Below, piece by piece: positions 1 to 64,000 of a DNA stretch of 64,000 bases. The notes under the pieces are model-generated. The model worked only from the letters and a program-made list of their open reading frames with translations, did not search any database and was not told the origin of the DNA. Both the position numbers and the translations under genes were made by a program. This stretch comes from Flammeovirga kamogawensis (lineage in GTDB: Bacteria > Bacteroidota > Bacteroidia > Cytophagales > Flammeovirgaceae), in the NCBI RefSeq assembly GCF_018736065.1, contig NZ_CP076128.1:3907001-3971000 (forward strand), given 5' to 3'. How positions within the stretch are numbered: the first letter of the stretch is position 1; every line of letters starts with the position of its first letter.

Positions 1-1
1 G

Positions 2-1312
2 AAAGTGTCTGCTAAAGCAGGTAGCTTTGAATTACCAGTTATCATGCAGCCGGGCTTAGCTCAAGGTGTTATTGCTGTTCCTTTAGGATACGGGCAAGGC
101 ACTAAAGCAGGTAAAGTTGCAGAAGAAGCAGCTGGTTACAATGCAATGTCATTACTTACAGCTAAAGGTTTAACAAATTACTCGATCACTTCAGGTGTTA
201 CAGTAGCGGCAACAGATGCATCAGTAGATGTTGCTCAAACACAAACACATGAAACAATCATGAGTCGTGAGTCTATTATTCAAGAGACTACACTTGCTCA
301 ATATGTTAAGAACCCTGCAGCTGCAAGACATGATGTAATGATCAATACTTATGAGGGTAAGGAAAAAGCAACAGATATTTCTGCTTGGGACATTAATTCT
401 GATGGTTATTCAGAAGATGCTCATAAGAAGGAAAGTCATAAACCTGGTGTAGCTCTTCTTTGGAATGAGGAAACAGGAATTAAGGCTGATGTTCATAAAT
501 ATCCTAACCACCATTGGGGTCTAGCAATTGATTTGAACTCTTGTGATGGATGTTCAGCTTGTGTAACTGCATGTCATATTGAAAACAATGTGCCGATCGT
601 AGGTAAGCAAGAAGTAATAAACCGTCGTGAAATGCACTGGATGCGTATCGATCGTTATTACAGTCAACGTCCAGAAGATGAGTTTACTGAAGAAGAAAAA
701 GCATCAATGACAGATTACGAAATGATGGAGCGTGCTGCACGTAACCCTGAAGTCGTATTCCAACCAATGATGTGTCAGCACTGTAACAATGCTCCTTGTG
801 AGACTGTTTGTCCTGTTGCTGCAACTTCACACTCTTCAGAAGGTTTGAACCAAATGACATACAACCGTTGTATCGGTACTAAGTATTGTGCGAATAACTG
901 TCCTTACAAAGTGCGTCGTTTCAACTGGTTCAAATACCATAACAACGAAGAATTTGACTATCACATGAATAACGATTTAGGTAAAATGGTGTTAAACCCA
1001 GATGTTACTGTTCGTTCTCGTGGTGTGATGGAAAAATGTTCGATGTGTGTACAAAGAACTCAAGCAGGTAAATTAAATGCAAAAAGAGAAGGCCGTACTT
1101 TGGTTGACTCTGATGTATCTACAGCTTGTTCTACAGCTTGTTCTACAGGTGCAATCAAGTTTGGCGACTTGAATAATCCTGATTCAGAAGTTCGTCAGTT
1201 ATTACAGGGCGAATTACACGAGCGTGCATACAATGTCTTGGATGAAATCAACACTCGTCCTAACGTTTATTACCTTGCTAAGGTGAGAAACAAAGACGAG
1301 AAGAACGCATAA
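2..1312 (+). CDS. actB: Alternative complex III iron-sulfur subunit ActB, 3' part
   Basis: The reading frame is open from the left edge of the window, so the N-terminal part (in this family a molybdopterin-oxidoreductase-like domain without cofactor) is missing. What is visible is the ferredoxin-like domain. It has Cys clusters CDGCSACVTAC (near 542-574), CQHCNNAPCETVC (773-811) and CIGTKYCANNC (869-901), then CSMC and a CSTACSTGA element, together enough for several Fe-S clusters of the NrfC/DmsB type. In the known complex this subunit passes electrons from quinol oxidation on the periplasmic face of the inner membrane. It is followed by actC-actF in the canonical order. The GTG at position 5 is not the true start, since the frame continues upstream. 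Confidence 0.93.
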   Translation, partial: KVSAKAGSFELPVIMQPGLAQGVIAVPLGYGQGTKAGKVAEEAAGYNAMSLLTAKGLTNYSITSGVTVAATDASVDVAQTQTHETIMSRESIIQETTLAQYVKNPAAARHDVMINTYEGKEKATDISAWDINSDGYSEDAHKKESHKPGVALLWNEETGIKADVHKYPNHHWGLAIDLNSCDGCSACVTACHIENNVPIVGKQEVINRREMHWMRIDRYYSQRPEDEFTEEEKASMTDYEMMERAARNPEVVFQPMMCQHCNNAPCETVCPVAATSHSSEGLNQMTYNRCIGTKYCANNCPYKVRRFNWFKYHNNEEFDYHMNNDLGKMVLNPDVTVRSRGVMEKCSMCVQRTQAGKLNAKREGRTLVDSDVSTACSTACSTGAIKFGDLNNPDSEVRQLLQGELHERAYNVLDEINTRPNVYYLAKVRNKDEKNA

Positions 1313-1317
1313 TTAAA

Positions 1318-1351
1318 GGATACCTTTAGGTTGTATTATCGTAAGGTGTCC
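1318..1351 (+). promoter_or_regulatory. Intercistronic hairpin between actB and actC
   Basis: A 9-bp inverted repeat (ggatacctt at 1318-1326 and aaggtgtcc at 1343-1351, one G-U pair) lies in the 80-bp gap after actB. No T-run follows, so it looks like an mRNA processing or stability element rather than a terminator. The role is inference. Confidence 0.35.
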
Positions 1352-1392
1352 GATTTTAAAGTTTAAGTTATTCATACTCTACATAAGATAAA

Positions 1393-2820
1393 ATGCAGAT
1401 AGTATCGAAAGTTCGTGAGCCACTGGTAACCGGTGGCAAAACGTACAAGGACATAACAGAAGATGTCTGTCGACCTGTAGAAGGCAATCCTTCAATGGGT
1501 TGGTTTGCAGGAATGGCGGTTTCACTCATACTTCTCCTTGCAGGTGGCGTATTCTTAGCAGACCTTCTTTGGTCTGGTATTGGTCGTTGGGGTCTTAATA
1601 AGACTGTTCAATGGGCATGGGATATTACCAACTTCGTATGGTGGGTAGGTATCGGTCACGCAGGTACTTTGATTTCTGCTGTACTATTACTTTTCCGTCA
1701 GAAATGGAGAACTTCCATTAACCGTGCGGCAGAGGCAATGACTATTTTTGCTGTAATTTGTGCGGCAATATGGCCAGTAGTACACATGGGTCGTCCTTGG
1801 ATTGGTGGTATTTGGGCTTTACCATTACCAAACACATATGGTTCACTTTGGGTGAACTTCAACTCCCCATTATTATGGGATGTATTTGCCATCTCAACAT
1901 ACTTCTCTGTATCGTTGGTATTCTGGTTTATTGGTTTAATTCCTGATTTTGCTACAATTCGTGATCGTGCTATTAAGCCGATTCCTCGTTTAATCTACGG
2001 AGCTCTTTCTATGGGTTTCAACGGTTCAGCAAAAACATGGATGCACTATGAATCAGTATCATTGATTTTGGCAGGTCTTTCGACACCTTTAGTACTTTCA
2101 GTACATACAATTGTATCGATGGACTTTGCAACCTCAGTGATTCCTGGATGGCATACAACAATCTTCCCTCCATACTTCGTAGCGGGTGCGATCTTCTCTG
2201 GATTCGCAATGGTATTAACATTAATGCTAGTAACTCGTAAGTTGTATAAATTGGAAGATTACATTACAATGGAACACATCGAAATGATGGCATTAGTAGT
2301 AACAATTACTGGTTCTATTGTAGGTATAGCATATATTACAGAATTCGTGATCGCATGGTATTCAGGTGTTGAATATGAGCAATATGCTTTCGTTAACCGT
2401 ATGACTGGTCAATACTGGTGGGCATATTGGTCTATGATGGCTTGTAACGTAATTTCACCACAGGTATTCTACTTCAAGAAATTGAGAACAAGTATTCCAT
2501 TTATTTTCTTTATCTCGATTGTAGTAAACATTGGTATGTGGTTTGAACGTTTCGTAATTATCGTAACTTCTCTTCACCGTGATTACCTTCCATCATCTTG
2601 GTTGTACTTTAACCCTACAATTTATGATGTAATGTGTTACGTGTTTACTTTTGGATTATTCTTTACATTATTCTTGGCATTTGCTAAGTACTTCCCTGTT
2701 ATTAACATGGCAGAAGTAAAAGCTGTATTGAAAGATTCAGATTCAAAAGTGTACCAATCGCGTCGTACTATTTCTAACGATGTAGTACCAGAAGCTGATA
2801 GAGTTCCAGTTGATCTTTAG
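1393..2820 (+). CDS. actC: Alternative complex III integral membrane subunit ActC (NrfD family)
   Basis: This 475-residue polytopic protein has about ten hydrophobic segments and matches the NrfD/PsrC-like quinol-interacting subunits of alternative complex III. Features include a short cytoplasmic N-terminus, a first helix near residues 36-57, a WAWDITNFVWWVGIGHAG element and a conserved loop containing HMGRPW. It would bind menaquinol in the inner membrane and contact the Fe-S subunit ActB. It starts 80 bp after actB and ends 14 bp before actD, which fits a single operon. The ATG is preceded by an A-rich leader typical of Bacteroidota rather than a strong Shine-Dalgarno sequence. Confidence 0.94.
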   Translation: MQIVSKVREPLVTGGKTYKDITEDVCRPVEGNPSMGWFAGMAVSLILLLAGGVFLADLLWSGIGRWGLNKTVQWAWDITNFVWWVGIGHAGTLISAVLLLFRQKWRTSINRAAEAMTIFAVICAAIWPVVHMGRPWIGGIWALPLPNTYGSLWVNFNSPLLWDVFAISTYFSVSLVFWFIGLIPDFATIRDRAIKPIPRLIYGALSMGFNGSAKTWMHYESVSLILAGLSTPLVLSVHTIVSMDFATSVIPGWHTTIFPPYFVAGAIFSGFAMVLTLMLVTRKLYKLEDYITMEHIEMMALVVTITGSIVGIAYITEFVIAWYSGVEYEQYAFVNRMTGQYWWAYWSMMACNVISPQVFYFKKLRTSIPFIFFISIVVNIGMWFERFVIIVTSLHRDYLPSSWLYFNPTIYDVMCYVFTFGLFFTLFLAFAKYFPVINMAEVKAVLKDSDSKVYQSRRTISNDVVPEADRVPVDL

Positions 2821-2834
2821 AAACTAATTTAGAG

Positions 2835-3449
2835 ATGGAAAAAAACACAAATTATTTAGTAGGCGTTTTCGGTGATCACGATATCCTTCTTAAAGCAGTT
2901 AAAGCATTAAGAAAGAAAGGTGTAAATATCTATGAGGTATTTAACCCGTATCCAGTTCACTTTTTAGAAGATGCTTTAGGATATAAGCGTTCTTGGATGC
3001 CAAGAGCAGCTTTCGGATTTGGTGCTTTAGGAACAACGTGTGCAATCTTATTACAATCATGGATTATGGGCTTTGAATGGCCTATGATTATTGGAGGTAA
3101 AGGATTTATCGCAATTCCTGATTTTGTGCCAATTACTTTCGAATTAACAGTTTTATTCTCTGCATTTGGTATGGCAGGTTCATTCTTTGTATCACAAGAT
3201 TTGAAACCTCATAAGGTTCCTCAAATTTTTGATCGCCGCCAATCAGACGATAAGCATATTATGGCAATTGATATTGCAAATAATAAATTATCAGAAGAAG
3301 AGATTAAAGCTTTGTTATCAGAGTTTGGTGCTGAAGAAGTAAATAATAAGAGCTTTACAGAAAGAGAGAAGAAAGCTTCTTTCTTAGACTATGTAAGTGA
3401 CTTATTTACTAAAGGAGTTACAGATTCTGCTAGAGAGATTAAAGGGTAA
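2835..3449 (+). CDS. actD: Alternative complex III subunit ActD (DUF3341)
   Basis: This 204-residue protein has two central transmembrane segments (roughly residues 55-78 and 97-118) with a soluble N-terminal part that includes EVFNPYPVH and a hydrophilic C-terminal tail. This matches the DUF3341 family, the ActD membrane subunit that packs against ActC in known structures. Its direct catalytic role is not established. It sits 14 bp after actC and 30 bp before actE. Confidence 0.92.
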   Translation: MEKNTNYLVGVFGDHDILLKAVKALRKKGVNIYEVFNPYPVHFLEDALGYKRSWMPRAAFGFGALGTTCAILLQSWIMGFEWPMIIGGKGFIAIPDFVPITFELTVLFSAFGMAGSFFVSQDLKPHKVPQIFDRRQSDDKHIMAIDIANNKLSEEEIKALLSEFGAEEVNNKSFTEREKKASFLDYVSDLFTKGVTDSAREIKG

Positions 3450-3479
3450 TCATCTTATCACGATAAAAAATTACGCAAC

Positions 3480-4175
3480 ATGCGACGAAATAAAGTTGTA
3501 ATGAAAGCGATAGCAATAGGAGCAGCAGCGTTAGCAATGACGGGTTGTAAGATTCAAGGAGACGGTAATTTTACTGGTCTTGAATATGCACCTCAAATGT
3601 ATCACTCTGTACCTTACGAGCCGCTTTCTCAATTCACGTATGAAGGTATTAGTGGTGGAGTATTGGAGCAATCGTATTATCCAGATTTCATTAACTCAAA
3701 TCCTTATAATGATTACTTCTCAGAAGGTGAGAAAAGAGTAATCAACGTAAAAGATCCTGTAGCAGGTACTGTAAAGCGTCAAAACTTCAGTGCGGTTACT
3801 GGTGATGCAGCTGCTAAGCCTAATCAACCTATACTTTATTACATGGATGTAACAAAAGAGCAAGGTGAATGGGCAGCAGAGAACTTGAAAAACCCATTGG
3901 AGGCAACTCCTGAAGTGGTAGCTCAAGGTAAGCACCTATTTACTGCCTACTGCCAGCCATGTCATGGTGAAGCAGGAGATGGTAAAGGTAAGGTAGGAAA
4001 AGTGTATGGTGGTGTAGCTAACTTGAAAGGTAAGTCTATCAAGAAAGCAACCGACGGACATATTTTCTTTGTAATTACTCACGGTAAAGGACGTATGTGG
4101 TCACACAAGTCTCAGTTAAACCCTCAAGAGCGTTGGGCTGTCGTGAAATATGTTAGAAAACTTCAAGGTAACTAG
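3480..4175 (+). CDS. actE: Alternative complex III cytochrome c lipoprotein subunit ActE
   Basis: The product has 231 residues. Its N-terminus is a lipoprotein signal ending in the lipobox-like AMTGC, so the mature protein is probably anchored to the membrane by Cys23. A single c-type haem motif, CQPCH, lies near residue 158 with an adjacent GEAGDGKG loop. A Met near the C-terminus (HGKGRMW) is a plausible sixth haem ligand. In the family ActE takes electrons from the Fe-S clusters of ActB and hands them to a terminal oxidase or soluble cytochrome. Haem attachment would need the Ccm genes found at 21.7-27.7 kb. A second Met at residue 8 is an alternative start. Confidence 0.93.
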   Translation: MRRNKVVMKAIAIGAAALAMTGCKIQGDGNFTGLEYAPQMYHSVPYEPLSQFTYEGISGGVLEQSYYPDFINSNPYNDYFSEGEKRVINVKDPVAGTVKRQNFSAVTGDAAAKPNQPILYYMDVTKEQGEWAAENLKNPLEATPEVVAQGKHLFTAYCQPCHGEAGDGKGKVGKVYGGVANLKGKSIKKATDGHIFFVITHGKGRMWSHKSQLNPQERWAVVKYVRKLQGN

Positions 4176-4213
4176 ATCGTCCCAACGATCTTAACTATTT
4201 TAATAATAGAGAT

Positions 4214-5548
4214 ATGGCGCACGTAGATGTAGATCTAAATAATGTTCAAGAGCAGTTTACTTTTGATGGTAAATTGAAGAAGAACGTGACGCTCATCGGC
4301 GGCATCGGATTGGTGTTGTTTGTGTTGGGTGCGATCTTCTTAATGATGGGTGGTGGTCACGAAGACCATCATGCAGCAGTAGAACATGCTACTGAAGTTG
4401 CTTCGGCAACAGCAGTACATGAAGGTGGTGAACATGGTCATCATGCCGAATTTCATTGGTATGATCGTATTATTGTTGACGTTTGGGTAAACGGCGTATT
4501 CTTTACGGGTATCGCTTTATTAGGATTTTTCTTCTTTGCTCTTCAATTTGTTGCTAATTCAGGTTGGCCAGTATTGATTAACAGAGTAATGTTAAACTTC
4601 CGTCAGTTTATCCCTTTAGGTGGTATTGTATTATTAATTACTTTTTTAGTAGGTGGTCATACAATTTTTCACTGGACTCACGAAGGTATTGCAGATCCTG
4701 CTTCTCCTAACTATGATGCAATCATTGCAGGAAAGACAGATTTCTTAAATACTCCTTTCTTCTTATTTAGAATGATACTTTTTGTTACAGTTTGGACATT
4801 GTTTGGCTGGGCATTAAATAAAATAACTAAAGCAGAAGATAATGGTGATGGATCTACTAAATATTTTAGAAAAGCACAACGTATGAGTGTTGCCTTCTTA
4901 ATTTTCTTTGGTATTTCTGAATCAATCACTTCTTGGGATTGGATTATGTCAATCGATACGCACTGGTATTCAACTTTATTTGGTTGGTATATCCTTGCAG
5001 GTTGGTTAGTTTCTGCAGTGGCATTTATGTCATTATTTGTAGTGATCCTTCAGGATATGGGTTACCTGAAATTAGTAAATGAAAACCATTTACATGATTT
5101 AGGTAAGTTCTTATTCGGATTCTCAATTTTCTGGTCGTATTTATGGTTCTCTCAATTCTTATTGATTTACTATGCAAACATTCCAGAAGAAACAATTTAC
5201 TTCGTAGATCGTTTGAGAAGTGCAACCTATGCACCACTTTTCTTCACAATCTTAATTACAAACTTTATTTTCCCATTCTTCGTCTTGATGACAAGAGATG
5301 CAAAACGTAAAACTATTTTAATGAAAATGGTTGCTGGTGTTGTTATCTTCGGTCACTTTATGGAGTTCTGCTTATTGATCATACCAGGATCATTAAAAGA
5401 AAACGGAGGATTTGGTTTAACTGAGATTGGTTCGGGTATGGTATTCTTGTCAATCTTCTTATACTTATTCTTTACAGGTTTAAGTAAAGGTGGCTTAATT
5501 CCAAATCAACACCCAATGTTAGAAGAATCAATTCATCACCATACTTAA
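4214..5548 (+). CDS. actF: Alternative complex III integral membrane subunit ActF
   Basis: This 444-residue polytopic membrane protein is the second NrfD-like, quinone-interacting subunit. It has an amphipathic N-terminus, a first helix near residues 26-45, a His-rich loop (GGGHEDHH and HEGGEHGHH) and further helices up to the C-terminus, including an SESITSWDWIMSID element. It closes the act cluster. A strong terminator begins 25 bp after its stop, so no cytochrome oxidase genes are co-transcribed downstream, unlike clusters where cox genes follow. The His-rich periplasmic-side loop could bind metal, but this is not shown. Confidence 0.93.
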   Translation: MAHVDVDLNNVQEQFTFDGKLKKNVTLIGGIGLVLFVLGAIFLMMGGGHEDHHAAVEHATEVASATAVHEGGEHGHHAEFHWYDRIIVDVWVNGVFFTGIALLGFFFFALQFVANSGWPVLINRVMLNFRQFIPLGGIVLLITFLVGGHTIFHWTHEGIADPASPNYDAIIAGKTDFLNTPFFLFRMILFVTVWTLFGWALNKITKAEDNGDGSTKYFRKAQRMSVAFLIFFGISESITSWDWIMSIDTHWYSTLFGWYILAGWLVSAVAFMSLFVVILQDMGYLKLVNENHLHDLGKFLFGFSIFWSYLWFSQFLLIYYANIPEETIYFVDRLRSATYAPLFFTILITNFIFPFFVLMTRDAKRKTILMKMVAGVVIFGHFMEFCLLIIPGSLKENGGFGLTEIGSGMVFLSIFLYLFFTGLSKGGLIPNQHPMLEESIHHHT

Positions 5549-5572
5549 CAGGTGAGAATTTGAAAAATATAA

Positions 5573-5605
5573 AACCTCATATCTTAGCTGATATGAGGTT
5601 TTTTT
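5573..5605 (+). terminator. Rho-independent terminator of the act operon
   Basis: Perfect 11-bp stem (aacctcatatc at 5573-5583 with gatatgaggtt at 5590-5600), a 6-nt loop and a run of seven T. Orientation fits termination after actF. Confidence 0.9.
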
Positions 5606-5821
5606 GTTTAATCTTTCTAGATACTCAAATATACCCATTTTAACTCCATGTAAATTATCGAGTATTTATCCATAAAATGTAATTAAAAAATTAGCCATTT
5701 ACTTTTAATATGTTGGATAATAATTTTCTATAAGCACTTAATTGGGGGAGGAAAAGAAGTTTTAGAAATTAGGTACACTAAGTTTGCTCTTGATTATAAT
5801 TTTTATCGTACATGTTGTTAA

Positions 5822-6952
5822 TTATTTTTTGAAAAATAATTCAATGGCATATGGGAACCTCAAAGCCCAATCACCTTCAGAGTGTTTTGCCTTTTTATTA
5901 AAGACTACAAATAAATCGTCATTCAACTTATATCCTTTTTTAAGTAGTTCTTTCTCCATTTTCTCAACACCAGGTTGTAAAATTATATCAACACCTTTAC
6001 CTCCATTATCAATATAAAGTATTAGGTCTTTTTTGTTGTCTTCTGTGATGGTATTGATATAATCAAAATCTTCATATTTGAAAGCAGGAGACATACATAT
6101 AGCTCCTTTATAAACCTCAGGGTATTCCCAAGCAGACATAAAACTGACCAAACCACCCATAGATGACCCTGCGATAGCTGTGTGTTGTTTTTGAGGTTTA
6201 GTTCTATACTTTATATCAATATACTTTTTTAAGTCAATAGCGAGCGATTTACGATATAGTTTACCTTTTTTAGTGTCCCCATAATCTGCATTTCTATCTT
6301 CTGTACAATAGGATGCAACAATTATAATTTCTTGTAGTTTTTTATTTTCGATAAGGTTTGTGACTGTTTCATCAACTTGCCAATCAACTCCAAAGGAACT
6401 TGTTCTAGGGTCTATAGTATTTTGTCCATCATGCATATATAAAACTGGGTATCTTTTGGTTTGATTTGTTTTATAGGATGGTGGAAGCCAAATAATAATA
6501 TCTCTATCTTTTAAACCATCAATATGAAAATCTTTAATATACTCAACTGTTCCTGTTATTTGCCCTTGTTCTTGAAGTTGATTCCCTGATGTCCAGTTTT
6601 TTATATTGACATTTATGATAGTATCCTTTTTGGGTGTGATCACTTCCATATTTTCAAGAGCAATACCATTCTCATTTGCAGCTTGGAAGTTCCAATCTCC
6701 AAGAGTGAATTTATACTCCAATAGTGTATTTTTAGAAACTGTGTTAGTAAAACTCCAATGTAAAGAATCATTTTTCTCTAATAAGATAGATTTTGGCGAC
6801 CAATTTCCAAGAAAAGGTTGATTCCCTGAAATATAAATTTGTTTGTCAACAGGTTTTTCTAGATTAATATTCCAAGTAACATCAATTTCATCCCTCTGTT
6901 TAATACAGGATATTAATGATAATAAAAATGCAATTGTAACTAATTTATACAT
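5822..6952 (-). CDS. Lipoprotein esterase (esterase D-like) with N-terminal CBM20-like domain
   Basis: I place the start at 6952, giving 376 residues and a lipoprotein signal with the lipobox SLISC. A longer frame from 6982 would begin inside the terminator of the upstream gene and put ten extra residues before the signal. Mature residues up to about 115 resemble a CBM20/E-set starch-binding domain (WNINL, GNQPFLGNW, YKFTLGDWNF). The rest is an alpha/beta-hydrolase of the esterase D family, with YMHDGQN and the nucleophile elbow GSSMGG; a C-terminal KAKHSEGDW supplies a likely catalytic His. It probably deacylates a carbohydrate ester or oligosaccharide in the envelope; the substrate is unknown. 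The binding domain resembles those of the regulator at 44114-46012. Confidence 0.82.
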   Translation of the reverse strand: MYKLVTIAFLLSLISCIKQRDEIDVTWNINLEKPVDKQIYISGNQPFLGNWSPKSILLEKNDSLHWSFTNTVSKNTLLEYKFTLGDWNFQAANENGIALENMEVITPKKDTIINVNIKNWTSGNQLQEQGQITGTVEYIKDFHIDGLKDRDIIIWLPPSYKTNQTKRYPVLYMHDGQNTIDPRTSSFGVDWQVDETVTNLIENKKLQEIIIVASYCTEDRNADYGDTKKGKLYRKSLAIDLKKYIDIKYRTKPQKQHTAIAGSSMGGLVSFMSAWEYPEVYKGAICMSPAFKYEDFDYINTITEDNKKDLILYIDNGGKGVDIILQPGVEKMEKELLKKGYKLNDDLFVVFNKKAKHSEGDWALRFPYAIELFFKK

Positions 6953-6973
6953 GATATAGGGTTTAAATAAAAA

Positions 6974-7003
6974 AAACCTCATACAACTAAATGTATGAGG
7001 TTT
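6974..7003 (-). terminator. Terminator after the TPR gene
   Basis: Eleven-bp stem (aaacctcatac at 6974-6984 with gtatgaggttt at 6993-7003). On the minus strand it is followed by T residues. It separates the TPR gene from the esterase gene and argues for the esterase start at 6952. Confidence 0.8.
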
Positions 7004-7025
7004 AAAAATAATATTTTTTTGTCAA

Positions 7026-8681
7026 TTATGGACGGATACGTAGAGTAGTTGATCCACCAATCCAACATCCAACTTTAATAGATTTACCTTCAGCATAACC
7101 TTTTGCAGCTAAAGTAAAAATATCAGACTTAGAAGGGAACTGCTTTTGAGCAGAAGCCATTTTCGAAGAGTTACCAGCTTTCTTGTACATGTCGTATGCA
7201 GCTAAATAACAACCTCTTTCTTGAACGTTATCTTCAGAAGATTCAAAACATTGCTTGTAAGAACCCATGTAAAGGTCTCCAATAAATGTATAAGCTTCTT
7301 TAGAGATCTCACTGTCAAATTCAATTGCTTTGTAAGCTTGTGAACGAGCTTGAGATTTTAAACCTTTTTTGTTGTATAATTTTGCAAGATCGATAGAAGT
7401 CTCTGCTTGTTTTGTAGGATCTTCAGAATATAATTCGATTGCTTTTTCTTTCCACTCAATTGCTTTATCAGTTTCATTTTTCTTGATATACTGACCAGAA
7501 ATTAAGTTAGCATAAGCAGGAGTTGGTTCTGCAGCGTAAACTACTTCAGCAGCTTGGATAAAGTAAGGACCATCCATACATTTTTTACGGATAGAATAAC
7601 CTACAATTTTCTTAGCCGTAGCGATATCAGTAGGATCAGCTTTAAATTTAGCCCCTAATTTATCGTTAATGAAATCACAATCAATATCTAACATACCCAT
7701 GATGTATTTGTCAGCCATTGTTTGAATACGATTCCAAGACTTAACGTCTTTTTCTTTTTTAGCAGCCTCTGCTATTTCGATGTTTTTTCCTGCGATGTTA
7801 GAAACAAAATCATACTCATCCATTAACCAATCTTCATTAAAAGATTTGTATTTTTTGAAATCAGCATCAGATGTTTCAAATTGAGTAGATAAGTTCTCTA
7901 ATTCTTTTTCAGCAGCTACTTTCTTAGCTGTATATTCTTTGATCTGAGCATCAGTATATTTACCATCTTTGTTAGCAATTACTGAGTTTGCAGTTAAGAT
8001 AGCAGACTTTTGAGCTTTCGTTTTAGGATCTTTGTTAAATCCTTGAACTGCTTTTTTGTATGAAATATGAAGCTTAGCAACGATTGCTACGTAAGCAGAC
8101 ATATTAGAGTCATCAGTTTTTACACCATCTCTTTCTGCAACTTTTCTGTAGAATGCATAATACTCAGGAAGTCTTTCATCAAAATCAGGACGATCTTTTA
8201 CATATCTGTAAAGGTATTTACCTTTTTCTGATTCCCATTTATTTGGGTTGCCAAAGTATTTACCTCTTTCATCGTATAATTTTAATACAGTATCTTCATA
8301 CTTTACGATAAGCTCTTTATCAGCAGCTTCTTTTTTCTTAGTTTCAGTAGAAACTAAAGATTTGTAAAGTTTAAGACCATAGATATACAAGTTTTTATGT
8401 ATATATGGAGCATTTGTATATAAATAATTGAAAGCATCAATAGTTTCTTGACTATAGTTCTTTGCTTTCATATTATCAGAGAAGAATGTGTACTTAGACT
8501 TTGTCTCTTCTACATTTTCTCCCCAGCAATATCCTCTTGCATCACAGCCTTTCTTAACGCTGCCATCTGCTGCTTTTTGTTCTGTTAAACCGTTATCTGA
8601 TGCTGCTGCACCTTCTTCTTGTGCTTGTGCAAAATTTGCAATAAGCAAAAACCCTAATAGAAAAGTTGCTAACCTATTCAT
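7026..8681 (-). CDS. Secreted TPR-containing protein
   Basis: The 551-residue product begins with a signal peptide ending in NFAQAQ. The mature N-terminus has a Cys-containing CDARGYCWGE element. The remainder is Lys/Ala-rich helical sequence that reads as degenerate tetratricopeptide repeats, clearest near residues 390-460 (repeated A.....KA.EL pattern). The C-terminus contains two further Cys-bearing segments. It lies 17 bp downstream of the outer-membrane protein gene and is probably in the coaX operon. In other Bacteroidota a similar trio (coaX, OMP, TPR protein) is common, suggesting a periplasmic or outer-membrane assembly role; this is inferred from context only. Confidence 0.75.
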   Translation of the reverse strand: MNRLATFLLGFLLIANFAQAQEEGAAASDNGLTEQKAADGSVKKGCDARGYCWGENVEETKSKYTFFSDNMKAKNYSQETIDAFNYLYTNAPYIHKNLYIYGLKLYKSLVSTETKKKEAADKELIVKYEDTVLKLYDERGKYFGNPNKWESEKGKYLYRYVKDRPDFDERLPEYYAFYRKVAERDGVKTDDSNMSAYVAIVAKLHISYKKAVQGFNKDPKTKAQKSAILTANSVIANKDGKYTDAQIKEYTAKKVAAEKELENLSTQFETSDADFKKYKSFNEDWLMDEYDFVSNIAGKNIEIAEAAKKEKDVKSWNRIQTMADKYIMGMLDIDCDFINDKLGAKFKADPTDIATAKKIVGYSIRKKCMDGPYFIQAAEVVYAAEPTPAYANLISGQYIKKNETDKAIEWKEKAIELYSEDPTKQAETSIDLAKLYNKKGLKSQARSQAYKAIEFDSEISKEAYTFIGDLYMGSYKQCFESSEDNVQERGCYLAAYDMYKKAGNSSKMASAQKQFPSKSDIFTLAAKGYAEGKSIKVGCWIGGSTTLRIRP

Positions 8682-8698
8682 GTTTGAAATTCGATTGA

Positions 8699-10015
8699 TT
8701 AGTTGATTCGACGCCTTACGAACCAGCGGTCGTTAATTGTTACACCTATATTTAATTGATAGTGACGTTCTTCAAATGAAGTAACTGTTTGGATAGGTGA
8801 GCTTAACCACCCATATTCTCCAGACACGGACAATGAAGAGAAACCCATTGGGAATTCAATACCTCCGGTCACTACGTACTCTTTAATTCGTTGTTCATAG
8901 GCAATGTAAGGTGTTTCTCCATAAGAAAAACCTCCACGCCATGTAATTCTTTTCATATAGCTTGAAGCAGAAAGGTAATCGGGGGTATATTCAAAACCAA
9001 TACCGATCTTATAAGAATCTGCTAAAACTTTATCTCCGTTTGCATCAATAGGAACTCCATCATAGTCTACAAAATCAGACCATTTTTGTTGTTTAAAGTC
9101 CACTGCAATAGCAAGCTTCCCAACCAATTCATAGCTAATACCTACTGCTAATTCAGCTGGCATTGTAGCATATTGAGATTGATCAAGCATAATTGTATCT
9201 CTATTTAAAACTAGATCTGTAGTAGACCTTGTTTGAATATCTTCTAAACGCTTTACATTAAGTTGTTGTTCAAATTGATATGTAGCACCAAAGTTTAAAC
9301 GACTACCTTTTTCTTTTGCACCAAAGTGATGAGAATAGTAAACACCAGGCTTATATGTAAATCCTCTATAATTTAAACGAATACCTCTTGCTGATCTAAA
9401 ATCACTTGAACCATCAAGAAGTTGTGTTTTTGATACTCTTTCAATAATACCAATGTTGTAACCTAATTCTAAACCTACAGATAAACCTTTAGTTACTCTG
9501 AATGCATTAGAAAAATAAACTTGGTTAATACCACCTGACCCTTCGTTTTCAATACCATAGTATTTAGCAGGAGTCATTTGGCCATTTACAGGAATACTAA
9601 GCGTATCTGTTTGAGCAAATTTATAATTAACAACTGTAATTGGCTTAAAACCAAAACCCATTGTCCATTTCTGACTTACTGGGAAAGCGAAAGTTAAATA
9701 ACTTAGACCTCCACCATAATCTTCCTGCATTTGATTTTCAGCAACCAATGTTCTTTGTTCGGTATACATACCAATCTCAAACAATGTTAGGTTATTGTAA
9801 GTCATAGTTGCAGGATTTAGCAAGTTAGAATGTCCATAACTAGCTAAACCAACACCTGTATAGCCCATACCTTTATTTCTAACAGATACTGGGTCGACAG
9901 GGGTTCCTACTCCTAATGCTGAAAAAGGAGCGTTGCCTTGTTGTGCTGAAGCTGATGTTGCAAAAGCTACAATTGAAAGGCAAGTAAGTATGATGTTATT
10001 TATTCTCTTATACAT
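8699..10015 (-). CDS. Outer-membrane beta-barrel protein
   Basis: The 438-residue product has a signal peptide (cleavage after ATSASA or nearby) and alternating hydrophobic strands typical of an outer-membrane barrel. The N-terminal part is Gly/Asn-rich (GMGYTGVGLASYGHSNLLNPA), resembling the hatch region of FadL/OmpP1- or PorV-like proteins. It overlaps the 3' end of coaX by 8 bp, implying translational coupling, and the TPR gene follows 17 bp later. A transport or scaffold role is plausible but the ligand is unknown. Confidence 0.75.
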   Translation of the reverse strand: MYKRINNIILTCLSIVAFATSASAQQGNAPFSALGVGTPVDPVSVRNKGMGYTGVGLASYGHSNLLNPATMTYNNLTLFEIGMYTEQRTLVAENQMQEDYGGGLSYLTFAFPVSQKWTMGFGFKPITVVNYKFAQTDTLSIPVNGQMTPAKYYGIENEGSGGINQVYFSNAFRVTKGLSVGLELGYNIGIIERVSKTQLLDGSSDFRSARGIRLNYRGFTYKPGVYYSHHFGAKEKGSRLNFGATYQFEQQLNVKRLEDIQTRSTTDLVLNRDTIMLDQSQYATMPAELAVGISYELVGKLAIAVDFKQQKWSDFVDYDGVPIDANGDKVLADSYKIGIGFEYTPDYLSASSYMKRITWRGGFSYGETPYIAYEQRIKEYVVTGGIEFPMGFSSLSVSGEYGWLSSPIQTVTSFEERHYQLNIGVTINDRWFVRRRIN

Positions 10016-10730
10016 TTAATCTCAGGATACGGTCGATTCCCTTGAGAACCAAATTTCGGTCTGCAAAGATGCTTGAATTTAATTTAGATTCAAAAGTATT
10101 TGCAACTCCACCACAAAGCAAAGTAGTAATATTACTATATTTTGCTTCATAAAGTGCAATAATACCATTTATTTCTGCAATTAACCCATTTATTGCTCCC
10201 GATTTTAAACAATTTTTTGTGCTGTTTCCAACAAGTTCTTGCTCCATATTTTCGAAAGTTATAAGAGGTAGATTAGCAGTGAAATGATGCATTGCTTTAA
10301 ACCTCATATCTAAGCCAGGAGAAATACCTCCGCCTAGATATTCATTTTCTTTTGTAATAAAATCATAAGTAACACATGTTCCTACATCTATTACTAAACA
10401 ATTACTGTTAGGAAAGATTGATTTAGCACCAATAACAGCTGCTATTCTATCTACTCCCAACGTTTGTGGTGTTGCATAACTATTGATAAAAGGGATTTCT
10501 AAAGCTGAGGTAATTTTCACAACTTTATACTCCTTTTCTAAATGTTGAATTAAATCATTCTTAATTCTTCCAACATTTGCAATCCCAATAGATTCACAGG
10601 AGAAGTCTTTTAATGCTTCAAAAAGTTTAACGTTATCTTGAAAGACACTAACATTTATTAATTCGTTGTCTTTAAAGAACCCAACTTTCATTAAGGTGTT
10701 TCCAATGTCAATACTGACCCTTTTTTGCAT
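10008..10730 (-). CDS. coaX: Type III pantothenate kinase
   Basis: The 240-residue product carries the ASKHA-fold markers of type III pantothenate kinases: DIGNTLMKVG at the N-terminus (phosphate 1 loop), TLGVDRIAAVIGA with the conserved GVDR, and VIDVGTCVTYDF with the catalytic Asp region, followed by GGGISPG. It catalyses the first committed step of coenzyme A synthesis in the cytoplasm. The family is not feedback-inhibited by CoA and uses monovalent cations. It overlaps the downstream outer-membrane protein gene by 8 bp. Confidence 0.95.
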   Translation of the reverse strand: MQKRVSIDIGNTLMKVGFFKDNELINVSVFQDNVKLFEALKDFSCESIGIANVGRIKNDLIQHLEKEYKVVKITSALEIPFINSYATPQTLGVDRIAAVIGAKSIFPNSNCLVIDVGTCVTYDFITKENEYLGGGISPGLDMRFKAMHHFTANLPLITFENMEQELVGNSTKNCLKSGAINGLIAEINGIIALYEAKYSNITTLLCGGVANTFESKLNSSIFADRNLVLKGIDRILRLNV

Positions 10731-10850
10731 TATAATATCTTACTCGTATGTAGTTGATAATTAACAAAATAATTACGTTAACTACATAAATACTTTCTAG
10801 CTTAATTTTATCAAAATAATTTCACTAAAATTAACCTTAATAACATTGAT

Positions 10851-12668
10851 TTACTTATTTGTTAACTCTATGTAAATTACTTCATCACTTTCAGTTATTT
10901 CTGTAAGAGAATCTGTAACGGGTGTTATGCGGTTGTTTTCATGGATTATAAAAATAGGTAAATCAAAATTTGATAAAAATTGAAAACTTTCTTCTTGATC
11001 GAGTGTTTTTTCTGGTTTAACATTCTTTACAACATGTTTTTGTCGAATTATATTTGTTAAACCAATAAAGTCATATTTACCTTGGAACAATAGGTGCTGA
11101 GGCTTATTTAATGTGTCAGTTTCTACTTCTAATTTTGAAGCCAAACGAAAAACTTTATTCATACCCAACTCAGCAGAAATAGTTCTATTACCTAATATAT
11201 TGATTTCATTATTTGATGTAGTAGAAAATAATTGACCATATTCTGAAAAATCTACATTCTCTAATGCACCATCAGATAAAATACTTCCTTCGTAGGTAGG
11301 AATCCTTAATCTTTTCGCTTCTTTGATGTTTTGTTCCGAAGTATCGGAAACTAAAATGGGGATATGGTATTGTTGTAAAATACGAGCCATAAATAAACCT
11401 ACTTCACTCGCTCCTAAAAATAATACTCCATTTGGTTCTTTTCGTGTTACTTTAAGCAATTTTGCAAGAGGTTTTGCAGTAAGTCCTTGAATAACAACAG
11501 TACCAATAATCGTCATAAATGTTAATGGTAATAGTAATTCTGCTTCTTTTACTTGAGCAGCAGAAATAGGAGCTATTCCAGAAGTTAATTTTAAGGTAAA
11601 GAGAGAGGCAACACCTGCTGCTACAATTCCCCTTGGTGATATGTAGGATATAAATAACCTTTCTTGCCAAGTTAATGAAGTACCCAAAGTACTAGATAAA
11701 ACAACTAATGGTCGGATTACATATACTATGACTATAAATAATAGTACACTATTCCAATTTGCGAGAGCTTCTAGATCATCTAACGACATTCTTGAAGACA
11801 GCATCACAAATAAGAAGGAAATTAATACTAAAGTTACATCTTCTTTAAAGTGAAGAATTGACTTCATAGATGCCACTTTAGAATTTGCTAAAATCATTCC
11901 GTAGACTGTAACAGCTAATAACCCTGATTCAGCATGTAATAGGTCTGAAAGTGCAAAAGTAGCAACAACAAAACCTAGCATTACAATGTTTTTAAGGTGA
12001 TCTGGTAAAAGTTTTTGGTTTAGTACTTTTGTTGTAATAAATGCAGCAATACTACCAACAGCAGTACCAGATATTGTAAGAAAAATAAAGCCTTTTAAAG
12101 CGAAAAGTGTGAAAAGCTCATTGGAGTGCCCAGAAAGAATAAAATCAAAAATTAAAATTGCAACTAAAGCCCCAATAGGATCTATAAGAATTCCTTCCCA
12201 CTTTAAAATTGTGTTTATTCTATTATTAGGTTTGATATTTCTTAGCAAAGGCCCAATTACAGTTGGTCCACTCACAATAATTAATCCTCCAAAAAGGAAT
12301 GCTATTTTATAACTAAAGCCCATGATAAAATGAGTAGCTAATGCACCTCCAATTAAAGTGATTATTGATCCAAAAATCAATAGTCTCCAAATTACACTAC
12401 CAATGTTTTTTGTTTCTTTCAACTTTAGTGTCATTCCCCCTTCAAATAGAATTAATCCAACAGAAAGATTGACTACGTCAAAGAGTAATTCTCCATGAAA
12501 TATTTTATCACCGTCTATAAATTTGCTTCCATCAGAAGTAAATAGTGTTGAAAATGGGCCGACCAATAATCCAATTAGAATTAATGGTAGGATTGCAGGA
12601 ACTTTTATTCTCCACCCTAACCATTGAGCAAAGAAACCTAACCCTAATAAACCTGCAAGTTCAATCAT
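10851..12668 (-). CDS. Cation/proton antiporter with C-terminal nucleotide-binding-like domain
   Basis: The 605-residue product has about 12 transmembrane segments in residues 1-390. Typical CPA-family elements are visible: LILFEGGMTL, SGPTVIGPLL, EGILIDPIGALVA (probable ion-binding Asp) and ISPRGIVAAGVASLF. From about residue 400 a Rossmann-like TrkA-N-type domain follows (GVLFLGASEVGLFMARIL, LVSDTSE), then a region that ends like TrkA-C. It would exchange Na+ or K+ for protons at the inner membrane, with gating by a nucleotide. Ion preference cannot be read from sequence. It appears to be a single gene, 58 bp from the end of the preceding pbpC. Confidence 0.88.
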   Translation of the reverse strand: MIELAGLLGLGFFAQWLGWRIKVPAILPLILIGLLVGPFSTLFTSDGSKFIDGDKIFHGELLFDVVNLSVGLILFEGGMTLKLKETKNIGSVIWRLLIFGSIITLIGGALATHFIMGFSYKIAFLFGGLIIVSGPTVIGPLLRNIKPNNRINTILKWEGILIDPIGALVAILIFDFILSGHSNELFTLFALKGFIFLTISGTAVGSIAAFITTKVLNQKLLPDHLKNIVMLGFVVATFALSDLLHAESGLLAVTVYGMILANSKVASMKSILHFKEDVTLVLISFLFVMLSSRMSLDDLEALANWNSVLLFIVIVYVIRPLVVLSSTLGTSLTWQERLFISYISPRGIVAAGVASLFTLKLTSGIAPISAAQVKEAELLLPLTFMTIIGTVVIQGLTAKPLAKLLKVTRKEPNGVLFLGASEVGLFMARILQQYHIPILVSDTSEQNIKEAKRLRIPTYEGSILSDGALENVDFSEYGQLFSTTSNNEINILGNRTISAELGMNKVFRLASKLEVETDTLNKPQHLLFQGKYDFIGLTNIIRQKHVVKNVKPEKTLDQEESFQFLSNFDLPIFIIHENNRITPVTDSLTEITESDEVIYIELTNK

Positions 12669-12726
12669 ATAATAATCTTTATTTTCTTTTTGGGATATGA
12701 CTCTATAATTAAACAGTAGAGACCAT

Positions 12727-15063
12727 TTATTTCACAAATATAAAAATATCGCTATTTCTTCCTTTATCATCACTACATGAAATTTTATTTTTTCCGACTG
12801 TAGGTGAATAAAAAAAAGTAGCATCTTTTTCTCTTTTTCCAATAAACTTATCATTTATATACCAAAATAAATAATTCACGTCATTAGATGTATTCGCAAT
12901 TAAAGATAACTTAGCGTTACTTTCGGTTACATAATATGTTCTTCCTGCAACTGGTGAAACTATAGTAGGAGCAACTCCTGAAATTACTTTTGAGCAATAA
13001 GGATTATGAATTGGAGGTTTTTCATGTGGGATTTTTTCATCAGAATAATATCTAGATAATTCTGGAGCGTAATTAGGGTAAAGCTTTTTTTTGTAACCTC
13101 CATTTTTAGGTAAACAAATACTACAGTACGAGTATGAAGAGTCTAAAGCGATAAAATACATTTTTTGACAAGTGCATTTTTGAAAATGGGAAACTGTAGG
13201 TATATACCAATCATCAATTATGTGTTCACAAAAAGTACTTGGTATTTCTCCACTTATGGAACAAACATTTCTACTATTTATATCATCAGGTACTTTTTCT
13301 GAACTTATTTCTTGATTTTTTGAAGAATAAGCTGATCTAAAGATTTGAAATAATAAAGGAGTAGCTATTTGGGCTCCTGTTAATTCTTGAACACCTTCAT
13401 TATCAAAATTACCACACCAAACACCTACAGTGAATTGTTTATTATAACCTATACTCCATGCATCTTTACGTCCATATGAAGTACCCGTTTTCCATGATAT
13501 CCTAGGAACATTTGTACTGTTTTGATAATTATTAGGTAAATCAGGTCGTCTGAGATCTGATAAAATCTCAGTTAACATAAACGCGCTTTCAGGACTAATA
13601 ATTTCTTGTTTATAGTTAAGTGTATCTTCTGTTGACAATTTTATTGGAGAATAAGTACCTTCAGTTGCAAAAGTAGAATATAATCCACTTAATTCTGATA
13701 GTCTAGTTCCACAACCTCCCAATGCTGTAGATAAACCTAAGTATTTTTTTTTTCTCGATATTGTTTTAAAATCACAGATTTCTAATTTCTGTAAAAAAGT
13801 TGATAAACCAATTTTTTGAAGAAGATCTACAGCCGGAATATTTAATGATTTACCAAGTGCCTCTTCCACAGTAACAGCACCATTAAAGTGTAAATCATAA
13901 TTTTGTGGACTGTAATTACCAAAATCCATAGGAACATCTAAGAGTTTCAGTTTAGGAGTTATGATACCTTGGTCAAATCCAATTCCATAAATTAGAGGCT
14001 TTAGTGTACTACCCGGAGACCTTACAGCTGAGATTCCATCTACTTGTCCAGCAAAGTTATTATCGTAAAAATCTTGTGAACCTATATATGTAATTACTGT
14101 TTTGGTAGTATTATCGATTATTATCGCAGCTAAATTATGGATAGAATAATTTGCAATCTTACGGGCATAATTTTTAACTATTTGTTCACTTTTTAACTGA
14201 TAATTGATATCTATAAAGGTTTTAATGATTTTCTTAGAAGGATATTTTTTAAATAATTTTCTATTTAAGTGAGGTGTGATTTTGGGTATTGCTCGTCTTT
14301 TAATATTTAAGGGTTCTAATATCGCACTTTCATAAGCATTAATATCAAAAAGGTTACTTTCATAAAACCTTTTAATCCATTTATTCCTAGAGTTTAATAA
14401 CAGATCAGAATAATTACCAATTGATAAAGATGTTGGACGATTAGGAATTATAGATAACATAGTGGCTTGAGCAACACTTAGCATTTCGGGGTTCTTGCCT
14501 AAATATAAAACAGAGGCAGCTTTTATACCTTCAATATTACCTCCATAAGGAATATGATTTATGTAGATCTCAAGAATTTCTTTTTTAGAAAAGGTTAATT
14601 CTAGTTGTATTGATTTAAATACCTCAATAAACTTATTAAAGTAGGTTCTTTTTTTAGGTGTTAATAGCCGTACAACCTGCATACTAATTGTAGATGCACC
14701 TGAAGTCCGATGACCACTTTTTAGATTATTGAAAGCTGCTCTAACAATAGCTATGGGATTTATACCAAAATGGTAATAAAACCATTTATCTTCTTTTTCA
14801 ATAATTGCTTTAATAAAAAATGGAGAAACATCATCTAAAGAAGTATAAAGTCTCCATTTATCTGTAGAATTTAACGTTGCCCCTAAAACTTCTTGTTTTG
14901 TTGATAAAGTAATACTTCCGTAATCTTCTTTGTATTGATAAGGGAATAGGAATTGTACAATTAAAGAAAAAGAGAATAGGACAAAACAAAGAATGCTTAA
15001 ACTTATTAATAGTTTCGGTCCTAACTTACTGATATTTATGTGTCTAAACTTGTGATCGTTCAA
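12727..15063 (-). CDS. pbpC: Penicillin-binding protein 1C
   Basis: The 778-residue bifunctional enzyme has a transmembrane anchor (17-39) and a GT51 glycosyltransferase domain with the EDKWFYYHFG motif (catalytic Glu91) and a downstream TISMQVVRL. The transpeptidase domain has STLK (Ser352-Lys355), SLN (406-408) and KTGT (525-528). A C-terminal BiPBP_C-like domain begins near residue 690. The start is a TTG: an in-frame TAG lies only two codons upstream of it and there is no internal ATG before the catalytic domain. In many bacteria pbpC is next to an alpha-2-macroglobulin gene; none is visible here. Confidence 0.92.
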   Translation of the reverse strand: MNDHKFRHINISKLGPKLLISLSILCFVLFSFSLIVQFLFPYQYKEDYGSITLSTKQEVLGATLNSTDKWRLYTSLDDVSPFFIKAIIEKEDKWFYYHFGINPIAIVRAAFNNLKSGHRTSGASTISMQVVRLLTPKKRTYFNKFIEVFKSIQLELTFSKKEILEIYINHIPYGGNIEGIKAASVLYLGKNPEMLSVAQATMLSIIPNRPTSLSIGNYSDLLLNSRNKWIKRFYESNLFDINAYESAILEPLNIKRRAIPKITPHLNRKLFKKYPSKKIIKTFIDINYQLKSEQIVKNYARKIANYSIHNLAAIIIDNTTKTVITYIGSQDFYDNNFAGQVDGISAVRSPGSTLKPLIYGIGFDQGIITPKLKLLDVPMDFGNYSPQNYDLHFNGAVTVEEALGKSLNIPAVDLLQKIGLSTFLQKLEICDFKTISRKKKYLGLSTALGGCGTRLSELSGLYSTFATEGTYSPIKLSTEDTLNYKQEIISPESAFMLTEILSDLRRPDLPNNYQNSTNVPRISWKTGTSYGRKDAWSIGYNKQFTVGVWCGNFDNEGVQELTGAQIATPLLFQIFRSAYSSKNQEISSEKVPDDINSRNVCSISGEIPSTFCEHIIDDWYIPTVSHFQKCTCQKMYFIALDSSYSYCSICLPKNGGYKKKLYPNYAPELSRYYSDEKIPHEKPPIHNPYCSKVISGVAPTIVSPVAGRTYYVTESNAKLSLIANTSNDVNYLFWYINDKFIGKREKDATFFYSPTVGKNKISCSDDKGRNSDIFIFVK

Positions 15064-15286
15064 TTTTGATGACTAAATTAAGATAAATCAATTAATCACT
15101 ATTTCTAAATATAGAGTGATTCCTAATTATTATTATACATTTCTAGAGCAAAAAATTGAAATTAACCTATAATAGAAAAGTACAATTTTAGATTCATGTT
15201 GTTATATAACAATTACTAAATGTACAAATTTTATTAAATCTCGTTAGCAATGCCTAGTAACTAATTCTTATCAACTATCTGTACCT

Positions 15287-16927
15287 ATGAAAAAACAAAA
15301 TTATCTTATCTCATTATCATTAATTTGCTGTCTATTTCTAGCTCAACTTTCCTCTGCCCAAACTTTTGAAGAGCATACGATCAAATTTCCTATGTTGCAT
15401 GAATATGATGCATCCTATGAACTTAATCCAATGGGAGATCAAGGTGTTCTAGTATTAAGGAACCGTTATGGAGGAGAGAAAAAAAATATTGTTTCTGATA
15501 TAGAGTTGACATATATCAAAACGGATTTTAGAAAAGGATGGGTAAAAAATATCCAAGTAGAGAACTACGGTCAAATCATTTCTAAAGGTTTTGATAAGGA
15601 ATATGCCTATTATTTAATGCGTCAAGGAGAAATTAATTACCGTGTATTACGTGTTCGTTTAGCTGACGGAAAACATAAAGTATATTACTATAAAAATGTT
15701 GAAAAATCTGAAATAGATTATTTCTTAGTTGAAGACAATATCTGTTTTTTAGGAGGTCACGCCATGGGTTTACCATTTGCAGCAAGATGGGATTTAGAAA
15801 ATGATAACCGAAAAATCTTATCTTCTGTACATCAAATTAAAGGAGGTATTGTGTGCATGGAATGGGATAAAGATGCTGACATGTTGACATTAGTTTTAAA
15901 AGCTGAAATGTCTAGTGATCATAGAGGTGTTTATATCAATGATTATTCAATTGATGGTAATTTAGATAAACAATATTTTGAAGAAATTCAGAGAGATTAT
16001 AATTATCAATCTTTTAGACCTTATCATAATTCAAAAGGTGAACTAATTATGATGGGGACATATGGTTTAGGAGGTGTAACGGAACAGTCTCAAGGTGTTT
16101 ATTCTATGAAATTAACAGGCAACGGATATAGAATAAAGCCTAAGTTTTATGATTTTTCATTTTTCAATAATTACTTAAGTCATTTAGATCCAAAGAAAAG
16201 AGAACAATTAGAAAATAAGTTTGCGAATAAGAAAAAGAAAGGAAAAGTAATGCCTTTAAATATTTCTTTAATGCCTCATAAATTACAGTTTATGAATGGC
16301 CAAGTAATGTTTATAATGGAAGAAGTTTCTTTTATTTATCCTTATACTAAAGATGCTAAATTTGCTTCCGAAGGCTTTTTTACAAAAGCAGACGCCCCTA
16401 CAATGAAGAATTTTGCACAAGATTATCGGAATGAAATTATAAAAAAAGGGGAGTATATACCTTATGGATTATCTGAAGAGAAAATGTATTCTGGAGCTCC
16501 TTTTCCTTTAGAGTGTAAGTACAAAAGAGCATTAGCCTGTGGATTTGATTTTGAAACGGGGGAAATGATTTGGGATAATACTTATGTAACTAGAAATCAT
16601 AAAAACAGTTTACCAATCGAATCGATTCAGGCATATGCAGACCATAAAAAAGTAGCATTTATTCATGTAAGTAGAGATAGTTTCTTTTATAAAGTATCTA
16701 AAAGATTAGAATATAAAAATGCTTGTGAAGTGAATGTTTACAAGGATTATTCACCTTCAAATACAATAGATAAGTATACAAATGGAGGTATTTCACATTG
16801 GTATGCTAATCATTTTATTCATACAGGAACGAAGAAGGTTTCTTCTCGATTATCTGGGAATAACGAAAGCGAAAATTATTTCTTTTTAACCTGTTTATCC
16901 TATAGTAACAGAAACTTATCAAAATAA
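15287..16927 (+). CDS. Secreted protein of unknown function
   Basis: I do not recognise this 546-residue protein. It has a clear signal peptide ending in LSSAQ, then a mature sequence rich in aromatic, Lys and Glu residues with beta-strand-like periodicity and no obvious repeat or catalytic motif. Three Cys are scattered through it and a basic KKRE...KKKKGK stretch lies near residues 303-325. It stands alone between divergent pbpC and the glutamate dehydrogenase gene. A 14-bp palindrome lies about 75 bp before its start. No function is proposed. Confidence 0.7.
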   Translation: MKKQNYLISLSLICCLFLAQLSSAQTFEEHTIKFPMLHEYDASYELNPMGDQGVLVLRNRYGGEKKNIVSDIELTYIKTDFRKGWVKNIQVENYGQIISKGFDKEYAYYLMRQGEINYRVLRVRLADGKHKVYYYKNVEKSEIDYFLVEDNICFLGGHAMGLPFAARWDLENDNRKILSSVHQIKGGIVCMEWDKDADMLTLVLKAEMSSDHRGVYINDYSIDGNLDKQYFEEIQRDYNYQSFRPYHNSKGELIMMGTYGLGGVTEQSQGVYSMKLTGNGYRIKPKFYDFSFFNNYLSHLDPKKREQLENKFANKKKKGKVMPLNISLMPHKLQFMNGQVMFIMEEVSFIYPYTKDAKFASEGFFTKADAPTMKNFAQDYRNEIIKKGEYIPYGLSEEKMYSGAPFPLECKYKRALACGFDFETGEMIWDNTYVTRNHKNSLPIESIQAYADHKKVAFIHVSRDSFFYKVSKRLEYKNACEVNVYKDYSPSNTIDKYTNGGISHWYANHFIHTGTKKVSSRLSGNNESENYFFLTCLSYSNRNLSK

Positions 16928-17065
16928 GTACAATTATTAAATTATTGATTTGTAGTTTATTAATGCATTATGATGTGTGATTTTTTTTGAAAAATTTGTT
17001 TTTTTAATTCCTTTTTAAGGTATTTGCATTCATAAACGTAAATTTTACATTTAAAATATCATTTG

Positions 17066-18337
17066 ATGGGGTACATTGAACCAGCACCAATAACCGACAA
17101 GGAAAATCCATTTGAGTCGATGATGGAGCGATTTAATATTGCTGCCGAAAAGCTAGGCTTGGATTTAGAAACCTATGAGGTATTAAAGAGTCCTGCAAAA
17201 CAAGTAATAGTGTCATTGCCAATTGTAATGGACGATGGTCATAAGAAAGTTTTTGAGGGATATAGAGTAATCCATTCAAACACATTAGGACCTTCTAAAG
17301 GTGGTGTTAGATACGACTTAGATGTAAACCTTGATGAGGTAAAAGCACTTGCAGCATGGATGACATGGAAATGTGCTGTTGTAGATATCCCTTATGGAGG
17401 AGCAAAGGGTGGAATTAAATGTGATCCATCCGTAATGTCACAAGGAGAGTTAGAAAGACTTACAAGAGCTTATACAGTAAAAATGTATGAAGTTTTTGGT
17501 CCAGACACTGATATTCCAGCCCCAGATATGGGTACAGGCCCACAAGAAATGGCTTGGATTATGGATGAATACTCTAAAGCACAAGGTAAAACTGTTCAAG
17601 CCGTTGTTACAGGTAAGCCTCTAGTTTTAGGGGGATCATTGGGCAGAGTTGAAGCTACAGGTAGAGGAGTTATGGTTTCTACAATGGAAGCACTTCGTAA
17701 AATGAAGATTGACCCAACCACAGCCACAGTTGCTGTTCAGGGTTTTGGAAATGTAGGAAGTAATGCTGCGAAATTATTAGCTCAAAAAGGATTAAAAGTT
17801 ATTGCAATAAGTGATCATACTGGAGCATTTTATAATATAGATGGTATCGATTTAAGAGAAGCCAGTGAGTATAGAGCTACATATAAAACACTAGAAGGTT
17901 ATACAGGAGGAAGTAAAATTACAAACGATGAGTTACTTGAACTCGATGTAGATGTAATTGTTCCTGCTGCTAAAGAAGATGTTATTAATAATAAAAATGC
18001 AGAAAAAATTAAAGCCCGTTTAATAGTTGAAGGTGCAAATGGACCAACGGGGGCTAAAGCAGATGGTATTTTACATAAAAAAGGAATTGTGGTTGTGCCA
18101 GATATTCTTGCTAATGCAGGAGGGGTAACAGTCTCATATTTTGAATGGGTTCAAAACCGATTAGGGTATAAATGGACGAGAGATCGAGTAAATAGAAGAA
18201 GTGATAGAATAATGAAAGAAGCTTTTGAAAGAGTTTTTGCTATTGCTGATAAACATAATGTATCACTAAGAATTGCTTCTTACATGGTCGCAATAACAAA
18301 AGTGGCTGATACTTATAAATTAAGAGGATCTTTCTAA
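17066..18337 (+). CDS. gdhA: Glutamate dehydrogenase (Glu/Leu/Phe/Val family)
   Basis: I place the start at the ATG at 17066; a TTG one codon upstream is an unlikely alternative. The 423-residue product has the N-terminal dimerisation/catalytic domain with GPSKGGVRYD and PYGGAKGG (catalytic Lys114), then the Rossmann domain GFGNVGSNAA and the EGANGPT motif. It interconverts glutamate and 2-oxoglutarate using NAD(P); the coenzyme cannot be assigned with confidence. Length fits the bacterial short-type (about 420-450) enzymes. The gene ends at a bidirectional terminator. Confidence 0.94.
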   Translation: MGYIEPAPITDKENPFESMMERFNIAAEKLGLDLETYEVLKSPAKQVIVSLPIVMDDGHKKVFEGYRVIHSNTLGPSKGGVRYDLDVNLDEVKALAAWMTWKCAVVDIPYGGAKGGIKCDPSVMSQGELERLTRAYTVKMYEVFGPDTDIPAPDMGTGPQEMAWIMDEYSKAQGKTVQAVVTGKPLVLGGSLGRVEATGRGVMVSTMEALRKMKIDPTTATVAVQGFGNVGSNAAKLLAQKGLKVIAISDHTGAFYNIDGIDLREASEYRATYKTLEGYTGGSKITNDELLELDVDVIVPAAKEDVINNKNAEKIKARLIVEGANGPTGAKADGILHKKGIVVVPDILANAGGVTVSYFEWVQNRLGYKWTRDRVNRRSDRIMKEAFERVFAIADKHNVSLRIASYMVAITKVADTYKLRGSF

Positions 18338-18341
18338 TCAT

Positions 18342-18377
18342 AAAAAAGCATTTGATTTAATCATCAGATGCTTTTTT
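18342..18377. terminator. Bidirectional terminator overlapping the end of the downstream gene
   Basis: Fifteen-bp stem (18342-18356 with 18363-18377, one G-U pair) with A-runs on one side and T-runs on the other. It serves the glutamate dehydrogenase gene on plus and the barrel-like gene on minus. Its right arm is the last codons of the minus gene and the minus stop codon lies in the loop. Confidence 0.85.
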
Positions 18378-19523
18378 ATTTGTCTTAGGGTGTCCTTTCC
18401 CAATTACTGCATTAACAGTAGTATGAATGATATGATTAGCCCATTCAACACTTCTGGTAATGTGAGGTCCCATATCGAACCTATATCCACAGTTAACTTC
18501 GAAGTTGGAAAAATAGCTAATAGCTAAAAATTCTTGATCAAAAGTTGAAGGTAAAGCACTATAAGTAATTTCAGAGTTAAGCTGAAATGTGATAAACATC
18601 TTCTCAGTATTGTACCCGCCGGATGCTTTAATATCAAGTGCAGGTATCATAGAGTAATGTATTCCAGATTCAGTACTTAATGTAAAGCTTTGGTGTTGTA
18701 CTCCAATTCCTGCTCCTACCATTGCGCCAAGAAAAAAGCCATTCCACACTAATACACCTGCACCACCACCAATAACAGTAAAATCATTCATTCTTAAACG
18801 AGTCATTGTGCCGTATTTAGAATCCGGATTTCTTGCAAGAGGAGGAATAAAAGGTTCTGCAGCATTATAATTTTCTGAACGGAACCTTAGTTTGTAATAT
18901 GTTGTAAAAGCACTTTTTAATTGAATTTCTTTTTGTTTGAAAACAGCCTTATAGCTAAACTTTTTATTAGTAAATTTTACCGCATTTAAATTGATCGATC
19001 TTGTGATAATATCTTCTCTAATTAGTTTTTCAGGACGATTCCAAGTACTATCATAAATAGCAACATTGGTATCTGTAAAACCACTATACCTATAATATTC
19101 AGCATCTAAATACCATTTTTTTACAAAGCCATCAACCCTTAACCTAAATACACTTGATTTGCCATAAATATCTTCGTTATATTCTGAAATTGGTGTTTGT
19201 ATACTGGCTCTAACTCCTAGATTGCCAAAACTTATACCTAGGCCAATTAAATAACTATTATTAGGTATATAGACAACATCTTTTGGACGGTCTCTTCTTA
19301 TAAGAGCATCATCATCCCACCAATTATTAGGAGGGTGATTATTAAAAGTTAATTGTAACTTTGAGTTAGACATAAAAATACTTCCACTAATCTTATCATT
19401 TATATCTCTTACAAAATGCTTTAAGTATACACTATCTGCTTCCGGCTTTTTTTGAGAAAAAACAATGGAGTAGGTAAAGGTAAATGCTATGATGAATAGG
19501 AGTTTTAATTTACAGAAGCCCAT
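18357..19523 (-). CDS. Putative outer-membrane protein, DUF4421-like
   Basis: This 388-residue product has a signal peptide (about 23 residues, ending in FS|Q) and amphipathic strands with YIPNNSYLIGLGISFGNLG. That resembles the DUF4421 family of Bacteroidota envelope proteins, but I rate the family assignment as tentative. Later strands contain Gly-rich turns (GGGAGVLVWNGFFLGAMVG). The C-terminus is charged (KTNKKASDD) rather than ending in an aromatic. It is convergent with the glutamate dehydrogenase gene and shares a terminator with it. Confidence 0.65.
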   Translation of the reverse strand: MGFCKLKLLFIIAFTFTYSIVFSQKKPEADSVYLKHFVRDINDKISGSIFMSNSKLQLTFNNHPPNNWWDDDALIRRDRPKDVVYIPNNSYLIGLGISFGNLGVRASIQTPISEYNEDIYGKSSVFRLRVDGFVKKWYLDAEYYRYSGFTDTNVAIYDSTWNRPEKLIREDIITRSINLNAVKFTNKKFSYKAVFKQKEIQLKSAFTTYYKLRFRSENYNAAEPFIPPLARNPDSKYGTMTRLRMNDFTVIGGGAGVLVWNGFFLGAMVGAGIGVQHQSFTLSTESGIHYSMIPALDIKASGGYNTEKMFITFQLNSEITYSALPSTFDQEFLAISYFSNFEVNCGYRFDMGPHITRSVEWANHIIHTTVNAVIGKGHPKTNKKASDD

Positions 19524-19719
19524 AAATAGTAATGAATAGAATTATCATGAAAAATAAGTGATTTCATTTCACAAAAAAAATATGAGGTATATATTTAATA
19601 AGAATAGTTAAATAATTTTTTTCGTTGTGGATGTTATTATAGGTTTAAAATTAAATATTTTAATCTATCTTCATCAAATATTCAAAATTAATCAGCAGAT
19701 ATTAACTCACAAAGTCACT

Positions 19720-20355
19720 ATGAAAACTAATAACATATTTTATTCAATCTGTATACTTATACTAGGTATAACACTTAATGTAAATGGACAACAAATTCCT
19801 CAGCAAGCAAGTGATATATCACCTTTATTAATTGGAGAAATAATTCCAAAAGAAATTCTTTTAAGAGACGTAGAAGGGAACGAAGTAAACTTATTGAAAG
19901 AAATAAAGAAAAAACCTTCTATCCTTGTTTTTTATAGAGGAGGATGGTGTCCGTACTGTAATAGACAACTGTCTGGGTTAGGAGAAGTATCAGATTATTT
20001 GGTAAGTATTGGGTATCAAATAATAGCAATATCACCAGATTCACCTGATGCATTATCTATGACTTATGATAAACATATGATGAATTATCAGCTTTTTTCT
20101 GATAGTGATATGTTAGCTTCTAAGGCATTTGGATTAGCTTATACATTAGATGATAAGTCATTTAATAAGTTTTCTAATTTAGGAATGGATATAGTAATGA
20201 CAGATGGAGGAAAGCATCAAATGTTACCTGTTCCAGCTGTATTTTTTGTTCGCCAAAATGGAGAGATCAATTTCGAGTACATCAACCCTAATTTTAAGAA
20301 ACGCATAAGCCCATCTTTATTAGTTGGAGCAGCTGAGTCTTTATCATCGGAATAA
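19720..20355 (+). CDS. Exported peroxiredoxin-like protein (AhpC/TSA family)
   Basis: The frame is open from a GTG at 19627, but the ATG at 19720 gives a good signal peptide (residues 1-24, ending VNGQ) and is the likely start. The 211-residue product has a thioredoxin fold with FYRGGWCPYCN (Cys77 and Cys80), followed by ISPDSPDA, typical of Bacteroidota peroxiredoxin-like proteins. It may reduce peroxides or act as a disulfide reductase in the periplasm. Only 15 bp separate it from the next small gene, so the two are probably co-transcribed. Confidence 0.85.
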   Translation: MKTNNIFYSICILILGITLNVNGQQIPQQASDISPLLIGEIIPKEILLRDVEGNEVNLLKEIKKKPSILVFYRGGWCPYCNRQLSGLGEVSDYLVSIGYQIIAISPDSPDALSMTYDKHMMNYQLFSDSDMLASKAFGLAYTLDDKSFNKFSNLGMDIVMTDGGKHQMLPVPAVFFVRQNGEINFEYINPNFKKRISPSLLVGAAESLSSE

Positions 20356-20370
20356 ATTATAAATAATAAT

Positions 20371-20715
20371 ATGCAAGCAATAAAAGAAGAAGAAAAACAA
20401 ATTGTAGGTAAGAGTTTTATATCAGAAAAATTAGGAGCTCATTTAATGGGTGGTAAATTAGATGCTCTTTCTGAAACAAGATTAATTCACCTTTCTAGAG
20501 ATGGATGGGAGTTGTCAAAATTGAAATCTGCTTATGGTAAGCAACAACAATTAATTGAAAAATATAAGGAAGCATTTATTATTGATGAAAAACCATCACT
20601 TGAAGATGATGTTCCTCCAATGCTTGCAGGTTTATTAAATCCATTACTGTTAGATATATTCTCATACGAAGAAGAATTGGGAAATTATATTCTGAATAAA
20701 ATCACTAGTAAGTAG
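20371..20715 (+). CDS. Small conserved-looking protein of unknown function
   Basis: The 114-residue product has no signal peptide, no membrane segment and no Cys. It appears largely helical (charged N-terminal half with SRDGWELSKLKSAYGKQQQLIEKY, then a hydrophobic MLAGLLNPLLLDIFSYEEELG segment). It lies 15 bp after the exported peroxiredoxin gene. The tight spacing suggests a shared transcript, though one product is exported and this one appears cytoplasmic. I do not recognise the family. Confidence 0.6.
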   Translation: MQAIKEEEKQIVGKSFISEKLGAHLMGGKLDALSETRLIHLSRDGWELSKLKSAYGKQQQLIEKYKEAFIIDEKPSLEDDVPPMLAGLLNPLLLDIFSYEEELGNYILNKITSK

Positions 20716-20798
20716 TGATAATAATCAGTTAAAATCAATTAACAAGTGTTTAAATTACATTTAATTAATAACATCAACTACTCTTAAATGTAATTATC

Positions 20799-21548
20799 AT
20801 GGAAACTAATGTATATACTCAATTAATCAAGAATTTAGAATATGAATTCACACATTCTGTTTCTAAAAAAGCAAGTGCTAAAGGAACAATAATAACACTT
20901 TCAAGAGATTATGGTTCTGGGATAAAAAAAGTTGGTGAGCAGCTTGTAAAATATTTGAACAAGAATGAGGTAGGATTCAATTTGCTAAAAAAAGAATGGA
21001 GACTCATTGATACCAGTGTTATTCGTGATTTATCAAGAGAATTAAGTATAGAATATAAGTTAATTGAAGAATATGTTCCTTTTGAAAAAAAAGGAATTAT
21101 TGAACAACTGATACATTCATTTGGTCCGAGTTATAATAAGTTAGATGGTAAATTATCATCAACTTTAAAAACAATAATTCATGCTTATTTTGAAAGAGGT
21201 AATGTTGTAATATTAGGAAGAGGTGCTGCTTTTTTTGCAGAACAATTAGATAATGCACTTAAAATTAAAGTGAATAGTACAATGCAATTTAGGATTGGAC
21301 ACCTTATGAAAGCACACAATCTTAATTTTGATGATGCAAAAATGAAAATGCTAGAAAATTCTAAATTAAGAAATGATTTCTTAGAGCATATTCAAAAAGG
21401 ACAAACCGAACATTATGATACTGTTATAGATAGAAGTCGATTAGACGATGAGACCTTAACAGAATACCTATATTCATTTGCAATAGCAAAAGTGAAGGAA
21501 TTGTCAAGACGACAAAAGAATAAAAATAAGTTTTCTACAGTGTATTAA
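20799..21548 (+). CDS. Cytidylate kinase-like family protein
   Basis: The 249-residue product matches the cytidylate kinase-like group (AAA_26): an N-terminal ITLSRDYGSGIKKVGEQL resembles the usual ITISREYGSGG P-loop region, and VVILGRGAAFF and a C-terminal Arg-rich DRSRLDDETLTEYL helix follow. The P-loop is less canonical than in true Cmk (GSGIKK in place of GSGGRE), so the substrate is doubtful. It is presumably cytoplasmic. It lies 83 bp after the small protein gene and ends at a bidirectional terminator. Confidence 0.72.
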   Translation: METNVYTQLIKNLEYEFTHSVSKKASAKGTIITLSRDYGSGIKKVGEQLVKYLNKNEVGFNLLKKEWRLIDTSVIRDLSRELSIEYKLIEEYVPFEKKGIIEQLIHSFGPSYNKLDGKLSSTLKTIIHAYFERGNVVILGRGAAFFAEQLDNALKIKVNSTMQFRIGHLMKAHNLNFDDAKMKMLENSKLRNDFLEHIQKGQTEHYDTVIDRSRLDDETLTEYLYSFAIAKVKELSRRQKNKNKFSTVY

Positions 21549-21613
21549 AATGAACTGTAGTAAAACAAGTATATGATTTATACACGTTAATTTACACCTA
21601 TACCTTATAAGAC

Positions 21614-21647
21614 AAAAAGCCTGTTGATTATTATCAACAGGCTTTTT
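21614..21647. terminator. Bidirectional terminator
   Basis: Perfect 15-bp stem (21614-21628 with 21633-21647), 4-nt loop, A-run before and T-run after. It lies between the convergent cytidylate-kinase-like gene and ccmE. Confidence 0.92.
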
Positions 21648-21667
21648 TATAAATATTCAATTTTTAT

Positions 21668-22084
21668 TTAAAGTTGTTTCTCCTCGTATTTAGAAGGACA
21701 CTTCATTAAAATTTCACTCGCTATAAAGTCTTGATTTTCCCCTTTAGCTCTTCCTATAACAACTACTTTTTCAGATTTTTCGAAATCTCTCATAGAAGCA
21801 GGAGGAGAATAACATACAACTTTTTTAGCAATGTTCTTATCATCTACTAATGTAAAAGCTAAATAGTTAGGGTCCTTTGCGGGATCATAATGTATGCCAA
21901 TTACATTTCCATTTTTATCTTTTTGAAGCTCACCAATAACATGAACTTTAGAAGAGTTACCATCAGCAGCAAGAGAATATGCTTCTGAGAAATCAACATA
22001 TTGGCTAGCATCTCCTGCAGTAACTACCAATATACTAATCATCACTCCAATGATGACTAGACCAAAAATATGAGACTTTTTCAT
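21668..22084 (-). CDS. ccmE: Cytochrome c maturation haem chaperone CcmE, Cys type
   Basis: The 138-residue product has an N-terminal membrane anchor (about 5-23) and an OB-fold domain (YLAFTLVDDKN, KVVVIGRAKG) with LMKCPSKY near the C-terminus. In E. coli CcmE the haem-binding site is HxxxY. Here the position holds Cys129-xxx-Tyr133, the CxxxY variant described for some delta-proteobacterial and archaeal CcmE. The protein would hold haem covalently in the periplasm for transfer by CcmF. It is last in a ccmB-ccmC-ccmD-ccmE order. Confidence 0.9.
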   Translation of the reverse strand: MKKSHIFGLVIIGVMISILVVTAGDASQYVDFSEAYSLAADGNSSKVHVIGELQKDKNGNVIGIHYDPAKDPNYLAFTLVDDKNIAKKVVCYSPPASMRDFEKSEKVVVIGRAKGENQDFIASEILMKCPSKYEEKQL

Positions 22085-22104
22085 AGGTTTAAAATTAGGT
22101 GTGA

Positions 22105-22353
22105 TTAGTTATTTAATAACTTTTCTAGTTTTGATATTTTTCTGTCGGTAGAAATAAGGTAAACCAACATTCCTGCCCACAATGCAACAATTACAGCTAC
22201 AACAACATATATTTTTCCTTCTGATCGGAAAGCATCAGCCATTTCGATAGAGCTGTTACTATAATCATTAGATGAAATAGGTATTTTATTTTGAGCCACT
22301 GCTGTGGCCATAAATACAACCCACATAGTGAGAAGTGATACTAATTTTTTCAT
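22105..22353 (-). CDS. CcmD-like small membrane protein
   Basis: The 82-residue product has a signal-like N-terminal hydrophobic stretch (AVAQ boundary), a short polar loop, then a transmembrane segment (IYVVVAVIVALWAGMLVYLI) and a basic cytoplasmic tail. That is the layout of Bacteroidota CcmD-family proteins, longer than the classical CcmD by its signal peptide. It sits between ccmC and ccmE with 14- and 20-bp gaps. In the known system CcmD links CcmC to CcmE. Confidence 0.8.
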   Translation of the reverse strand: MKKLVSLLTMWVVFMATAVAQNKIPISSNDYSNSSIEMADAFRSEGKIYVVVAVIVALWAGMLVYLISTDRKISKLEKLLNN

Positions 22354-22367
22354 TTTATATATCTTGA

Positions 22368-23033
22368 TTACTCGTTTTCTAAAATTTGATTTTCTATTTT
22401 TCTCATTCTAACTCTGATTTGAGCAAACCAAACTCCAATTAACGTCCATCCGATAATTGCAGGATAGAATATTAATCTTAATTTACTATCAAGGTCATAG
22501 GCATTAAACCCTGGGTTTCCACCATTACCTGGATGCAGAGAGTCTGTCAATCTAGGTAGAACAAAAATTAATGGAATAAACACAGCAAAGGCAAAGATAT
22601 TAAAGATTGCACTTATTCGTGCTCTTTGTTCTTCATCTTTAAAAGAACCTCTAAGTATTATATAGGCAAAGTAAAACATTAAGCCGCCAGCTGCACCATT
22701 TTGTTTAGGATCTCCGCTCCATGCAGAACCCCATGTAAATTTAGCCCATATCATGCCGGTAACGATACCAAGTATGCCGAATAAAATACCAGCATTAGCC
22801 AATTCTGAAGCCCATAAATCATCTTCTAATTTATGGTTTCTTAGGTATTTAATAGAGTAAATCATAGATGCGAATAGCACGATGATCATTCCAAACCACA
22901 TAGGGACATGGAAATATAAATTTCTTATTGTTTCATTAAGTATATCTAATCTTGGTACATCCATTAAGAGACCTCCAATTAGTGTATATGCTAGGAGCAA
23001 TATTGCAGTGATTTTCCACCAAGCGCCTTTCAT
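22368..23033 (-). CDS. ccmC: Haem transporter/handling protein CcmC
   Basis: I place the start at the ATG at 23033 (221 residues, MKGAWWKIT), which removes a 13-bp overlap with ccmB implied by an upstream TTG. Six transmembrane segments are visible. His residues that would bind haem are in YFHVPMW and in LTDSLHPGNGG. The Trp-rich motif reads WGSAWSGDPKQNG, so the inner WxWD pattern of the classical WWD domain is changed to WSGD. CcmC presents haem to CcmE in the inner membrane. It is in the ccmBCDE operon. Confidence 0.88.
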   Translation of the reverse strand: MKGAWWKITAILLLAYTLIGGLLMDVPRLDILNETIRNLYFHVPMWFGMIIVLFASMIYSIKYLRNHKLEDDLWASELANAGILFGILGIVTGMIWAKFTWGSAWSGDPKQNGAAGGLMFYFAYIILRGSFKDEEQRARISAIFNIFAFAVFIPLIFVLPRLTDSLHPGNGGNPGFNAYDLDSKLRLIFYPAIIGWTLIGVWFAQIRVRMRKIENQILENE

Positions 23034-23056
23034 TGTTGTTCTGTTTAATTTAAATC

Positions 23057-23731
23057 TTAACTTCTCCAAAGATAAGGAAATAGAAGATAAGAAACTGTAA
23101 TTACAATTATATCAATTGCAAAGATGACCATAATTTCATCCATAGTCTGACTTCTAGCAATACCATCTATTGCATTTTTTGATGCCTTAATAAGCATCAA
23201 AATCATTGGTAAGATAGCTGGTAATCCTAAAATTGCCATTAAAGTATTGTTGCCTTGTGCTTTAGCAGCAATACCTGCAACCATTGTTAAAGAAGAAGAA
23301 AAACCAATTGCACCTAACCCAACACATGCCATAAATAATGTAGGGTCTTGAACAGGGTTACCAAGAACAACACTATAAAAAGCCAAAGCTAAAAATGATA
23401 CAAGTACCATTAATAAAGCATTGTAAATTATTTTGGATAAAATTATTGATTGAGGGCTTACTATTTGATAATAATAAAAGTGCCTACCTCCAGATTCTTG
23501 AGTAAAACTTTTTGCTGCACCATTTAATGCCGCAAATAACTGTATAATCCAAAATAATGTATTCCATGTAATTGGAGAAAGTTCTACTTGGCGTTGGTTG
23601 AAACTCAGGTAACAAACGAATATTGTACTTACAGTATATAGTAATAATCCGTTAAGATTTGATCTTTCTCTCCATTCCAATGCAATTTCTTTTCGGACTA
23701 ATATTCCTATTTCTGATGCTATTGATTTCAT
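23057..23731 (-). CDS. ccmB: Haem exporter membrane subunit CcmB
   Basis: The 224-residue product, with the start at the ATG at 23731 rather than the TTG three codons upstream, has six transmembrane segments. It shows CcmB features such as LVRKEIALEWR at the N-terminus, FAALNGAAKSFTQE and YYQIVSPQSIILSKIIYN. It is the permease partner of the CcmA ATPase, but no ccmA is adjacent; upstream there is a divergent lipoprotein gene. It is the first gene of the ccmBCDE operon. Confidence 0.9.
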   Translation of the reverse strand: MKSIASEIGILVRKEIALEWRERSNLNGLLLYTVSTIFVCYLSFNQRQVELSPITWNTLFWIIQLFAALNGAAKSFTQESGGRHFYYYQIVSPQSIILSKIIYNALLMVLVSFLALAFYSVVLGNPVQDPTLFMACVGLGAIGFSSSLTMVAGIAAKAQGNNTLMAILGLPAILPMILMLIKASKNAIDGIARSQTMDEIMVIFAIDIIVITVSYLLFPYLWRS

Positions 23732-23750
23732 ATTTATCAAAGATACACTG

Positions 23751-23782
23751 CAAAATTACCAAAAAATCATGAATTGATCCAA
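23751..23782 (-). promoter_or_regulatory. Putative Bacteroidota-type promoter of ccmBCDE
   Basis: On the minus strand, TAATTTTG (23751-23758) matches the TAnnTTTG -7 element and is followed by C. A TTG at 23780-23782 lies 21 nt further upstream, an acceptable distance for the -33 element. The predicted start lies about 20 nt before the ccmB ATG. Confidence 0.5.
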
Positions 23783-23957
23783 TCGAATAAAAAAGTAACT
23801 TTTTTTGGCACTTTATATGTAATGACGTTTGTGTTATTTGTATAATTGTAAATTATTCCAAATGAAGAGTAATTTGAGCTTTTAACCTAAATAAGAAGAA
23901 GAAATCTTTTCTACGCTAACTTTCATTGAGATCTCTAGTAGAAAAGGTATAAATTTT

Positions 23958-24986
23958 ATGAAACAAACTTTCATTTATATATGTGTAATTCTTTGCCTTC
24001 TCTTAGATGGATGTGTACCTAAAGTATGTCCAGCTTATTCGTCGGCTTTTTACCAAAAGGATGATCCGAATAATCCATTCTATGTAACATCTACGAGAGA
24101 TACTACTAGCGATTATTTTGTTCCTTACGGCGATACTACGTATTCAATAAATGGAAAGGTAACTTATATTAGTTACTTTAAAGATGATTCTTTAGGGAAA
24201 GAAGAAGAGCTATTTGCATCAAGAGAAACAGAATGGAATGGTTTAGTTAAACCTAGAGGAGGTTTATATGGTAAACTAACACATCAAGATAGAAAACTAG
24301 TAAGTACAAATTATCCACAAACAATAAAAGCACTTACTAAGAACCCATATCCAATTGAATTAACAGAAGAGGATTCAATTATTGATTTTATACCAGAAGA
24401 CAGTATATATTTAGTATCCTCATCTGATTCTTTAGAAAATGCGTTATTTGGAGGTGGTCCAGGTTATGATGATTCTAGAGTTGCAAAAGAATTACCTGAG
24501 CAAAAAGAAAGAATTGCTGAAGAATCAACTTCAGACTCTTTACCGCCAATGAGATATGATGGATATGTTTACATGCAAAAATATGGTGACAGAGTTGCCT
24601 TAGAAGATAGCATGAGAGCAGGGTACTTTATTGTTCCAGATTCTATGTATTTAGTTGAGAGGAAGTGGTTTGAAATATGGAAGCCGAAGTATTATATGAT
24701 TCCGAAAAGAGTTCTTGATCAAAAAGATGCTGACCAGCTAGCAAAAATAGAGGCAGATTCTTTAAGTAAATTGCCTCAGTATGATTCTACTGGCCAATTA
24801 ATTGAGAAAAAGAAACTATTTGGTAAGAAGAAGAATAAAGAAGAAGAAATAGAAGATTTAAGTACTGACCTTCCTGAAGAAGACGATTCTGAAGAACCAG
24901 ATAAATCATCAAAAGGTAAGAAGAAGAATAAAAATAAAGCTACTAAGACGGAAGAAACAGAAACAGAAGAAGATGAAGATTGGTAA
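23958..24986 (+). CDS. Lipoprotein with acidic/basic low-complexity tail, unknown function
   Basis: The 342-residue product has a lipoprotein signal with lipobox LLDGC (Cys19), followed by KVCPAYSSAF. The central region is rich in Asp, Ser and Tyr with repeated EEDSI/EDSI(Y) elements. The tail from about residue 278 alternates Lys-rich (KKKLFGKKKNK) and Glu-rich blocks and ends in EEDEDW. The gene sits between ccmB and ccmF on the opposite strand. I do not recognise the family; CPAY after the lipid-anchored Cys is a possible family marker. A role in haem maturation cannot be claimed. Confidence 0.68.
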   Translation: MKQTFIYICVILCLLLDGCVPKVCPAYSSAFYQKDDPNNPFYVTSTRDTTSDYFVPYGDTTYSINGKVTYISYFKDDSLGKEEELFASRETEWNGLVKPRGGLYGKLTHQDRKLVSTNYPQTIKALTKNPYPIELTEEDSIIDFIPEDSIYLVSSSDSLENALFGGGPGYDDSRVAKELPEQKERIAEESTSDSLPPMRYDGYVYMQKYGDRVALEDSMRAGYFIVPDSMYLVERKWFEIWKPKYYMIPKRVLDQKDADQLAKIEADSLSKLPQYDSTGQLIEKKKLFGKKKNKEEEIEDLSTDLPEEDDSEEPDKSSKGKKKNKNKATKTEETETEEDEDW

Positions 24987-25020
24987 TCAAAAAAATATCT
25001 TCTTTGTTCAGTTAAATAAA

Positions 25021-25061
25021 AAAGGATCGATTATTATAATTAATAATCGATCCTTTTTTTT
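25021..25061. terminator. Bidirectional terminator
   Basis: Perfect 16-bp stem (25021-25036 with 25041-25056), 4-nt loop, T-run on plus and a matching T-run on minus. It lies between the convergent lipoprotein gene and ccmF. Confidence 0.92.
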
Positions 25062-25098
25062 ATGTTTAAATACTACTAAAATCAGTAGTTGAATACAT

Positions 25099-27699
25099 TT
25101 AAACTAATTCAGAAGCTTCTGCTTTGTGTTTCGGTTTAGAAGTAGATTTAGTGTTTTTGAAATCTTTAAATCTTCTTACTGTAGAAATACCAGTACCTAG
25201 ACCTAGTAAAAGAGTACCAATCCAAAGGATACTTATAAAAGGTTTTTCAATTGCTTTCATAATAACCCAATCTTTTTGAGTAGTATCAGCAGAAAAGATA
25301 AATGCATTTTCCTTGGGTTTAATTTCAGTTAAAGATACTCTTAAACCTAATTCTCTATTCACAGAAGGAACAATTCCTGCATCCCAATCTTCTTGAACAC
25401 CACCCATACCCATACGTTTTACTTTAGTAAGTATATAAGATGGTTTTAAGTCGATACTTTTATTATTACCTACAAGTACTCTTAAGTTGGCTTCTAATGC
25501 TACATCGTCATCTTTGATTGTGTAACCAGGAGCTTTTTTAAGAGGAGTGACTCCATCAAAAATAACTACATAGTCATTTAAGAAAACCGTATCACCAATA
25601 GACATTGTCATTGGGTCTTGAGCAGTCCATTCAACTTCGTCTTCGTCAACCGCAAGGTTAGTGATATGTGTGTACATATCTTTATTCCAAAATGTAGCAA
25701 TATCAGGAGAAGGAATAGGTCCCATTTGTTCATTATCTTGAACTCTTGGAAAGAGTGAGAAAGATTTTCCTTTGTCATCAGTATATTCAATTTCATAATA
25801 GATATTCTCATTATAAATTTGAATTTCATCACCAACTTCTGCTACTGTTTCGCCATTCACTATAATATCGTCAATTACGATAGCGTGATATGGATCGTTG
25901 ATTTTTGATTTAACCTTTTCTTTGTCGAAGTAACCATCAATATCTCTAGAAGTTAATCTAGGTCCTTTATATGTAAGGTTATATTGATTCATTTTTTTAG
26001 CATGTCCTCTAAATAAAAGAACATTTTCTTTATTCATTTCTTCAGGAAATTCACTGTTATAAATTCTACCTGATAGGTTTAACGAAATAACCTTTTCAAA
26101 CCCTGAAGAACTTAGAATACCTAGTAACATAAGTGCTGCACCAATATGCGAAATAGCACCTCCTGAAATAGCTATTTTCATTTTAGTAAACCTAGTTAAA
26201 ACATGAAGGTTAGCTACGATACTAAAAATTGAAGCAGTAAGTAATACTATATATGATGGTTGGTGTACATTACCTAATATTATAAATGAGGCTGCTATTA
26301 GTAGTGTAACTACATATGGAGCAGATAATGTAGACCAAATATTTTCTTTATTAAGACGTTTCCAATAAAAGAATTGCGTTGTACCAGAAACTAAAGCAAC
26401 AGCTACAGAGAACCATAATTGAAATTTAGTATAGAAAGTAACTGCATCAGCTGGAGGAGCGAGGTTAGATTCTATACCTAAATTTGATAATAATGCATTC
26501 CATGCAGGGATTGAAGTTGGTACAAGGACCTGGAAACTCATCAATACAAGGATAGTTGATCCAATAAATATCCAAAATTCAGAACTATAAACACTTGGTT
26601 CTTCTTTATCGCTAGGCATATCTTTCCACCTAACAATGAAAAGAACAATAGCAATAGCAGTAAAAAATAAAAGATACAATAATAGCTGACCAGATAACCC
26701 AAGATCTGTAAATGAATGGACAGATGCTTCGCCTAAAACGCCACTTCTTGTTAAGAATGTAGAATATAAAATAAGAATAAACGCACCAACAAGTAATATC
26801 ATACTTGATTTTAATGCAGTTTTACTTTTTTGTTGTACCAACATTAGGTGTAAACCAGCTAAAAGGATTAACCAAGGAACATACACGGCATTTTCTACAG
26901 GGTCCCAGTTCCAATAACCACCAAAATTAAGAGTTTCATATGCCCAATAAGCACCCATCATAATTCCGATACCTAATACACAAACAGCTAATACAACCCA
27001 CCCCATTGCTGGTTTTACCCACTCAGAATATTTCTTTTGTATTAAACCTGCAATAACATATGCGAAAGGAACAATACACAATGCAAATCCCATAAATAAT
27101 GTTGGAGGGTGAATGACCATCCAAATATTTTGAAGTAGTGGATTTAAACCTGTACCATCTTCAGGAACAAAGTCTGGATTAGTAGCAAAAACAGGAGCTT
27201 CAATAGCGTCTCTTAGAAGAATAAAAGGAGATGACCCAATTTTATTTCCAAAAATCGTGATACCTAATACCATAGAAACTAAAAAGGCTTGTACAGCTGC
27301 AATAATAAACATTACATTAGCTTCCCATTCGTCAGACCTTTTAATAACAAAAATACTGATTAGTACATGCCAAAATGCCCAAACAAGAAAACTACCTTCT
27401 TGTCCTTCCCAGAAACTAGAAACAATATAATAAACAGGTAAATTATCAGAAGAGTGACTCCAAACATAGTGGTATTCATAGTAATGATTAAAAATCATAT
27501 AAAATAGAATACACACAATACCAAAAATTGAAAAACCATGAACTATAAATGTGCCACGTGCTAATTTTTTCCAATTTTGACGTTCAAGCTCATTTTTTTC
27601 AATGGCAGTAATACGGTATGCAATTGCAGAAATTATTGCACCTACAAAAGCTATGATGATAGAAATATGCCCTAAATCACCGATAAATGAGTGGATCAT
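25099..27699 (-). CDS. ccmF: Cytochrome c haem lyase CcmF, long form
   Basis: The 866-residue polytopic protein has a WEGQEGSFLVWAFWH motif near residue 95 and the WWD domain FGGYWNWDPVENAVYVPWL near residue 260, both diagnostic for CcmF. His residues in the flanking loops would ligate haem. After the last membrane block (about residue 540) a long periplasmic beta-rich region of roughly 270 residues precedes a final transmembrane helix, making it longer than E. coli CcmF (647). It attaches haem from CcmE to apocytochromes such as ActE. It lies 1.4 kb from ccmB on the same strand, separated by the lipoprotein gene. Confidence 0.94.
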   Translation of the reverse strand: MIHSFIGDLGHISIIIAFVGAIISAIAYRITAIEKNELERQNWKKLARGTFIVHGFSIFGIVCILFYMIFNHYYEYHYVWSHSSDNLPVYYIVSSFWEGQEGSFLVWAFWHVLISIFVIKRSDEWEANVMFIIAAVQAFLVSMVLGITIFGNKIGSSPFILLRDAIEAPVFATNPDFVPEDGTGLNPLLQNIWMVIHPPTLFMGFALCIVPFAYVIAGLIQKKYSEWVKPAMGWVVLAVCVLGIGIMMGAYWAYETLNFGGYWNWDPVENAVYVPWLILLAGLHLMLVQQKSKTALKSSMILLVGAFILILYSTFLTRSGVLGEASVHSFTDLGLSGQLLLYLLFFTAIAIVLFIVRWKDMPSDKEEPSVYSSEFWIFIGSTILVLMSFQVLVPTSIPAWNALLSNLGIESNLAPPADAVTFYTKFQLWFSVAVALVSGTTQFFYWKRLNKENIWSTLSAPYVVTLLIAASFIILGNVHQPSYIVLLTASIFSIVANLHVLTRFTKMKIAISGGAISHIGAALMLLGILSSSGFEKVISLNLSGRIYNSEFPEEMNKENVLLFRGHAKKMNQYNLTYKGPRLTSRDIDGYFDKEKVKSKINDPYHAIVIDDIIVNGETVAEVGDEIQIYNENIYYEIEYTDDKGKSFSLFPRVQDNEQMGPIPSPDIATFWNKDMYTHITNLAVDEDEVEWTAQDPMTMSIGDTVFLNDYVVIFDGVTPLKKAPGYTIKDDDVALEANLRVLVGNNKSIDLKPSYILTKVKRMGMGGVQEDWDAGIVPSVNRELGLRVSLTEIKPKENAFIFSADTTQKDWVIMKAIEKPFISILWIGTLLLGLGTGISTVRRFKDFKNTKSTSKPKHKAEASELV

Positions 27700-27745
27700 T
27701 ATAAAATTTAATTTTGAATAAAAGGTAGTTATTGACCTTAATCAG

Positions 27746-27753
27746 CAAAATTA
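27746..27753 (-). promoter_or_regulatory. Putative -7 element of ccmF
   Basis: Minus-strand TAATTTTG followed by C, matching TAnnTTTG, 47 bp before the ccmF ATG. The same octamer precedes ccmB, suggesting matched expression. No clear -33 element was seen. Confidence 0.45.
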
Positions 27754-27850
27754 CAAAAGACCACTGTTATCTTCTAATTGTGAGTGACTATTAACTTTCC
27801 TTTTATAATAAAAAATAGATTTATTATTACTTTATCACTACAATAATTTT

Positions 27851-29035
27851 TTAGTCTTCTTGTTCGAAAGGTAAAAAGATAGAATGTCCTTCAACTACTT
27901 GAGGGTTAAATTCTTGAATAAGTTGAATACCTTCTTTCTCATTCTCATAATACATTTTGGCAACGTAACTAAGTGTTTCTCCTTTTTGAAGTAGATGACT
28001 ACCTTTTACGGGAACAATAAACCAATTTTCGTCCATCACCACTTTTGATTCGATAGCTAATGGATTATAAATATTAAATTTATCAGCAACTTGTGTTCGG
28101 TTAAATTTACTTCTAGTATCTCTAAACAATGCATACATTCTGTACCTTTCGTTGTCTAAAGCATCAAAGTTTCTCTCAGATATTGATTTAATATGTTGCC
28201 TTTGATAACGGTTATATGATTCTATGATTTTATCAGACTTCTCAATTTTCTTTTTAAGTAAAGCAATCTCTTTATTTTTTTCTTTTAGTTCCCCTTTCCA
28301 ATTGCTTTTGTTTTGATTGTACATTATTCCAATCAGTAATGCGAATAGAACAAAACCAATAAAGTTGTAGATGGTGTTTTTTTGTTGACTTGGGTTTGCT
28401 AAACGTTCGTTTACTTCTCTTTCGTTAGGGAAGACATCAGATAAAGCTTTTTCTCTATGTCTACTAGGTGTGTTATCACGTAAAAACTCACAAGGTAAAA
28501 CTGATGCAACTAAAGTTTCATTTTCCACAGAGGAATTAGAGATTAATCTCTCTGCAACTTCTTGTGGTAATGAAGAAGAAAATATCTCCTTTAATAACTT
28601 GGGATCAGTATTAAAAAATAAGGATGCGTTTGCAATAATCAGCTGATCATCTTCTTTTAATAAAAAGGGAGGAACAACAGTACTCACTTTATTATGAGGA
28701 GGTGAAAGGAACCTTCCTTGTCTATAGACAAAAACACGAAGCTTTCCATTTCTTGAATGCCACATTCTTCGATCTTTTAGATAAATCAAAGTGTGATCAA
28801 CTCCATTGTTTTCTTTTACTATTTTAGCTGCATTTTTTAAAGAAACCTGTGGTTTACTACTTTCTTTAAAAGCTGTCTCAATATGATTTTTTTGATGTGA
28901 AGAGAAGTCCTCTTCAGCAATGCAAGTACCAAAAATTAAGCTGTCAGAACTAGTTTCTTTAATCCAAACCGTTGATTTCTGATTGTCTGATGAATTAAAG
29001 CCTAAGGTATATTTTTGAAATGTATTGATAGTCAT
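27851..29035 (-). CDS. Membrane protein with degenerate PP2C-like domain and periplasmic LysM domain
   Basis: The 394-residue product seems to be a fusion. Residues 1-200 follow the order of a PP2C-type phosphatase: WHSRNGKLRVFVYRQGRF resembles the GDSRxYLxRDGxL strand, and LLKEDDQLIIANASLFF resembles the LxxGDxLLLCSDGL strand, but the metal-binding Asp residues are replaced. A transmembrane helix lies at about 222-243, then a coiled coil (about 250-280). The C-terminus holds a LysM-like peptidoglycan-binding domain (LLQKGETLSYVAKMYYENEK, ending VEGHSIFLPF). The inferred topology is a cytoplasmic pseudo-phosphatase and a periplasmic LysM. It lies 24 bp after the OmpA-like gene, so the two are probably one operon. 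Confidence 0.7.
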   Translation of the reverse strand: MTINTFQKYTLGFNSSDNQKSTVWIKETSSDSLIFGTCIAEEDFSSHQKNHIETAFKESSKPQVSLKNAAKIVKENNGVDHTLIYLKDRRMWHSRNGKLRVFVYRQGRFLSPPHNKVSTVVPPFLLKEDDQLIIANASLFFNTDPKLLKEIFSSSLPQEVAERLISNSSVENETLVASVLPCEFLRDNTPSRHREKALSDVFPNEREVNERLANPSQQKNTIYNFIGFVLFALLIGIMYNQNKSNWKGELKEKNKEIALLKKKIEKSDKIIESYNRYQRQHIKSISERNFDALDNERYRMYALFRDTRSKFNRTQVADKFNIYNPLAIESKVVMDENWFIVPVKGSHLLQKGETLSYVAKMYYENEKEGIQLIQEFNPQVVEGHSIFLPFEQED

Positions 29036-29059
29036 TCTACATTATAAAGGAATAAGCAG

Positions 29060-30043
29060 TTAGTTTGAATTGCTTATTGAAAATAAATATTCAACTCTCC
29101 TGTTTTCAAGATGCTTTAAGTTAGAACATTTTACATTATTCTTACACTCATTTAGTAATAAGTTTTCACCAAAACCATTAGCATTTATCCTATAAGGAGA
29201 TACACCTTGTAAAATTAAGTAGTTTTTGATAGATTCTGCTTGTTCTTTAGATTTTTTTAGATTGAATTCATCATCACCTCTAGAATCAGTATGACATTCA
29301 ATAGTAACTTTTAGGTTTTTATCAGATTTTAATTCTACAGCAAGAGTGTTTAGTTCAGATTTTCCTTCTGTTGATAGTTCACCAGTATTAATATCAAATG
29401 GAAATTTAGGAAGTCTTTTTCTATAATTAGTTAATAGAATATCAATATTAGTTGACTTTTGTTCTATAGTAACTTTTTCATCATAGAGAACATAATTCTT
29501 ATTAGAAATTACTTTTATTTCATATTCACCTGTAGATTCTAATAATGTGTGAAAATTATTAGAAATATCAGGAAGGAACAAGGTTGTTTTATGTTGAATA
29601 TTATGAATATAAAGTCTAAGAAGTTCTTTGTCGTTATTTACAATTGTACCATTTAAAGTAAGTAACCCGTCACCTTTAATTAAATTTGATTGAATACTTA
29701 TTTTTTGATTTTCTTTTGCATCTGTAGCATGGATAATTAGAGGTTTATCAACAGATTTCCAGCCAGATTTAAAATATGCAACTTGGTAATTATTATCTAC
29801 AGGTAATTGGAATTGGTATTTACCTTCTTTATTCGATTTTGTAGATGAAATTTGTTCTAACCGAATTTTACTACTCTTTTTATTTTGATTAAGGGCATAA
29901 ACTATCACTTCTACGTCATCAATATGTTTACCTTTATCGGAGTTAATTCTTCCTATTATAGTAAATTGATTATCAGTTTGTGCATAGACTGACGTAAGAC
30001 TAAGGACTAAAATGAAAAAATATATTGTAATCCCTCTAATCAT
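29060..30043 (-). CDS. OmpA-family protein with N-terminal carboxypeptidase-regulatory-like domain
   Basis: The 327-residue product has a signal peptide ending in SVYAQ. An N-terminal beta-sandwich domain (GRINSDKGKHIDDVEVIVYA to about residue 110) is of the carboxypeptidase-regulatory type, followed by a second beta-rich segment. The C-terminal OmpA-like domain has ECHTDSRGDDEFNLKKSKEQ and NRRVEYLF, which in the family bind peptidoglycan via diaminopimelate. An unusual CKNNVKC element sits before the last strand. It is followed at 24 bp by the PP2C-like/LysM gene, another probable peptidoglycan binder. Confidence 0.85.
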   Translation of the reverse strand: MIRGITIYFFILVLSLTSVYAQTDNQFTIIGRINSDKGKHIDDVEVIVYALNQNKKSSKIRLEQISSTKSNKEGKYQFQLPVDNNYQVAYFKSGWKSVDKPLIIHATDAKENQKISIQSNLIKGDGLLTLNGTIVNNDKELLRLYIHNIQHKTTLFLPDISNNFHTLLESTGEYEIKVISNKNYVLYDEKVTIEQKSTNIDILLTNYRKRLPKFPFDINTGELSTEGKSELNTLAVELKSDKNLKVTIECHTDSRGDDEFNLKKSKEQAESIKNYLILQGVSPYRINANGFGENLLLNECKNNVKCSNLKHLENRRVEYLFSISNSN

Positions 30044-30189
30044 AAGCTTAATTTATTGAAGATCAATATTTAAAAAAGCATCTTTTATACATTGTACCAA
30101 ACAATGCTGAAATTAAGATCGTTTTCTAATTGAGTAAGAAAAATAGGTGTTTTACACAACTTATTTTATTAACAAACGTTTATATTTTG

Positions 30190-30197
30190 TATATTTG
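30190..30197 (+). promoter_or_regulatory. Putative -7 element of the plus-strand OmpA-family gene
   Basis: TATATTTG fits TAnnTTTG, 46 bp before the ATG at 30244, in the 200-bp space between divergent OmpA-family genes. Confidence 0.4.
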
Positions 30198-30243
30198 ACT
30201 TTTAAAACTTCATTTAATACCAAATCTAATCGGTATTTATATT

Positions 30244-30963
30244 ATGCGATTTACTCATTTACTTACTAAAAACCCTTTGTGCTACTTTTTGCTATTTATC
30301 TCATCAATTACTTTAGCAGAAAATAAAGAATTTACACTAAAAGGCCTTTACCTAGATAGTAAAACCGGTAATACGGTTGAAGGTGTTAAGGTTTGTGTAG
30401 AGAATACCAAAAGTGGTGCCAAGACTACAATTTATACAGATCAGGAAGGTAAATTCGTTATTACCTTAAATGATGAATCTGATTTTACAGTACATGGAAC
30501 AAAACCAAAGTACTTTGATCAGTTAATGCATTCATTTTCTACGGTTGGTTTATCAACTGATGAGGAAATTGATGTTACGTATACTATTGATGAGGTGAAA
30601 CTCAATGAAACTTATGTTTTTTCAAATTTAGAATTTGAAATCAATAGCCATTATAAAATCACTAAAGGAGAAGAACATATACAAATATTAAGTGATTTAA
30701 TGAAAGCATTCTCCAATGTTAAAGTGACTGTTAAAGTACATTCTGATTCTAGAGGATCTGATGAGTATAATAAAGAAGTTACTCAAAGAAGAGCTGAATA
30801 CATTAAAGAACTTTTAATGGCAGAGAAAAATTTAGCATCACACATTAATGCGGTGGGAGTAGGTGAAGATGAACTTATAAATAAATGTGACAATGGTGTT
30901 AAATGTTCCAATTCAATGCATTTACAAAACAGAAGAGTAGAATTTATATTAGAGCGTATCTAA
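30244..30963 (+). CDS. OmpA-family protein, divergent paralogue of the minus-strand neighbour
   Basis: The 239-residue product has a signal peptide (about 25 residues, ending TLAE). A short carboxypeptidase-regulatory-like domain (SKTGNTVEGVKVCVENTKSGAKT) comes next. The C-terminal OmpA-like domain has VHSDSRGSDEYNKEVTQRRA and NRRVEFIL. It also contains CDNGVKC before the last strand, matching CKNNVKC in the divergent neighbour, so the two are paralogues. The shorter length reflects loss of the middle domain. It would sit in the periplasm or outer membrane bound to peptidoglycan. It ends at a shared terminator. Confidence 0.83.
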   Translation: MRFTHLLTKNPLCYFLLFISSITLAENKEFTLKGLYLDSKTGNTVEGVKVCVENTKSGAKTTIYTDQEGKFVITLNDESDFTVHGTKPKYFDQLMHSFSTVGLSTDEEIDVTYTIDEVKLNETYVFSNLEFEINSHYKITKGEEHIQILSDLMKAFSNVKVTVKVHSDSRGSDEYNKEVTQRRAEYIKELLMAEKNLASHINAVGVGEDELINKCDNGVKCSNSMHLQNRRVEFILERI

Positions 30964-30987
30964 TTATATTATAGCATTTATAAAAAC

Positions 30988-31022
30988 AAAAGCCCTTTCT
31001 AAATAAATTAGAAAGGGCTTTT
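30988..31022. terminator. Bidirectional terminator
   Basis: Perfect 14-bp stem (30988-31001 with 31009-31022) between the convergent OmpA-family gene and sucD, with A and T runs on both flanks. Confidence 0.9.
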
Positions 31023-31040
31023 GTGTATAGAAACAATACT

Positions 31041-31919
31041 TTATGCTTTTACTAAAAGCTTAGATAATGTTTCTCCAATATCAGCAGGAGATTTTGAAAC
31101 CGCAATTCCACACTCTGCCATTATACGCATTTTTGCTTCAGCAGTGTCGTCTTCGCCGCCAACAATAGCACCAGCATGACCCATTCTTCTACCTTTTGGA
31201 GCAGTTTGACCTGCAATAAAACCAACAACAGGTTTTGGATTACCTTGTTCTTGGATCCATTTAGAAGCTTCAGCCTCATAGTTACCACCGATCTCACCAA
31301 TCATAACGATTGCTTCTGTATCAGGGTCAGCCATTAATAACTGTACAGCTTCTTTAGTAGATGTTCCAATAATTGGATCACCACCAATACCAATTGCAGT
31401 TGAGATACCGAAACCTGCTTTTACAATTTGATCTGCTGCTTCGTACGTTAAAGTTCCAGATTTAGAAACGATACCTACTTTACCTGGAGAGAAAATAAAG
31501 CCTGGCATAATACCAACTTTAGCTTCACCTGGAGTAATAACACCTGGACAGTTAGGTCCGATAAGTGTTACATCTTTACCTGTTAAGTAGTTTTTCGCTT
31601 TTACCATATCTGCAACAGGAATCCCTTCAGTAATTGCAATAATTACTTTGATTCCAGCATCAGCAGCTTCCATAATTGCATCAGCAGCAAAAGCTGGTGG
31701 TACAAAAATGATAGAAACATTAGCACCTGCTTGAGTTACTGCGTCAGATACAGTATTAAATACAGGACGATCTAGGTGAGTTTGTCCTCCTTTACCTGGA
31801 GTAACTCCACCTACTACATTTGTGCCGTAAGCAATCATTTGCTCGGCGTGGAAACTGCCCTCAGATCCTGTGAATCCTTGAACAATTACTTTTGAGTCTT
31901 TATTGACCAATACACTCAT
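31041..31919 (-). CDS. sucD: Succinate-CoA ligase alpha subunit
   Basis: The 292-residue product is full length. It has the CoA-binding N-terminus ([31 protein letters not shown]), the central GPNCPGVI, and the phosphohistidine loop GHAGAIVGG with His248. It forms a heterodimer or tetramer with SucC and makes ATP or GTP from succinyl-CoA in the citric acid cycle. sucC is not adjacent, so the subunits are encoded separately, as is common in Bacteroidota. Confidence 0.96.
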
Positions 31920-32094
31920 GGTTGCAGTTGGTTATTTGTTAGTAAATTTTAATATTACCTTTAAGCTTGCAATTTATACAATAAGATTGTCAATGTGAAT
32001 AAAGATCATTCTTTTTATTACAAATAATCATTGTAATCTCCTGAATGGGTCAAAAATGCGGTTTTTTTATCGACTTATACCCGAATAAACGAAT

Positions 32095-32316
32095 ATGAAA
32101 AAGGTTTTTGCACAGTTTTTAGTGATTTTAGTGAGAGCTTATCAACTTTTAATCTCTCCATATACACCTTCATCATGTAGATATTCACCTACATGTTCCG
32201 AGTATACAATCCAAGCTTTAAAAAAGCATGGATTAATAAAAGGAGGTAAGTTAGCTTTTAAAAGAATAAAGAGTTGCCACCCATGGGGAGGTAGTGGATA
32301 TGACCCAGTACCATAA
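32095..32316 (+). CDS. yidD: Membrane protein insertion efficiency factor YidD
   Basis: The 73-residue product has the whole family signature: a hydrophobic amphipathic N-terminus, [20 protein letters not shown], a second Cys in [15 protein letters not shown] and the intervening KHG-GG-LA-KR helix. It is a small cytoplasmic, membrane-associated factor that aids YidC-dependent insertion. It is not next to rnpA or yidC here. Confidence 0.95.
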
Positions 32317-32420
32317 ATTCACAGAAATTGAAGTAGTAAAAATTAGAAATTAACTCCTAAAATCAGTAAATTTGGATTGAAAAATACAAATGTAATTATT
32401 CAATCAAATAATATTATTTT

Positions 32421-33536
32421 ATGAAGTTTGTTTCTTTTAGAAATGTAATAGCTTCTGTTCTATTAGCAAGTATTTCTTCTGTCACAGCATTAGCACAGGA
32501 GCCAGGGATTGTAGATGGTACAAATTTAAAAGTTGTTCATCAAGTAAAAACAACACCTGTAAAGAGTCAAGGAAGAACAGGTACATGTTGGAGTTTTTCA
32601 ACAACCTCTTTTATTGAGTCTGAATTAATGCGTAAAGGAAAAGGAGAATTTGATATTTCGGAGATGTATTTTGTTAGAAATACGTATCCAAACAAAGCAG
32701 AAAGGTATGTACGTAGGCATGGTAAAACCCAATTTGGAGAAGGTGGCTTAGCACATGATGTTATGCATATTATCTCAGAAAAAGGGTTTGTTCCAAATGC
32801 TGCTTATGATGGTAAAAATGGTTCGAAAGGACAATATGACCATCAAGAATTATTTGGTGTAATGGAAAGTATGTTGAAAACTTTAGCTTCAGCGTCTTCT
32901 GTAACAGACCATTGGAAAGATGCATTAAATGCTGTTTTAGATGCTTACATGGGAGAAACTCCTAAAGAATTTGAAATAGACGGAAAAGAGTATACACCAA
33001 AATCTTTTGCAAAAACATTAGATTTTAACCCTAAAGATTATATTGAGTTGACATCATTTACTAGTTATGATGAGTATGCTCCATGTGTATTACAGATACC
33101 TGATAATTGGTCGAATGGTATTTATTATAACCTTCCCCTTGATCAATTACAAAGAGTAATGGATAATGCTTTGGATAAAGGGTATTCTTTAGCTTGGGAT
33201 GGAGATGTTAGCGAAAAATCTTTTTCACACAAAAATGGAAAAGCAACAATAGAAGATAAAAATGGTAAGGAGCCTGTTGTTTCTAAAGAAGCTCGTCAGG
33301 AAGCTTATGATTCTTATGCAACAACAGACGATCATCTTATGCATATTGTGGGTGTTGTAAAAGATGATAATGGAAAAAAATATTATGTAACAAAGAATTC
33401 ATGGGGTGCAAACTCAAATGATTTTGGCGGATATTTATATATGTCAGAAGGATACATCCAAATGAAAACCGTTTCAGTAATGGTTCATAAAGACGCTATA
33501 CCTAACGATATAAAAAAGAAAATTGGTCTAATTTAA
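32421..33536 (+). CDS. Exported C1-family cysteine peptidase (aminopeptidase C/bleomycin hydrolase-like)
   Basis: The 371-residue product has a signal peptide ending in ALAQ. The papain-fold catalytic residues are visible: SQGRTGTCWSFS (Cys56), HLMHIVGVV (His308) and VTKNSWG (Asn326). A GQYDHQELFG insertion and a C-terminal region ending IKKKIGLI resemble the PepC/bleomycin-hydrolase branch, here exported rather than cytoplasmic. It probably degrades peptides in the periplasm. The gene appears monocistronic, ending at a hairpin terminator. Confidence 0.9.
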   Translation: MKFVSFRNVIASVLLASISSVTALAQEPGIVDGTNLKVVHQVKTTPVKSQGRTGTCWSFSTTSFIESELMRKGKGEFDISEMYFVRNTYPNKAERYVRRHGKTQFGEGGLAHDVMHIISEKGFVPNAAYDGKNGSKGQYDHQELFGVMESMLKTLASASSVTDHWKDALNAVLDAYMGETPKEFEIDGKEYTPKSFAKTLDFNPKDYIELTSFTSYDEYAPCVLQIPDNWSNGIYYNLPLDQLQRVMDNALDKGYSLAWDGDVSEKSFSHKNGKATIEDKNGKEPVVSKEARQEAYDSYATTDDHLMHIVGVVKDDNGKKYYVTKNSWGANSNDFGGYLYMSEGYIQMKTVSVMVHKDAIPNDIKKKIGLI

Positions 33537-33546
33537 TATAGAAAAG

Positions 33547-33582
33547 AGCTACTCTAAGATTGTGTGCTTAGAGTAGCTTTAT
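33547..33582 (+). terminator. Terminator after the C1 peptidase gene
   Basis: Perfect 12-bp stem (33547-33558 with 33567-33578), 8-nt loop, followed by a short T-rich tract. It lies 18 bp before the next start. Confidence 0.75.
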
Positions 33583-33599
33583 TTTGATACATTCGTGCG

Positions 33600-34049
33600 A
33601 TGACTTTAAAGAAGAAAAAGTTGATTAACTCTGTTCCTAGAATAATAGAATTAGAAGAACATGGCTCCTATAGTATGGGGTTTTTAACACCCGTACAAGA
33701 AATGAAGCAGGTGCCATTTCTTATTAGAAGAGTATTTTGGACGCACGGTGCAAATAAAGAGACTGTTCGTGGAAACCATGCACACAAAGAAACGGAAGAA
33801 GTTATTGTTGCTGTAAATGGTACAATTGAGGTAGAGGTTATTCTTGAGGACATGAAACGTCAGGTGTTTTTATTAGATAACCCTTGTCAAGGCTTATATT
33901 TGCCTCCACGGGTTTGGCGTACTTTATACTTTAGTAAAGGAGCGATATCTATCACGTTAGCATCTTCAGATTATGACCCAGATGACTATGAAAAAGATAT
34001 GGTAAATTGGCTGCAAAGAGACTATACTGATGAAAAATTTTATTCCTAA
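33600..34049 (+). CDS. FdtA/QdtA-like sugar 3,4-ketoisomerase-family cupin
   Basis: The 149-residue product matches the WxcM/FdtA/QdtA cupin family: RRVFWTHGANKETVRGNHAHKE (conserved HAH), a beta-sandwich GTIEVEVI, and LYLPPRVWRTLYFS. Known members isomerise dTDP-4-keto-6-deoxyglucose to the 3-keto form on the path to amino-deoxysugars. No rml, aminotransferase or glycosyltransferase gene is nearby, so the role here is unclear. It lies 64 bp after the peptidase gene, beyond a terminator. Confidence 0.85.
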   Translation: MTLKKKKLINSVPRIIELEEHGSYSMGFLTPVQEMKQVPFLIRRVFWTHGANKETVRGNHAHKETEEVIVAVNGTIEVEVILEDMKRQVFLLDNPCQGLYLPPRVWRTLYFSKGAISITLASSDYDPDDYEKDMVNWLQRDYTDEKFYS

Positions 34050-34211
34050 ACTAATTTTGGAATAAAAATTGAAATAATAATTGTTAATTGATCACTTAAT
34101 TATTTATATTGATATTTTTAATTAGGTGATTTTTAGTATTAGATTTTCAATAGAGTATAAGATGATGGACTATTCTAACGAAATAATAAGTACTCTTCAA
34201 TTTTTTACCAT

Positions 34212-35537
34212 ATGACTCGAATACTATTTTACGTGCTTTCTTTTACTTCCATATTAAGCTTTTCTACACTAGAGAACCTTTATGCGCAGGAAGATAAATC
34301 TCTTGATCACTACGTTCAAGCAGATGAGTTATATAAACAAAAAAAGTTTAGAGAAGCCATAGATGAATATAGCTTAGCTATTAGTTATGATTCCCTTCAA
34401 GAGAATTTTTACTTAAAGAAAGCTAGGTGTCAAGTTATTTTGAATGAGTTTAATAACGCTATTGATACTTTTGTTGAAGGAACAAGACATTTTCCTGAGA
34501 ATGGATTTATGAATTATCAATTAGCTAGACTTTATTTAAGAAAAGATTACTTTAAAGAATCGATTTTTTATTACGATCAATCTTTTAAATATTTATCTAA
34601 CCCATCTCAAAGAATTACAGCAAAGAATCAGATAATTATGATGCTCTTTAAAAAAGAAGAGTATAGTAAAATCCGTCCTCATATTGAAGACGTATTATCT
34701 GTAGCTGATAATAACTATATCGCATTATATTATTCTGCAAAATTGCATAATATGGATAAAGAATATAATGATGCTGTAGTTGATATTAAAAAAGCTTTGA
34801 ATTATGTTCCTTCTGACAAACATTCTCAAACAGCTAGATTTTACTACGAATTAGGATATGCTTATTATAACCTAGAGGAGTATGAGAAATTAGCGAATGT
34901 ATTGTCAAAAGCTAATTATGGTCCTTATAAAAAATTAGTTGCAAAGTTAACACCTGAATATAAGTATTGGATAGCATTGTGCTATTTCCAAATCTATGAT
35001 TTTGATAAATCAACAAACTTACTTTTCAATGCATTAAAACAAGATCAGAGTAATTTAAAATTACATGAACTGCAAATTAAAATTGCAGAGGTTACTTCAG
35101 ACAAATCTGAACAGATTAGAAAAGCATACATGATGATTGAAAATCTTGAGGATAAGCAGATGAAGGCTAAAGTGTATGAAGATGTTGCAAACTGGCAATT
35201 AAGTTCAGAAAAATTTCAAGAAGCTGTAGTTTCTTGTGATTCGGCTCTTGAATTAGATCCTTACAATTACTTAGTAAAGTATACAAAAGCAGTAGCCTTA
35301 TTTAAGCAAGATAAGACAGATGAATCTATAGTGGTTTTAGAAGACCTAGTAAAATACAATGGTTTAGATGTGAAAACTAAATCTAAATACTATTTTACTT
35401 TAGGGATTGCTGCAATGAAAGAAAATGAATTAGACATTGCTATTAACTCATTTAAAAGTGCAAAACTTGATAAGACTTTTAAAGTTGCAGCTGATGATAT
35501 TTTAAATTACCTAACTTCTAAAGGAGACAGTATGTAA
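34212..35537 (+). CDS. Exported tetratricopeptide repeat protein
   Basis: The 441-residue product has a signal peptide ending in LYAQ and then TPR units across nearly all its length. Typical are ADELYKQKKFREAIDEYSLAI near residue 36, NYQLARLYLRKDYFKESIFYYDQS and ANWQLSSEKFQEAVVSCDSALEL near residue 335. It most likely acts as a periplasmic or outer-membrane protein interaction scaffold; the partner is unknown. Its stop is 1 bp from the end of the convergent barrel gene. Confidence 0.82.
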   Translation: MTRILFYVLSFTSILSFSTLENLYAQEDKSLDHYVQADELYKQKKFREAIDEYSLAISYDSLQENFYLKKARCQVILNEFNNAIDTFVEGTRHFPENGFMNYQLARLYLRKDYFKESIFYYDQSFKYLSNPSQRITAKNQIIMMLFKKEEYSKIRPHIEDVLSVADNNYIALYYSAKLHNMDKEYNDAVVDIKKALNYVPSDKHSQTARFYYELGYAYYNLEEYEKLANVLSKANYGPYKKLVAKLTPEYKYWIALCYFQIYDFDKSTNLLFNALKQDQSNLKLHELQIKIAEVTSDKSEQIRKAYMMIENLEDKQMKAKVYEDVANWQLSSEKFQEAVVSCDSALELDPYNYLVKYTKAVALFKQDKTDESIVVLEDLVKYNGLDVKTKSKYYFTLGIAAMKENELDIAINSFKSAKLDKTFKVAADDILNYLTSKGDSM

Positions 35538-35538
35538 G

Positions 35539-36306
35539 CTAGTCTCTATTTTCCCAATTAGAATTTTTATTTTCGTCTTTATCTTTCGAAGGAATAATAC
35601 CATCGAACGAAGGTGACTTTTTAGGCTTTTCTTTCCATCCTTGAATAGGTATTAAGTAAGAAAAATTCACACCTCCAAACGTAGAATTAGATCTATCAGT
35701 AGATGATCTATCTGGCTCTTCAAGAATATTTGTCATACTTGCAGAAAACCTTCCTTCAATTTGAAAATGACCAATTCCAGTAATAATGTTAATACCTGCC
35801 CCTCCTGCTAAAGAAACAGCTATAGGGTTGGCTGGCTTGTCGTAATAATCATATGCTTGATTATTAAGATCAGAGAGAACTTGTTTATTTTCTCCTACAA
35901 GTATATCTAATTGAGGTCCTACCGTAATAAAAAATTGCAATTTTCCTTTACCTATATATATGTGAGTTAGTAGAGGTACCTGAACATAGTTAAATTGACG
36001 TTCATAGACTTCTTCAGTAATATCTTCTTTATTAAATTCTTTATAACCTATTGTAGCGTAATTTATTTCGAACTGAGCTCCAAAGTATTTTTCTGCATTA
36101 TATTTCATCACAATACCAAAAGTAGGAGCTGTTTCTGCCGATCTATTTACTGCTGGATAAAAACCAACAGAAGAAGAGGTATAACCTCCTTTAATACCTG
36201 CGGATATTCTAGCAGGGTCTAGTAAGTTTTTTTGAGCAATAGTAGATTGATTGAATACTACTATTAAAGGAAAAATTAAGAGAAGTGATTTATATATACT
36301 ACGCAT
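35539..36306 (-). CDS. Outer-membrane beta-barrel protein (PorT-like/OMP_b-brl family)
   Basis: The 255-residue product has a signal peptide (to about residue 24, ending TIAQ) and an eight-strand-like barrel: GIKGGYTSSSVGFYP, FGAQFEINYATIGYKEF, VPLLTHIYIGKGKLQFFITVGPQLDILVG and FQIEGRFSASMTNI. This is the pattern of PorT-like proteins (OMP_b-brl_2). A charged tail (SKDKDENKNSNWENRD) follows. Transport or adhesion roles cannot be told apart. Two direct repeats lie upstream of its start. Confidence 0.78.
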   Translation of the reverse strand: MRSIYKSLLLIFPLIVVFNQSTIAQKNLLDPARISAGIKGGYTSSSVGFYPAVNRSAETAPTFGIVMKYNAEKYFGAQFEINYATIGYKEFNKEDITEEVYERQFNYVQVPLLTHIYIGKGKLQFFITVGPQLDILVGENKQVLSDLNNQAYDYYDKPANPIAVSLAGGAGINIITGIGHFQIEGRFSASMTNILEEPDRSSTDRSNSTFGGVNFSYLIPIQGWKEKPKKSPSFDGIIPSKDKDENKNSNWENRD

Positions 36307-36633
36307 GTAAAATCAAGGTATCTGAATTGAATTTTAGTAAAGATAATTATCTAATACTAATCTTAGTACAATCAATACTAATTTATTAGTTTATCTAGAT
36401 GATTATTTACTTTTTTAATCACTTGGTTATTCGAAGAATGAAGGACTAAACTCTTTACATTTAGATTTATGTAGAGACTTTAATTTGAAGGGTTTTGCAT
36501 AAAATAGCCTAAAAATAAAATATTAATCGAACGAAATATCATGTTTATCGAAAAAAGGAAAGCGTTAAGCGAAATAGAAGTAGTGTTTTTAAATATTAAC
36601 TTATCTTTACAATATGCAAATAAATTTTGTATC
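36307..36633. other. Gene-free stretch upstream of the candidate RNA
   Basis: AT-rich, no open frame of note. It contains two direct copies of AATACTAAT (36353-36361 and 36374-36382, 21 bp apart) near the promoter side of the minus-strand barrel gene. I see no other clear signal before the candidate RNA. Confidence 0.5.
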
Positions 36634-36757
36634 TAGGGTTTGACCCTAAGTGAGTTCTTTCTTTCGATAGAATTAACTAAAGGATATTAAAAAATTATTT
36701 GGTTTAATTGTTAAGGGGAGAGAAACTCACTGTATTGCAGTGAGTTTCTTTTTTTTA
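36634..36757 (+). ncRNA. Candidate structured non-coding RNA with its own terminator
   Basis: No protein-coding frame is visible. A small hairpin (tagggt at 36634-36639 with accctA at 36643-36648) is followed by a long imperfect hairpin. In that, gtgagtt (36650-36656) can pair with aactcac (36724-36730), and the segment near 36670-36680 pairs with that near 36698-36709, leaving a large central bulge reminiscent of 6S RNA. It ends in a perfect 12-bp terminator stem (36721-36732 with 36738-36749) and eight or more T in plus orientation, although both flanking genes are on minus. An upstream TAAATTTTG (36621-36629) resembles a -7 element with one extra base. Identity with 6S RNA is speculation. 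Confidence 0.5.
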
Positions 36758-37615
36758 TAACGATAAATGATTGTAACTAAACTCCAAAGGATTCGGAAAA
36801 AGAAATGTAAATCCAATCTTCTTTTGAATTTTATCAGCATTTACAATTTTAAATGGAGGTGATTTTTCTGTTTCTACAAAAGTAGGAGAAATGTAATCTC
36901 CGTATTTAGCAGAATTTTCGTAGACAACTCTTTTAGGAGGGTGTTCAGGAGCAACAACATTAAAAACCTTATTCCAGCTATTATGATCGTTTACATCTAA
37001 TATATGTAGAATGGCACGAATCGCATCATCTCTAAATACATAGTTTACTGGAATTTCGGCATTATTTAAACCTTCTTTTCCATCAACATATTTTGCAGGA
37101 ATTCTGTCATAGCCCATTAATCCACCTAAACGTAAAATAGTAGCATCTAAATCAGTATTAATTCTCAGCACTTCTTCAGCAAGAACTACAGATTTTGCTC
37201 TAGGTTGTTCAGATGTTTCTGCATTTTCATTAATTTCTTTATTAGTATCCTTATAGACGCCTGTAGAACTCGTATAAATGACTTTATTTACAGGTAACTT
37301 CTCTATTTTATCTTTTATTACTTTTATTTGCTCGGCATGGTAAGTCATCATTTTGTGTTGCCCATATCGAGGAGCAATGCAAATAATTACTGCATCTGTA
37401 TCTAGTAAGTCAGTTAAACCTTTTGGGTCATTACATGTTGGGTCAAACCTTAAGTAGTATGGAGTAGCACCTAAATCGGAAATTAATGATAGTTTTTCTT
37501 CTGAACCTACGCTTGCTTTAACATCAAAACCATTCTTGATTAGTTTTTCTACAAGAGGTAGTCCTAGCCATCCGGCGCCAATAACACTTACTCTTTTTAT
37601 TTCTTTGAAATCCAT
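36755..37615 (-). CDS. NAD-dependent epimerase/dehydratase-family protein, YeeZ-like
   Basis: The 286-residue product is an atypical extended SDR: Rossmann motif VSVIGAGWLGLPLVEKL at residues 9-25, VIICIAPRYGQHK, then VIYTSSTGVYKDTN with the Ser/Tyr pattern expected at the active site, and LRLGGLMGYDR. The lysine of the YxxxK pair is not obvious, as in other YeeZ-like proteins. It is probably cytoplasmic with NAD(P) bound; the substrate is unknown. The T-run of the candidate RNA terminator reaches its stop codon. Confidence 0.82.
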   Translation of the reverse strand: MDFKEIKRVSVIGAGWLGLPLVEKLIKNGFDVKASVGSEEKLSLISDLGATPYYLRFDPTCNDPKGLTDLLDTDAVIICIAPRYGQHKMMTYHAEQIKVIKDKIEKLPVNKVIYTSSTGVYKDTNKEINENAETSEQPRAKSVVLAEEVLRINTDLDATILRLGGLMGYDRIPAKYVDGKEGLNNAEIPVNYVFRDDAIRAILHILDVNDHNSWNKVFNVVAPEHPPKRVVYENSAKYGDYISPTFVETEKSPPFKIVNADKIQKKIGFTFLFPNPLEFSYNHLSL

Positions 37616-37921
37616 AGTTTCGTTTAAGTTGGAGATTTTTCTTTCTAGAAAGATAGTTAATCTTCTCGAAATTTAGAATTTTGAATTAATTCTTCATGAT
37701 TTTCCTTAGTTGAAAGAAATCTAAAATAGTACATAAAACTACTTTAAGTAACGTTTAGTGAGTGCCGGTTCTTGATTTGGAACGTTGCAAAGTGTAATGT
37801 GAACGTTTTATTTTTTTGAGTGTCGATTATCATTTTTTTCATCAGTAAAATTGGAATATGAAATGAAAAGTGTGCTCCCAAAACACACAACTTCTGATTA
37901 ACTAATTTTTATGAATTGAAA
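37616..37921 (+). promoter_or_regulatory. Intergenic control region of the amylase gene with three phased AACGTT sites
   Basis: About 306 bp without a gene, between a minus-strand gene and the large amylase gene. The palindrome AACGTT occurs at 37750-37755, 37781-37786 and 37802-37807, with start-to-start distances of 31 and 21 bp, about three and two helical turns, so all would lie on one face of the DNA. A weak -7-like TAAAATTG is at 37846-37853. The sites could be operators for the AraC-type regulator encoded downstream; this is inference. Confidence 0.45.
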
Positions 37922-40900
37922 ATGGAAAAGAACTTTAAACTGTTACTCACTTCTGTCATCTCAATTCTATTTCTCCTACTTAATAATGTAGTAGCAATAG
38001 CGCAGGATGGAAAAGAAGTTTATTTGCAAGGGTTCCATTGGGAATCTGCAGACGCCGCCCAAAAAGATTGGTGGCAAGTATTATCATCAAAAGCTAATGC
38101 TATTAAAGCAGCCGATATTGATGGTATATGGTTACCACCATCTTCTGATGCAGGAGATAGAGCAGGTTACCTACCAAGAAAATGGTACGATCTAAATTCA
38201 AACTATGGTTCTGAAGAAGAACTTAGAGCATTAATATCTCAATTAAATAACCTTGGAGTTATTTCTATTGCAGATATAGTTATTAATCATCGTGTAGGTT
38301 GTACAGGTTGGGCAGATTTCTGTGAACCAGCTTTAGGATGTAATGGTATTACTTCTGACGATGAGGTAAACGAACAATTCCCTGGCGAGGGTTGTGGAGA
38401 TTTTGATACGGGTACTCCTTATAGTGCGGCAAGAGATATAAACCATAGAGATCCAGCTACTCAACAAGCAATTAAGGATTGGATGAATTGGTTAAAATCG
38501 GATGTCGGTTACTCTGGGTGGAGATATGACTTTGTACATGGTTTTGCTGCAAATTATTTTGCTGATTATAATAATGCAACATCTCCTTCTATTTCTATTG
38601 GAGAAAATTGGACAAGTAATACTCAAGATATTATCAATTGGGTGGATGGTGCTCAAGGTACTTCAACAGCATTTGATTTCCCTTTAAAGTTTGCTTTACA
38701 TAGTGCTGTTAATGGTAATTATGGAGTCTTGAACAATGGTGGTAAAATGCCGGGTGTAGCAGGAGTTTGGCCTCAGCAATCAGTGACTTTTTTAGAAAAT
38801 CATGATACAGAGCCAGTAAGACAAGGTGACCATCCAGGAAGTGCATTTCCTAATGATCCTGTTTCTAACTCTCAAGTACTACAAGGTTATGCTTACATAT
38901 TAACACATGCAGGTGCTCCTATGGTGTTTTATTCTCACCTTTTTGAATATGGTATTTATGATGAAATAGCACAAATGATTGCTATTCGTAAAGCGAATGA
39001 TATTTCTAAAACAAGTATTGTAAGTATTCAACAAGCAGATGGCAATGGTTATGCAGCAGTAGTTGATAATAAGCTTGCAATGACAATTGGTAATACAAGT
39101 TGGAGGCCAAATGGTTCAGGTTGGATTATTCAGGCAGAAGGTCCTGGCTATATGATTTGGGATAAAGGAGTAGGTGTTAATATTGCACCAGCTGTATCAA
39201 TAGATCCATCTGTCCAACAATCTGATAATCCAATTCAAGTAGCGTTATCAGTAATTGATGATAGAGATTCTAACTTACCTATTTATTATACTTTAGATGG
39301 AAGTACTCCTACAGTTAATTCTGCAGTTTATACAGTACCTTTTACTATTAATTCAACAACAACAGTAAAAGCTATATCATTTGATTCAGATAACAAATCG
39401 GGTCAGATAGAAAAGAAATTTTATATTGGAGAGCCACTTCCAGTAATGACTGTTTATGTACAAAAACAAGCGGGTTGGGGTACATTATATGCTCATCATT
39501 GGGCAGCGTCACCAATTGGATCTGTGGCAGATACAGAATGGCCTGGTATAGAAATGCAACGTGTAGAAGGAACTTCTAATTGGTATTCCGTAGAATTGCC
39601 AGGGGCAGAATCTTCAAATTTTGTTTTTCATGATTTTGCAACTAATCAAGATACAGATGTAATTATCTCTGGTACTTCTTGGTATTCGGATGGTGTTATT
39701 TCAACAACTTGTACTGGTGGAGATTGTCCTGATGATGTTGAAATTATTACACTTTCTTCTGATCAATCAGATGCTACATTTACAGCTTCTTTTTCTGTAA
39801 ATCTTTTATCAAATGATGGTGCATCGATTTATTATACAGTTGATGGAACAACTCCATCAACGTCATCTTCTCTTTATACTTCGACTTTAGTTTTTACAGA
39901 AACAACAGTTCTTAAGGCAAAAGCATTTAAAGGTAACCTATCTTCTGATGTGATTACTTCAACTTATACAAAAGAAGAAGAGGACAACAATAACAATAAT
40001 AATAACTCTGGACCAAGTGCTAAAAAAGATAATTTTACTTGGGATAATGCAACAGTTTATTTTACAATGACTGACCGTTTTTATGATGGAGATCCTTCGA
40101 ATAATAATGAATACAATAGAGGGAAAAACGGTAATGGAGATAATTATACAGACGACTCATCTGCAGGAGAATTCCATGGAGGTGATTTAAAAGGTATGAC
40201 AGCAAAACTTCGTGAAGGATATTTTGAGTCGATTGGTGTAAACGCAATTTGGATTACATCACCAGTAGAGCAAATGCACGGATGGGTTGGAGGAAGTTCT
40301 GATGGATCTTTCCGTCATTATGGATACCATGGTTATTATGCATTAGATTGGTCAGAACTTGATCGTAACATGGGTACGGAAGCTGATTTTCAGGAATTTA
40401 TTGATGAAGCTCACTCAAGAGGAATCCGTATTGTAGTAGATGTTGTAATGAACCATACGGGTTATGCAACTATGCAAGATATGGAAGAATTTGGTTATGG
40501 TACTGTAGATCCATCTTGGAGAGCGTGGCAACCATCAGGAGCTGATTCTTGGCATTCATACCACGAAAAATTTGTAGATTATTCTTCTGGTGGAACATGG
40601 ATTTCTAAATATTGGGGTCCAGATTGGATGCGTCATCCAGATGTAGCTGGGTACGATGCTTGTTCTTCTGGAGGAGGAATTGATAATTGCGTAGGTTTCT
40701 TACCAGATTTAAAAACAGAAGATTTAGCGCCTGTTGGTATTCCTCCTATTCTTGTTACAAAGTGGTCGCAAGAAGGGAAATTGGCAGAGAAAACAGCTGA
40801 ATTAGATGCGTTCTTTAATGAAACAGGTTTACCTAGAGTTGTATCAAACTATATGATATTCTGGCTTACTGATTGGGTAAGAAAATATGGAATCGATGGT

Positions 40901-43900
40901 TTTAGAATAGATACAGCAAAACATGTTGAAATGGAGCGTTGGGCTCGTTTAAAACAATATGCAATTGCAGCTTTATCAGCTTGGAAACAAGAGAATCCAT
41001 CAAAAGCAATGGACAATAAAGAGTTCTGGATGACTGCAGAAGTTTGGGGACATGGTAAGAATAAGTCGAACTATCATACTGATGGTAACTTTAATTCAGT
41101 AATCAATTTTAACCTTAAAAATGATGCTCGTGTTGCAAGCAGAGATGCAAGTTCTTTAGAATCATTGTATTCAGAATATGCAACCATTAATGATGATCCT
41201 ACATGGAACTCATTAAGTTATTTATCATCTCATGATGTTGTTCCATTATTTGATCGTAACTCTTTACATGCGGCAGCACCAGGTTTCTTGTTATTACCAG
41301 GTGGTATTCAAATTTTCTACGGAGATGAAACAGGAAGACCGGAAGGGAATTGGAGTGATGCGGAACAAAATACTCGTTCTGAAATGAACTGGGGTAGCTT
41401 TAACACAGCTCAGCATGATGTATGGAAAAAGTTAGGTACTTTCCGTAGAGATCACCCGTCTGTTGGTGCTGGTTCTCATAAACAAATAGGAACTGCTCCT
41501 TATACTTTTGTACGTGATTATAATAATCCAACAGAACAACTTTCTGATAGAGTTATTGTAGCGGTAGGTGCACAAGGAAATGTTACTTTTGACGTAGCAG
41601 ATTATTACCCTAATGGAGATACAATTATTGATCATTATACGGGTGCAATGGATATTGTTGAAAATGGATCGGTAACATTTACTGCAGATGCAGAAGGTAT
41701 TGTTTTATTATATGATAAAAACTACACTTACGTATCTCGTCCAATTGTAAATATCTCACCAGATACACAATATGATGAAACGTCAATTACAGTTTCGATT
41801 TCAGCAATTGATGCAGAAGATTCTAATGTAGTCACTTATTACACTACTAATGATAGCGATAATAAAGAGGACTACCTTACTTGGGATGTTTATACAGGTC
41901 CTTTTGATTTAATTCAATCAGCAACAGTTAGAGCAGTAGCAGTAAATTCATCAGGACGTACAGGCACTGCAGAGAAAAAATACGCCGTGGGTCAGATTGA
42001 CCCTATCAACATTTACTTCTACAAACCTGCAGATTGGGGTAGTGCTAATATGCATCATTATGATGCTGTTCCTGTTGGCAGTACTGAAGATACCGCTTGG
42101 CCGGGTATTACCATGACCGATGTTGGAAATGGATGGTACCATGCAACTGTAACTGCATTATCTACAGGGATTGTATTTACAGATAATGGTGGAGCTCAAT
42201 CAGATGATTTATCAAGAACTCAAGATGGGTGGTATAAAGATGGAAGTTGGTCAAATAGTTGCCCTGGCAATTGCCCTGGACCAATGGTACCTACAGTAGC
42301 TATCTCTCCAGAAAGTAAAAACTTTCCTACAGGGTCAGGAAATGTTACTATTTCTGCAACTCAAGATGGCGTTATCTACTATACAACAGATGGAACTACA
42401 CCATCGAGTTCATCATTAGAATATACAGGAATAATAGCTATTAATGGTAATGAAGGAGAAACAGTAACTGTAAAAGCAATAGCTTATAATGCAGAAGGAT
42501 CTTCTGATATTATCACCGAAGAGTTTACGTTTAATCCTATTCAAACATTTACAATCTACGTAAAAAATTATAGCCATGTTTATTATTGGAACGTAGAAGC
42601 AAACGGCACAATTACAGCACCTAATCCAGTAACATGGCCAGGTGTAGCATTACAATCTGCACCTGAAGTTGGCACAGGATGGATGAAGTATGAAGTTGAA
42701 GGTGGTACTTGTGCAAATGTTATTTTTACAAATAGCGGAGCTGGAAAAACTGGAGACTTATCAACTTGTGGTAACGAAGGTTTAGGTTATGATAATGGTG
42801 CTTGGGTTGAAATTGGTGATGATGAAGTTGCTCCAACAATTGGAATGACTCCAGATAGTGGTATTTATGATGGACGTGTAGCGATTACTATCACAGCATC
42901 TGACACTAGAGATAATGCACCATTAGTATATTATACAACTGATGGGTCTACACCAACTACAGCATCCATGTCTGCAGTAACAACTGTATCTTTCGAATTA
43001 ACTGATTTGGGAGACCATACAGTAAAAGCAATCTCAGTTGATGCTTCAGGGAATACTTCAGCAGTAATATCAAAAACATTTACTGTAAATGAAGTAATTG
43101 GAGGTTTTAGGGTATATTTTCAAGGAGCAAGTAACCCGTTAATTCATTATTGGGGTGTAACTCCAGTTGGAGCTATCTCGAGTACAACATGGCCAGGTGT
43201 AGCACTTACAGAAAGTGAAAATGGATGGTGGTACTTCGAGTTTCCATCGAATGTAACTGCAACTAATTTATTATTTCATTCTACTTCAGGTTATAAATCA
43301 GCTGATTTGACAAGAGATAGAGACGGATGGTTTAAGAATGGACAATGGTATGATGAGGAGCCTCCTCAGCCAGAAGGATTAACTGTTCATTTTAAATCTT
43401 CTTGGGGAAATAGTACAAGGATTCATTATTGGAATACATCAAATGGAACCTCATCTACATGGCCTGGAGTTGCAATGATAGATGATGGAAATGGATGGTA
43501 TTCTTATACAATAAATGGTGCTGCTTCTGCAAGTTTATTATTCCATAATGGTTCTGGGCAGCAAACAGGAGATTTATCTAGAAATCAAGAAGGATGGTAC
43601 AAAGATGGACAATGGTATGCTACTAATCCAGAAAATAGTGGAGCAAGAACATTTAATTTAGAAGATAAACTTGCTTTATCTGTAAAATTATATCCAACAA
43701 TAGTTACACATAAAGCAACTTTAGATGTTGTAATAACAGAAGATAATACAAATGCTCTTGTTAAGATATTTGATTTACAAGGAAGACAAGTGATTCCATC
43801 TGTAGAACAACTTTTACCTCAAGGTAATAACCAATTAGAACTGAATACGAATGACTTACCTAGTGGTATTCATTTAGTACAAATTCAGATAGGTTCGTAC

Positions 43901-43930
43901 TTAGAAGTAAAGCGAATACTTAAAAAATAA
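37922..43930 (+). CDS. Secreted bifunctional alpha-amylase: two GH13 domains, five CBM26-like modules, T9SS sorting tail
   Basis: I use the ATG at 37922 (2002 residues); a TTG two codons upstream is less likely. Domain order, approximate: signal peptide 1-28; GH13 domain 29-415 with GWRYD (Asp203), IGENW (Glu228) and ENHD (Asp295); chitobiase-C/FN3-like repeat 421-503; CBM26-like module 509-593; repeat 603-685; acidic Asn-rich linker; second GH13 domain 703-1267, closer to the MalS type, with GFRID (Asp997), TAEVWG (Glu1040) and SSHD (Asp1105). Then alternating repeats and CBM26-like modules to about 1903, five of each in total; T9SS type A sorting domain about 1910-2002. It would hydrolyse starch or glycogen outside the cell, probably cell-surface attached. 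Confidence 0.93.
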   Translation: MEKNFKLLLTSVISILFLLLNNVVAIAQDGKEVYLQGFHWESADAAQKDWWQVLSSKANAIKAADIDGIWLPPSSDAGDRAGYLPRKWYDLNSNYGSEEELRALISQLNNLGVISIADIVINHRVGCTGWADFCEPALGCNGITSDDEVNEQFPGEGCGDFDTGTPYSAARDINHRDPATQQAIKDWMNWLKSDVGYSGWRYDFVHGFAANYFADYNNATSPSISIGENWTSNTQDIINWVDGAQGTSTAFDFPLKFALHSAVNGNYGVLNNGGKMPGVAGVWPQQSVTFLENHDTEPVRQGDHPGSAFPNDPVSNSQVLQGYAYILTHAGAPMVFYSHLFEYGIYDEIAQMIAIRKANDISKTSIVSIQQADGNGYAAVVDNKLAMTIGNTSWRPNGSGWIIQAEGPGYMIWDKGVGVNIAPAVSIDPSVQQSDNPIQVALSVIDDRDSNLPIYYTLDGSTPTVNSAVYTVPFTINSTTTVKAISFDSDNKSGQIEKKFYIGEPLPVMTVYVQKQAGWGTLYAHHWAASPIGSVADTEWPGIEMQRVEGTSNWYSVELPGAESSNFVFHDFATNQDTDVIISGTSWYSDGVISTTCTGGDCPDDVEIITLSSDQSDATFTASFSVNLLSNDGASIYYTVDGTTPSTSSSLYTSTLVFTETTVLKAKAFKGNLSSDVITSTYTKEEEDNNNNNNNSGPSAKKDNFTWDNATVYFTMTDRFYDGDPSNNNEYNRGKNGNGDNYTDDSSAGEFHGGDLKGMTAKLREGYFESIGVNAIWITSPVEQMHGWVGGSSDGSFRHYGYHGYYALDWSELDRNMGTEADFQEFIDEAHSRGIRIVVDVVMNHTGYATMQDMEEFGYGTVDPSWRAWQPSGADSWHSYHEKFVDYSSGGTWISKYWGPDWMRHPDVAGYDACSSGGGIDNCVGFLPDLKTEDLAPVGIPPILVTKWSQEGKLAEKTAELDAFFNETGLPRVVSNYMIFWLTDWVRKYGIDGFRIDTAKHVEMERWARLKQYAIAALSAWKQENPSKAMDNKEFWMTAEVWGHGKNKSNYHTDGNFNSVINFNLKNDARVASRDASSLESLYSEYATINDDPTWNSLSYLSSHDVVPLFDRNSLHAAAPGFLLLPGGIQIFYGDETGRPEGNWSDAEQNTRSEMNWGSFNTAQHDVWKKLGTFRRDHPSVGAGSHKQIGTAPYTFVRDYNNPTEQLSDRVIVAVGAQGNVTFDVADYYPNGDTIIDHYTGAMDIVENGSVTFTADAEGIVLLYDKNYTYVSRPIVNISPDTQYDETSITVSISAIDAEDSNVVTYYTTNDSDNKEDYLTWDVYTGPFDLIQSATVRAVAVNSSGRTGTAEKKYAVGQIDPINIYFYKPADWGSANMHHYDAVPVGSTEDTAWPGITMTDVGNGWYHATVTALSTGIVFTDNGGAQSDDLSRTQDGWYKDGSWSNSCPGNCPGPMVPTVAISPESKNFPTGSGNVTISATQDGVIYYTTDGTTPSSSSLEYTGIIAINGNEGETVTVKAIAYNAEGSSDIITEEFTFNPIQTFTIYVKNYSHVYYWNVEANGTITAPNPVTWPGVALQSAPEVGTGWMKYEVEGGTCANVIFTNSGAGKTGDLSTCGNEGLGYDNGAWVEIGDDEVAPTIGMTPDSGIYDGRVAITITASDTRDNAPLVYYTTDGSTPTTASMSAVTTVSFELTDLGDHTVKAISVDASGNTSAVISKTFTVNEVIGGFRVYFQGASNPLIHYWGVTPVGAISSTTWPGVALTESENGWWYFEFPSNVTATNLLFHSTSGYKSADLTRDRDGWFKNGQWYDEEPPQPEGLTVHFKSSWGNSTRIHYWNTSNGTSSTWPGVAMIDDGNGWYSYTINGAASASLLFHNGSGQQTGDLSRNQEGWYKDGQWYATNPENSGARTFNLEDKLALSVKLYPTIVTHKATLDVVITEDNTNALVKIFDLQGRQVIPSVEQLLPQGNNQLELNTNDLPSGIHLVQIQIGSYLEVKRILKK

Positions 43931-43942
43931 GAATTGTAATTT

Positions 43943-43980
43943 AAAGAGCACAGAGAGTATCTTTCTGTGCTCTTTTTTTT
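43943..43980 (+). terminator. Terminator of the amylase gene
   Basis: Fifteen-bp stem (43943-43957 with 43961-43975, one G-U pair), 3-nt loop and a run of eight T. It separates the amylase gene from the downstream regulator gene, so the regulator has its own promoter. Confidence 0.88.
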
Positions 43981-44113
43981 AATAAAAAGTGTTTTTATAA
44001 CATTAAAAATAAGATAATTATACTTTTTGTTGATGTTGACAATAATATTATCTAAACTTATAAATCAACTACTAATTTATTTTTTGAGGTCTAATTTTAC
44101 AACACTACTAACA

Positions 44114-46012
44114 ATGTCTATGAATAATAAAATTACTATTCTATTTATTTTTTCTCTGTGTACTTTTTTTACAAATTACAATTCGCTCGCTCAAACAGAT
44201 TCTATTACATTCACTATAAAGGAATATCCTGTTTATACACCAAAAACAGCAGCTATCTATTTAGTGACATCGTTAAATGAATGGGCACCAAATGATCCAA
44301 ATTTTCAGTTAAAGAAAAATGGTAAAGAATATTATATACGTTTACCAAAACAAACAGAAAGCTTTCAGTATAAATTTACCAGAGGTAATTGGAAAAGTGT
44401 TGAAGGCAATGATGTTGGTGAAATAAAATCTAATAGAGTTTATGATGCTTCAAGCCCAAACGAAGTTGATATTAAGATTTTATCATGGCAAGATAAAGCA
44501 AAACAATTCTTAAATAGAGTACAACTAATAGTTCAAGATGTACCAGAAGAAACTCCTTATGATGCAACTTTATTTGTTACTGGAGATTTTAATAATTGGA
44601 GTACAAATGATGTTGAAAGTAAATTAAATAAACATCCTGATGGTAATTACTATATCACATTGCCAATAGGAGTTCAAAAATTTAATTATAAAATAACAAG
44701 AGGTTCTTGGGAGTCTGTCGAAGGAAGGGAAAATGGTCGAGCTATTGAGAATAGAGTTTATGATGTAAACGTAGATGGTTGGAAAAAAGAAATTAAGGTA
44801 AGTAGTTGGGAAGATCTTTCAGGGAATACGATGACTCCTTATATGTTTTTACTATTACTTGGAGCGTTTCAAGGTATAGTTTTAATACTTTCTATTTTTA
44901 GTATTCAAGACAATAACCGTCAAGCAAATTTAATATTGATGGGGTTGATTTTCTTGACATCAATAGCATTAATGTCAAGAGTGGCAATGTACTATAGAGA
45001 TATGTTCCATGAGTTTCCTAAAGTATATTTAGTACCAGAATTATTACTTTTCCTATATAGTCCATTATTTTATTTCTACATCAAGCAATTAACAGATTCA
45101 GAATCTGCACGTAAAGATCTCTTTTATAGGTTTGTTCCTTTTGGAATGCAAATAATTACCTATATACCTTTGTTGGCAATGCCAAATGAAGAATTTATAA
45201 ACGGTGTTTTAGATAAAGAATTTAATTGGTTATTTAATCTTTTTGGAGGTTTAGGCTTGCTCTTTAATATCTATTATTGGTGGAAATGTAAGCAAGTATT
45301 AGATCGTCAGAAAGTAAATAATGTAGAAGTCCTATCAGAAGAAAGAAACTTAAATTATTTGAGCGGTGTAATGGCTGTTTATGCCGGTTGTTTACTTATT
45401 TGGGGCATGTTATATATAGTAGGTAGTGCTCATTATTTATTTGATTATAACCCTCAAAATTTAATAGAATTTTTATCGGATACATTATGGTTTATGATTG
45501 CAAGTATTTCTTTTGTTATGGGATACTATGCAATGAATCAACCTGAAATATTACGTATATCGGAAGTGATTAATTTCCCTGATAATATTCAAAGTGCAGT
45601 AATAAGTTCTGAGAAAGTAGAGCAAGAAGTAGTTAAAGAGTTATCATCAGATCTTATTGCAATAAAAAATGATCTAGCAATTAAAATGGGTGAGGAACGA
45701 CTTTATGAAAATGCTCGTTTAACATTACCTGATTTAGCAAAAATATTAGAAACAAATACGCATGATTTATCCAAAGTAATTAACGATGGATACAAGAAAA
45801 ACTTTTATGACTTTGTAAATTCCTATAGGGTGGAAGCGTTTGTAGATGCAGTAAATGGAGATGTAGATAACGAGCTGACTTACTTAGGGCATGCATATAA
45901 TGTAGGCTTTAATTCTAAAACAGCCTTTAATAGAGCGTTCAAAAAAGAGACGTCAAAAACACCAACACAGTATTTTTCAATGCTAAAAACACTCACAGAG
46001 GTCTCAAAATGA
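44114..46012 (+). CDS. Membrane-spanning AraC-family regulator with two periplasmic starch-binding-like domains
   Basis: The frame opens at a TTG at 44027, but ATG codons at 44114 and 44120 directly precede a signal peptide ending NSLAQ, so I start at 44114 (632 residues). Residues 31-125 and 135-233 are two related CBM20/E-set-like domains sharing TRGNWKSVEG and TRGSWESVEG and the ending NRVYD, evidence of internal duplication. Seven hydrophobic helices span about 243-475. The C-terminal 515-625 is an AraC-type double helix-turn-helix (DLAKILETNTHDLSKVIN, GFNSKTAFNRAFKKETSKTPTQY). This is a one-component sensor: oligosaccharide outside, DNA inside. It follows the amylase gene and most likely controls it; the target is inferred. 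Confidence 0.88.
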   Translation: MSMNNKITILFIFSLCTFFTNYNSLAQTDSITFTIKEYPVYTPKTAAIYLVTSLNEWAPNDPNFQLKKNGKEYYIRLPKQTESFQYKFTRGNWKSVEGNDVGEIKSNRVYDASSPNEVDIKILSWQDKAKQFLNRVQLIVQDVPEETPYDATLFVTGDFNNWSTNDVESKLNKHPDGNYYITLPIGVQKFNYKITRGSWESVEGRENGRAIENRVYDVNVDGWKKEIKVSSWEDLSGNTMTPYMFLLLLGAFQGIVLILSIFSIQDNNRQANLILMGLIFLTSIALMSRVAMYYRDMFHEFPKVYLVPELLLFLYSPLFYFYIKQLTDSESARKDLFYRFVPFGMQIITYIPLLAMPNEEFINGVLDKEFNWLFNLFGGLGLLFNIYYWWKCKQVLDRQKVNNVEVLSEERNLNYLSGVMAVYAGCLLIWGMLYIVGSAHYLFDYNPQNLIEFLSDTLWFMIASISFVMGYYAMNQPEILRISEVINFPDNIQSAVISSEKVEQEVVKELSSDLIAIKNDLAIKMGEERLYENARLTLPDLAKILETNTHDLSKVINDGYKKNFYDFVNSYRVEAFVDAVNGDVDNELTYLGHAYNVGFNSKTAFNRAFKKETSKTPTQYFSMLKTLTEVSK

Positions 46013-46086
46013 GTTGTTTTACTGTTAATCTTACCAAATTAAAAATTAATCTAAATAAAGATAATGCATCATTCATCTTTTCGTGT

Positions 46087-46094
46087 TAATTTTG
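46087..46094 (+). promoter_or_regulatory. Putative -7 element of the Mrp/ApbC gene
   Basis: TAATTTTG matches TAnnTTTG, 33 bp before the ATG at 46128. No clear -33 element was seen. Confidence 0.45.
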
Positions 46095-46127
46095 TGAGGA
46101 TTAAACAGTTTTGGGACAAAGAAGACC

Positions 46128-47231
46128 ATGGCATATACTCAGGAAGATATTCTGAAGGCTTTATCAACAGTTGAAGAGCCAGATTTAAAAAAAGATTTAG
46201 TAACGCTGAACATGATTCGCGACGTTGAAGTAGAAGGAGACAAAGTGTCTTTTACAGTAGTGTTAACTACACCTGCTTGTCCGTTAAAAGAATTAATCAG
46301 AAAGCGTTGCGAAGATGCAATTTACAGGGATGTTGCTGATAATTTAGAGATTACAGTAAACATGACTGCAGAAGTTACATCCATTAAACAAAATGGCCCT
46401 GTTTTACCAGGTGTGAAGAATGTAATCGCTATTTCATCTGGTAAAGGTGGTGTCGGTAAATCTACTGTTACAGCAAACTTAGCATTGGCATTAGCCGAAA
46501 CAGGTGCAAAAGTAGGTGTAATGGATGCCGATATTTATGGTCCTTCTATTCCAACAATGTTTAATTGTGAGAATGCTCAGCCAGGTGTTGTTCAAAGAGG
46601 CGATAAAAATATTATTATTCCTATTGAAAAATATGGAGTAAAGTTATTATCAATTGGTTTCTTAACATCACCAGATAATGCTGTTGTTTGGAGAGGTCCA
46701 ATGGCCAGCTCTGCAATTCGTCAATTCTTTATGGATACAGATTGGGGAGATTTAGATTATTTATTAATTGATTTACCTCCAGGTACAGGTGATATCCATT
46801 TATCATTAGTACAAACAGCAAAAGTTACAGGAGCTGTAATTGTAACAACACCTCAAAAAGTAGCATTAGCAGATGCTGTACGTGGTTATAAAATGTTTGC
46901 CTCTAAAGATGTAAACGTACCAATTTTGGGTGTGGTAGAAAATATGGCTTATTTTACTCCTGCTGAATTACCAGATAATAAATATTATTTATTTGGGCAA
47001 GATGGAGGAAAAACATTTGCACGTAGATATGAGGTGCCATTTTTAGGTGAAATTCCTTTGGTACAAAGTGTTCGTGAAGGTGGAGATGACGGTGTACCTG
47101 TAGTAATGGAAGAAGGAAACCCTGCAGGTAAATCGTTTGTGGAGATTGCAGAAGAATTAGCAAGAAATATTGCTATTCGTAACGCTGAGTTACCAGAGAC
47201 AGATCGAGTAGAGATCAAAACCTGGGAATAA
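46128..47231 (+). CDS. apbC: Mrp/ApbC-family P-loop ATPase, Fe-S cluster carrier
   Basis: The 367-residue product has an N-terminal MIP18/DUF59 domain (about 1-95, TTPACPLKELIRKRC) fused to a deviant Walker A GKGGVGKS (105-112), then DADIYGPSIP and IDLPPGTGD. In ApbC/Nbp35 relatives such as Salmonella ApbC, a C-terminal CxxC holds the bridging Fe-S cluster; here the same region reads VENMAYFTPAELPDNKYY without a CxxC pair. The following gene encodes a NifU-like scaffold, supporting a role in Fe-S assembly in the cytoplasm. ATP binding is secure; cluster binding is less so. Confidence 0.92.
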   Translation: MAYTQEDILKALSTVEEPDLKKDLVTLNMIRDVEVEGDKVSFTVVLTTPACPLKELIRKRCEDAIYRDVADNLEITVNMTAEVTSIKQNGPVLPGVKNVIAISSGKGGVGKSTVTANLALALAETGAKVGVMDADIYGPSIPTMFNCENAQPGVVQRGDKNIIIPIEKYGVKLLSIGFLTSPDNAVVWRGPMASSAIRQFFMDTDWGDLDYLLIDLPPGTGDIHLSLVQTAKVTGAVIVTTPQKVALADAVRGYKMFASKDVNVPILGVVENMAYFTPAELPDNKYYLFGQDGGKTFARRYEVPFLGEIPLVQSVREGGDDGVPVVMEEGNPAGKSFVEIAEELARNIAIRNAELPETDRVEIKTWE

Positions 47232-47266
47232 TTAGAATGATGTATAAACCTCAAGGTTAAAGATAT

Positions 47267-47518
47267 ATGAGTCAATCATTAATAGAAAGAGTAGAAAAAG
47301 CATTAGATACTATTCGCCCTTATTTAGAAGCTGATGGTGGAGATGCTAAAGTTACAGAAGTAACTGATGATGGCATTGCAAAAGTAGAGCTTTTGGGTGC
47401 TTGTGGTTCTTGTCCTATGTCTGCAATGACATTGAAAGCAGGAATTGAACAGGCAATTATCAATGCTGTACCAGAAGTTGTTAAGGTTGAGGCCATTAAT
47501 ATGGCTGTAGAAGAATAA
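47267..47518 (+). CDS. NifU C-terminal-domain (Nfu-type) Fe-S scaffold
   Basis: The 83-residue product is a stand-alone Nfu domain: RPYLEADGGDAKV near residue 20 and LLGACGSCPMSAMTLKAGIE with the CxxC that binds a 4Fe-4S cluster between two subunits. It starts 35 bp after the Mrp/ApbC gene and likely works with it in assembling clusters. ActB, with many Fe-S clusters, is one likely final recipient in this organism, but that is inference. Confidence 0.92.
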   Translation: MSQSLIERVEKALDTIRPYLEADGGDAKVTEVTDDGIAKVELLGACGSCPMSAMTLKAGIEQAIINAVPEVVKVEAINMAVEE

Positions 47519-47544
47519 TAATTTCTATACCAAATAATCTATAG

Positions 47545-47579
47545 AAAGAGCTATCTAATGTAATTAGGTGGCTCTTTTT
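47545..47579 (+). terminator. Terminator after the NifU-like gene
   Basis: Fourteen-bp stem with two G-U pairs (47545-47558 with 47564-47577) and a T-run. Confidence 0.75.
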
Positions 47580-47691
47580 GTATACAATAAATCATTTATT
47601 GTAATATTTTGATTAAATAATGACAATTAAAGGCTTGGTCGATATCGTTATATAACTATCACATCATCAGTACATTTAAAAAAAAATCATT

Positions 47692-48126
47692 ATGAAATCT
47701 CTTTATACTATTTTCGTTGTTATGTTATTTTCATCTTTTGTTAACGCTCAAGATATTACAAGCATCAATCCAGATGATCCTTATTATTTATTAGATCATC
47801 CAACACATTTAGAAGTAAATGAAGTTTTAGGATTAAAAGACCACGATATAGATTTTGTAAGATTAGAAGGTTCAACTCTTCAATTATTTAATCAATATAA
47901 AGAAAGAACAAGAAGTTATGAATTAGCTTTTGAAAGCGATTTTAAAACTGAACAAGCCTGTATCGTAAAATATAGTGTTGTTAATTCTAATGGAAATACC
48001 TTAAAAGTGGCATACGAGGAAGGAAGGTCAAATACATATAAATGCACAATTTTTATGTATGATAAAAACGAGACATTGATTATGAAAGTAGCTTCAGATA
48101 GAATATTAGATTCTTTTTATTTTTAA
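47692..48126 (+). CDS. Small secreted protein of unknown function
   Basis: The 144-residue product has a signal peptide ending in FVNAQ and a mature part with SINPDDPYYLLDHP, HDIDFVRLEG and two Cys (about residues 92 and 125) that could form a disulfide. I do not recognise the family. It is a single gene with its own upstream region, which contains the palindrome GTTATATAAC also found upstream of the unknown secreted protein at 15287, and it ends at a very strong terminator. Confidence 0.65.
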   Translation: MKSLYTIFVVMLFSSFVNAQDITSINPDDPYYLLDHPTHLEVNEVLGLKDHDIDFVRLEGSTLQLFNQYKERTRSYELAFESDFKTEQACIVKYSVVNSNGNTLKVAYEEGRSNTYKCTIFMYDKNETLIMKVASDRILDSFYF

Positions 48127-48141
48127 TGAAAAGACCTAGCT

Positions 48142-48190
48142 AAAAGTAAAGCCCTTATTTCTTAAAAAAAGAAATAAGGGCTTTACTTTT
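48142..48190. terminator. Very strong bidirectional terminator
   Basis: Perfect 20-bp stem (48142-48161 with 48171-48190), 9-nt loop, between the convergent small secreted protein gene and pepP. Confidence 0.93.
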
Positions 48191-48206
48191 ATATTAAATT
48201 TAGAAA

Positions 48207-49502
48207 CTAAGCTTTGTTCATTAAGCTTTCAATTTCCTCAATTTCGAATGGAATATTACGCATTAAGTCAAATGGATCTCCAGTTTCTTGAATAACATAA
48301 TCGTTTTCAATTCTAATACCCATGTCTTCTTCACGAATATAGATACCAGGTTCTACTGTAAATACCATTCCAGCTTCGAATGTTTTGTATCTATTTCCAT
48401 AGTCATGTACATCTACCCCAATATGATGAGAAGTACCGTGCATAAAGAATTTTTTATATGCAGGCCATTTAGGATCTTCATTAGCAACATCATCTGCAGT
48501 AATTAATCCTAAACCTAATAATTCTTCAGTCATAAGTTTACCAACTTCAACATGGTAGTCTACAAGATTGTTACCAGGAACAAGCATTTTTGCTGCAGCT
48601 TTATGTACACGTAAAACAGCACTATAAACAGCAGCTTGACGCTCAGAGAATTTACCATTTACAGGAATTGTACGTGTTAAATCAGAAGCATAGTTTCCGT
48701 ATTCACAGCCAAAATCCATTAGTAAAAGATCACCATCTTTACATACTTGATCGTTATCAATATAATGAAGTACACAGGCATTAAAACCAGAAGCAATAAT
48801 TGGTGTATAAGCGTGTCTTCTAGAGCCATTACGAACAAACTCGTGTGTAATTTCTGCTTCAATTTCATACTCTTTTACACCTGGCTTAGTAAAAGCAAGT
48901 ACTCTTCTAAAACCTTGCTCAGTGATGTTACATGCTTTTTGCATTACATCAATTTCTGGTTGAGACTTGATTGTACGTAAATCATGCATAATTGGTGCTA
49001 AGCGCATGTAATTATGAAGAGGGTATTGTTTTTTACACTCAATTCTAAATCTATCATCAGGTGTTTGAACAGTGGTATCTGCACGGAGGTGTTCATTTGT
49101 ATTTAAGTAGATGTTTTCTGCATCAAATACTAAAGATTTAAAAGTTGTTTCAAAATCTGACAACCATAATACAGTTTCAATACCAGAAACTTCTGTAGCT
49201 TGCTTTTTAGTTAATTTAGCACCTTCCCAAATAGCAATCTCATCATTTGTTTCAATTAAGAATAAGATCTCTCTGTGGGCAGGGTCTTTTGCATCAGGAT
49301 TGATTACTAAAATACTTTTTTCTTGATCGATACCACTTAGATAAAAAATATCTGTGTGCTGAATAAATGGCATTGTACCATCTGCACTTGTTGGCATAAT
49401 ATCATTAGAATTGAAAACAGCTACAGAACTAGGTTTTAATCTTTCTACAAAGCGTTTACGGTTTTCAATAAATAATTTCGGATCGATTTTGTCGTATCTC
49501 AT
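48207..49502 (-). CDS. pepP: Xaa-Pro aminopeptidase (M24B)
   Basis: The 431-residue product has an N-terminal creatinase-like domain (SSVAVFNSNDIMPTSADGTMPFIQHTDIFYLSGIDQE) and a C-terminal pita-bread domain with GDLLLMDFGCEYGNYASDLTRT (metal-binding Asp), FMHGTSHHIGVDVHDYGN (His ligand) and VFTVEPGIYI with IRIENDYVI (Glu ligands). Length matches family norms. It removes an N-terminal residue preceding proline, in the cytoplasm, using two Mn2+ or similar metals. It is transcribed alone. Confidence 0.95.
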   Translation of the reverse strand: MRYDKIDPKLFIENRKRFVERLKPSSVAVFNSNDIMPTSADGTMPFIQHTDIFYLSGIDQEKSILVINPDAKDPAHREILFLIETNDEIAIWEGAKLTKKQATEVSGIETVLWLSDFETTFKSLVFDAENIYLNTNEHLRADTTVQTPDDRFRIECKKQYPLHNYMRLAPIMHDLRTIKSQPEIDVMQKACNITEQGFRRVLAFTKPGVKEYEIEAEITHEFVRNGSRRHAYTPIIASGFNACVLHYIDNDQVCKDGDLLLMDFGCEYGNYASDLTRTIPVNGKFSERQAAVYSAVLRVHKAAAKMLVPGNNLVDYHVEVGKLMTEELLGLGLITADDVANEDPKWPAYKKFFMHGTSHHIGVDVHDYGNRYKTFEAGMVFTVEPGIYIREEDMGIRIENDYVIQETGDPFDLMRNIPFEIEEIESLMNKA

Positions 49503-49739
49503 TTCAATAATATGTTATATAGTATGTGACGTTAATTCCAATAAATAATGTATTTACCCGATTATGAATGGAAGTTAAATCATTTTATTAGAAATAATCG
49601 AATAATGTTTACTTAAATCTTTTTACTACAACATTTACAGTCTAAATTAGAATAGAAATTCTAACCATAAAATGTGTATTGTACTAAATATAAGATTGCA
49701 ATACCTAATTTACTTCTTCCGTTGATTTTTTAAAACTAT

Positions 49740-51284
49740 ATGATTTACCAATTTTTTATTAAACATAAATTCATAACAACTACCATTTTACAAAAAAGTC
49801 TATTTATACTATTGATAATCAAAGTTGTAAACTTTTCTGTAGCTTTTTCTCAGACAGAGAACAGGTATTGGCTAGTATTTGATGAAAAATGCGAACATGA
49901 TAATTTAGATATTATTAACCTATCTATATGCGAAAGTTATCTAGAAGAACTACATCAAATGGGTTTTTATGAAAAGACTACTTCTAACTGGCTTAATGCT
50001 ATTACTGTAGAAATTAAATCTACTACTGATCTAAATAAACTGTCATCGCTACCTTATATAAAAGAAATAAAGCCAGTGAATAGAAACTGGAAGTTAGCAT
50101 CAAATACATACAAAGACGTAAAACGATCTTCTTATGCATTAATTCAAATCAATCCAGATACTTTATATAGTTCATCTTTAAATGGGAAAGGTGTAAAAAT
50201 AGGAATTATTGATGCAGGTTTTTGGAAATCGAACACCAATGATTATTTGAAAATTATCTTTGAAGAAGATCGTGTTCAAGGTTTTAAAGATTATGTAGCT
50301 GGAGTTGAAACTTCAGAAAATATATTTTTTAATAGTAAAAGAACGGGGTCTGATAGTCATGGAACTTCTGTTTTTAGAATGATAGGAGGAAAAGATGATC
50401 ATATGAGGTACGGTCTAGCTGATAAAGCAACCTATTTTTTAGCAAGAACAGATAATGGTGATACTGAAAATAGATCTGAAGAAGAAAATTGGATTGCAGC
50501 ATTAGAATGGATGGTTGACTCTTTGGATATCCATTTAATAAATAGTTCTTTAGGTTATTCTATTGGTTTTGATGACCCGAAAGAAAATTACTCTCCAAAA
50601 GATATGGATGGTAAAACATCTATGGTAACTAGAGCAGCAGAGATTGCAGCAGAAGAAAAGAATGTTTTGTTGGTTGTGTCAGCAGGAAATGAAGGGGAAA
50701 ACAATAAATGGAAAGTAGTGAGTGCCCCAGCTGATGCAAGAGGTGTTTTAAGTATTGGTGCCACAACTAAAACTGGAACAAAAGCATCATATAGTAGTAT
50801 TGGTCCTGAACAACTTAATTACGTAAAACCAGAAGTTTCTTGTTTTTCATTGTTTGGTACATCATTTTCAGCACCTGTAATAACAGGACTAGCTGCTTGT
50901 TTATGGCAGTATAAACCTACAGCTACAGCAGCAGAAATAAGAGGAGCAATAATTCAATCTTCTTGGTTTTATCCTTATGCAAATAATTTTATTGGTTATG
51001 GAGTTCCTGATGCAGCCAAAGCGATTCATATTTTAGGTGATGAAGTTTCAAAACCTTCAGTAACAGAAATTAGTGCTTATAATGAGAAGAAAATAAAAGT
51101 AAAAGAGGCAAATAATGAAGGAACTCTGTTAATAGCTTATCATAAAGAGTCTGAAACTATTGTAATTAAGCAAGAATTTATATATTTGAAGGAAGGTACT
51201 TGGTTAGTTAAAAAACCTAAAAAAGCTATCAGTACCACTCTTTGGACAGGAAAACGACATATTGAAGTTTTTTGGAAAAAGTAA
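49740..51284 (+). CDS. Exported subtilisin-family serine peptidase
   Basis: The 514-residue product has a long N-region and signal segment ending in VAFSQ, an inhibitor-like prodomain (about 40-125), and an S8 catalytic domain with GIIDAGFW (Asp158), DSHGTS (His207), SAGNEGE and GTSFSAPV (Ser375). The C-terminal 80 residues form a beta-rich domain ending HIEVFWKK. No recognisable T9SS sorting sequence is present, so it may leave by another route or remain in the envelope. A lipoprotein gene follows after 23 bp. Confidence 0.9.
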   Translation: MIYQFFIKHKFITTTILQKSLFILLIIKVVNFSVAFSQTENRYWLVFDEKCEHDNLDIINLSICESYLEELHQMGFYEKTTSNWLNAITVEIKSTTDLNKLSSLPYIKEIKPVNRNWKLASNTYKDVKRSSYALIQINPDTLYSSSLNGKGVKIGIIDAGFWKSNTNDYLKIIFEEDRVQGFKDYVAGVETSENIFFNSKRTGSDSHGTSVFRMIGGKDDHMRYGLADKATYFLARTDNGDTENRSEEENWIAALEWMVDSLDIHLINSSLGYSIGFDDPKENYSPKDMDGKTSMVTRAAEIAAEEKNVLLVVSAGNEGENNKWKVVSAPADARGVLSIGATTKTGTKASYSSIGPEQLNYVKPEVSCFSLFGTSFSAPVITGLAACLWQYKPTATAAEIRGAIIQSSWFYPYANNFIGYGVPDAAKAIHILGDEVSKPSVTEISAYNEKKIKVKEANNEGTLLIAYHKESETIVIKQEFIYLKEGTWLVKKPKKAISTTLWTGKRHIEVFWKK

Positions 51285-51307
51285 TTAACTATCAAAACAC
51301 ATAATAC

Positions 51308-51883
51308 ATGAAGTTGTTCGTTCGCATTAGCTTAATTTTTACTAACATCTTTTTACTAACAAATTGTTCACAGATTGATAAAATCCATGATAGTGAACAG
51401 GTATACTATTTTGATCTGGCAAGTTTAATAGACAGTGCCGTAGCAGATTTAGATAGAAAATCTCCTTCTGTAGAAAAAGAAATTGACTACGATGGAGAAA
51501 AAGATGTTATTGATGTTAAAGACATCGATTGGGAAAAAGAATTGGAAGTATTTGCTCAAGCAGATATTAACCGACCTGTCTTAAAAGACAGCTACGTAAC
51601 TGTAATTACAAATAAGGATGATGGTCTTAAGGTGACAAGGTATGAAGCCAATGGACCACGTGAACTTGTAAGATGGCTAGAACTATCTGAAGACAAGAAT
51701 GGTAAGCTTATATCTGTAGCATTTAAAATGTTTACTGATAACTCTTTATTTTCTTCACAAAAAGAAGGGAGGTTAGAGTTTACCATGAATCAAAAATTAA
51801 AGAGGTATTCTTTGGCTGGAGCAGAAACTATTCTCTTTTTAGGAGAAAAAAACTACGCTGTCAAAGGTAACTTGGTGTATTAA
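51308..51883 (+). CDS. Lipoprotein of unknown function
   Basis: The 191-residue product has a lipoprotein signal with lipobox LLTNC (Cys20 region) and a mature part rich in Asp/Glu (RKSPSVEKEIDYDGEKD, DIDWEKELEVFAQADIN). A beta-rich C-terminal half follows (SVAFKMFTDNSLFSSQKEGRLEFTM). It starts 23 bp after the subtilase gene, most likely in its operon, and could be a partner or substrate. I do not recognise the family. Confidence 0.7.
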   Translation: MKLFVRISLIFTNIFLLTNCSQIDKIHDSEQVYYFDLASLIDSAVADLDRKSPSVEKEIDYDGEKDVIDVKDIDWEKELEVFAQADINRPVLKDSYVTVITNKDDGLKVTRYEANGPRELVRWLELSEDKNGKLISVAFKMFTDNSLFSSQKEGRLEFTMNQKLKRYSLAGAETILFLGEKNYAVKGNLVY

Positions 51884-51923
51884 AGACACTTACAGTTTTA
51901 AACTTTAGAATCAAAAAAAACAA

Positions 51924-51955
51924 AAAAAAGAGAGGCTGAAATGCCTCTTTTTTTG
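51924..51955 (+). terminator. Terminator of the subtilase-lipoprotein operon
   Basis: GC-core stem (agaggc at 51931-51936 with gcctct at 51943-51948) extended by A-T pairs, ending in T residues. Confidence 0.8.
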
Positions 51956-52038
51956 TTAATGATGGAAAAAATAGACAATAAATTGATATAAACAGTAACG
52001 ATTGTGAGACATAAGAGGAAAAGATTCTATAAATCACT

Positions 52039-52046
52039 TACCTTTG
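52039..52046 (+). promoter_or_regulatory. Putative -7 element of the DEAD-box helicase gene
   Basis: TACCTTTG followed by C fits TAnnTTTG. It predicts an mRNA leader of about 105 nt before the ATG at 52157. The leader contains a short GC hairpin (gaggc/gcctc near 52096-52110) whose role is unknown. Confidence 0.5.
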
Positions 52047-52156
52047 CACCCTATTAGAAAAAACGTTAGCGCTTTTGTCCACATCATCATAGCTTGAGGC
52101 TGTCCGCCTCAAACAGAGAAGAGAAACAAGGAAGGAAGCGTTCTAAAAAACAAGAA

Positions 52157-53998
52157 ATGGCAAAATTTAGTGAATTAGGGCTTAAAGAAGAATTGCAAGA
52201 AGCAGTAGCAGAGCTCGGTTTTGAACAACCAACACCAATCCAAGAAGAAGTAATACCAACACTTCTTACAGAGGAATTAGACTTAGTTGGTTTAGCACAA
52301 ACAGGTACTGGTAAAACTGCGGCATTCGGCCTTCCACTCCTTCATCGCGTAGATGTGTCGGATAAAAGAACGCAAGGTTTAATCTTATGTCCTGTACGTG
52401 AACTTGGATTACAAATTGCAAAAGACTTAGAGAATTTCGCAAAAAAGATTCCTGGTTTAAGAATTGTAGCAGTTTACGGAGGATCTCCAATCGATCAACA
52501 AATTCGTCAATTAAACCGTGGAGCACATATTATTGTGGCAACTCCAGGTCGTATGCACGATTTAATTCGTAGAAATAAAACAGATATTTCTGCAGTTGAA
52601 ACTGTTGTATTGGATGAAGCAGATGAAATGCTTAAAATGGGTTTCAAAGATGAGCTTGATGCAATCTTAGATGAAACTCCTGAAGATAAAAATGTGTGGT
52701 TGTTCTCAGCAACTATGCCAAGAGAAGTGGCACGTATCGCTTCTAACTACATGACTGATCCTAAGGAAGTTACTGTAGGCACAAAAAACACAGGTAATAA
52801 AAATGTAAAACATTACTGTTATATGGTAAGAGCGAGCGATCGTTACGAAGCCTTAAAACGTGTAGTGGATTACAACCCAAATGTTTATGGTATTGTTTTC
52901 TGTCGTACTAGACAAGAGACAAAAGATGTAGCAGAACGTTTAATGCAAGATGGTTACAATGCAGATGCATTACATGGTGACTTATCTCAAGCACAACGTG
53001 ACTACGTAATGGGTAAATTCCGTCAAAGAACATTACAGTTATTAATCGCAACAGATGTAGCTGCTCGTGGTCTTGATGTAAATGATTTATCTCACGTAAT
53101 TAACTACAATCTTCCAGACGATATCGAAACGTACAATCACCGTTCTGGCCGTACAGGTAGAGCTGGTCGTGATGGTACTTCTATTGCTATCGTTCACATG
53201 CGTGAAAAGCACCGTTTGAGAGCTATCGAACGTGTAATCAAGCAAACATTTATTACCGATCCAATTCCTTCTGGACCACAAATCTGTGAGCGTCAGTTAT
53301 TCCACTTAGTGGACCGTATGCACTCAGTAGAAATGGTAGAAGAAGAAATTGAGCAATACTTACCAAAAGTATACGAGAAATTAGAAGACTTAAGCCGCGA
53401 AGAAATTGTAAATAGATTTGTTGCTTTAGAATTTAACCGTTTCTTAGATTACTATAGAGGTGCAAGAGATCTTAACGCAAACGATAGAAGAGATAATTCT
53501 AACAGCCGTGAGCGTGGAGAAAACAACCGTAGATCTGCTGAATCTGGTTACACAAGATTCTTTATTAATCTTGGTAAACGTGATGAAGTTAGCCCTAAAG
53601 AGTTAATTGAACTAATTAACAAAGGTGTTAAAGGTGATCGTATCGACATCGGACGTATTGATCTTAAGCAAAACTTCTCATTCTTTGAAGTGGGAGAAGG
53701 TAGAGATCAAGATGTTATTTCTGGCATGGGTAGCTTAGAATACAATGGTCGTAAGATCGATGTAGAGGTATCTAACGGTGCTGGAGGCGGCGGAGGTCGT
53801 CGTGGTGGCGGAGATCGTCGTCGTGGTGGATTCAGCGGTGGCGGCGGAGGCCGTCGTGGCGGTGGAGGCTACGGTGGCGGAGATCGTCGTGGTGGCGGTG
53901 GAGATCGTCGTCGTGGTGGCTACGGTGGAGGCGGTGGAGACCGTGATCGTCGTGGAAATGGCGGCGGAGGCGGACGTCGTAAGTACAATAAAGACTAA
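52157..53998 (+). CDS. DEAD-box RNA helicase with DbpA-type RNA-binding domain and RGG-like tail
   Basis: The start is the ATG at 52157 (613 residues); a TTG 63 bp upstream would add a basic, unlikely extension. Motifs in order: Q-motif region (FEQPTPIQ), AQTGTGKT (about 48-55), DEAD at 153-156, SATMP, ATDVAARGLDV and HRSGRTGRAG. Residues from about 470 match the DbpA RNA-binding domain (FFINLGKRDEVSPKELIELI), which in E. coli DbpA recognises 23S rRNA. A Gly/Arg-rich tail runs from about residue 543 to the end. The tail is markedly more GC-rich than the surroundings. It most likely acts in ribosome assembly or cold adaptation. Confidence 0.94.
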   Translation: MAKFSELGLKEELQEAVAELGFEQPTPIQEEVIPTLLTEELDLVGLAQTGTGKTAAFGLPLLHRVDVSDKRTQGLILCPVRELGLQIAKDLENFAKKIPGLRIVAVYGGSPIDQQIRQLNRGAHIIVATPGRMHDLIRRNKTDISAVETVVLDEADEMLKMGFKDELDAILDETPEDKNVWLFSATMPREVARIASNYMTDPKEVTVGTKNTGNKNVKHYCYMVRASDRYEALKRVVDYNPNVYGIVFCRTRQETKDVAERLMQDGYNADALHGDLSQAQRDYVMGKFRQRTLQLLIATDVAARGLDVNDLSHVINYNLPDDIETYNHRSGRTGRAGRDGTSIAIVHMREKHRLRAIERVIKQTFITDPIPSGPQICERQLFHLVDRMHSVEMVEEEIEQYLPKVYEKLEDLSREEIVNRFVALEFNRFLDYYRGARDLNANDRRDNSNSRERGENNRRSAESGYTRFFINLGKRDEVSPKELIELINKGVKGDRIDIGRIDLKQNFSFFEVGEGRDQDVISGMGSLEYNGRKIDVEVSNGAGGGGGRRGGGDRRRGGFSGGGGGRRGGGGYGGGDRRGGGGDRRRGGYGGGGGDRDRRGNGGGGGRRKYNKD

Positions 53999-54024
53999 GC
54001 TCCCATTAGGGTATAGATATATTG

Positions 54025-54056
54025 AAGATCGGGGATGTTTATTCCCGATCTTTTTT
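54025..54056 (+). terminator. Terminator after the helicase gene
   Basis: Stem of about 11 bp (54025-54035 with 54042-54052) with a GC-rich core and T-run. Confidence 0.85.
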
Positions 54057-54096
54057 AATTTGCAAGATATTTTATTTTTAGTCTGCTTAAGTTTAT

Positions 54097-54486
54097 ATGA
54101 ATTGGGAAGCATTATTCTGGAAGTTTTTAAAATTTGGAGTTGTTGGATTCTCGGGGACATTTATTGATTTCGGGGTTACTTATCTTATCAAAGAAAAACT
54201 TAAAGGACATAAATATTTAGCAAACAGTACAGGTTTTGTATTGGCTGCCACAAGTAATTATATACTAAATAGAATATGGACTTTTCAAAGTCATGATTCT
54301 AATGTAAGTATTCAGTTTATTAAATTTTTTACAGTATCAATTATTGGGTTAGCTTTTAGCAATGCTATAATATGGTTATTGCACGAGAAGTTTAAATTGA
54401 ATTTCTATATCTCAAAAGTATTAGCAATTGGCGTTGTAATGATTTGGAATTTCTTTGGGAATTTGATTTTTACATTTGGCGAATAA
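54097..54486 (+). CDS. GtrA-family membrane protein
   Basis: The 129-residue product has four transmembrane segments and GtrA features (FGVVGFSGTFIDFGVTYLI at the start, FVLAATSNYILNRIWTFQS, and a C-terminal MIWNFFGNLIFTF). Members are thought to flip lipid-linked sugars across the inner membrane for O-antigen or teichoic acid glycosylation. No glycosyltransferase is adjacent, so the substrate is unknown. Confidence 0.9.
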   Translation: MNWEALFWKFLKFGVVGFSGTFIDFGVTYLIKEKLKGHKYLANSTGFVLAATSNYILNRIWTFQSHDSNVSIQFIKFFTVSIIGLAFSNAIIWLLHEKFKLNFYISKVLAIGVVMIWNFFGNLIFTFGE

Positions 54487-54571
54487 ATTTGGACAAGTTA
54501 AGTGGTCAAACCTATTATTTGATTAAATTATAAGTCCAATAGTTTGCTTTTACTCATCAATCAAAATTACC

Positions 54572-54958
54572 ATGCTTCAAGATAAAAGAGATTATATCAA
54601 AAGATTAATCAAGGATTTGGAGAAATTAATGCTTCGTTTCCAAGGTTTAGATTGGCGGTTACATAGAGATGAAATAGAATCTACAATAGATAAATATATC
54701 ACAGAGATCATAAAAATTAGCCCTGATGACAATGCAGAGGAAATGATCTTAAAAGTAATGGATTTATCAGCTAAATTAGACTTTATACAACTAGAATTAC
54801 TTACTGATGCTTTGGCCTCTAAAGGCAAAGTAACTGGTGAACGTAAATATTTAGAAGCAGCACTAAGATTGTATCAAAAAATTGAAGATGTAGATGTAAT
54901 GACTTTCTCATTTGTACGTCATCAAAAAATTAGTGAACTAACCACAATGTTAGCATAA
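54572..54958 (+). CDS. Small helical protein of unknown function
   Basis: The 128-residue product is Leu/Lys/Asp/Glu-rich and appears wholly helical, with no signal or membrane segment: RDYIKRLIKDLEKLMLRFQ at the N-terminus and RKYLEAALRLYQKIEDVDVMTFSF near the C-terminus, the latter like a TPR helix pair. It could be an adaptor. I do not recognise the family with confidence. It starts 86 bp after the GtrA-like gene. Confidence 0.68.
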   Translation: MLQDKRDYIKRLIKDLEKLMLRFQGLDWRLHRDEIESTIDKYITEIIKISPDDNAEEMILKVMDLSAKLDFIQLELLTDALASKGKVTGERKYLEAALRLYQKIEDVDVMTFSFVRHQKISELTTMLA

Positions 54959-55098
54959 ATGCGATTTTATAATAAAATCGTATCTAATAAAGGGGCATTT
55001 AACATCTAATCGATAAGAATACTTTATCAGATTATTTTCTTTTGTATTTTGCACCCATAAATAGACTTAATAACAAATCATCCTATATAATTCCTTCA

Positions 55099-56949
55099 AT
55101 GAAGAAGTATTTTTTTACATTAATGATACTTTGTCTTGTATCAATTGGAATACAAGCACAATCAGATAGATGGCAACAAAGAGCCAATTATAAAATGGAT
55201 GTTGAGCTCGATGTAAACACCCATAAATTTAAAGGCAATCAAAAAATAGAGTATTATAATAACTCTCCGGATACCTTATACAAAGTATATTATCATTTAT
55301 ACCTTAATGCTTTCCAGCCGGGTAGCATGATGGATGTGAGATCTAGAACAATTGAAGACCCTGATGGAAGGGTAAAAGATAGAATCTCTAAACTTACAGA
55401 AGAAGAAATAGGTTACGAGAAGGTATTATCATTAAAACAAAATGGCAAACCTGTAGACTATAAAAATGTAGGTACAATCTTAGAGGTAACATTACATAAA
55501 CCTATTCTACCAAAAAGTAAAACAACCTTTGTAATGGATTTTGAAGGGCAAGTGCCAATTCAAGTTCGTAGAACAGGTAGAGATAATAAAGAAGGTGTTG
55601 CTTATTCAATGGCACAGTGGTATCCTAAATTAGCTGAATACGATTATGAAGGCTGGCATCCAGACCCTTATGTAGGACGTGAATTTTATGGTATTTGGGG
55701 TGATTTTGATGTAAAACTTACTTTAGATGAAAAATACGTAGTTGCAGCAACAGGTTATTTGCAGAATGCAGAAGATGTTGGGCATGGCTACGAAGGAATT
55801 AAAAAGGGTGCTAAATCTAAAAATGGTAAATTAACTTGGCATTTTATAGCACCTGAGGTTCATGACTTTACTTTTGCTGCAGACCCAGATTTTAATCATA
55901 AAATTGTGGAGATGGAGAACGGTCCAGAGCTTCATTTCTTCTGGAAGAAAAACCAAGGAATTGATGATGTTTGGAATAAATTACCAGATTATTTAGAACA
56001 AGCTATTTTATATACAAACAAACGTGTAGGAAAGTATCCATACAAAGTGTATAGTGTTGTTCAAGGTGGTGATGGTGGAATGGAATACGGAATGCTTACC
56101 TTAATTACAGGTAAAAGAAACCTAAATAGTTTAGTAGGTGTTACGGTTCATGAAATGTTGCACAGTTGGTTTCAGTTTGTTTTGGCTACAAACGAAAGTT
56201 TATACGCTTGGATGGATGAAGGATTTAACTCTTATATTGGAAATGAGATAGAAGAGAATGTAAATGGCAAGGATGATGGCCATGGTGGATCTTATAAATC
56301 TTATTTCTATGTTGTAAAAAGAGGAATTGAAGAACCTTTAAGTACTCATGCAGATCATTTTGAGAAGAATGCAGCTTATTCAATAGCATCGTATTCTAAA
56401 GGAGCTGTATTCTTACATCAATTGAGTTACATTGTTGGTCAAGAAACTTTTGATAAAGGGTTTAAGAGATATTACGAAGAATGGAAATTTAAGCATCCTA
56501 ATGCGAATGATTTTATTCGAGTAATGGAAAAAGAATCTGGGTTACAATTACAGTGGTATAAGCAATATTTTGTGTATTCTACTAAAACTGTTGATTACGG
56601 TGTGCAAAATACCTTTACAGAAGGAGATACAACTTATATTACTTTAGAGCGAATTGGTAAAATGCCAATGCCAATGGAAGTAAAAGTTTCTCTTGATGAT
56701 AATTCTGAAACAACTTATTATATGCCTCTTAGAATTATGAGAGGAGGAAAAAAATCTGAAATTGAAGGAAATTGGGTGCAATTAGATGATTGGCCTTGGA
56801 CTCACCCTCATTACACGATTGCAGTTCCTACAAAAGGAAAGAAATTAAAGCGTGTTGAGATAGACCCTTCGCAAAAAGTTGCAGATATTGATAGGACTAA
56901 TAATGTTCTTGAAGTATCTTACATAGTAGAAGAAGGAGCAGGACTTTAA
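55099..56949 (+). CDS. Exported M1-family metallopeptidase
   Basis: A longer frame from a TTG at 55042 lacks support; the ATG at 55099 starts a signal peptide ending GIQAQ, giving 616 residues. The M1 zinc motif is HEMLH (351-355) with the third ligand Glu374 in WMDEGFN, exactly 18 residues between, the canonical spacing. An upstream GGDGGMEYGM replaces the usual GxMEN aminopeptidase motif. The N-terminal beta domain (VELDVNTHKFKGNQKIEYYNN) is standard. It probably cleaves peptides in the periplasm; gluzincin aminopeptidase activity is likely. Confidence 0.93.
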   Translation: MKKYFFTLMILCLVSIGIQAQSDRWQQRANYKMDVELDVNTHKFKGNQKIEYYNNSPDTLYKVYYHLYLNAFQPGSMMDVRSRTIEDPDGRVKDRISKLTEEEIGYEKVLSLKQNGKPVDYKNVGTILEVTLHKPILPKSKTTFVMDFEGQVPIQVRRTGRDNKEGVAYSMAQWYPKLAEYDYEGWHPDPYVGREFYGIWGDFDVKLTLDEKYVVAATGYLQNAEDVGHGYEGIKKGAKSKNGKLTWHFIAPEVHDFTFAADPDFNHKIVEMENGPELHFFWKKNQGIDDVWNKLPDYLEQAILYTNKRVGKYPYKVYSVVQGGDGGMEYGMLTLITGKRNLNSLVGVTVHEMLHSWFQFVLATNESLYAWMDEGFNSYIGNEIEENVNGKDDGHGGSYKSYFYVVKRGIEEPLSTHADHFEKNAAYSIASYSKGAVFLHQLSYIVGQETFDKGFKRYYEEWKFKHPNANDFIRVMEKESGLQLQWYKQYFVYSTKTVDYGVQNTFTEGDTTYITLERIGKMPMPMEVKVSLDDNSETTYYMPLRIMRGGKKSEIEGNWVQLDDWPWTHPHYTIAVPTKGKKLKRVEIDPSQKVADIDRTNNVLEVSYIVEEGAGL

Positions 56950-56986
56950 TCCTTTCTCAGATTACATTTTGTACGAGCAATAAATT

Positions 56987-57304
56987 ATGTCGAATAGACC
57001 TAAAAATATAGATTGGGTAGGTTACCTAAAAAACTTTTACGTTTTATCAGCACTTGTTTTTTTAGTTTGGATTTCATTTTTTGATAATGATAATCTTTTT
57101 AGAAGAAGGAATCAGAAAGCGAAAGAACAAGAGTTGAAAAATCAGGAAACGTATTATAAGTCAGAAATTAAAGACTTGAATCGGAAGATGAGAGAACTTA
57201 ATACGAATGACCGAGAATTAGAAAAGTTTGCAAGAGAAAAGTACCTACTCAGAAAGAAAGGCGAAGATGTTTACGTAATCAAAGATCTTTCAAAAGAGAA
57301 ATAA
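56987..57304 (+). CDS. ftsB: Septum formation initiator DivIC/FtsB family protein
   Basis: The 105-residue product has a transmembrane segment (about 19-37), then a coiled coil (about 45-85, KAKEQELKNQETYYKSEIKD) and the conserved C-terminal ELEKFAREKYLLRKKGEDVYVI. This is the layout of FtsB/DivIC, part of the FtsQLB divisome subcomplex at the inner membrane. It lies 37 bp after the M1 peptidase gene and ends at a terminator. Confidence 0.92.
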   Translation: MSNRPKNIDWVGYLKNFYVLSALVFLVWISFFDNDNLFRRRNQKAKEQELKNQETYYKSEIKDLNRKMRELNTNDRELEKFAREKYLLRKKGEDVYVIKDLSKEK

Positions 57305-57308
57305 AGAG

Positions 57309-57348
57309 AATCACCATTAATATTTAATTATTAGTGGTGATTTTTTTT
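57309..57348 (+). terminator. Terminator after the FtsB/DivIC gene
   Basis: Fourteen-bp stem (57309-57322 with 57329-57342, one G-U pair) and eight T. Confidence 0.88.
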
Positions 57349-57516
57349 ATGCAATTTTTATTACTGATTGCTTCCTTTTTCTATGTATTTAATTGAATAT
57401 GATGATGAAAATACCCATTGTTGATTTTTTGTCTAGTGGTATAAATAGTCATTCTGATTTATAAAAGAGTATTTGTTATCAAATTTTTTAATCAAGTGAT
57501 AGCAAATACAATCGTA

Positions 57517-59718
57517 ATGAATAAACAAGCAACTTTACTCTTCATACTATCCATTTATTTACTATTAGGAGGGTGTTCACCTTTAGGTACATCTGTATTA
57601 AAATCAGCAGTGACACTCAATACAGCTCTTTATAATTATACATATAAAGTAGAAAATTCAACTGTAAAAAAAGTATTTCTAGATATAGAATGTAAAGGTT
57701 CTTATGCCAATTTATCTATTAAAGAAAATGAAAATATATTATTGGATGAACTTGATATTCCGAATAAAGGAAGACACACCTTTTCGGTCTTAATAGATTT
57801 TAAATGTATAGGAGTTAAAGAGCTTTCTTTCATAAATAAAGGAAGCGAAATCGTTCTTCATCAACTCAAAATTTCTGATTACGAAGGGGTGAACATTCCT
57901 CAGTTTAAGGATGTTTCAGAAGAGTCAGGTTTTACTACAGAAGTTACCTGGAAATATGGAGGTCCATCAATTGGTGATATTAATAATAATGGATATTACG
58001 ATTTTGTATTAAATAACCATGATAAAGTTCCTGCTAAACTCTTTTGGAATAAAGGCAATGGTAAAGTGGAAGAAAATGACACTCCTTTAATGAAATGGGA
58101 TATTCATGGATCTGCTGTAGCTGATTATGATAATGATGGAGACTTAGATATTTTAATATCTCAGGGAGGAGGGAATGGGACAGATCCTCAGCCACCACAT
58201 TTACTCAGAAATGACAATGGTTCTTTTACACATGTATCTAAAGAAGTAGGAATAACTTTGGGTGCTAGAGGCAGATCTGTGCGTTGGATTGACATGGATT
58301 TGGACGGAGATCTTGATCTACTTTTTATCAATGCAGAGGGAATAAATGCTTCTGATGGAGCACAACATATACTTTATGAGAATTTAGGTAACGGTAAGTT
58401 TCAAAACATAAAGTCTGAGGGAATAGAGAAAGCTAAAGGGGAACGTGTTTTAGTTACTGATATCAATAATGACCAAGTAGACGATCTGATTTTATTTGAA
58501 CCACTTTCTGTTTGGAAAGGGAATGCTGATTTTACTTTTACTGATGTAAGTGAGAAATGGTTATCTAAAAAACTACAGAATGTAGAATATATAACGGGTG
58601 CTGCTGCAATTGATATTGACAATAGCGGTTATTTAGATTTGTACCTAAGCAGAGGAAAAACATATTATCAAACCGCAAATAAGTCTTTTGATTTTGACCC
58701 AATTCTTCAAAAAGTAGATATAAGAGATGAAGGGAATAAAGGAGTTACAAGTATGGACTTCGAAGCTTCAGGAGATATTATTCTATCTAAAATGTTTTTG
58801 TGGTATAGAATGTATGATGAAGGTTTTCCGGTTTATGTAGGGAATAAAAAAATGGCTTTTACCAACATAAAAGAAGTAGACTCTTTAACAATAACACAAG
58901 AAATGGCTGAAGGATGGCCTGTAGAACGGACAAAAAATGGATGGTATTTTGGTTATTTAGGCAGTGGAAAATGGAAAGTAGAATGGGTAAGGAAAAAAAA
59001 TATTTATTGGGACGTTAGATTGACAATTTCAGGAATTCAAAGTGTAACTACAGAGTGGGATCCACAGAATAGAAACGTTCAAGATCTTTTATTAAAAAAT
59101 AATGGAAATGGTTTTGTTGATAAATCTGAAGAATGGAATATTCCAAAAGGAGGAAGTCACCAAGGGGTAACTGTTGCTGATTTTAACAATGATGGAAACA
59201 CAGATTTATTTGTTTATAGATTTGGTTTTTTACAATCAAGAGTAACAGATTGGTTGTTACTAAATAATGGCAAAGGGCAATTTGAACTAACTACATCTCA
59301 CGGAGCTATGGATATTAATGATAAAGGACATGGCGATATGGGGCAAGCATTTGATTATGATTTAGATGGTAATGTTGACATATTGAGTGGAAGTGATAAT
59401 TACGGTAAGTGGTATCTATATAAAACATCTAACAATAATGATTACAACTTTTTACAAGTAAATGTAAATTATAGTGAAAAGAAAAATGTAGATCCAATGG
59501 CTGCAATTGTTGTTGTAGAAACAGCTTCTAATACTTATAAAAAAAGAGTAGGTTCTGCAGGAGAAATACACTCTCAAAGTTTATTAAATACCCTCCATTT
59601 TGGATTAGGAGTTGAAGATAAAGTAAACAAAGTAACTATTAAATGGAGAAATGGTGAACAATATATTATTAATAATCCTGCAATAAATAGAGTAGTTTCT
59701 ACTCCCAAAATAAATTAA
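57517..59718 (+). CDS. Lipoprotein with FG-GAP/VCBS repeats and C-terminal UnbV-like domain
   Basis: The GTG at 57496 is seven codons upstream of the ATG at 57517, which gives a better lipoprotein signal (LLGGC, Cys20), 733 residues. The central part has FG-GAP/VCBS beta-propeller repeats with calcium-binding-like DxDxDG loops, such as ADYDNDGDLDILIS, DMDLDGDLDLLFI, DIDNSGYLDLYL, ADFNNDGNTDLFV and DYDLDGNVDIL. The end (KKRVGSAGEIHSQSLLNTL, HFGLGVEDKVNKVTIKWRNG) matches the ASPIC/UnbV domain. This resembles CRTAC1-like proteins. The ligand is unknown; a surface interaction role is likely. Confidence 0.88.
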   Translation: MNKQATLLFILSIYLLLGGCSPLGTSVLKSAVTLNTALYNYTYKVENSTVKKVFLDIECKGSYANLSIKENENILLDELDIPNKGRHTFSVLIDFKCIGVKELSFINKGSEIVLHQLKISDYEGVNIPQFKDVSEESGFTTEVTWKYGGPSIGDINNNGYYDFVLNNHDKVPAKLFWNKGNGKVEENDTPLMKWDIHGSAVADYDNDGDLDILISQGGGNGTDPQPPHLLRNDNGSFTHVSKEVGITLGARGRSVRWIDMDLDGDLDLLFINAEGINASDGAQHILYENLGNGKFQNIKSEGIEKAKGERVLVTDINNDQVDDLILFEPLSVWKGNADFTFTDVSEKWLSKKLQNVEYITGAAAIDIDNSGYLDLYLSRGKTYYQTANKSFDFDPILQKVDIRDEGNKGVTSMDFEASGDIILSKMFLWYRMYDEGFPVYVGNKKMAFTNIKEVDSLTITQEMAEGWPVERTKNGWYFGYLGSGKWKVEWVRKKNIYWDVRLTISGIQSVTTEWDPQNRNVQDLLLKNNGNGFVDKSEEWNIPKGGSHQGVTVADFNNDGNTDLFVYRFGFLQSRVTDWLLLNNGKGQFELTTSHGAMDINDKGHGDMGQAFDYDLDGNVDILSGSDNYGKWYLYKTSNNNDYNFLQVNVNYSEKKNVDPMAAIVVVETASNTYKKRVGSAGEIHSQSLLNTLHFGLGVEDKVNKVTIKWRNGEQYIINNPAINRVVSTPKIN

Positions 59719-59748
59719 AATAAAATAGTAAATAATAACAACGAATAG

Positions 59749-59779
59749 AAAAGGGTAGTAATTTTTACTAGCCTTTTTT
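59749..59779 (+). terminator. Terminator after the FG-GAP lipoprotein gene
   Basis: Twelve-bp stem with one mismatch (near 59749-59760 and 59766-59777) followed by T residues. Confidence 0.65.
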
Positions 59780-59874
59780 TCTAAAAAAAACTGACATAGA
59801 ATTGATTCTTCTTATTTAAATATAATTTTCTTAAATACTTAAGTGCTTTAACTAAAACAATGGACTATAATAGC

Positions 59875-59882
59875 TAAATTTG
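59875..59882 (+). promoter_or_regulatory. Putative -7 element of the M16 peptidase operon
   Basis: TAAATTTG followed by C fits TAnnTTTG; the predicted leader is about 78 nt before the ATG at 59966. Confidence 0.5.
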
Positions 59883-59965
59883 CAGGCTCAATATTTTGAG
59901 GTAGTGAAACATAAGTAAACAATAAATAGTTTGCTTATTGATGAAAGTGGAGTAAAGACAACTTA

Positions 59966-61210
59966 ATGGATACAAAGTTTCAGATACACCGTTTAAGTAA
60001 CGGTATCAGAATTATACATAAACAAATTAAGTCAACAAAGTTAGCCCATTGTGGAGTAGCAATTAATGTTGGTAGTAGAGACGAAACGCTAGCTCAGCAA
60101 GGCATTGCTCATTTCTGGGAGCATATGGCTTTTAAAGGAACAAACAAGAGAAAAACGTATCATATATTAAATAGTATAGACTCTGTTGGGGGTGAACTAA
60201 ATGCTTACACCTCTAAAGAGAAGATTCATTTTTATTCTTCTACTTTAGTTCAACATTTCGAGAAATCTGTAGATGTCTTATCAGACTTAACGTTTAACTC
60301 CAATTTCCCTGTAAAAGAAATTGAAAAAGAACGTTCTGTCATTTTAGAAGAGATGGCTTTATATAGAGATGACCCTGCAGATTCTATTGGAGATGAATTT
60401 GATGAGTTGATTTTCCCTAACCATCCTTTAGGAAGAAACATATTAGGTACTATTGAAAGTGTAAACAGCTTTAAGCAACAAGATTTCTTTGATTTTATAG
60501 ATCAGAATGTTGATACACATCAAGTAGTAATATCTTCAATATCAAACCTTCCTTTTGATAAGGTTGTAAGTATTGTAGAAAAATATTTTGGAGGTGTAAA
60601 AGAAGCAAAGAAAGATAGATCAAGAGAAATATTTACAGGGTATAAACCTACTTTTGTAGAAAAGACTAAACCAATAACACAATCACATGTTATGCTAGGA
60701 GCAGAATCTTACCGTCTACATCATAAAAAAAGAATGCCATTCTTCTTATTGACGAATCTTTTAGGAGGTCCTGCAATGAATTCGAGATTAAATTTAGGCA
60801 TCCGAGAAAAGTACGGTTATGTATATGATATTTCAGCGGGTTCATCAGCATATCTAGATAGTGGTCAGTTTAGCATATACTTTGCTACAGAAGAGAAGAA
60901 GCTAAATAAATGCCTGAAATTAGTACATAAAGAATTAACCTCTTTAAGAGATAAAAAATTAGGTATTCAGCAATTGAGATCTGCAAAACAGCAGATAATG
61001 GGGCAAATTGCAATGTCTGGTGAAAGTAACCTATCTATTATGTTAGGTATGGGTAAAGGACTTCTGGACAAAGAGAAATTTGAATCTTTAGAAGAAATTT
61101 TCCAACAAATTCAGGCAATTACATCAGAAGATTTAATTGAAGTAGCGAACGAAATGTTTGCAGAAGACAGATTGACTACTTTAATTTATCACCCAGAATC
61201 TAAAAAGTAA
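59966..61210 (+). CDS. M16-family zinc metallopeptidase
   Basis: The 414-residue product has the inverted zinc motif HFWEH (49-53) with a distal Glu near residue 129 in ERSVILEEM, the classical M16 set. The C-terminal half (YDISAGSSAYLDSGQFSIYF) is the inactive-type M16 domain that closes the chamber. There is no signal peptide, so it is probably cytoplasmic, as in processing-peptidase-like bacterial M16B enzymes. It starts a likely operon with mltG, 39 bp downstream. Confidence 0.92.
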   Translation: MDTKFQIHRLSNGIRIIHKQIKSTKLAHCGVAINVGSRDETLAQQGIAHFWEHMAFKGTNKRKTYHILNSIDSVGGELNAYTSKEKIHFYSSTLVQHFEKSVDVLSDLTFNSNFPVKEIEKERSVILEEMALYRDDPADSIGDEFDELIFPNHPLGRNILGTIESVNSFKQQDFFDFIDQNVDTHQVVISSISNLPFDKVVSIVEKYFGGVKEAKKDRSREIFTGYKPTFVEKTKPITQSHVMLGAESYRLHHKKRMPFFLLTNLLGGPAMNSRLNLGIREKYGYVYDISAGSSAYLDSGQFSIYFATEEKKLNKCLKLVHKELTSLRDKKLGIQQLRSAKQQIMGQIAMSGESNLSIMLGMGKGLLDKEKFESLEEIFQQIQAITSEDLIEVANEMFAEDRLTTLIYHPESKK

Positions 61211-61249
61211 ATAAGCACTCATTTTAGAGTTGTAAACATATTTTATACA

Positions 61250-62308
61250 ATGGTAAAAGGTAACATACGTATTTTTTTATTTGTAGGCTTTTCAGTCTTT
61301 TCAATTTCTTTGATAGTTTATTTTTATCAAGTTTTTTTTACTCCTAACATCTTAGTTGGGCAACAAGAGCGTAAGGTCATTAGAATACCACATAATGCTA
61401 CTATTCAAGACGTAACAGATACTTTACAGAAATATGATTTTATATCTGAATTAGTACCATTCCGTTTTGTGAGTAAAGCATTAAAATATAACGAGAATAT
61501 AAAAGCGGGTTTGTATGTTCTTAAGCCCGAAATGACAAATAATGAAGCAGTAAGGTTTTTAAGATCTGGTGCTCAAACTCCAATAAAAATAACATTTAAC
61601 AATGCAAGAACCACTTGGGATGTGGCTGAACGAATTACTCAACGTTTAGAAATTACACCCGAAGAGTTTTATGATGTTGTTACAGATAAAGAATTCTTGG
61701 ATGAATTAGGGTTAGACTCACTTTCTGTAAAAAGTATTTTTATTCCGAATACCTACGAAGTGTATTGGACTATTTCTGCTAAAAGTTTAGTTAAGAGATT
61801 AAAGAAAGAACACGATCGTTTTTGGAATGATGCAAGAGATGCAAAGGCAGAAAAAATTGGATTAACTCCTTTTCAAGTTCAGATATTAGCTTCTATTGTA
61901 GAATCTGAAACGGTGAAAGCTGATGAAATGCCTAAAGTAGCTGGACTATATATTAATCGTTTAAATAAAAACTGGCCATTACAATCAGATCCAACGGTTG
62001 TATATGCAGCAGTAGAAGTAGGTATGGTAAAGAATTTTACTGATGTAAAACGTGTATTGAATAAACATCTAGAAGTAAAATCTCCTTATAATACATATAA
62101 ACATACTGGTTTACCTCCTGGCCCTATTAGAATACCTTCTACTCAGGCTATGAATGCAGTGTTAAACCCAGTGAAACATAAATACATGTATATGGTTGCT
62201 GATGCAGACTTTTCGGGATATCATCATTTCTCAAAAACATTATCAGAGCACAATAGATATGCGCGTATTTATCAGAATGCATTAAATAAGAAAAGAGTTT
62301 ATAAATAA
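61250..62308 (+). CDS. mltG: Endolytic transglycosylase MltG
   Basis: The 352-residue product has an N-terminal transmembrane anchor (about 8-28), a LysM-like region (IRIPHNATIQDVTDTLQKY) and the YceG catalytic domain with ILASIVESET, whose Glu218 is at the same position as the catalytic residue of E. coli MltG, and INRLNKNWPLQSDPTVVYA. It cleaves nascent glycan strands in the periplasm and helps set their length. It lies 39 bp after the M16 gene and a terminator-like hairpin follows. Confidence 0.95.
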   Translation: MVKGNIRIFLFVGFSVFSISLIVYFYQVFFTPNILVGQQERKVIRIPHNATIQDVTDTLQKYDFISELVPFRFVSKALKYNENIKAGLYVLKPEMTNNEAVRFLRSGAQTPIKITFNNARTTWDVAERITQRLEITPEEFYDVVTDKEFLDELGLDSLSVKSIFIPNTYEVYWTISAKSLVKRLKKEHDRFWNDARDAKAEKIGLTPFQVQILASIVESETVKADEMPKVAGLYINRLNKNWPLQSDPTVVYAAVEVGMVKNFTDVKRVLNKHLEVKSPYNTYKHTGLPPGPIRIPSTQAMNAVLNPVKHKYMYMVADADFSGYHHFSKTLSEHNRYARIYQNALNKKRVYK

Positions 62309-62332
62309 TAGGTAATAAATCTATTTTAAATG

Positions 62333-62368
62333 AAGGCAAGATATATAAATCTTGTCTTTATTTTTTTA
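62333..62368 (+). terminator. Terminator after mltG
   Basis: Ten-bp stem with one G-U pair (62333-62342 with 62349-62358) and a T-run, just before the endonuclease V gene. Confidence 0.8.
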
Positions 62369-62382
62369 TTTAGAATAGTAAT

Positions 62383-63075
62383 ATGAGAGAGGATAGAGAC
62401 CTAGAACAAGAGGTATTAGCTAAAAAAGTAATTATTCATTCAGATAATGATGCTCCTTTAAAGTTAGGAGCTAACGATGCTGTTTGTAGTATGGATGTAG
62501 CTTATACCGAAGATTGTGCATTTGTATCTTGTGATATTATAAATGGAAAAACAGGTGAATGGGTAAATACTTTTGTAACCGTTCATGAGTTACCAACAAC
62601 ACCTTATGAATCTGGCTATTTTGCCTATTATGAAGGACCTCTTTTAGTTGCCTGTCTACAATATTTAAATAAGAAAATAAAATTAAAGCCATCATTAGTT
62701 ATAGTTGATGGTCATGGTTTGGCTCATCCTAGAAAATTTGGAATAGCATGTTGGCTTGGTTTACAAATTAATATTCCGACAATTGGATGTGCTAAAAAGC
62801 CATTAGTTTCTTATGTAGGTGATTTAGGAGGTGCTAAAGGAAGTATATCTCCAATGCTTTTAGATGATGAGGTTGTAGGAGTTGCCTTTAGAAGTAATAA
62901 AAATGTAAAACCAATTTTTATCAGTCCTGGCCATTTGATTAGTTTAGATTCTACGATCTATTTAATTAAGAAATTTCACGGGGATTATAGGATTTTTGAA
63001 CCGATACGAAGAGCAGACCAAGCTGTAAGAAAAGCATCTAAAGGTGAAGATGGTGAATTTGAGCTAATTAGTTGA
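62383..63075 (+). CDS. nfi: Endonuclease V
   Basis: The 230-residue product has the three catalytic carboxylates of the family: Asp38 in CSMDVAY, Glu84 in YYEGPLL and Asp109 in VDGHGLAHPRK. Length is typical (about 220-230). It nicks DNA (or RNA) near inosine and other deaminated bases. The start is 25 bp beyond the mltG terminator stem, so it may rely on read-through or its own promoter. Confidence 0.95.
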   Translation: MREDRDLEQEVLAKKVIIHSDNDAPLKLGANDAVCSMDVAYTEDCAFVSCDIINGKTGEWVNTFVTVHELPTTPYESGYFAYYEGPLLVACLQYLNKKIKLKPSLVIVDGHGLAHPRKFGIACWLGLQINIPTIGCAKKPLVSYVGDLGGAKGSISPMLLDDEVVGVAFRSNKNVKPIFISPGHLISLDSTIYLIKKFHGDYRIFEPIRRADQAVRKASKGEDGEFELIS

Positions 63076-63116
63076 TAAGAAATGTTTAGAATTTAAACTG
63101 TTTGTATTTAAACATT

Positions 63117-63124
63117 TATCTTTG
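63117..63124 (+). promoter_or_regulatory. Putative -7 element of the last gene
   Basis: TATCTTTG followed by C fits TAnnTTTG; it is 71 bp before the ATG at 63188. Confidence 0.45.
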
Positions 63125-63187
63125 CGATGTCGTACATTAGTAGTGTGATAATATAAAACTACAGTTTACTGCATAACTAAGATTAAA

Positions 63188-64000
63188 ATGTTTGAAGTTA
63201 CTACTAAAAATAGATCAACAACAAAGGTATCAAAAACCCAAAAAGTGATAACTTCTCAGAAGAATAGAATTCCAAAGAAACTCCGTCCTTTTGTGTTAAG
63301 TTTAATTTATACTCTATTTATAGGGTTTATTAGTTTACTTTTTAATGGGATACTAGAGATAATTTTTAATCAGAAAACAGAACCATTTTCTATATCTTTC
63401 TATTTTTCTATTTTATTTATTGTAATTACATCATTCATTTTACCTTATAAATCTAGGGTATTGGATGATGACAATGTCGTATTTGAAGAAGATCAAATTG
63501 GTAGTTTTCAGGTAGAAAGAAAAACAGAAAAGGTAGAAAGTCATCATACCAATAAATTGATTTACCTTGCTAAGGTTTTGACATTAATTTTGTCTACTGC
63601 TTTTTTTATGTTTTTTTATATTAGTGGACAAAGTGTTGAAAAGTTTGAAACACTTACAATACATAACATAAATATAGAGGGTGTTGATAGCGTTAAAATA
63701 GCAATTCGTATTTCAAGGAATACTAGAGATTCTGCAACTCCTGGAAAATTTAAAACTTTTTTAGAGCCTGAAATTTCTAAAAAGGGAACTTATATTTATG
63801 AAGAATATACGTATGGTTTTCCTTACAAACTTTTAGCACCTCAAAGACAAAGAGATGCGGTAGAAGGTAAAAAATATTTGGAAGGAAAACGAGCAAAGAT
63901 TTTTGTGAAATGGTATGGAGATAAAGTATCAACAAAAGAGGTTGAGGGTAAATTAAAAGAAGTGTTTGAAAGTGATAACATGGATAAGTTACTGATCGAT
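63188..64000 (+). CDS. Membrane protein of unknown function, 5' part only
   Basis: An ATG at 63188 opens a frame that runs without a stop to the window edge, so at least 271 residues are encoded and the 3' end is missing. The N-terminus is basic (about residues 1-35), followed by two transmembrane segments (about 36-57 and 68-88), an acidic stretch (VLDDDNVVFEEDQ), a third segment (about 125-145) and a soluble region (ISRNTRDSATPGK, FEPEISKKG-like). I do not recognise the family. A promoter-like element lies 71 bp upstream. Confidence 0.7.
   Translation, partial: MFEVTTKNRSTTKVSKTQKVITSQKNRIPKKLRPFVLSLIYTLFIGFISLLFNGILEIIFNQKTEPFSISFYFSILFIVITSFILPYKSRVLDDDNVVFEEDQIGSFQVERKTEKVESHHTNKLIYLAKVLTLILSTAFFMFFYISGQSVEKFETLTIHNINIEGVDSVKIAIRISRNTRDSATPGKFKTFLEPEISKKGTYIYEEYTYGFPYKLLAPQRQRDAVEGKKYLEGKRAKIFVKWYGDKVSTKEVEGKLKEVFESDNMDKLLID

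Follow-up and report, generated by a model that had tools for sequence, protein, structure and literature searches.

A predicted one-chain membrane regulator with tandem alpha-glucan-binding-type domains, seven transmembrane helices and an AraC-type DNA-binding domain, encoded near starch genes in Flammeovirga and related bacteria

A protein of 632 amino acids (counted from the ATG start of its open reading frame), encoded in a stretch of 64,000 nucleotides of the Flammeovirga kamogawensis genome that we refer to as the window, is probably a one-component inner-membrane maltodextrin sensor that directly activates starch genes, as judged from sequence comparisons and predicted structures. The genome (G000; 6.97 Mb in 4 contigs) holds the full-length regulator as a single copy, and five further matches cover its C-terminal part only. 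The first-pass annotation of this DNA had suggested a direct transmembrane regulator from polysaccharide to DNA, acting on the adjacent amylase. The domain types, the topology, the genomic partners and a conserved upstream element all agree with a regulator of this kind, although the amylase is not always adjacent and the predicted regulon is wider than that one gene. The features discussed below are collected in Table 1.

Table 1. Predicted features of the regulator and of the amylase locus (positions in the window)
Feature	Position	Strand	Remarks
Putative operator, distal element GTGCC-N12-GGAACGT	37762..37785	+	conserved upstream of orthologous amylases
Proximal half-site GAGTGTCGATT	37818..37828	+	unlike the TGGNRCGA form seen in most relatives
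-7-like promoter box TAAAATTG	37846..37853	+	one mismatch to TANNTTTG; lies 22 nt from the proximal half-site, counted from its CG
Secreted amylase	37916..43930	+	GH13 catalytic regions (Pfam Alpha-amylase, Alpha-amyl_C2), five CBM26 stretches, C-terminal Por_Secre_tail; presumed target
Intrinsic-terminator-like hairpin	43943..43975	+	between amylase and regulator
Regulator gene	44114..46012	+	632 aa; signal peptide, two alpha-glucan-binding-type domains, seven transmembrane helices, AraC-type HTH
Signal peptide, residues 1-27	44114..44194	+	hydrophobic segment 9-27; model helix 6-24; cleavage site inferred from sequence
Periplasmic domain 1, residues 30-128	44201..44497	+	AMPK/CBM48/X25 type; W57, K87, W93
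Periplasmic domain 2, residues 136-236	44519..44821	+	AMPK/CBM48/X25 type; W162, K193, W199
Seven transmembrane helices, residues 242-475	44837..45538	+	predicted GPCR/rhodopsin-like bundle
Low-confidence linker, residues about 481-511	45554..45646	+	probably flexible; pLDDT <50 at 485-507
AraC-type helix-turn-helix DNA-binding domain, residues 541-621	45734..45976	+	

The signal peptide is followed by two related beta-sandwich domains, as had been noted from the motifs TRGNWKSVEG and TRGSWESVEG, which are indeed found at residues 89-98 and 195-204 of the translation. Alignment of family profiles with hhalign (probability 100, E 1.9e-48, 37% identity) shows the two domains to be homologous. 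Describing them as CBM20/E-set-like, as was done earlier, gives the correct kind of domain, and AMPK/CBM48/X25 are the named families closest to them. The regulator itself scores below the Pfam cut-off for each of these (AMPK1_CBM 16.3, CBM_48 15.1 and X25 12.4 bits), although other members of its family do match at E<=0.01 (X25 in 24 of 42, CBM_48 and AMPK1_CBM each in 13 of 42, and CBM53 in 4 of 42). When a profile built from 44 copies of the N-terminal domain is run against the PDB, the amylase 8dge/8dl1 is matched with a whole-sequence E of 2e-6 that comes from several weak stretches, and there are matches to a branching enzyme (E 0.028) and, weakly, to the CBMs of AMPK-beta (E 0.07 to 0.8). 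That amylase is named BoGH13ASus in the Foldseek list, where it is among the first matches (E 4.6e-4) together with branching enzymes, and where the CBM20 of STBD1 with maltotetraose stands at rank 21. The glycogen-binding domain of AMPK-beta, a subunit of a eukaryotic kinase and not a membrane receptor, offers a parallel, as it is a related glucan-binding domain that serves as a sensor and carries the same Trp/Lys set. In what is a weak sequence match, W162, K193 and W199 align with W100, K126 and W133 of AMPK-beta (N150 of AMPK is unmapped, N213 being a guess at its counterpart), the equivalents in the first domain are W57, K87 and W93, and all six residues are 95-100% conserved among 42 sequences. 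The three AMPK-beta residues contact beta-cyclodextrin and are required for glycogen binding according to the parts of two papers used here (PMC2642990, PMC4032982). The N-terminal domains are related to alpha-glucan-binding domains of the AMPK/CBM48/X25 type, and sugar binding by them is predicted. A CBM20-type domain related to those of the regulator (profile E 5e-10) is also seen at the N-terminus of a predicted lipoprotein esterase in the window (PF00756; 5822-6982, minus strand; 'lipoprotein' is read from sequence). At locus L051 (8278-9318, in genome G016) a 346-residue protein with three copies of the domain has as neighbours a predicted sensor kinase and a response regulator, both again named from sequence, and is perhaps a separated sensor.

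Seven hydrophobic helices had been described, and both family-averaged hydropathy and the AlphaFold2 model agree with this number. Hydropathy exceeds 0.6 at residues 242-260, 276-293, 305-323, 341-357, 370-387, 419-444 and 454-473 (some of the seven segments split if the threshold is set at 0.9), and the full-length model (mean pLDDT 82, pTM 0.57) has seven helices of 15-37 residues each over the hydrophobic region. With the signal peptide cleaved and seven helices following, the N-terminal domains would be periplasmic and the helix-turn-helix cytoplasmic; this N-out/C-in arrangement is matched by the content of lysine and arginine, which is higher in loops 1, 3 and 5 than in loops 2, 4 and 6 in all 42 aligned sequences (mean 9.6 vs 3.8). 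A model of the transmembrane domain alone was made from 60 sequences, 18 of them from relatives that lack the N-terminal domains (E-set-less relatives), and has a pTM of 0.83. When it is compared with structures by VIA, the 50 matches listed are all GPCRs, of several classes (Z 15.2-16.7, rmsd 3.7-4.5), the best of them with Z 16.7 and rmsd 3.9 over 220 residues, and unrelated helical models reach a best Z of about 14; that no other fold is among these listed matches carries no weight. The Foldseek list, in which the best E is 0.009, includes microbial rhodopsins. Because sequence identity to the structural matches is 6-12%, and in view of the Foldseek E and the Z background, we limit the claim to a similar arrangement of helices, so that the GPCR/rhodopsin-like fold of the modelled bundle is suggestive only.

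The AraC-type helix-turn-helix expected at the C-terminus is found there as an HTH_18 match above the Pfam cut-off (35.7 vs 33.6 bits, E 1.1e-8); all 42 aligned family members match it at E<=0.01, and it is the best conserved part of the regulator family. It is joined to the membrane bundle through a low-confidence stretch (pLDDT <50 at 485-507), and a rigid mechanical link is therefore unlikely, which favours control by dimerisation or positioning over a rigid lever. No histidine kinase or receiver domain is seen among the Pfam matches of the regulator up to E 10, or among the 10 families matched by the 42 members at 0.01, and transmembrane helices and AraC-type helix-turn-helix in one chain with neither of these is the layout of a membrane-bound one-component AraC regulator.

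The same set of domains recurs in other genomes. Within the family to which the window belongs, at least one match at 1e-10 is found in 16 of 18 genomes, orthologs are present in 10 (G000 and nine others at 52-96% identity), and full-length relatives of 24-33% identity are likewise present in 10. At least 54 of 390 genomes of the order encode one or two of the N-terminal domains together with the seven helices and the helix-turn-helix, a lower bound for a sample that includes the family's 18 genomes and for which three candidates per genome were scored; by individual reading of the rows, 40 of these genomes have two-domain forms and 14 have one-domain forms. A wider count of 83 out of 390 takes in proteins that consist of the N-terminal domain only as well as 7TM-AraC proteins without it. 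In a class-wide sample there are 7 matches at 1e-60 in 395, three of them from another order. Two of these three genomes (G590 and G742) have no gene labelled GH13, SusC or SusD near the regulator; in G472, also of another order, the regulator precedes a GH13/CBM26 amylase.

The genes around these regulators provide the link to starch. GH13, SusC or SusD is encoded within five genes of 54 of the 61 domain-bearing regulators (GH13 at 39, SusC/D at 34) vs none of 18 E-set-less relatives (Fisher p 2e-12), where the 61 span five families of the order, do not count the window's own gene and are 62 loci minus L051 (three domains and no transmembrane bundle), and the controls are 18 of 23 E-set-less rows. 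The seven exceptions are L045, L059, L060, L061 (amylase elsewhere), L109, L120 and L123, with L120 and L123 standing on contigs of 5.0 and 7.5 kb. Among the orthologs, the regulator follows an amylase of roughly 2000 residues in six genomes (G000, G003, G005, G006, G010 and G017; in G017 the pair is kept and the other neighbours shown differ), and the orthologous amylase is elsewhere, not adjoining the regulator, in G004, G007, G008 and G009. In seven Flammeovirga paralogs and in G016 the regulator precedes a separate amylase of about 480 residues. In family f11 there is a SusC/SusD gene within five genes at 28 of 30 loci and GH13 at 16 of 30; these regulators typically precede susC-susD directly and, at six loci, come immediately behind a GH13 enzyme, and one locus contains by Pfam a SusC-type receptor, SusD, SusE/SusF and GH13. 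The regulator is beside GH13 genes at all five f13 loci and all four f19 loci. In the window, the terminator-like hairpin between amylase and regulator suggests that the two are transcribed separately.

In an alignment of the sequences that precede the ten orthologous amylases, GTRCC-N12-GGNACGT is followed by the half-site GGTGCGATT and then by a -7-like box, and the relocated amylases keep this element although the rest of their upstream region has diverged. Departures are seen in G017 (GTATC-N12-GACAC) and in the half-site of G000 and G006. In the window these parts (37762-37853) lie inside and just past the region 37740-37820 that the first-pass annotation had singled out. The exact pattern GTRCC-N12-GGNACGT, built from sites of the main amylase, gives 26 matches in nine genomes of the same genus, as against 7 for a reversed-pattern control: 9 precede the main amylase, 6 precede a second amylase whose sites were not used for the pattern, and 11 fall inside open reading frames, so that every one of the 15 outside open reading frames stands before an amylase. 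The lone exact match in G017 is one that lies inside an open reading frame, and the matches of G013 and G016 were left out of this inspection. The second amylase has about 960-980 residues, and its 6 exact matches come from five genomes, two of them overlapping in G005; the same layout is present upstream of it in all nine genomes aligned, with an inexact pattern in G000, G004, G006 and G010. Because these amylases are paralogous, the two promoters could have a common origin. The gene before the window's main-amylase site is divergent (36755-37615), and so is the one before the site of the second amylase in both G003 and G005; these sites are consequently not terminators of an upstream gene. 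A regulon wider than the adjacent amylase is predicted, as a second amylase carries the same element; in 4 of 10 ortholog genomes the amylase is elsewhere and has kept its element. The exact pattern also occurs in three genomes inside a coding region of 519 residues that looks by eye sulfatase-like (L182, L183 and L185); being coding, these matches are probably unrelated to the element.

The half-site TGGNRCGA recurs outside family f1, where it lies upstream of 22 of 26 susC genes, 8 of 239 other genes and none of 32 regulator genes (p 1e-21, a value that overstates independence, since the search pattern was widened post hoc and the f11 genomes share descent). The pattern, [TC]GG[TAG][AG]CGA, derives from Flammeovirga promoters, was given its G in the fourth place once the f11 susC sequences had been seen, and has controls taken from the same loci. 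Only 2 of 27 GH13 genes outside f1 have the half-site, none of them at f13 loci, and within f1 the pattern is found at 4 of 15 GH13, 1 of 2 SusC, 0 of 20 regulator and 1 of 176 other genes, the window's own site being unmatched. The sequence TANNTTTG is the consensus of Bacteroidota promoters, and it lies 22-23 nt beyond the half-site at 18 of the 22 susC half-sites; the spacing in the window is 22. By comparison, the box accompanies 6 of 23 half-sites at other genes and is absent from 17. In a separate extraction of proximal half-sites, L176 and L178 are represented by their distal site. These six, distinct from the counted susC sites, are at L096, where the gene is the GH13 gene itself, and at L094, L106, L117, L118 and L119, where it is an open reading frame near the regulator with susC within five genes; in such loci the boxed site seems to be that same promoter, preceding an additional gene or open reading frame. 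We regard the TGGNRCGA-type half-sites and the inverted pair as the putative operator of this regulator. It is unlikely that the element belongs to some other regulator and that the linkage reflects gene clustering only. Binding of the element by this protein is a prediction, element and regulator are apart in four genomes, and the genome has other AraC-type proteins, one of them encoded in G000 some 1.5 kb before the second amylase; against this, the half-site recurs at susC promoters beside the regulator in other families, and the open reading frames closest to the element of the second amylase are not the same in G003 and G005, so that the AraC gene in G000 does not look like a constant partner.

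A looser palindrome, GTRYC-N11..13-GRNAC, is found upstream of 17 of 42 GH13, 15 of 28 SusC, none of 52 regulator and 12 of 415 other genes, with a second half-site downstream of it in 13 of the 44 matched; some of the matches at other genes are divergent genes across the same sites (L043, L044 and L046). We do not rely on the counts at SusC genes and at the paralogs: many of these palindromes occupy the gap that separates the regulator from its neighbour, a T-run comes after some of them, and several of those in f11 and at the paralogs may be where transcription of the regulator gene ends. Upstream of the 480-residue amylases (L052-L058) there is strong conservation of GTRTC...GANAC and TTAGACGA, then TAA..TTG, which may be a variant of the amylase element layout, its palindrome possibly a terminator. 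G000 also has its own susCD/GH13 locus (L166/L171, C1:1297000-1326000), beside a LacI-type regulator (name read from sequence), where neither palindrome nor half-site was found upstream of the four GH13/SusC open reading frames tested.

In the mechanism that we propose, the secreted amylase would free maltodextrins that reach the periplasm and bind there to the tandem AMPK/CBM48/X25-type domains; maltodextrin in the periplasm is a likelier ligand than polymeric starch. The state of the seven-helix bundle, together with the flexible linker, would then change how the helix-turn-helix, perhaps as a dimer, meets its operator. In Flammeovirga amylase promoters it would bind one TGGNRCGA-type half-site near -33 and an inverted pair starting 57-59 nt further upstream, and so activate the amylase genes; in other families the target would be the susCDE/GH13 operon. 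We infer activation as opposed to repression, binding of the element by this protein, and the path of the signal across the membrane. Among the points that count against this model are that the regulator's own N-terminal domains fall below Pfam cut-offs, that the amylase is not adjacent in four genomes and that no palindrome or half-site is seen at the four tested open reading frames of the susCD/GH13 locus of G000. An activator seated near -33 would fit the constant distance between half-site and promoter box. A repressor released by maltodextrin could also act from the proximal half-site, as this lies near the presumed -33 region, where it could block; an AraC-type protein whose half-site adjoins -35/-33 is usually an activator, however, and we consider repression quite unlikely. 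SusR, the functional counterpart, is likewise an activator in the part of PMC3878776 used here. It is more improbable still that the N-terminal domains bind a partner (the amylase, a SusE-like or a periplasmic maltodextrin-binding protein) while starch genes are controlled by a ligand sensed elsewhere, for example in a pocket of a bundle that is predicted to resemble the GPCR/rhodopsin folds that hold a ligand inside, since, even though E-set-less relatives must sense something without these domains, both domains carry conserved Trp and Lys residues that correspond to the sugar site of AMPK-beta and only domain-bearing loci among those examined sit at starch genes.

The maltodextrin sensor proposed here can be set beside several known systems. 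The 7TMR-DISM receptors, considered for their comparable layout, combine a periplasmic beta-sandwich, seven helices and a cytoplasmic output. Membership of this group is rejected, as there is no PF07695 Pfam match in the regulator and hhalign of the 7TM profile (60 sequences) against six PF07695 domains of this genome, which holds 7 such matches above cut-off and 10 in all, gives a probability of 4.8%. A sensor like that of TfoS is not indicated either, as the Pfam matches of the regulator and its family include no Reg_prop/Y_Y_Y-type match, these being what we take to be the periplasmic sensor domains of hybrid two-component systems. TfoS of Vibrio is itself a membrane-bound AraC-family regulator, tied to chitin oligosaccharide sensing, whose periplasmic sensor has its relatives in hybrid two-component systems and which controls competence and chitinases, as described in the part of PMC7564644 used here. 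Hybrid two-component systems also join periplasmic sugar sensing to an AraC-type output at polysaccharide utilization loci (PULs; PMC3878776, in part). In Saccharophagus degradans, AraC regulators with 6-7 predicted transmembrane regions next to cellulase genes were predicted in 2008; four are tabulated, near cellulase, glucosidase or cellulose-binding genes, and detection of extracellular polysaccharide was proposed for them (PMC2386152). The part of that paper used here names no fused external sensor or operator for these proteins, which come from a gammaproteobacterium and concern cellulose, not starch.

SusR of Bacteroides is a membrane protein with a periplasmic sensor and a cytoplasmic DNA-binding part that activates starch genes on maltose or maltodextrin, according to the parts of two sources used here (PMC3878776, PMC11633381). 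Its architecture had been said to differ from that of the present protein, and this is upheld: the SusR C-terminal DNA-binding domain is described in the part of PMC3878776 used here as having no significant similarity to other known transcription factors, whereas that of our regulator is AraC-type and is accompanied by tandem CBM-like domains and seven helices, a separation made by description. With the AraC-type helix-turn-helix present, membership of the SusR group is rejected; the protein would work like SusR and belongs with the membrane-bound one-component AraC regulators. We found no described family with this exact fusion in the open-access literature, as had been supposed, nor any prior report there of the tandem glucan-binding ectodomain, the starch linkage or the operator. 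The sensor with its two glucan-binding domains, the regulon of starch genes and the operator all seem to be new.

Three phylum-specific kinds of PUL regulator are described in Bacteroidota, namely SusR-like proteins, hybrid two-component systems and ECF sigma/anti-sigma pairs (PMC3878776 and PMC10316084, in the parts used here). More tentatively, a fourth class is possible in which a GPCR/rhodopsin-like bundle with an AMPK-type ectodomain is itself the transcription factor, so that a ligand outside the membrane would directly drive an AraC helix-turn-helix at a conserved operator before starch genes, in the Flammeovirga order and beyond. If true, this would be another widespread kind of PUL regulator, with a predicted ligand, regulon and operator open to immediate testing, in which one chain must carry the signal through seven helices to DNA, and it might serve as a modular scaffold for maltodextrin biosensors. 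Judging from the E-set-less relatives, the 7TM-AraC core seems able to take different sensors. These relatives (L134-L151) are a broad set in the order, of 367-418 residues; three of the loci (L137, L139 and L145) have, by eye, a similar-looking upstream gene of 230-241 residues.
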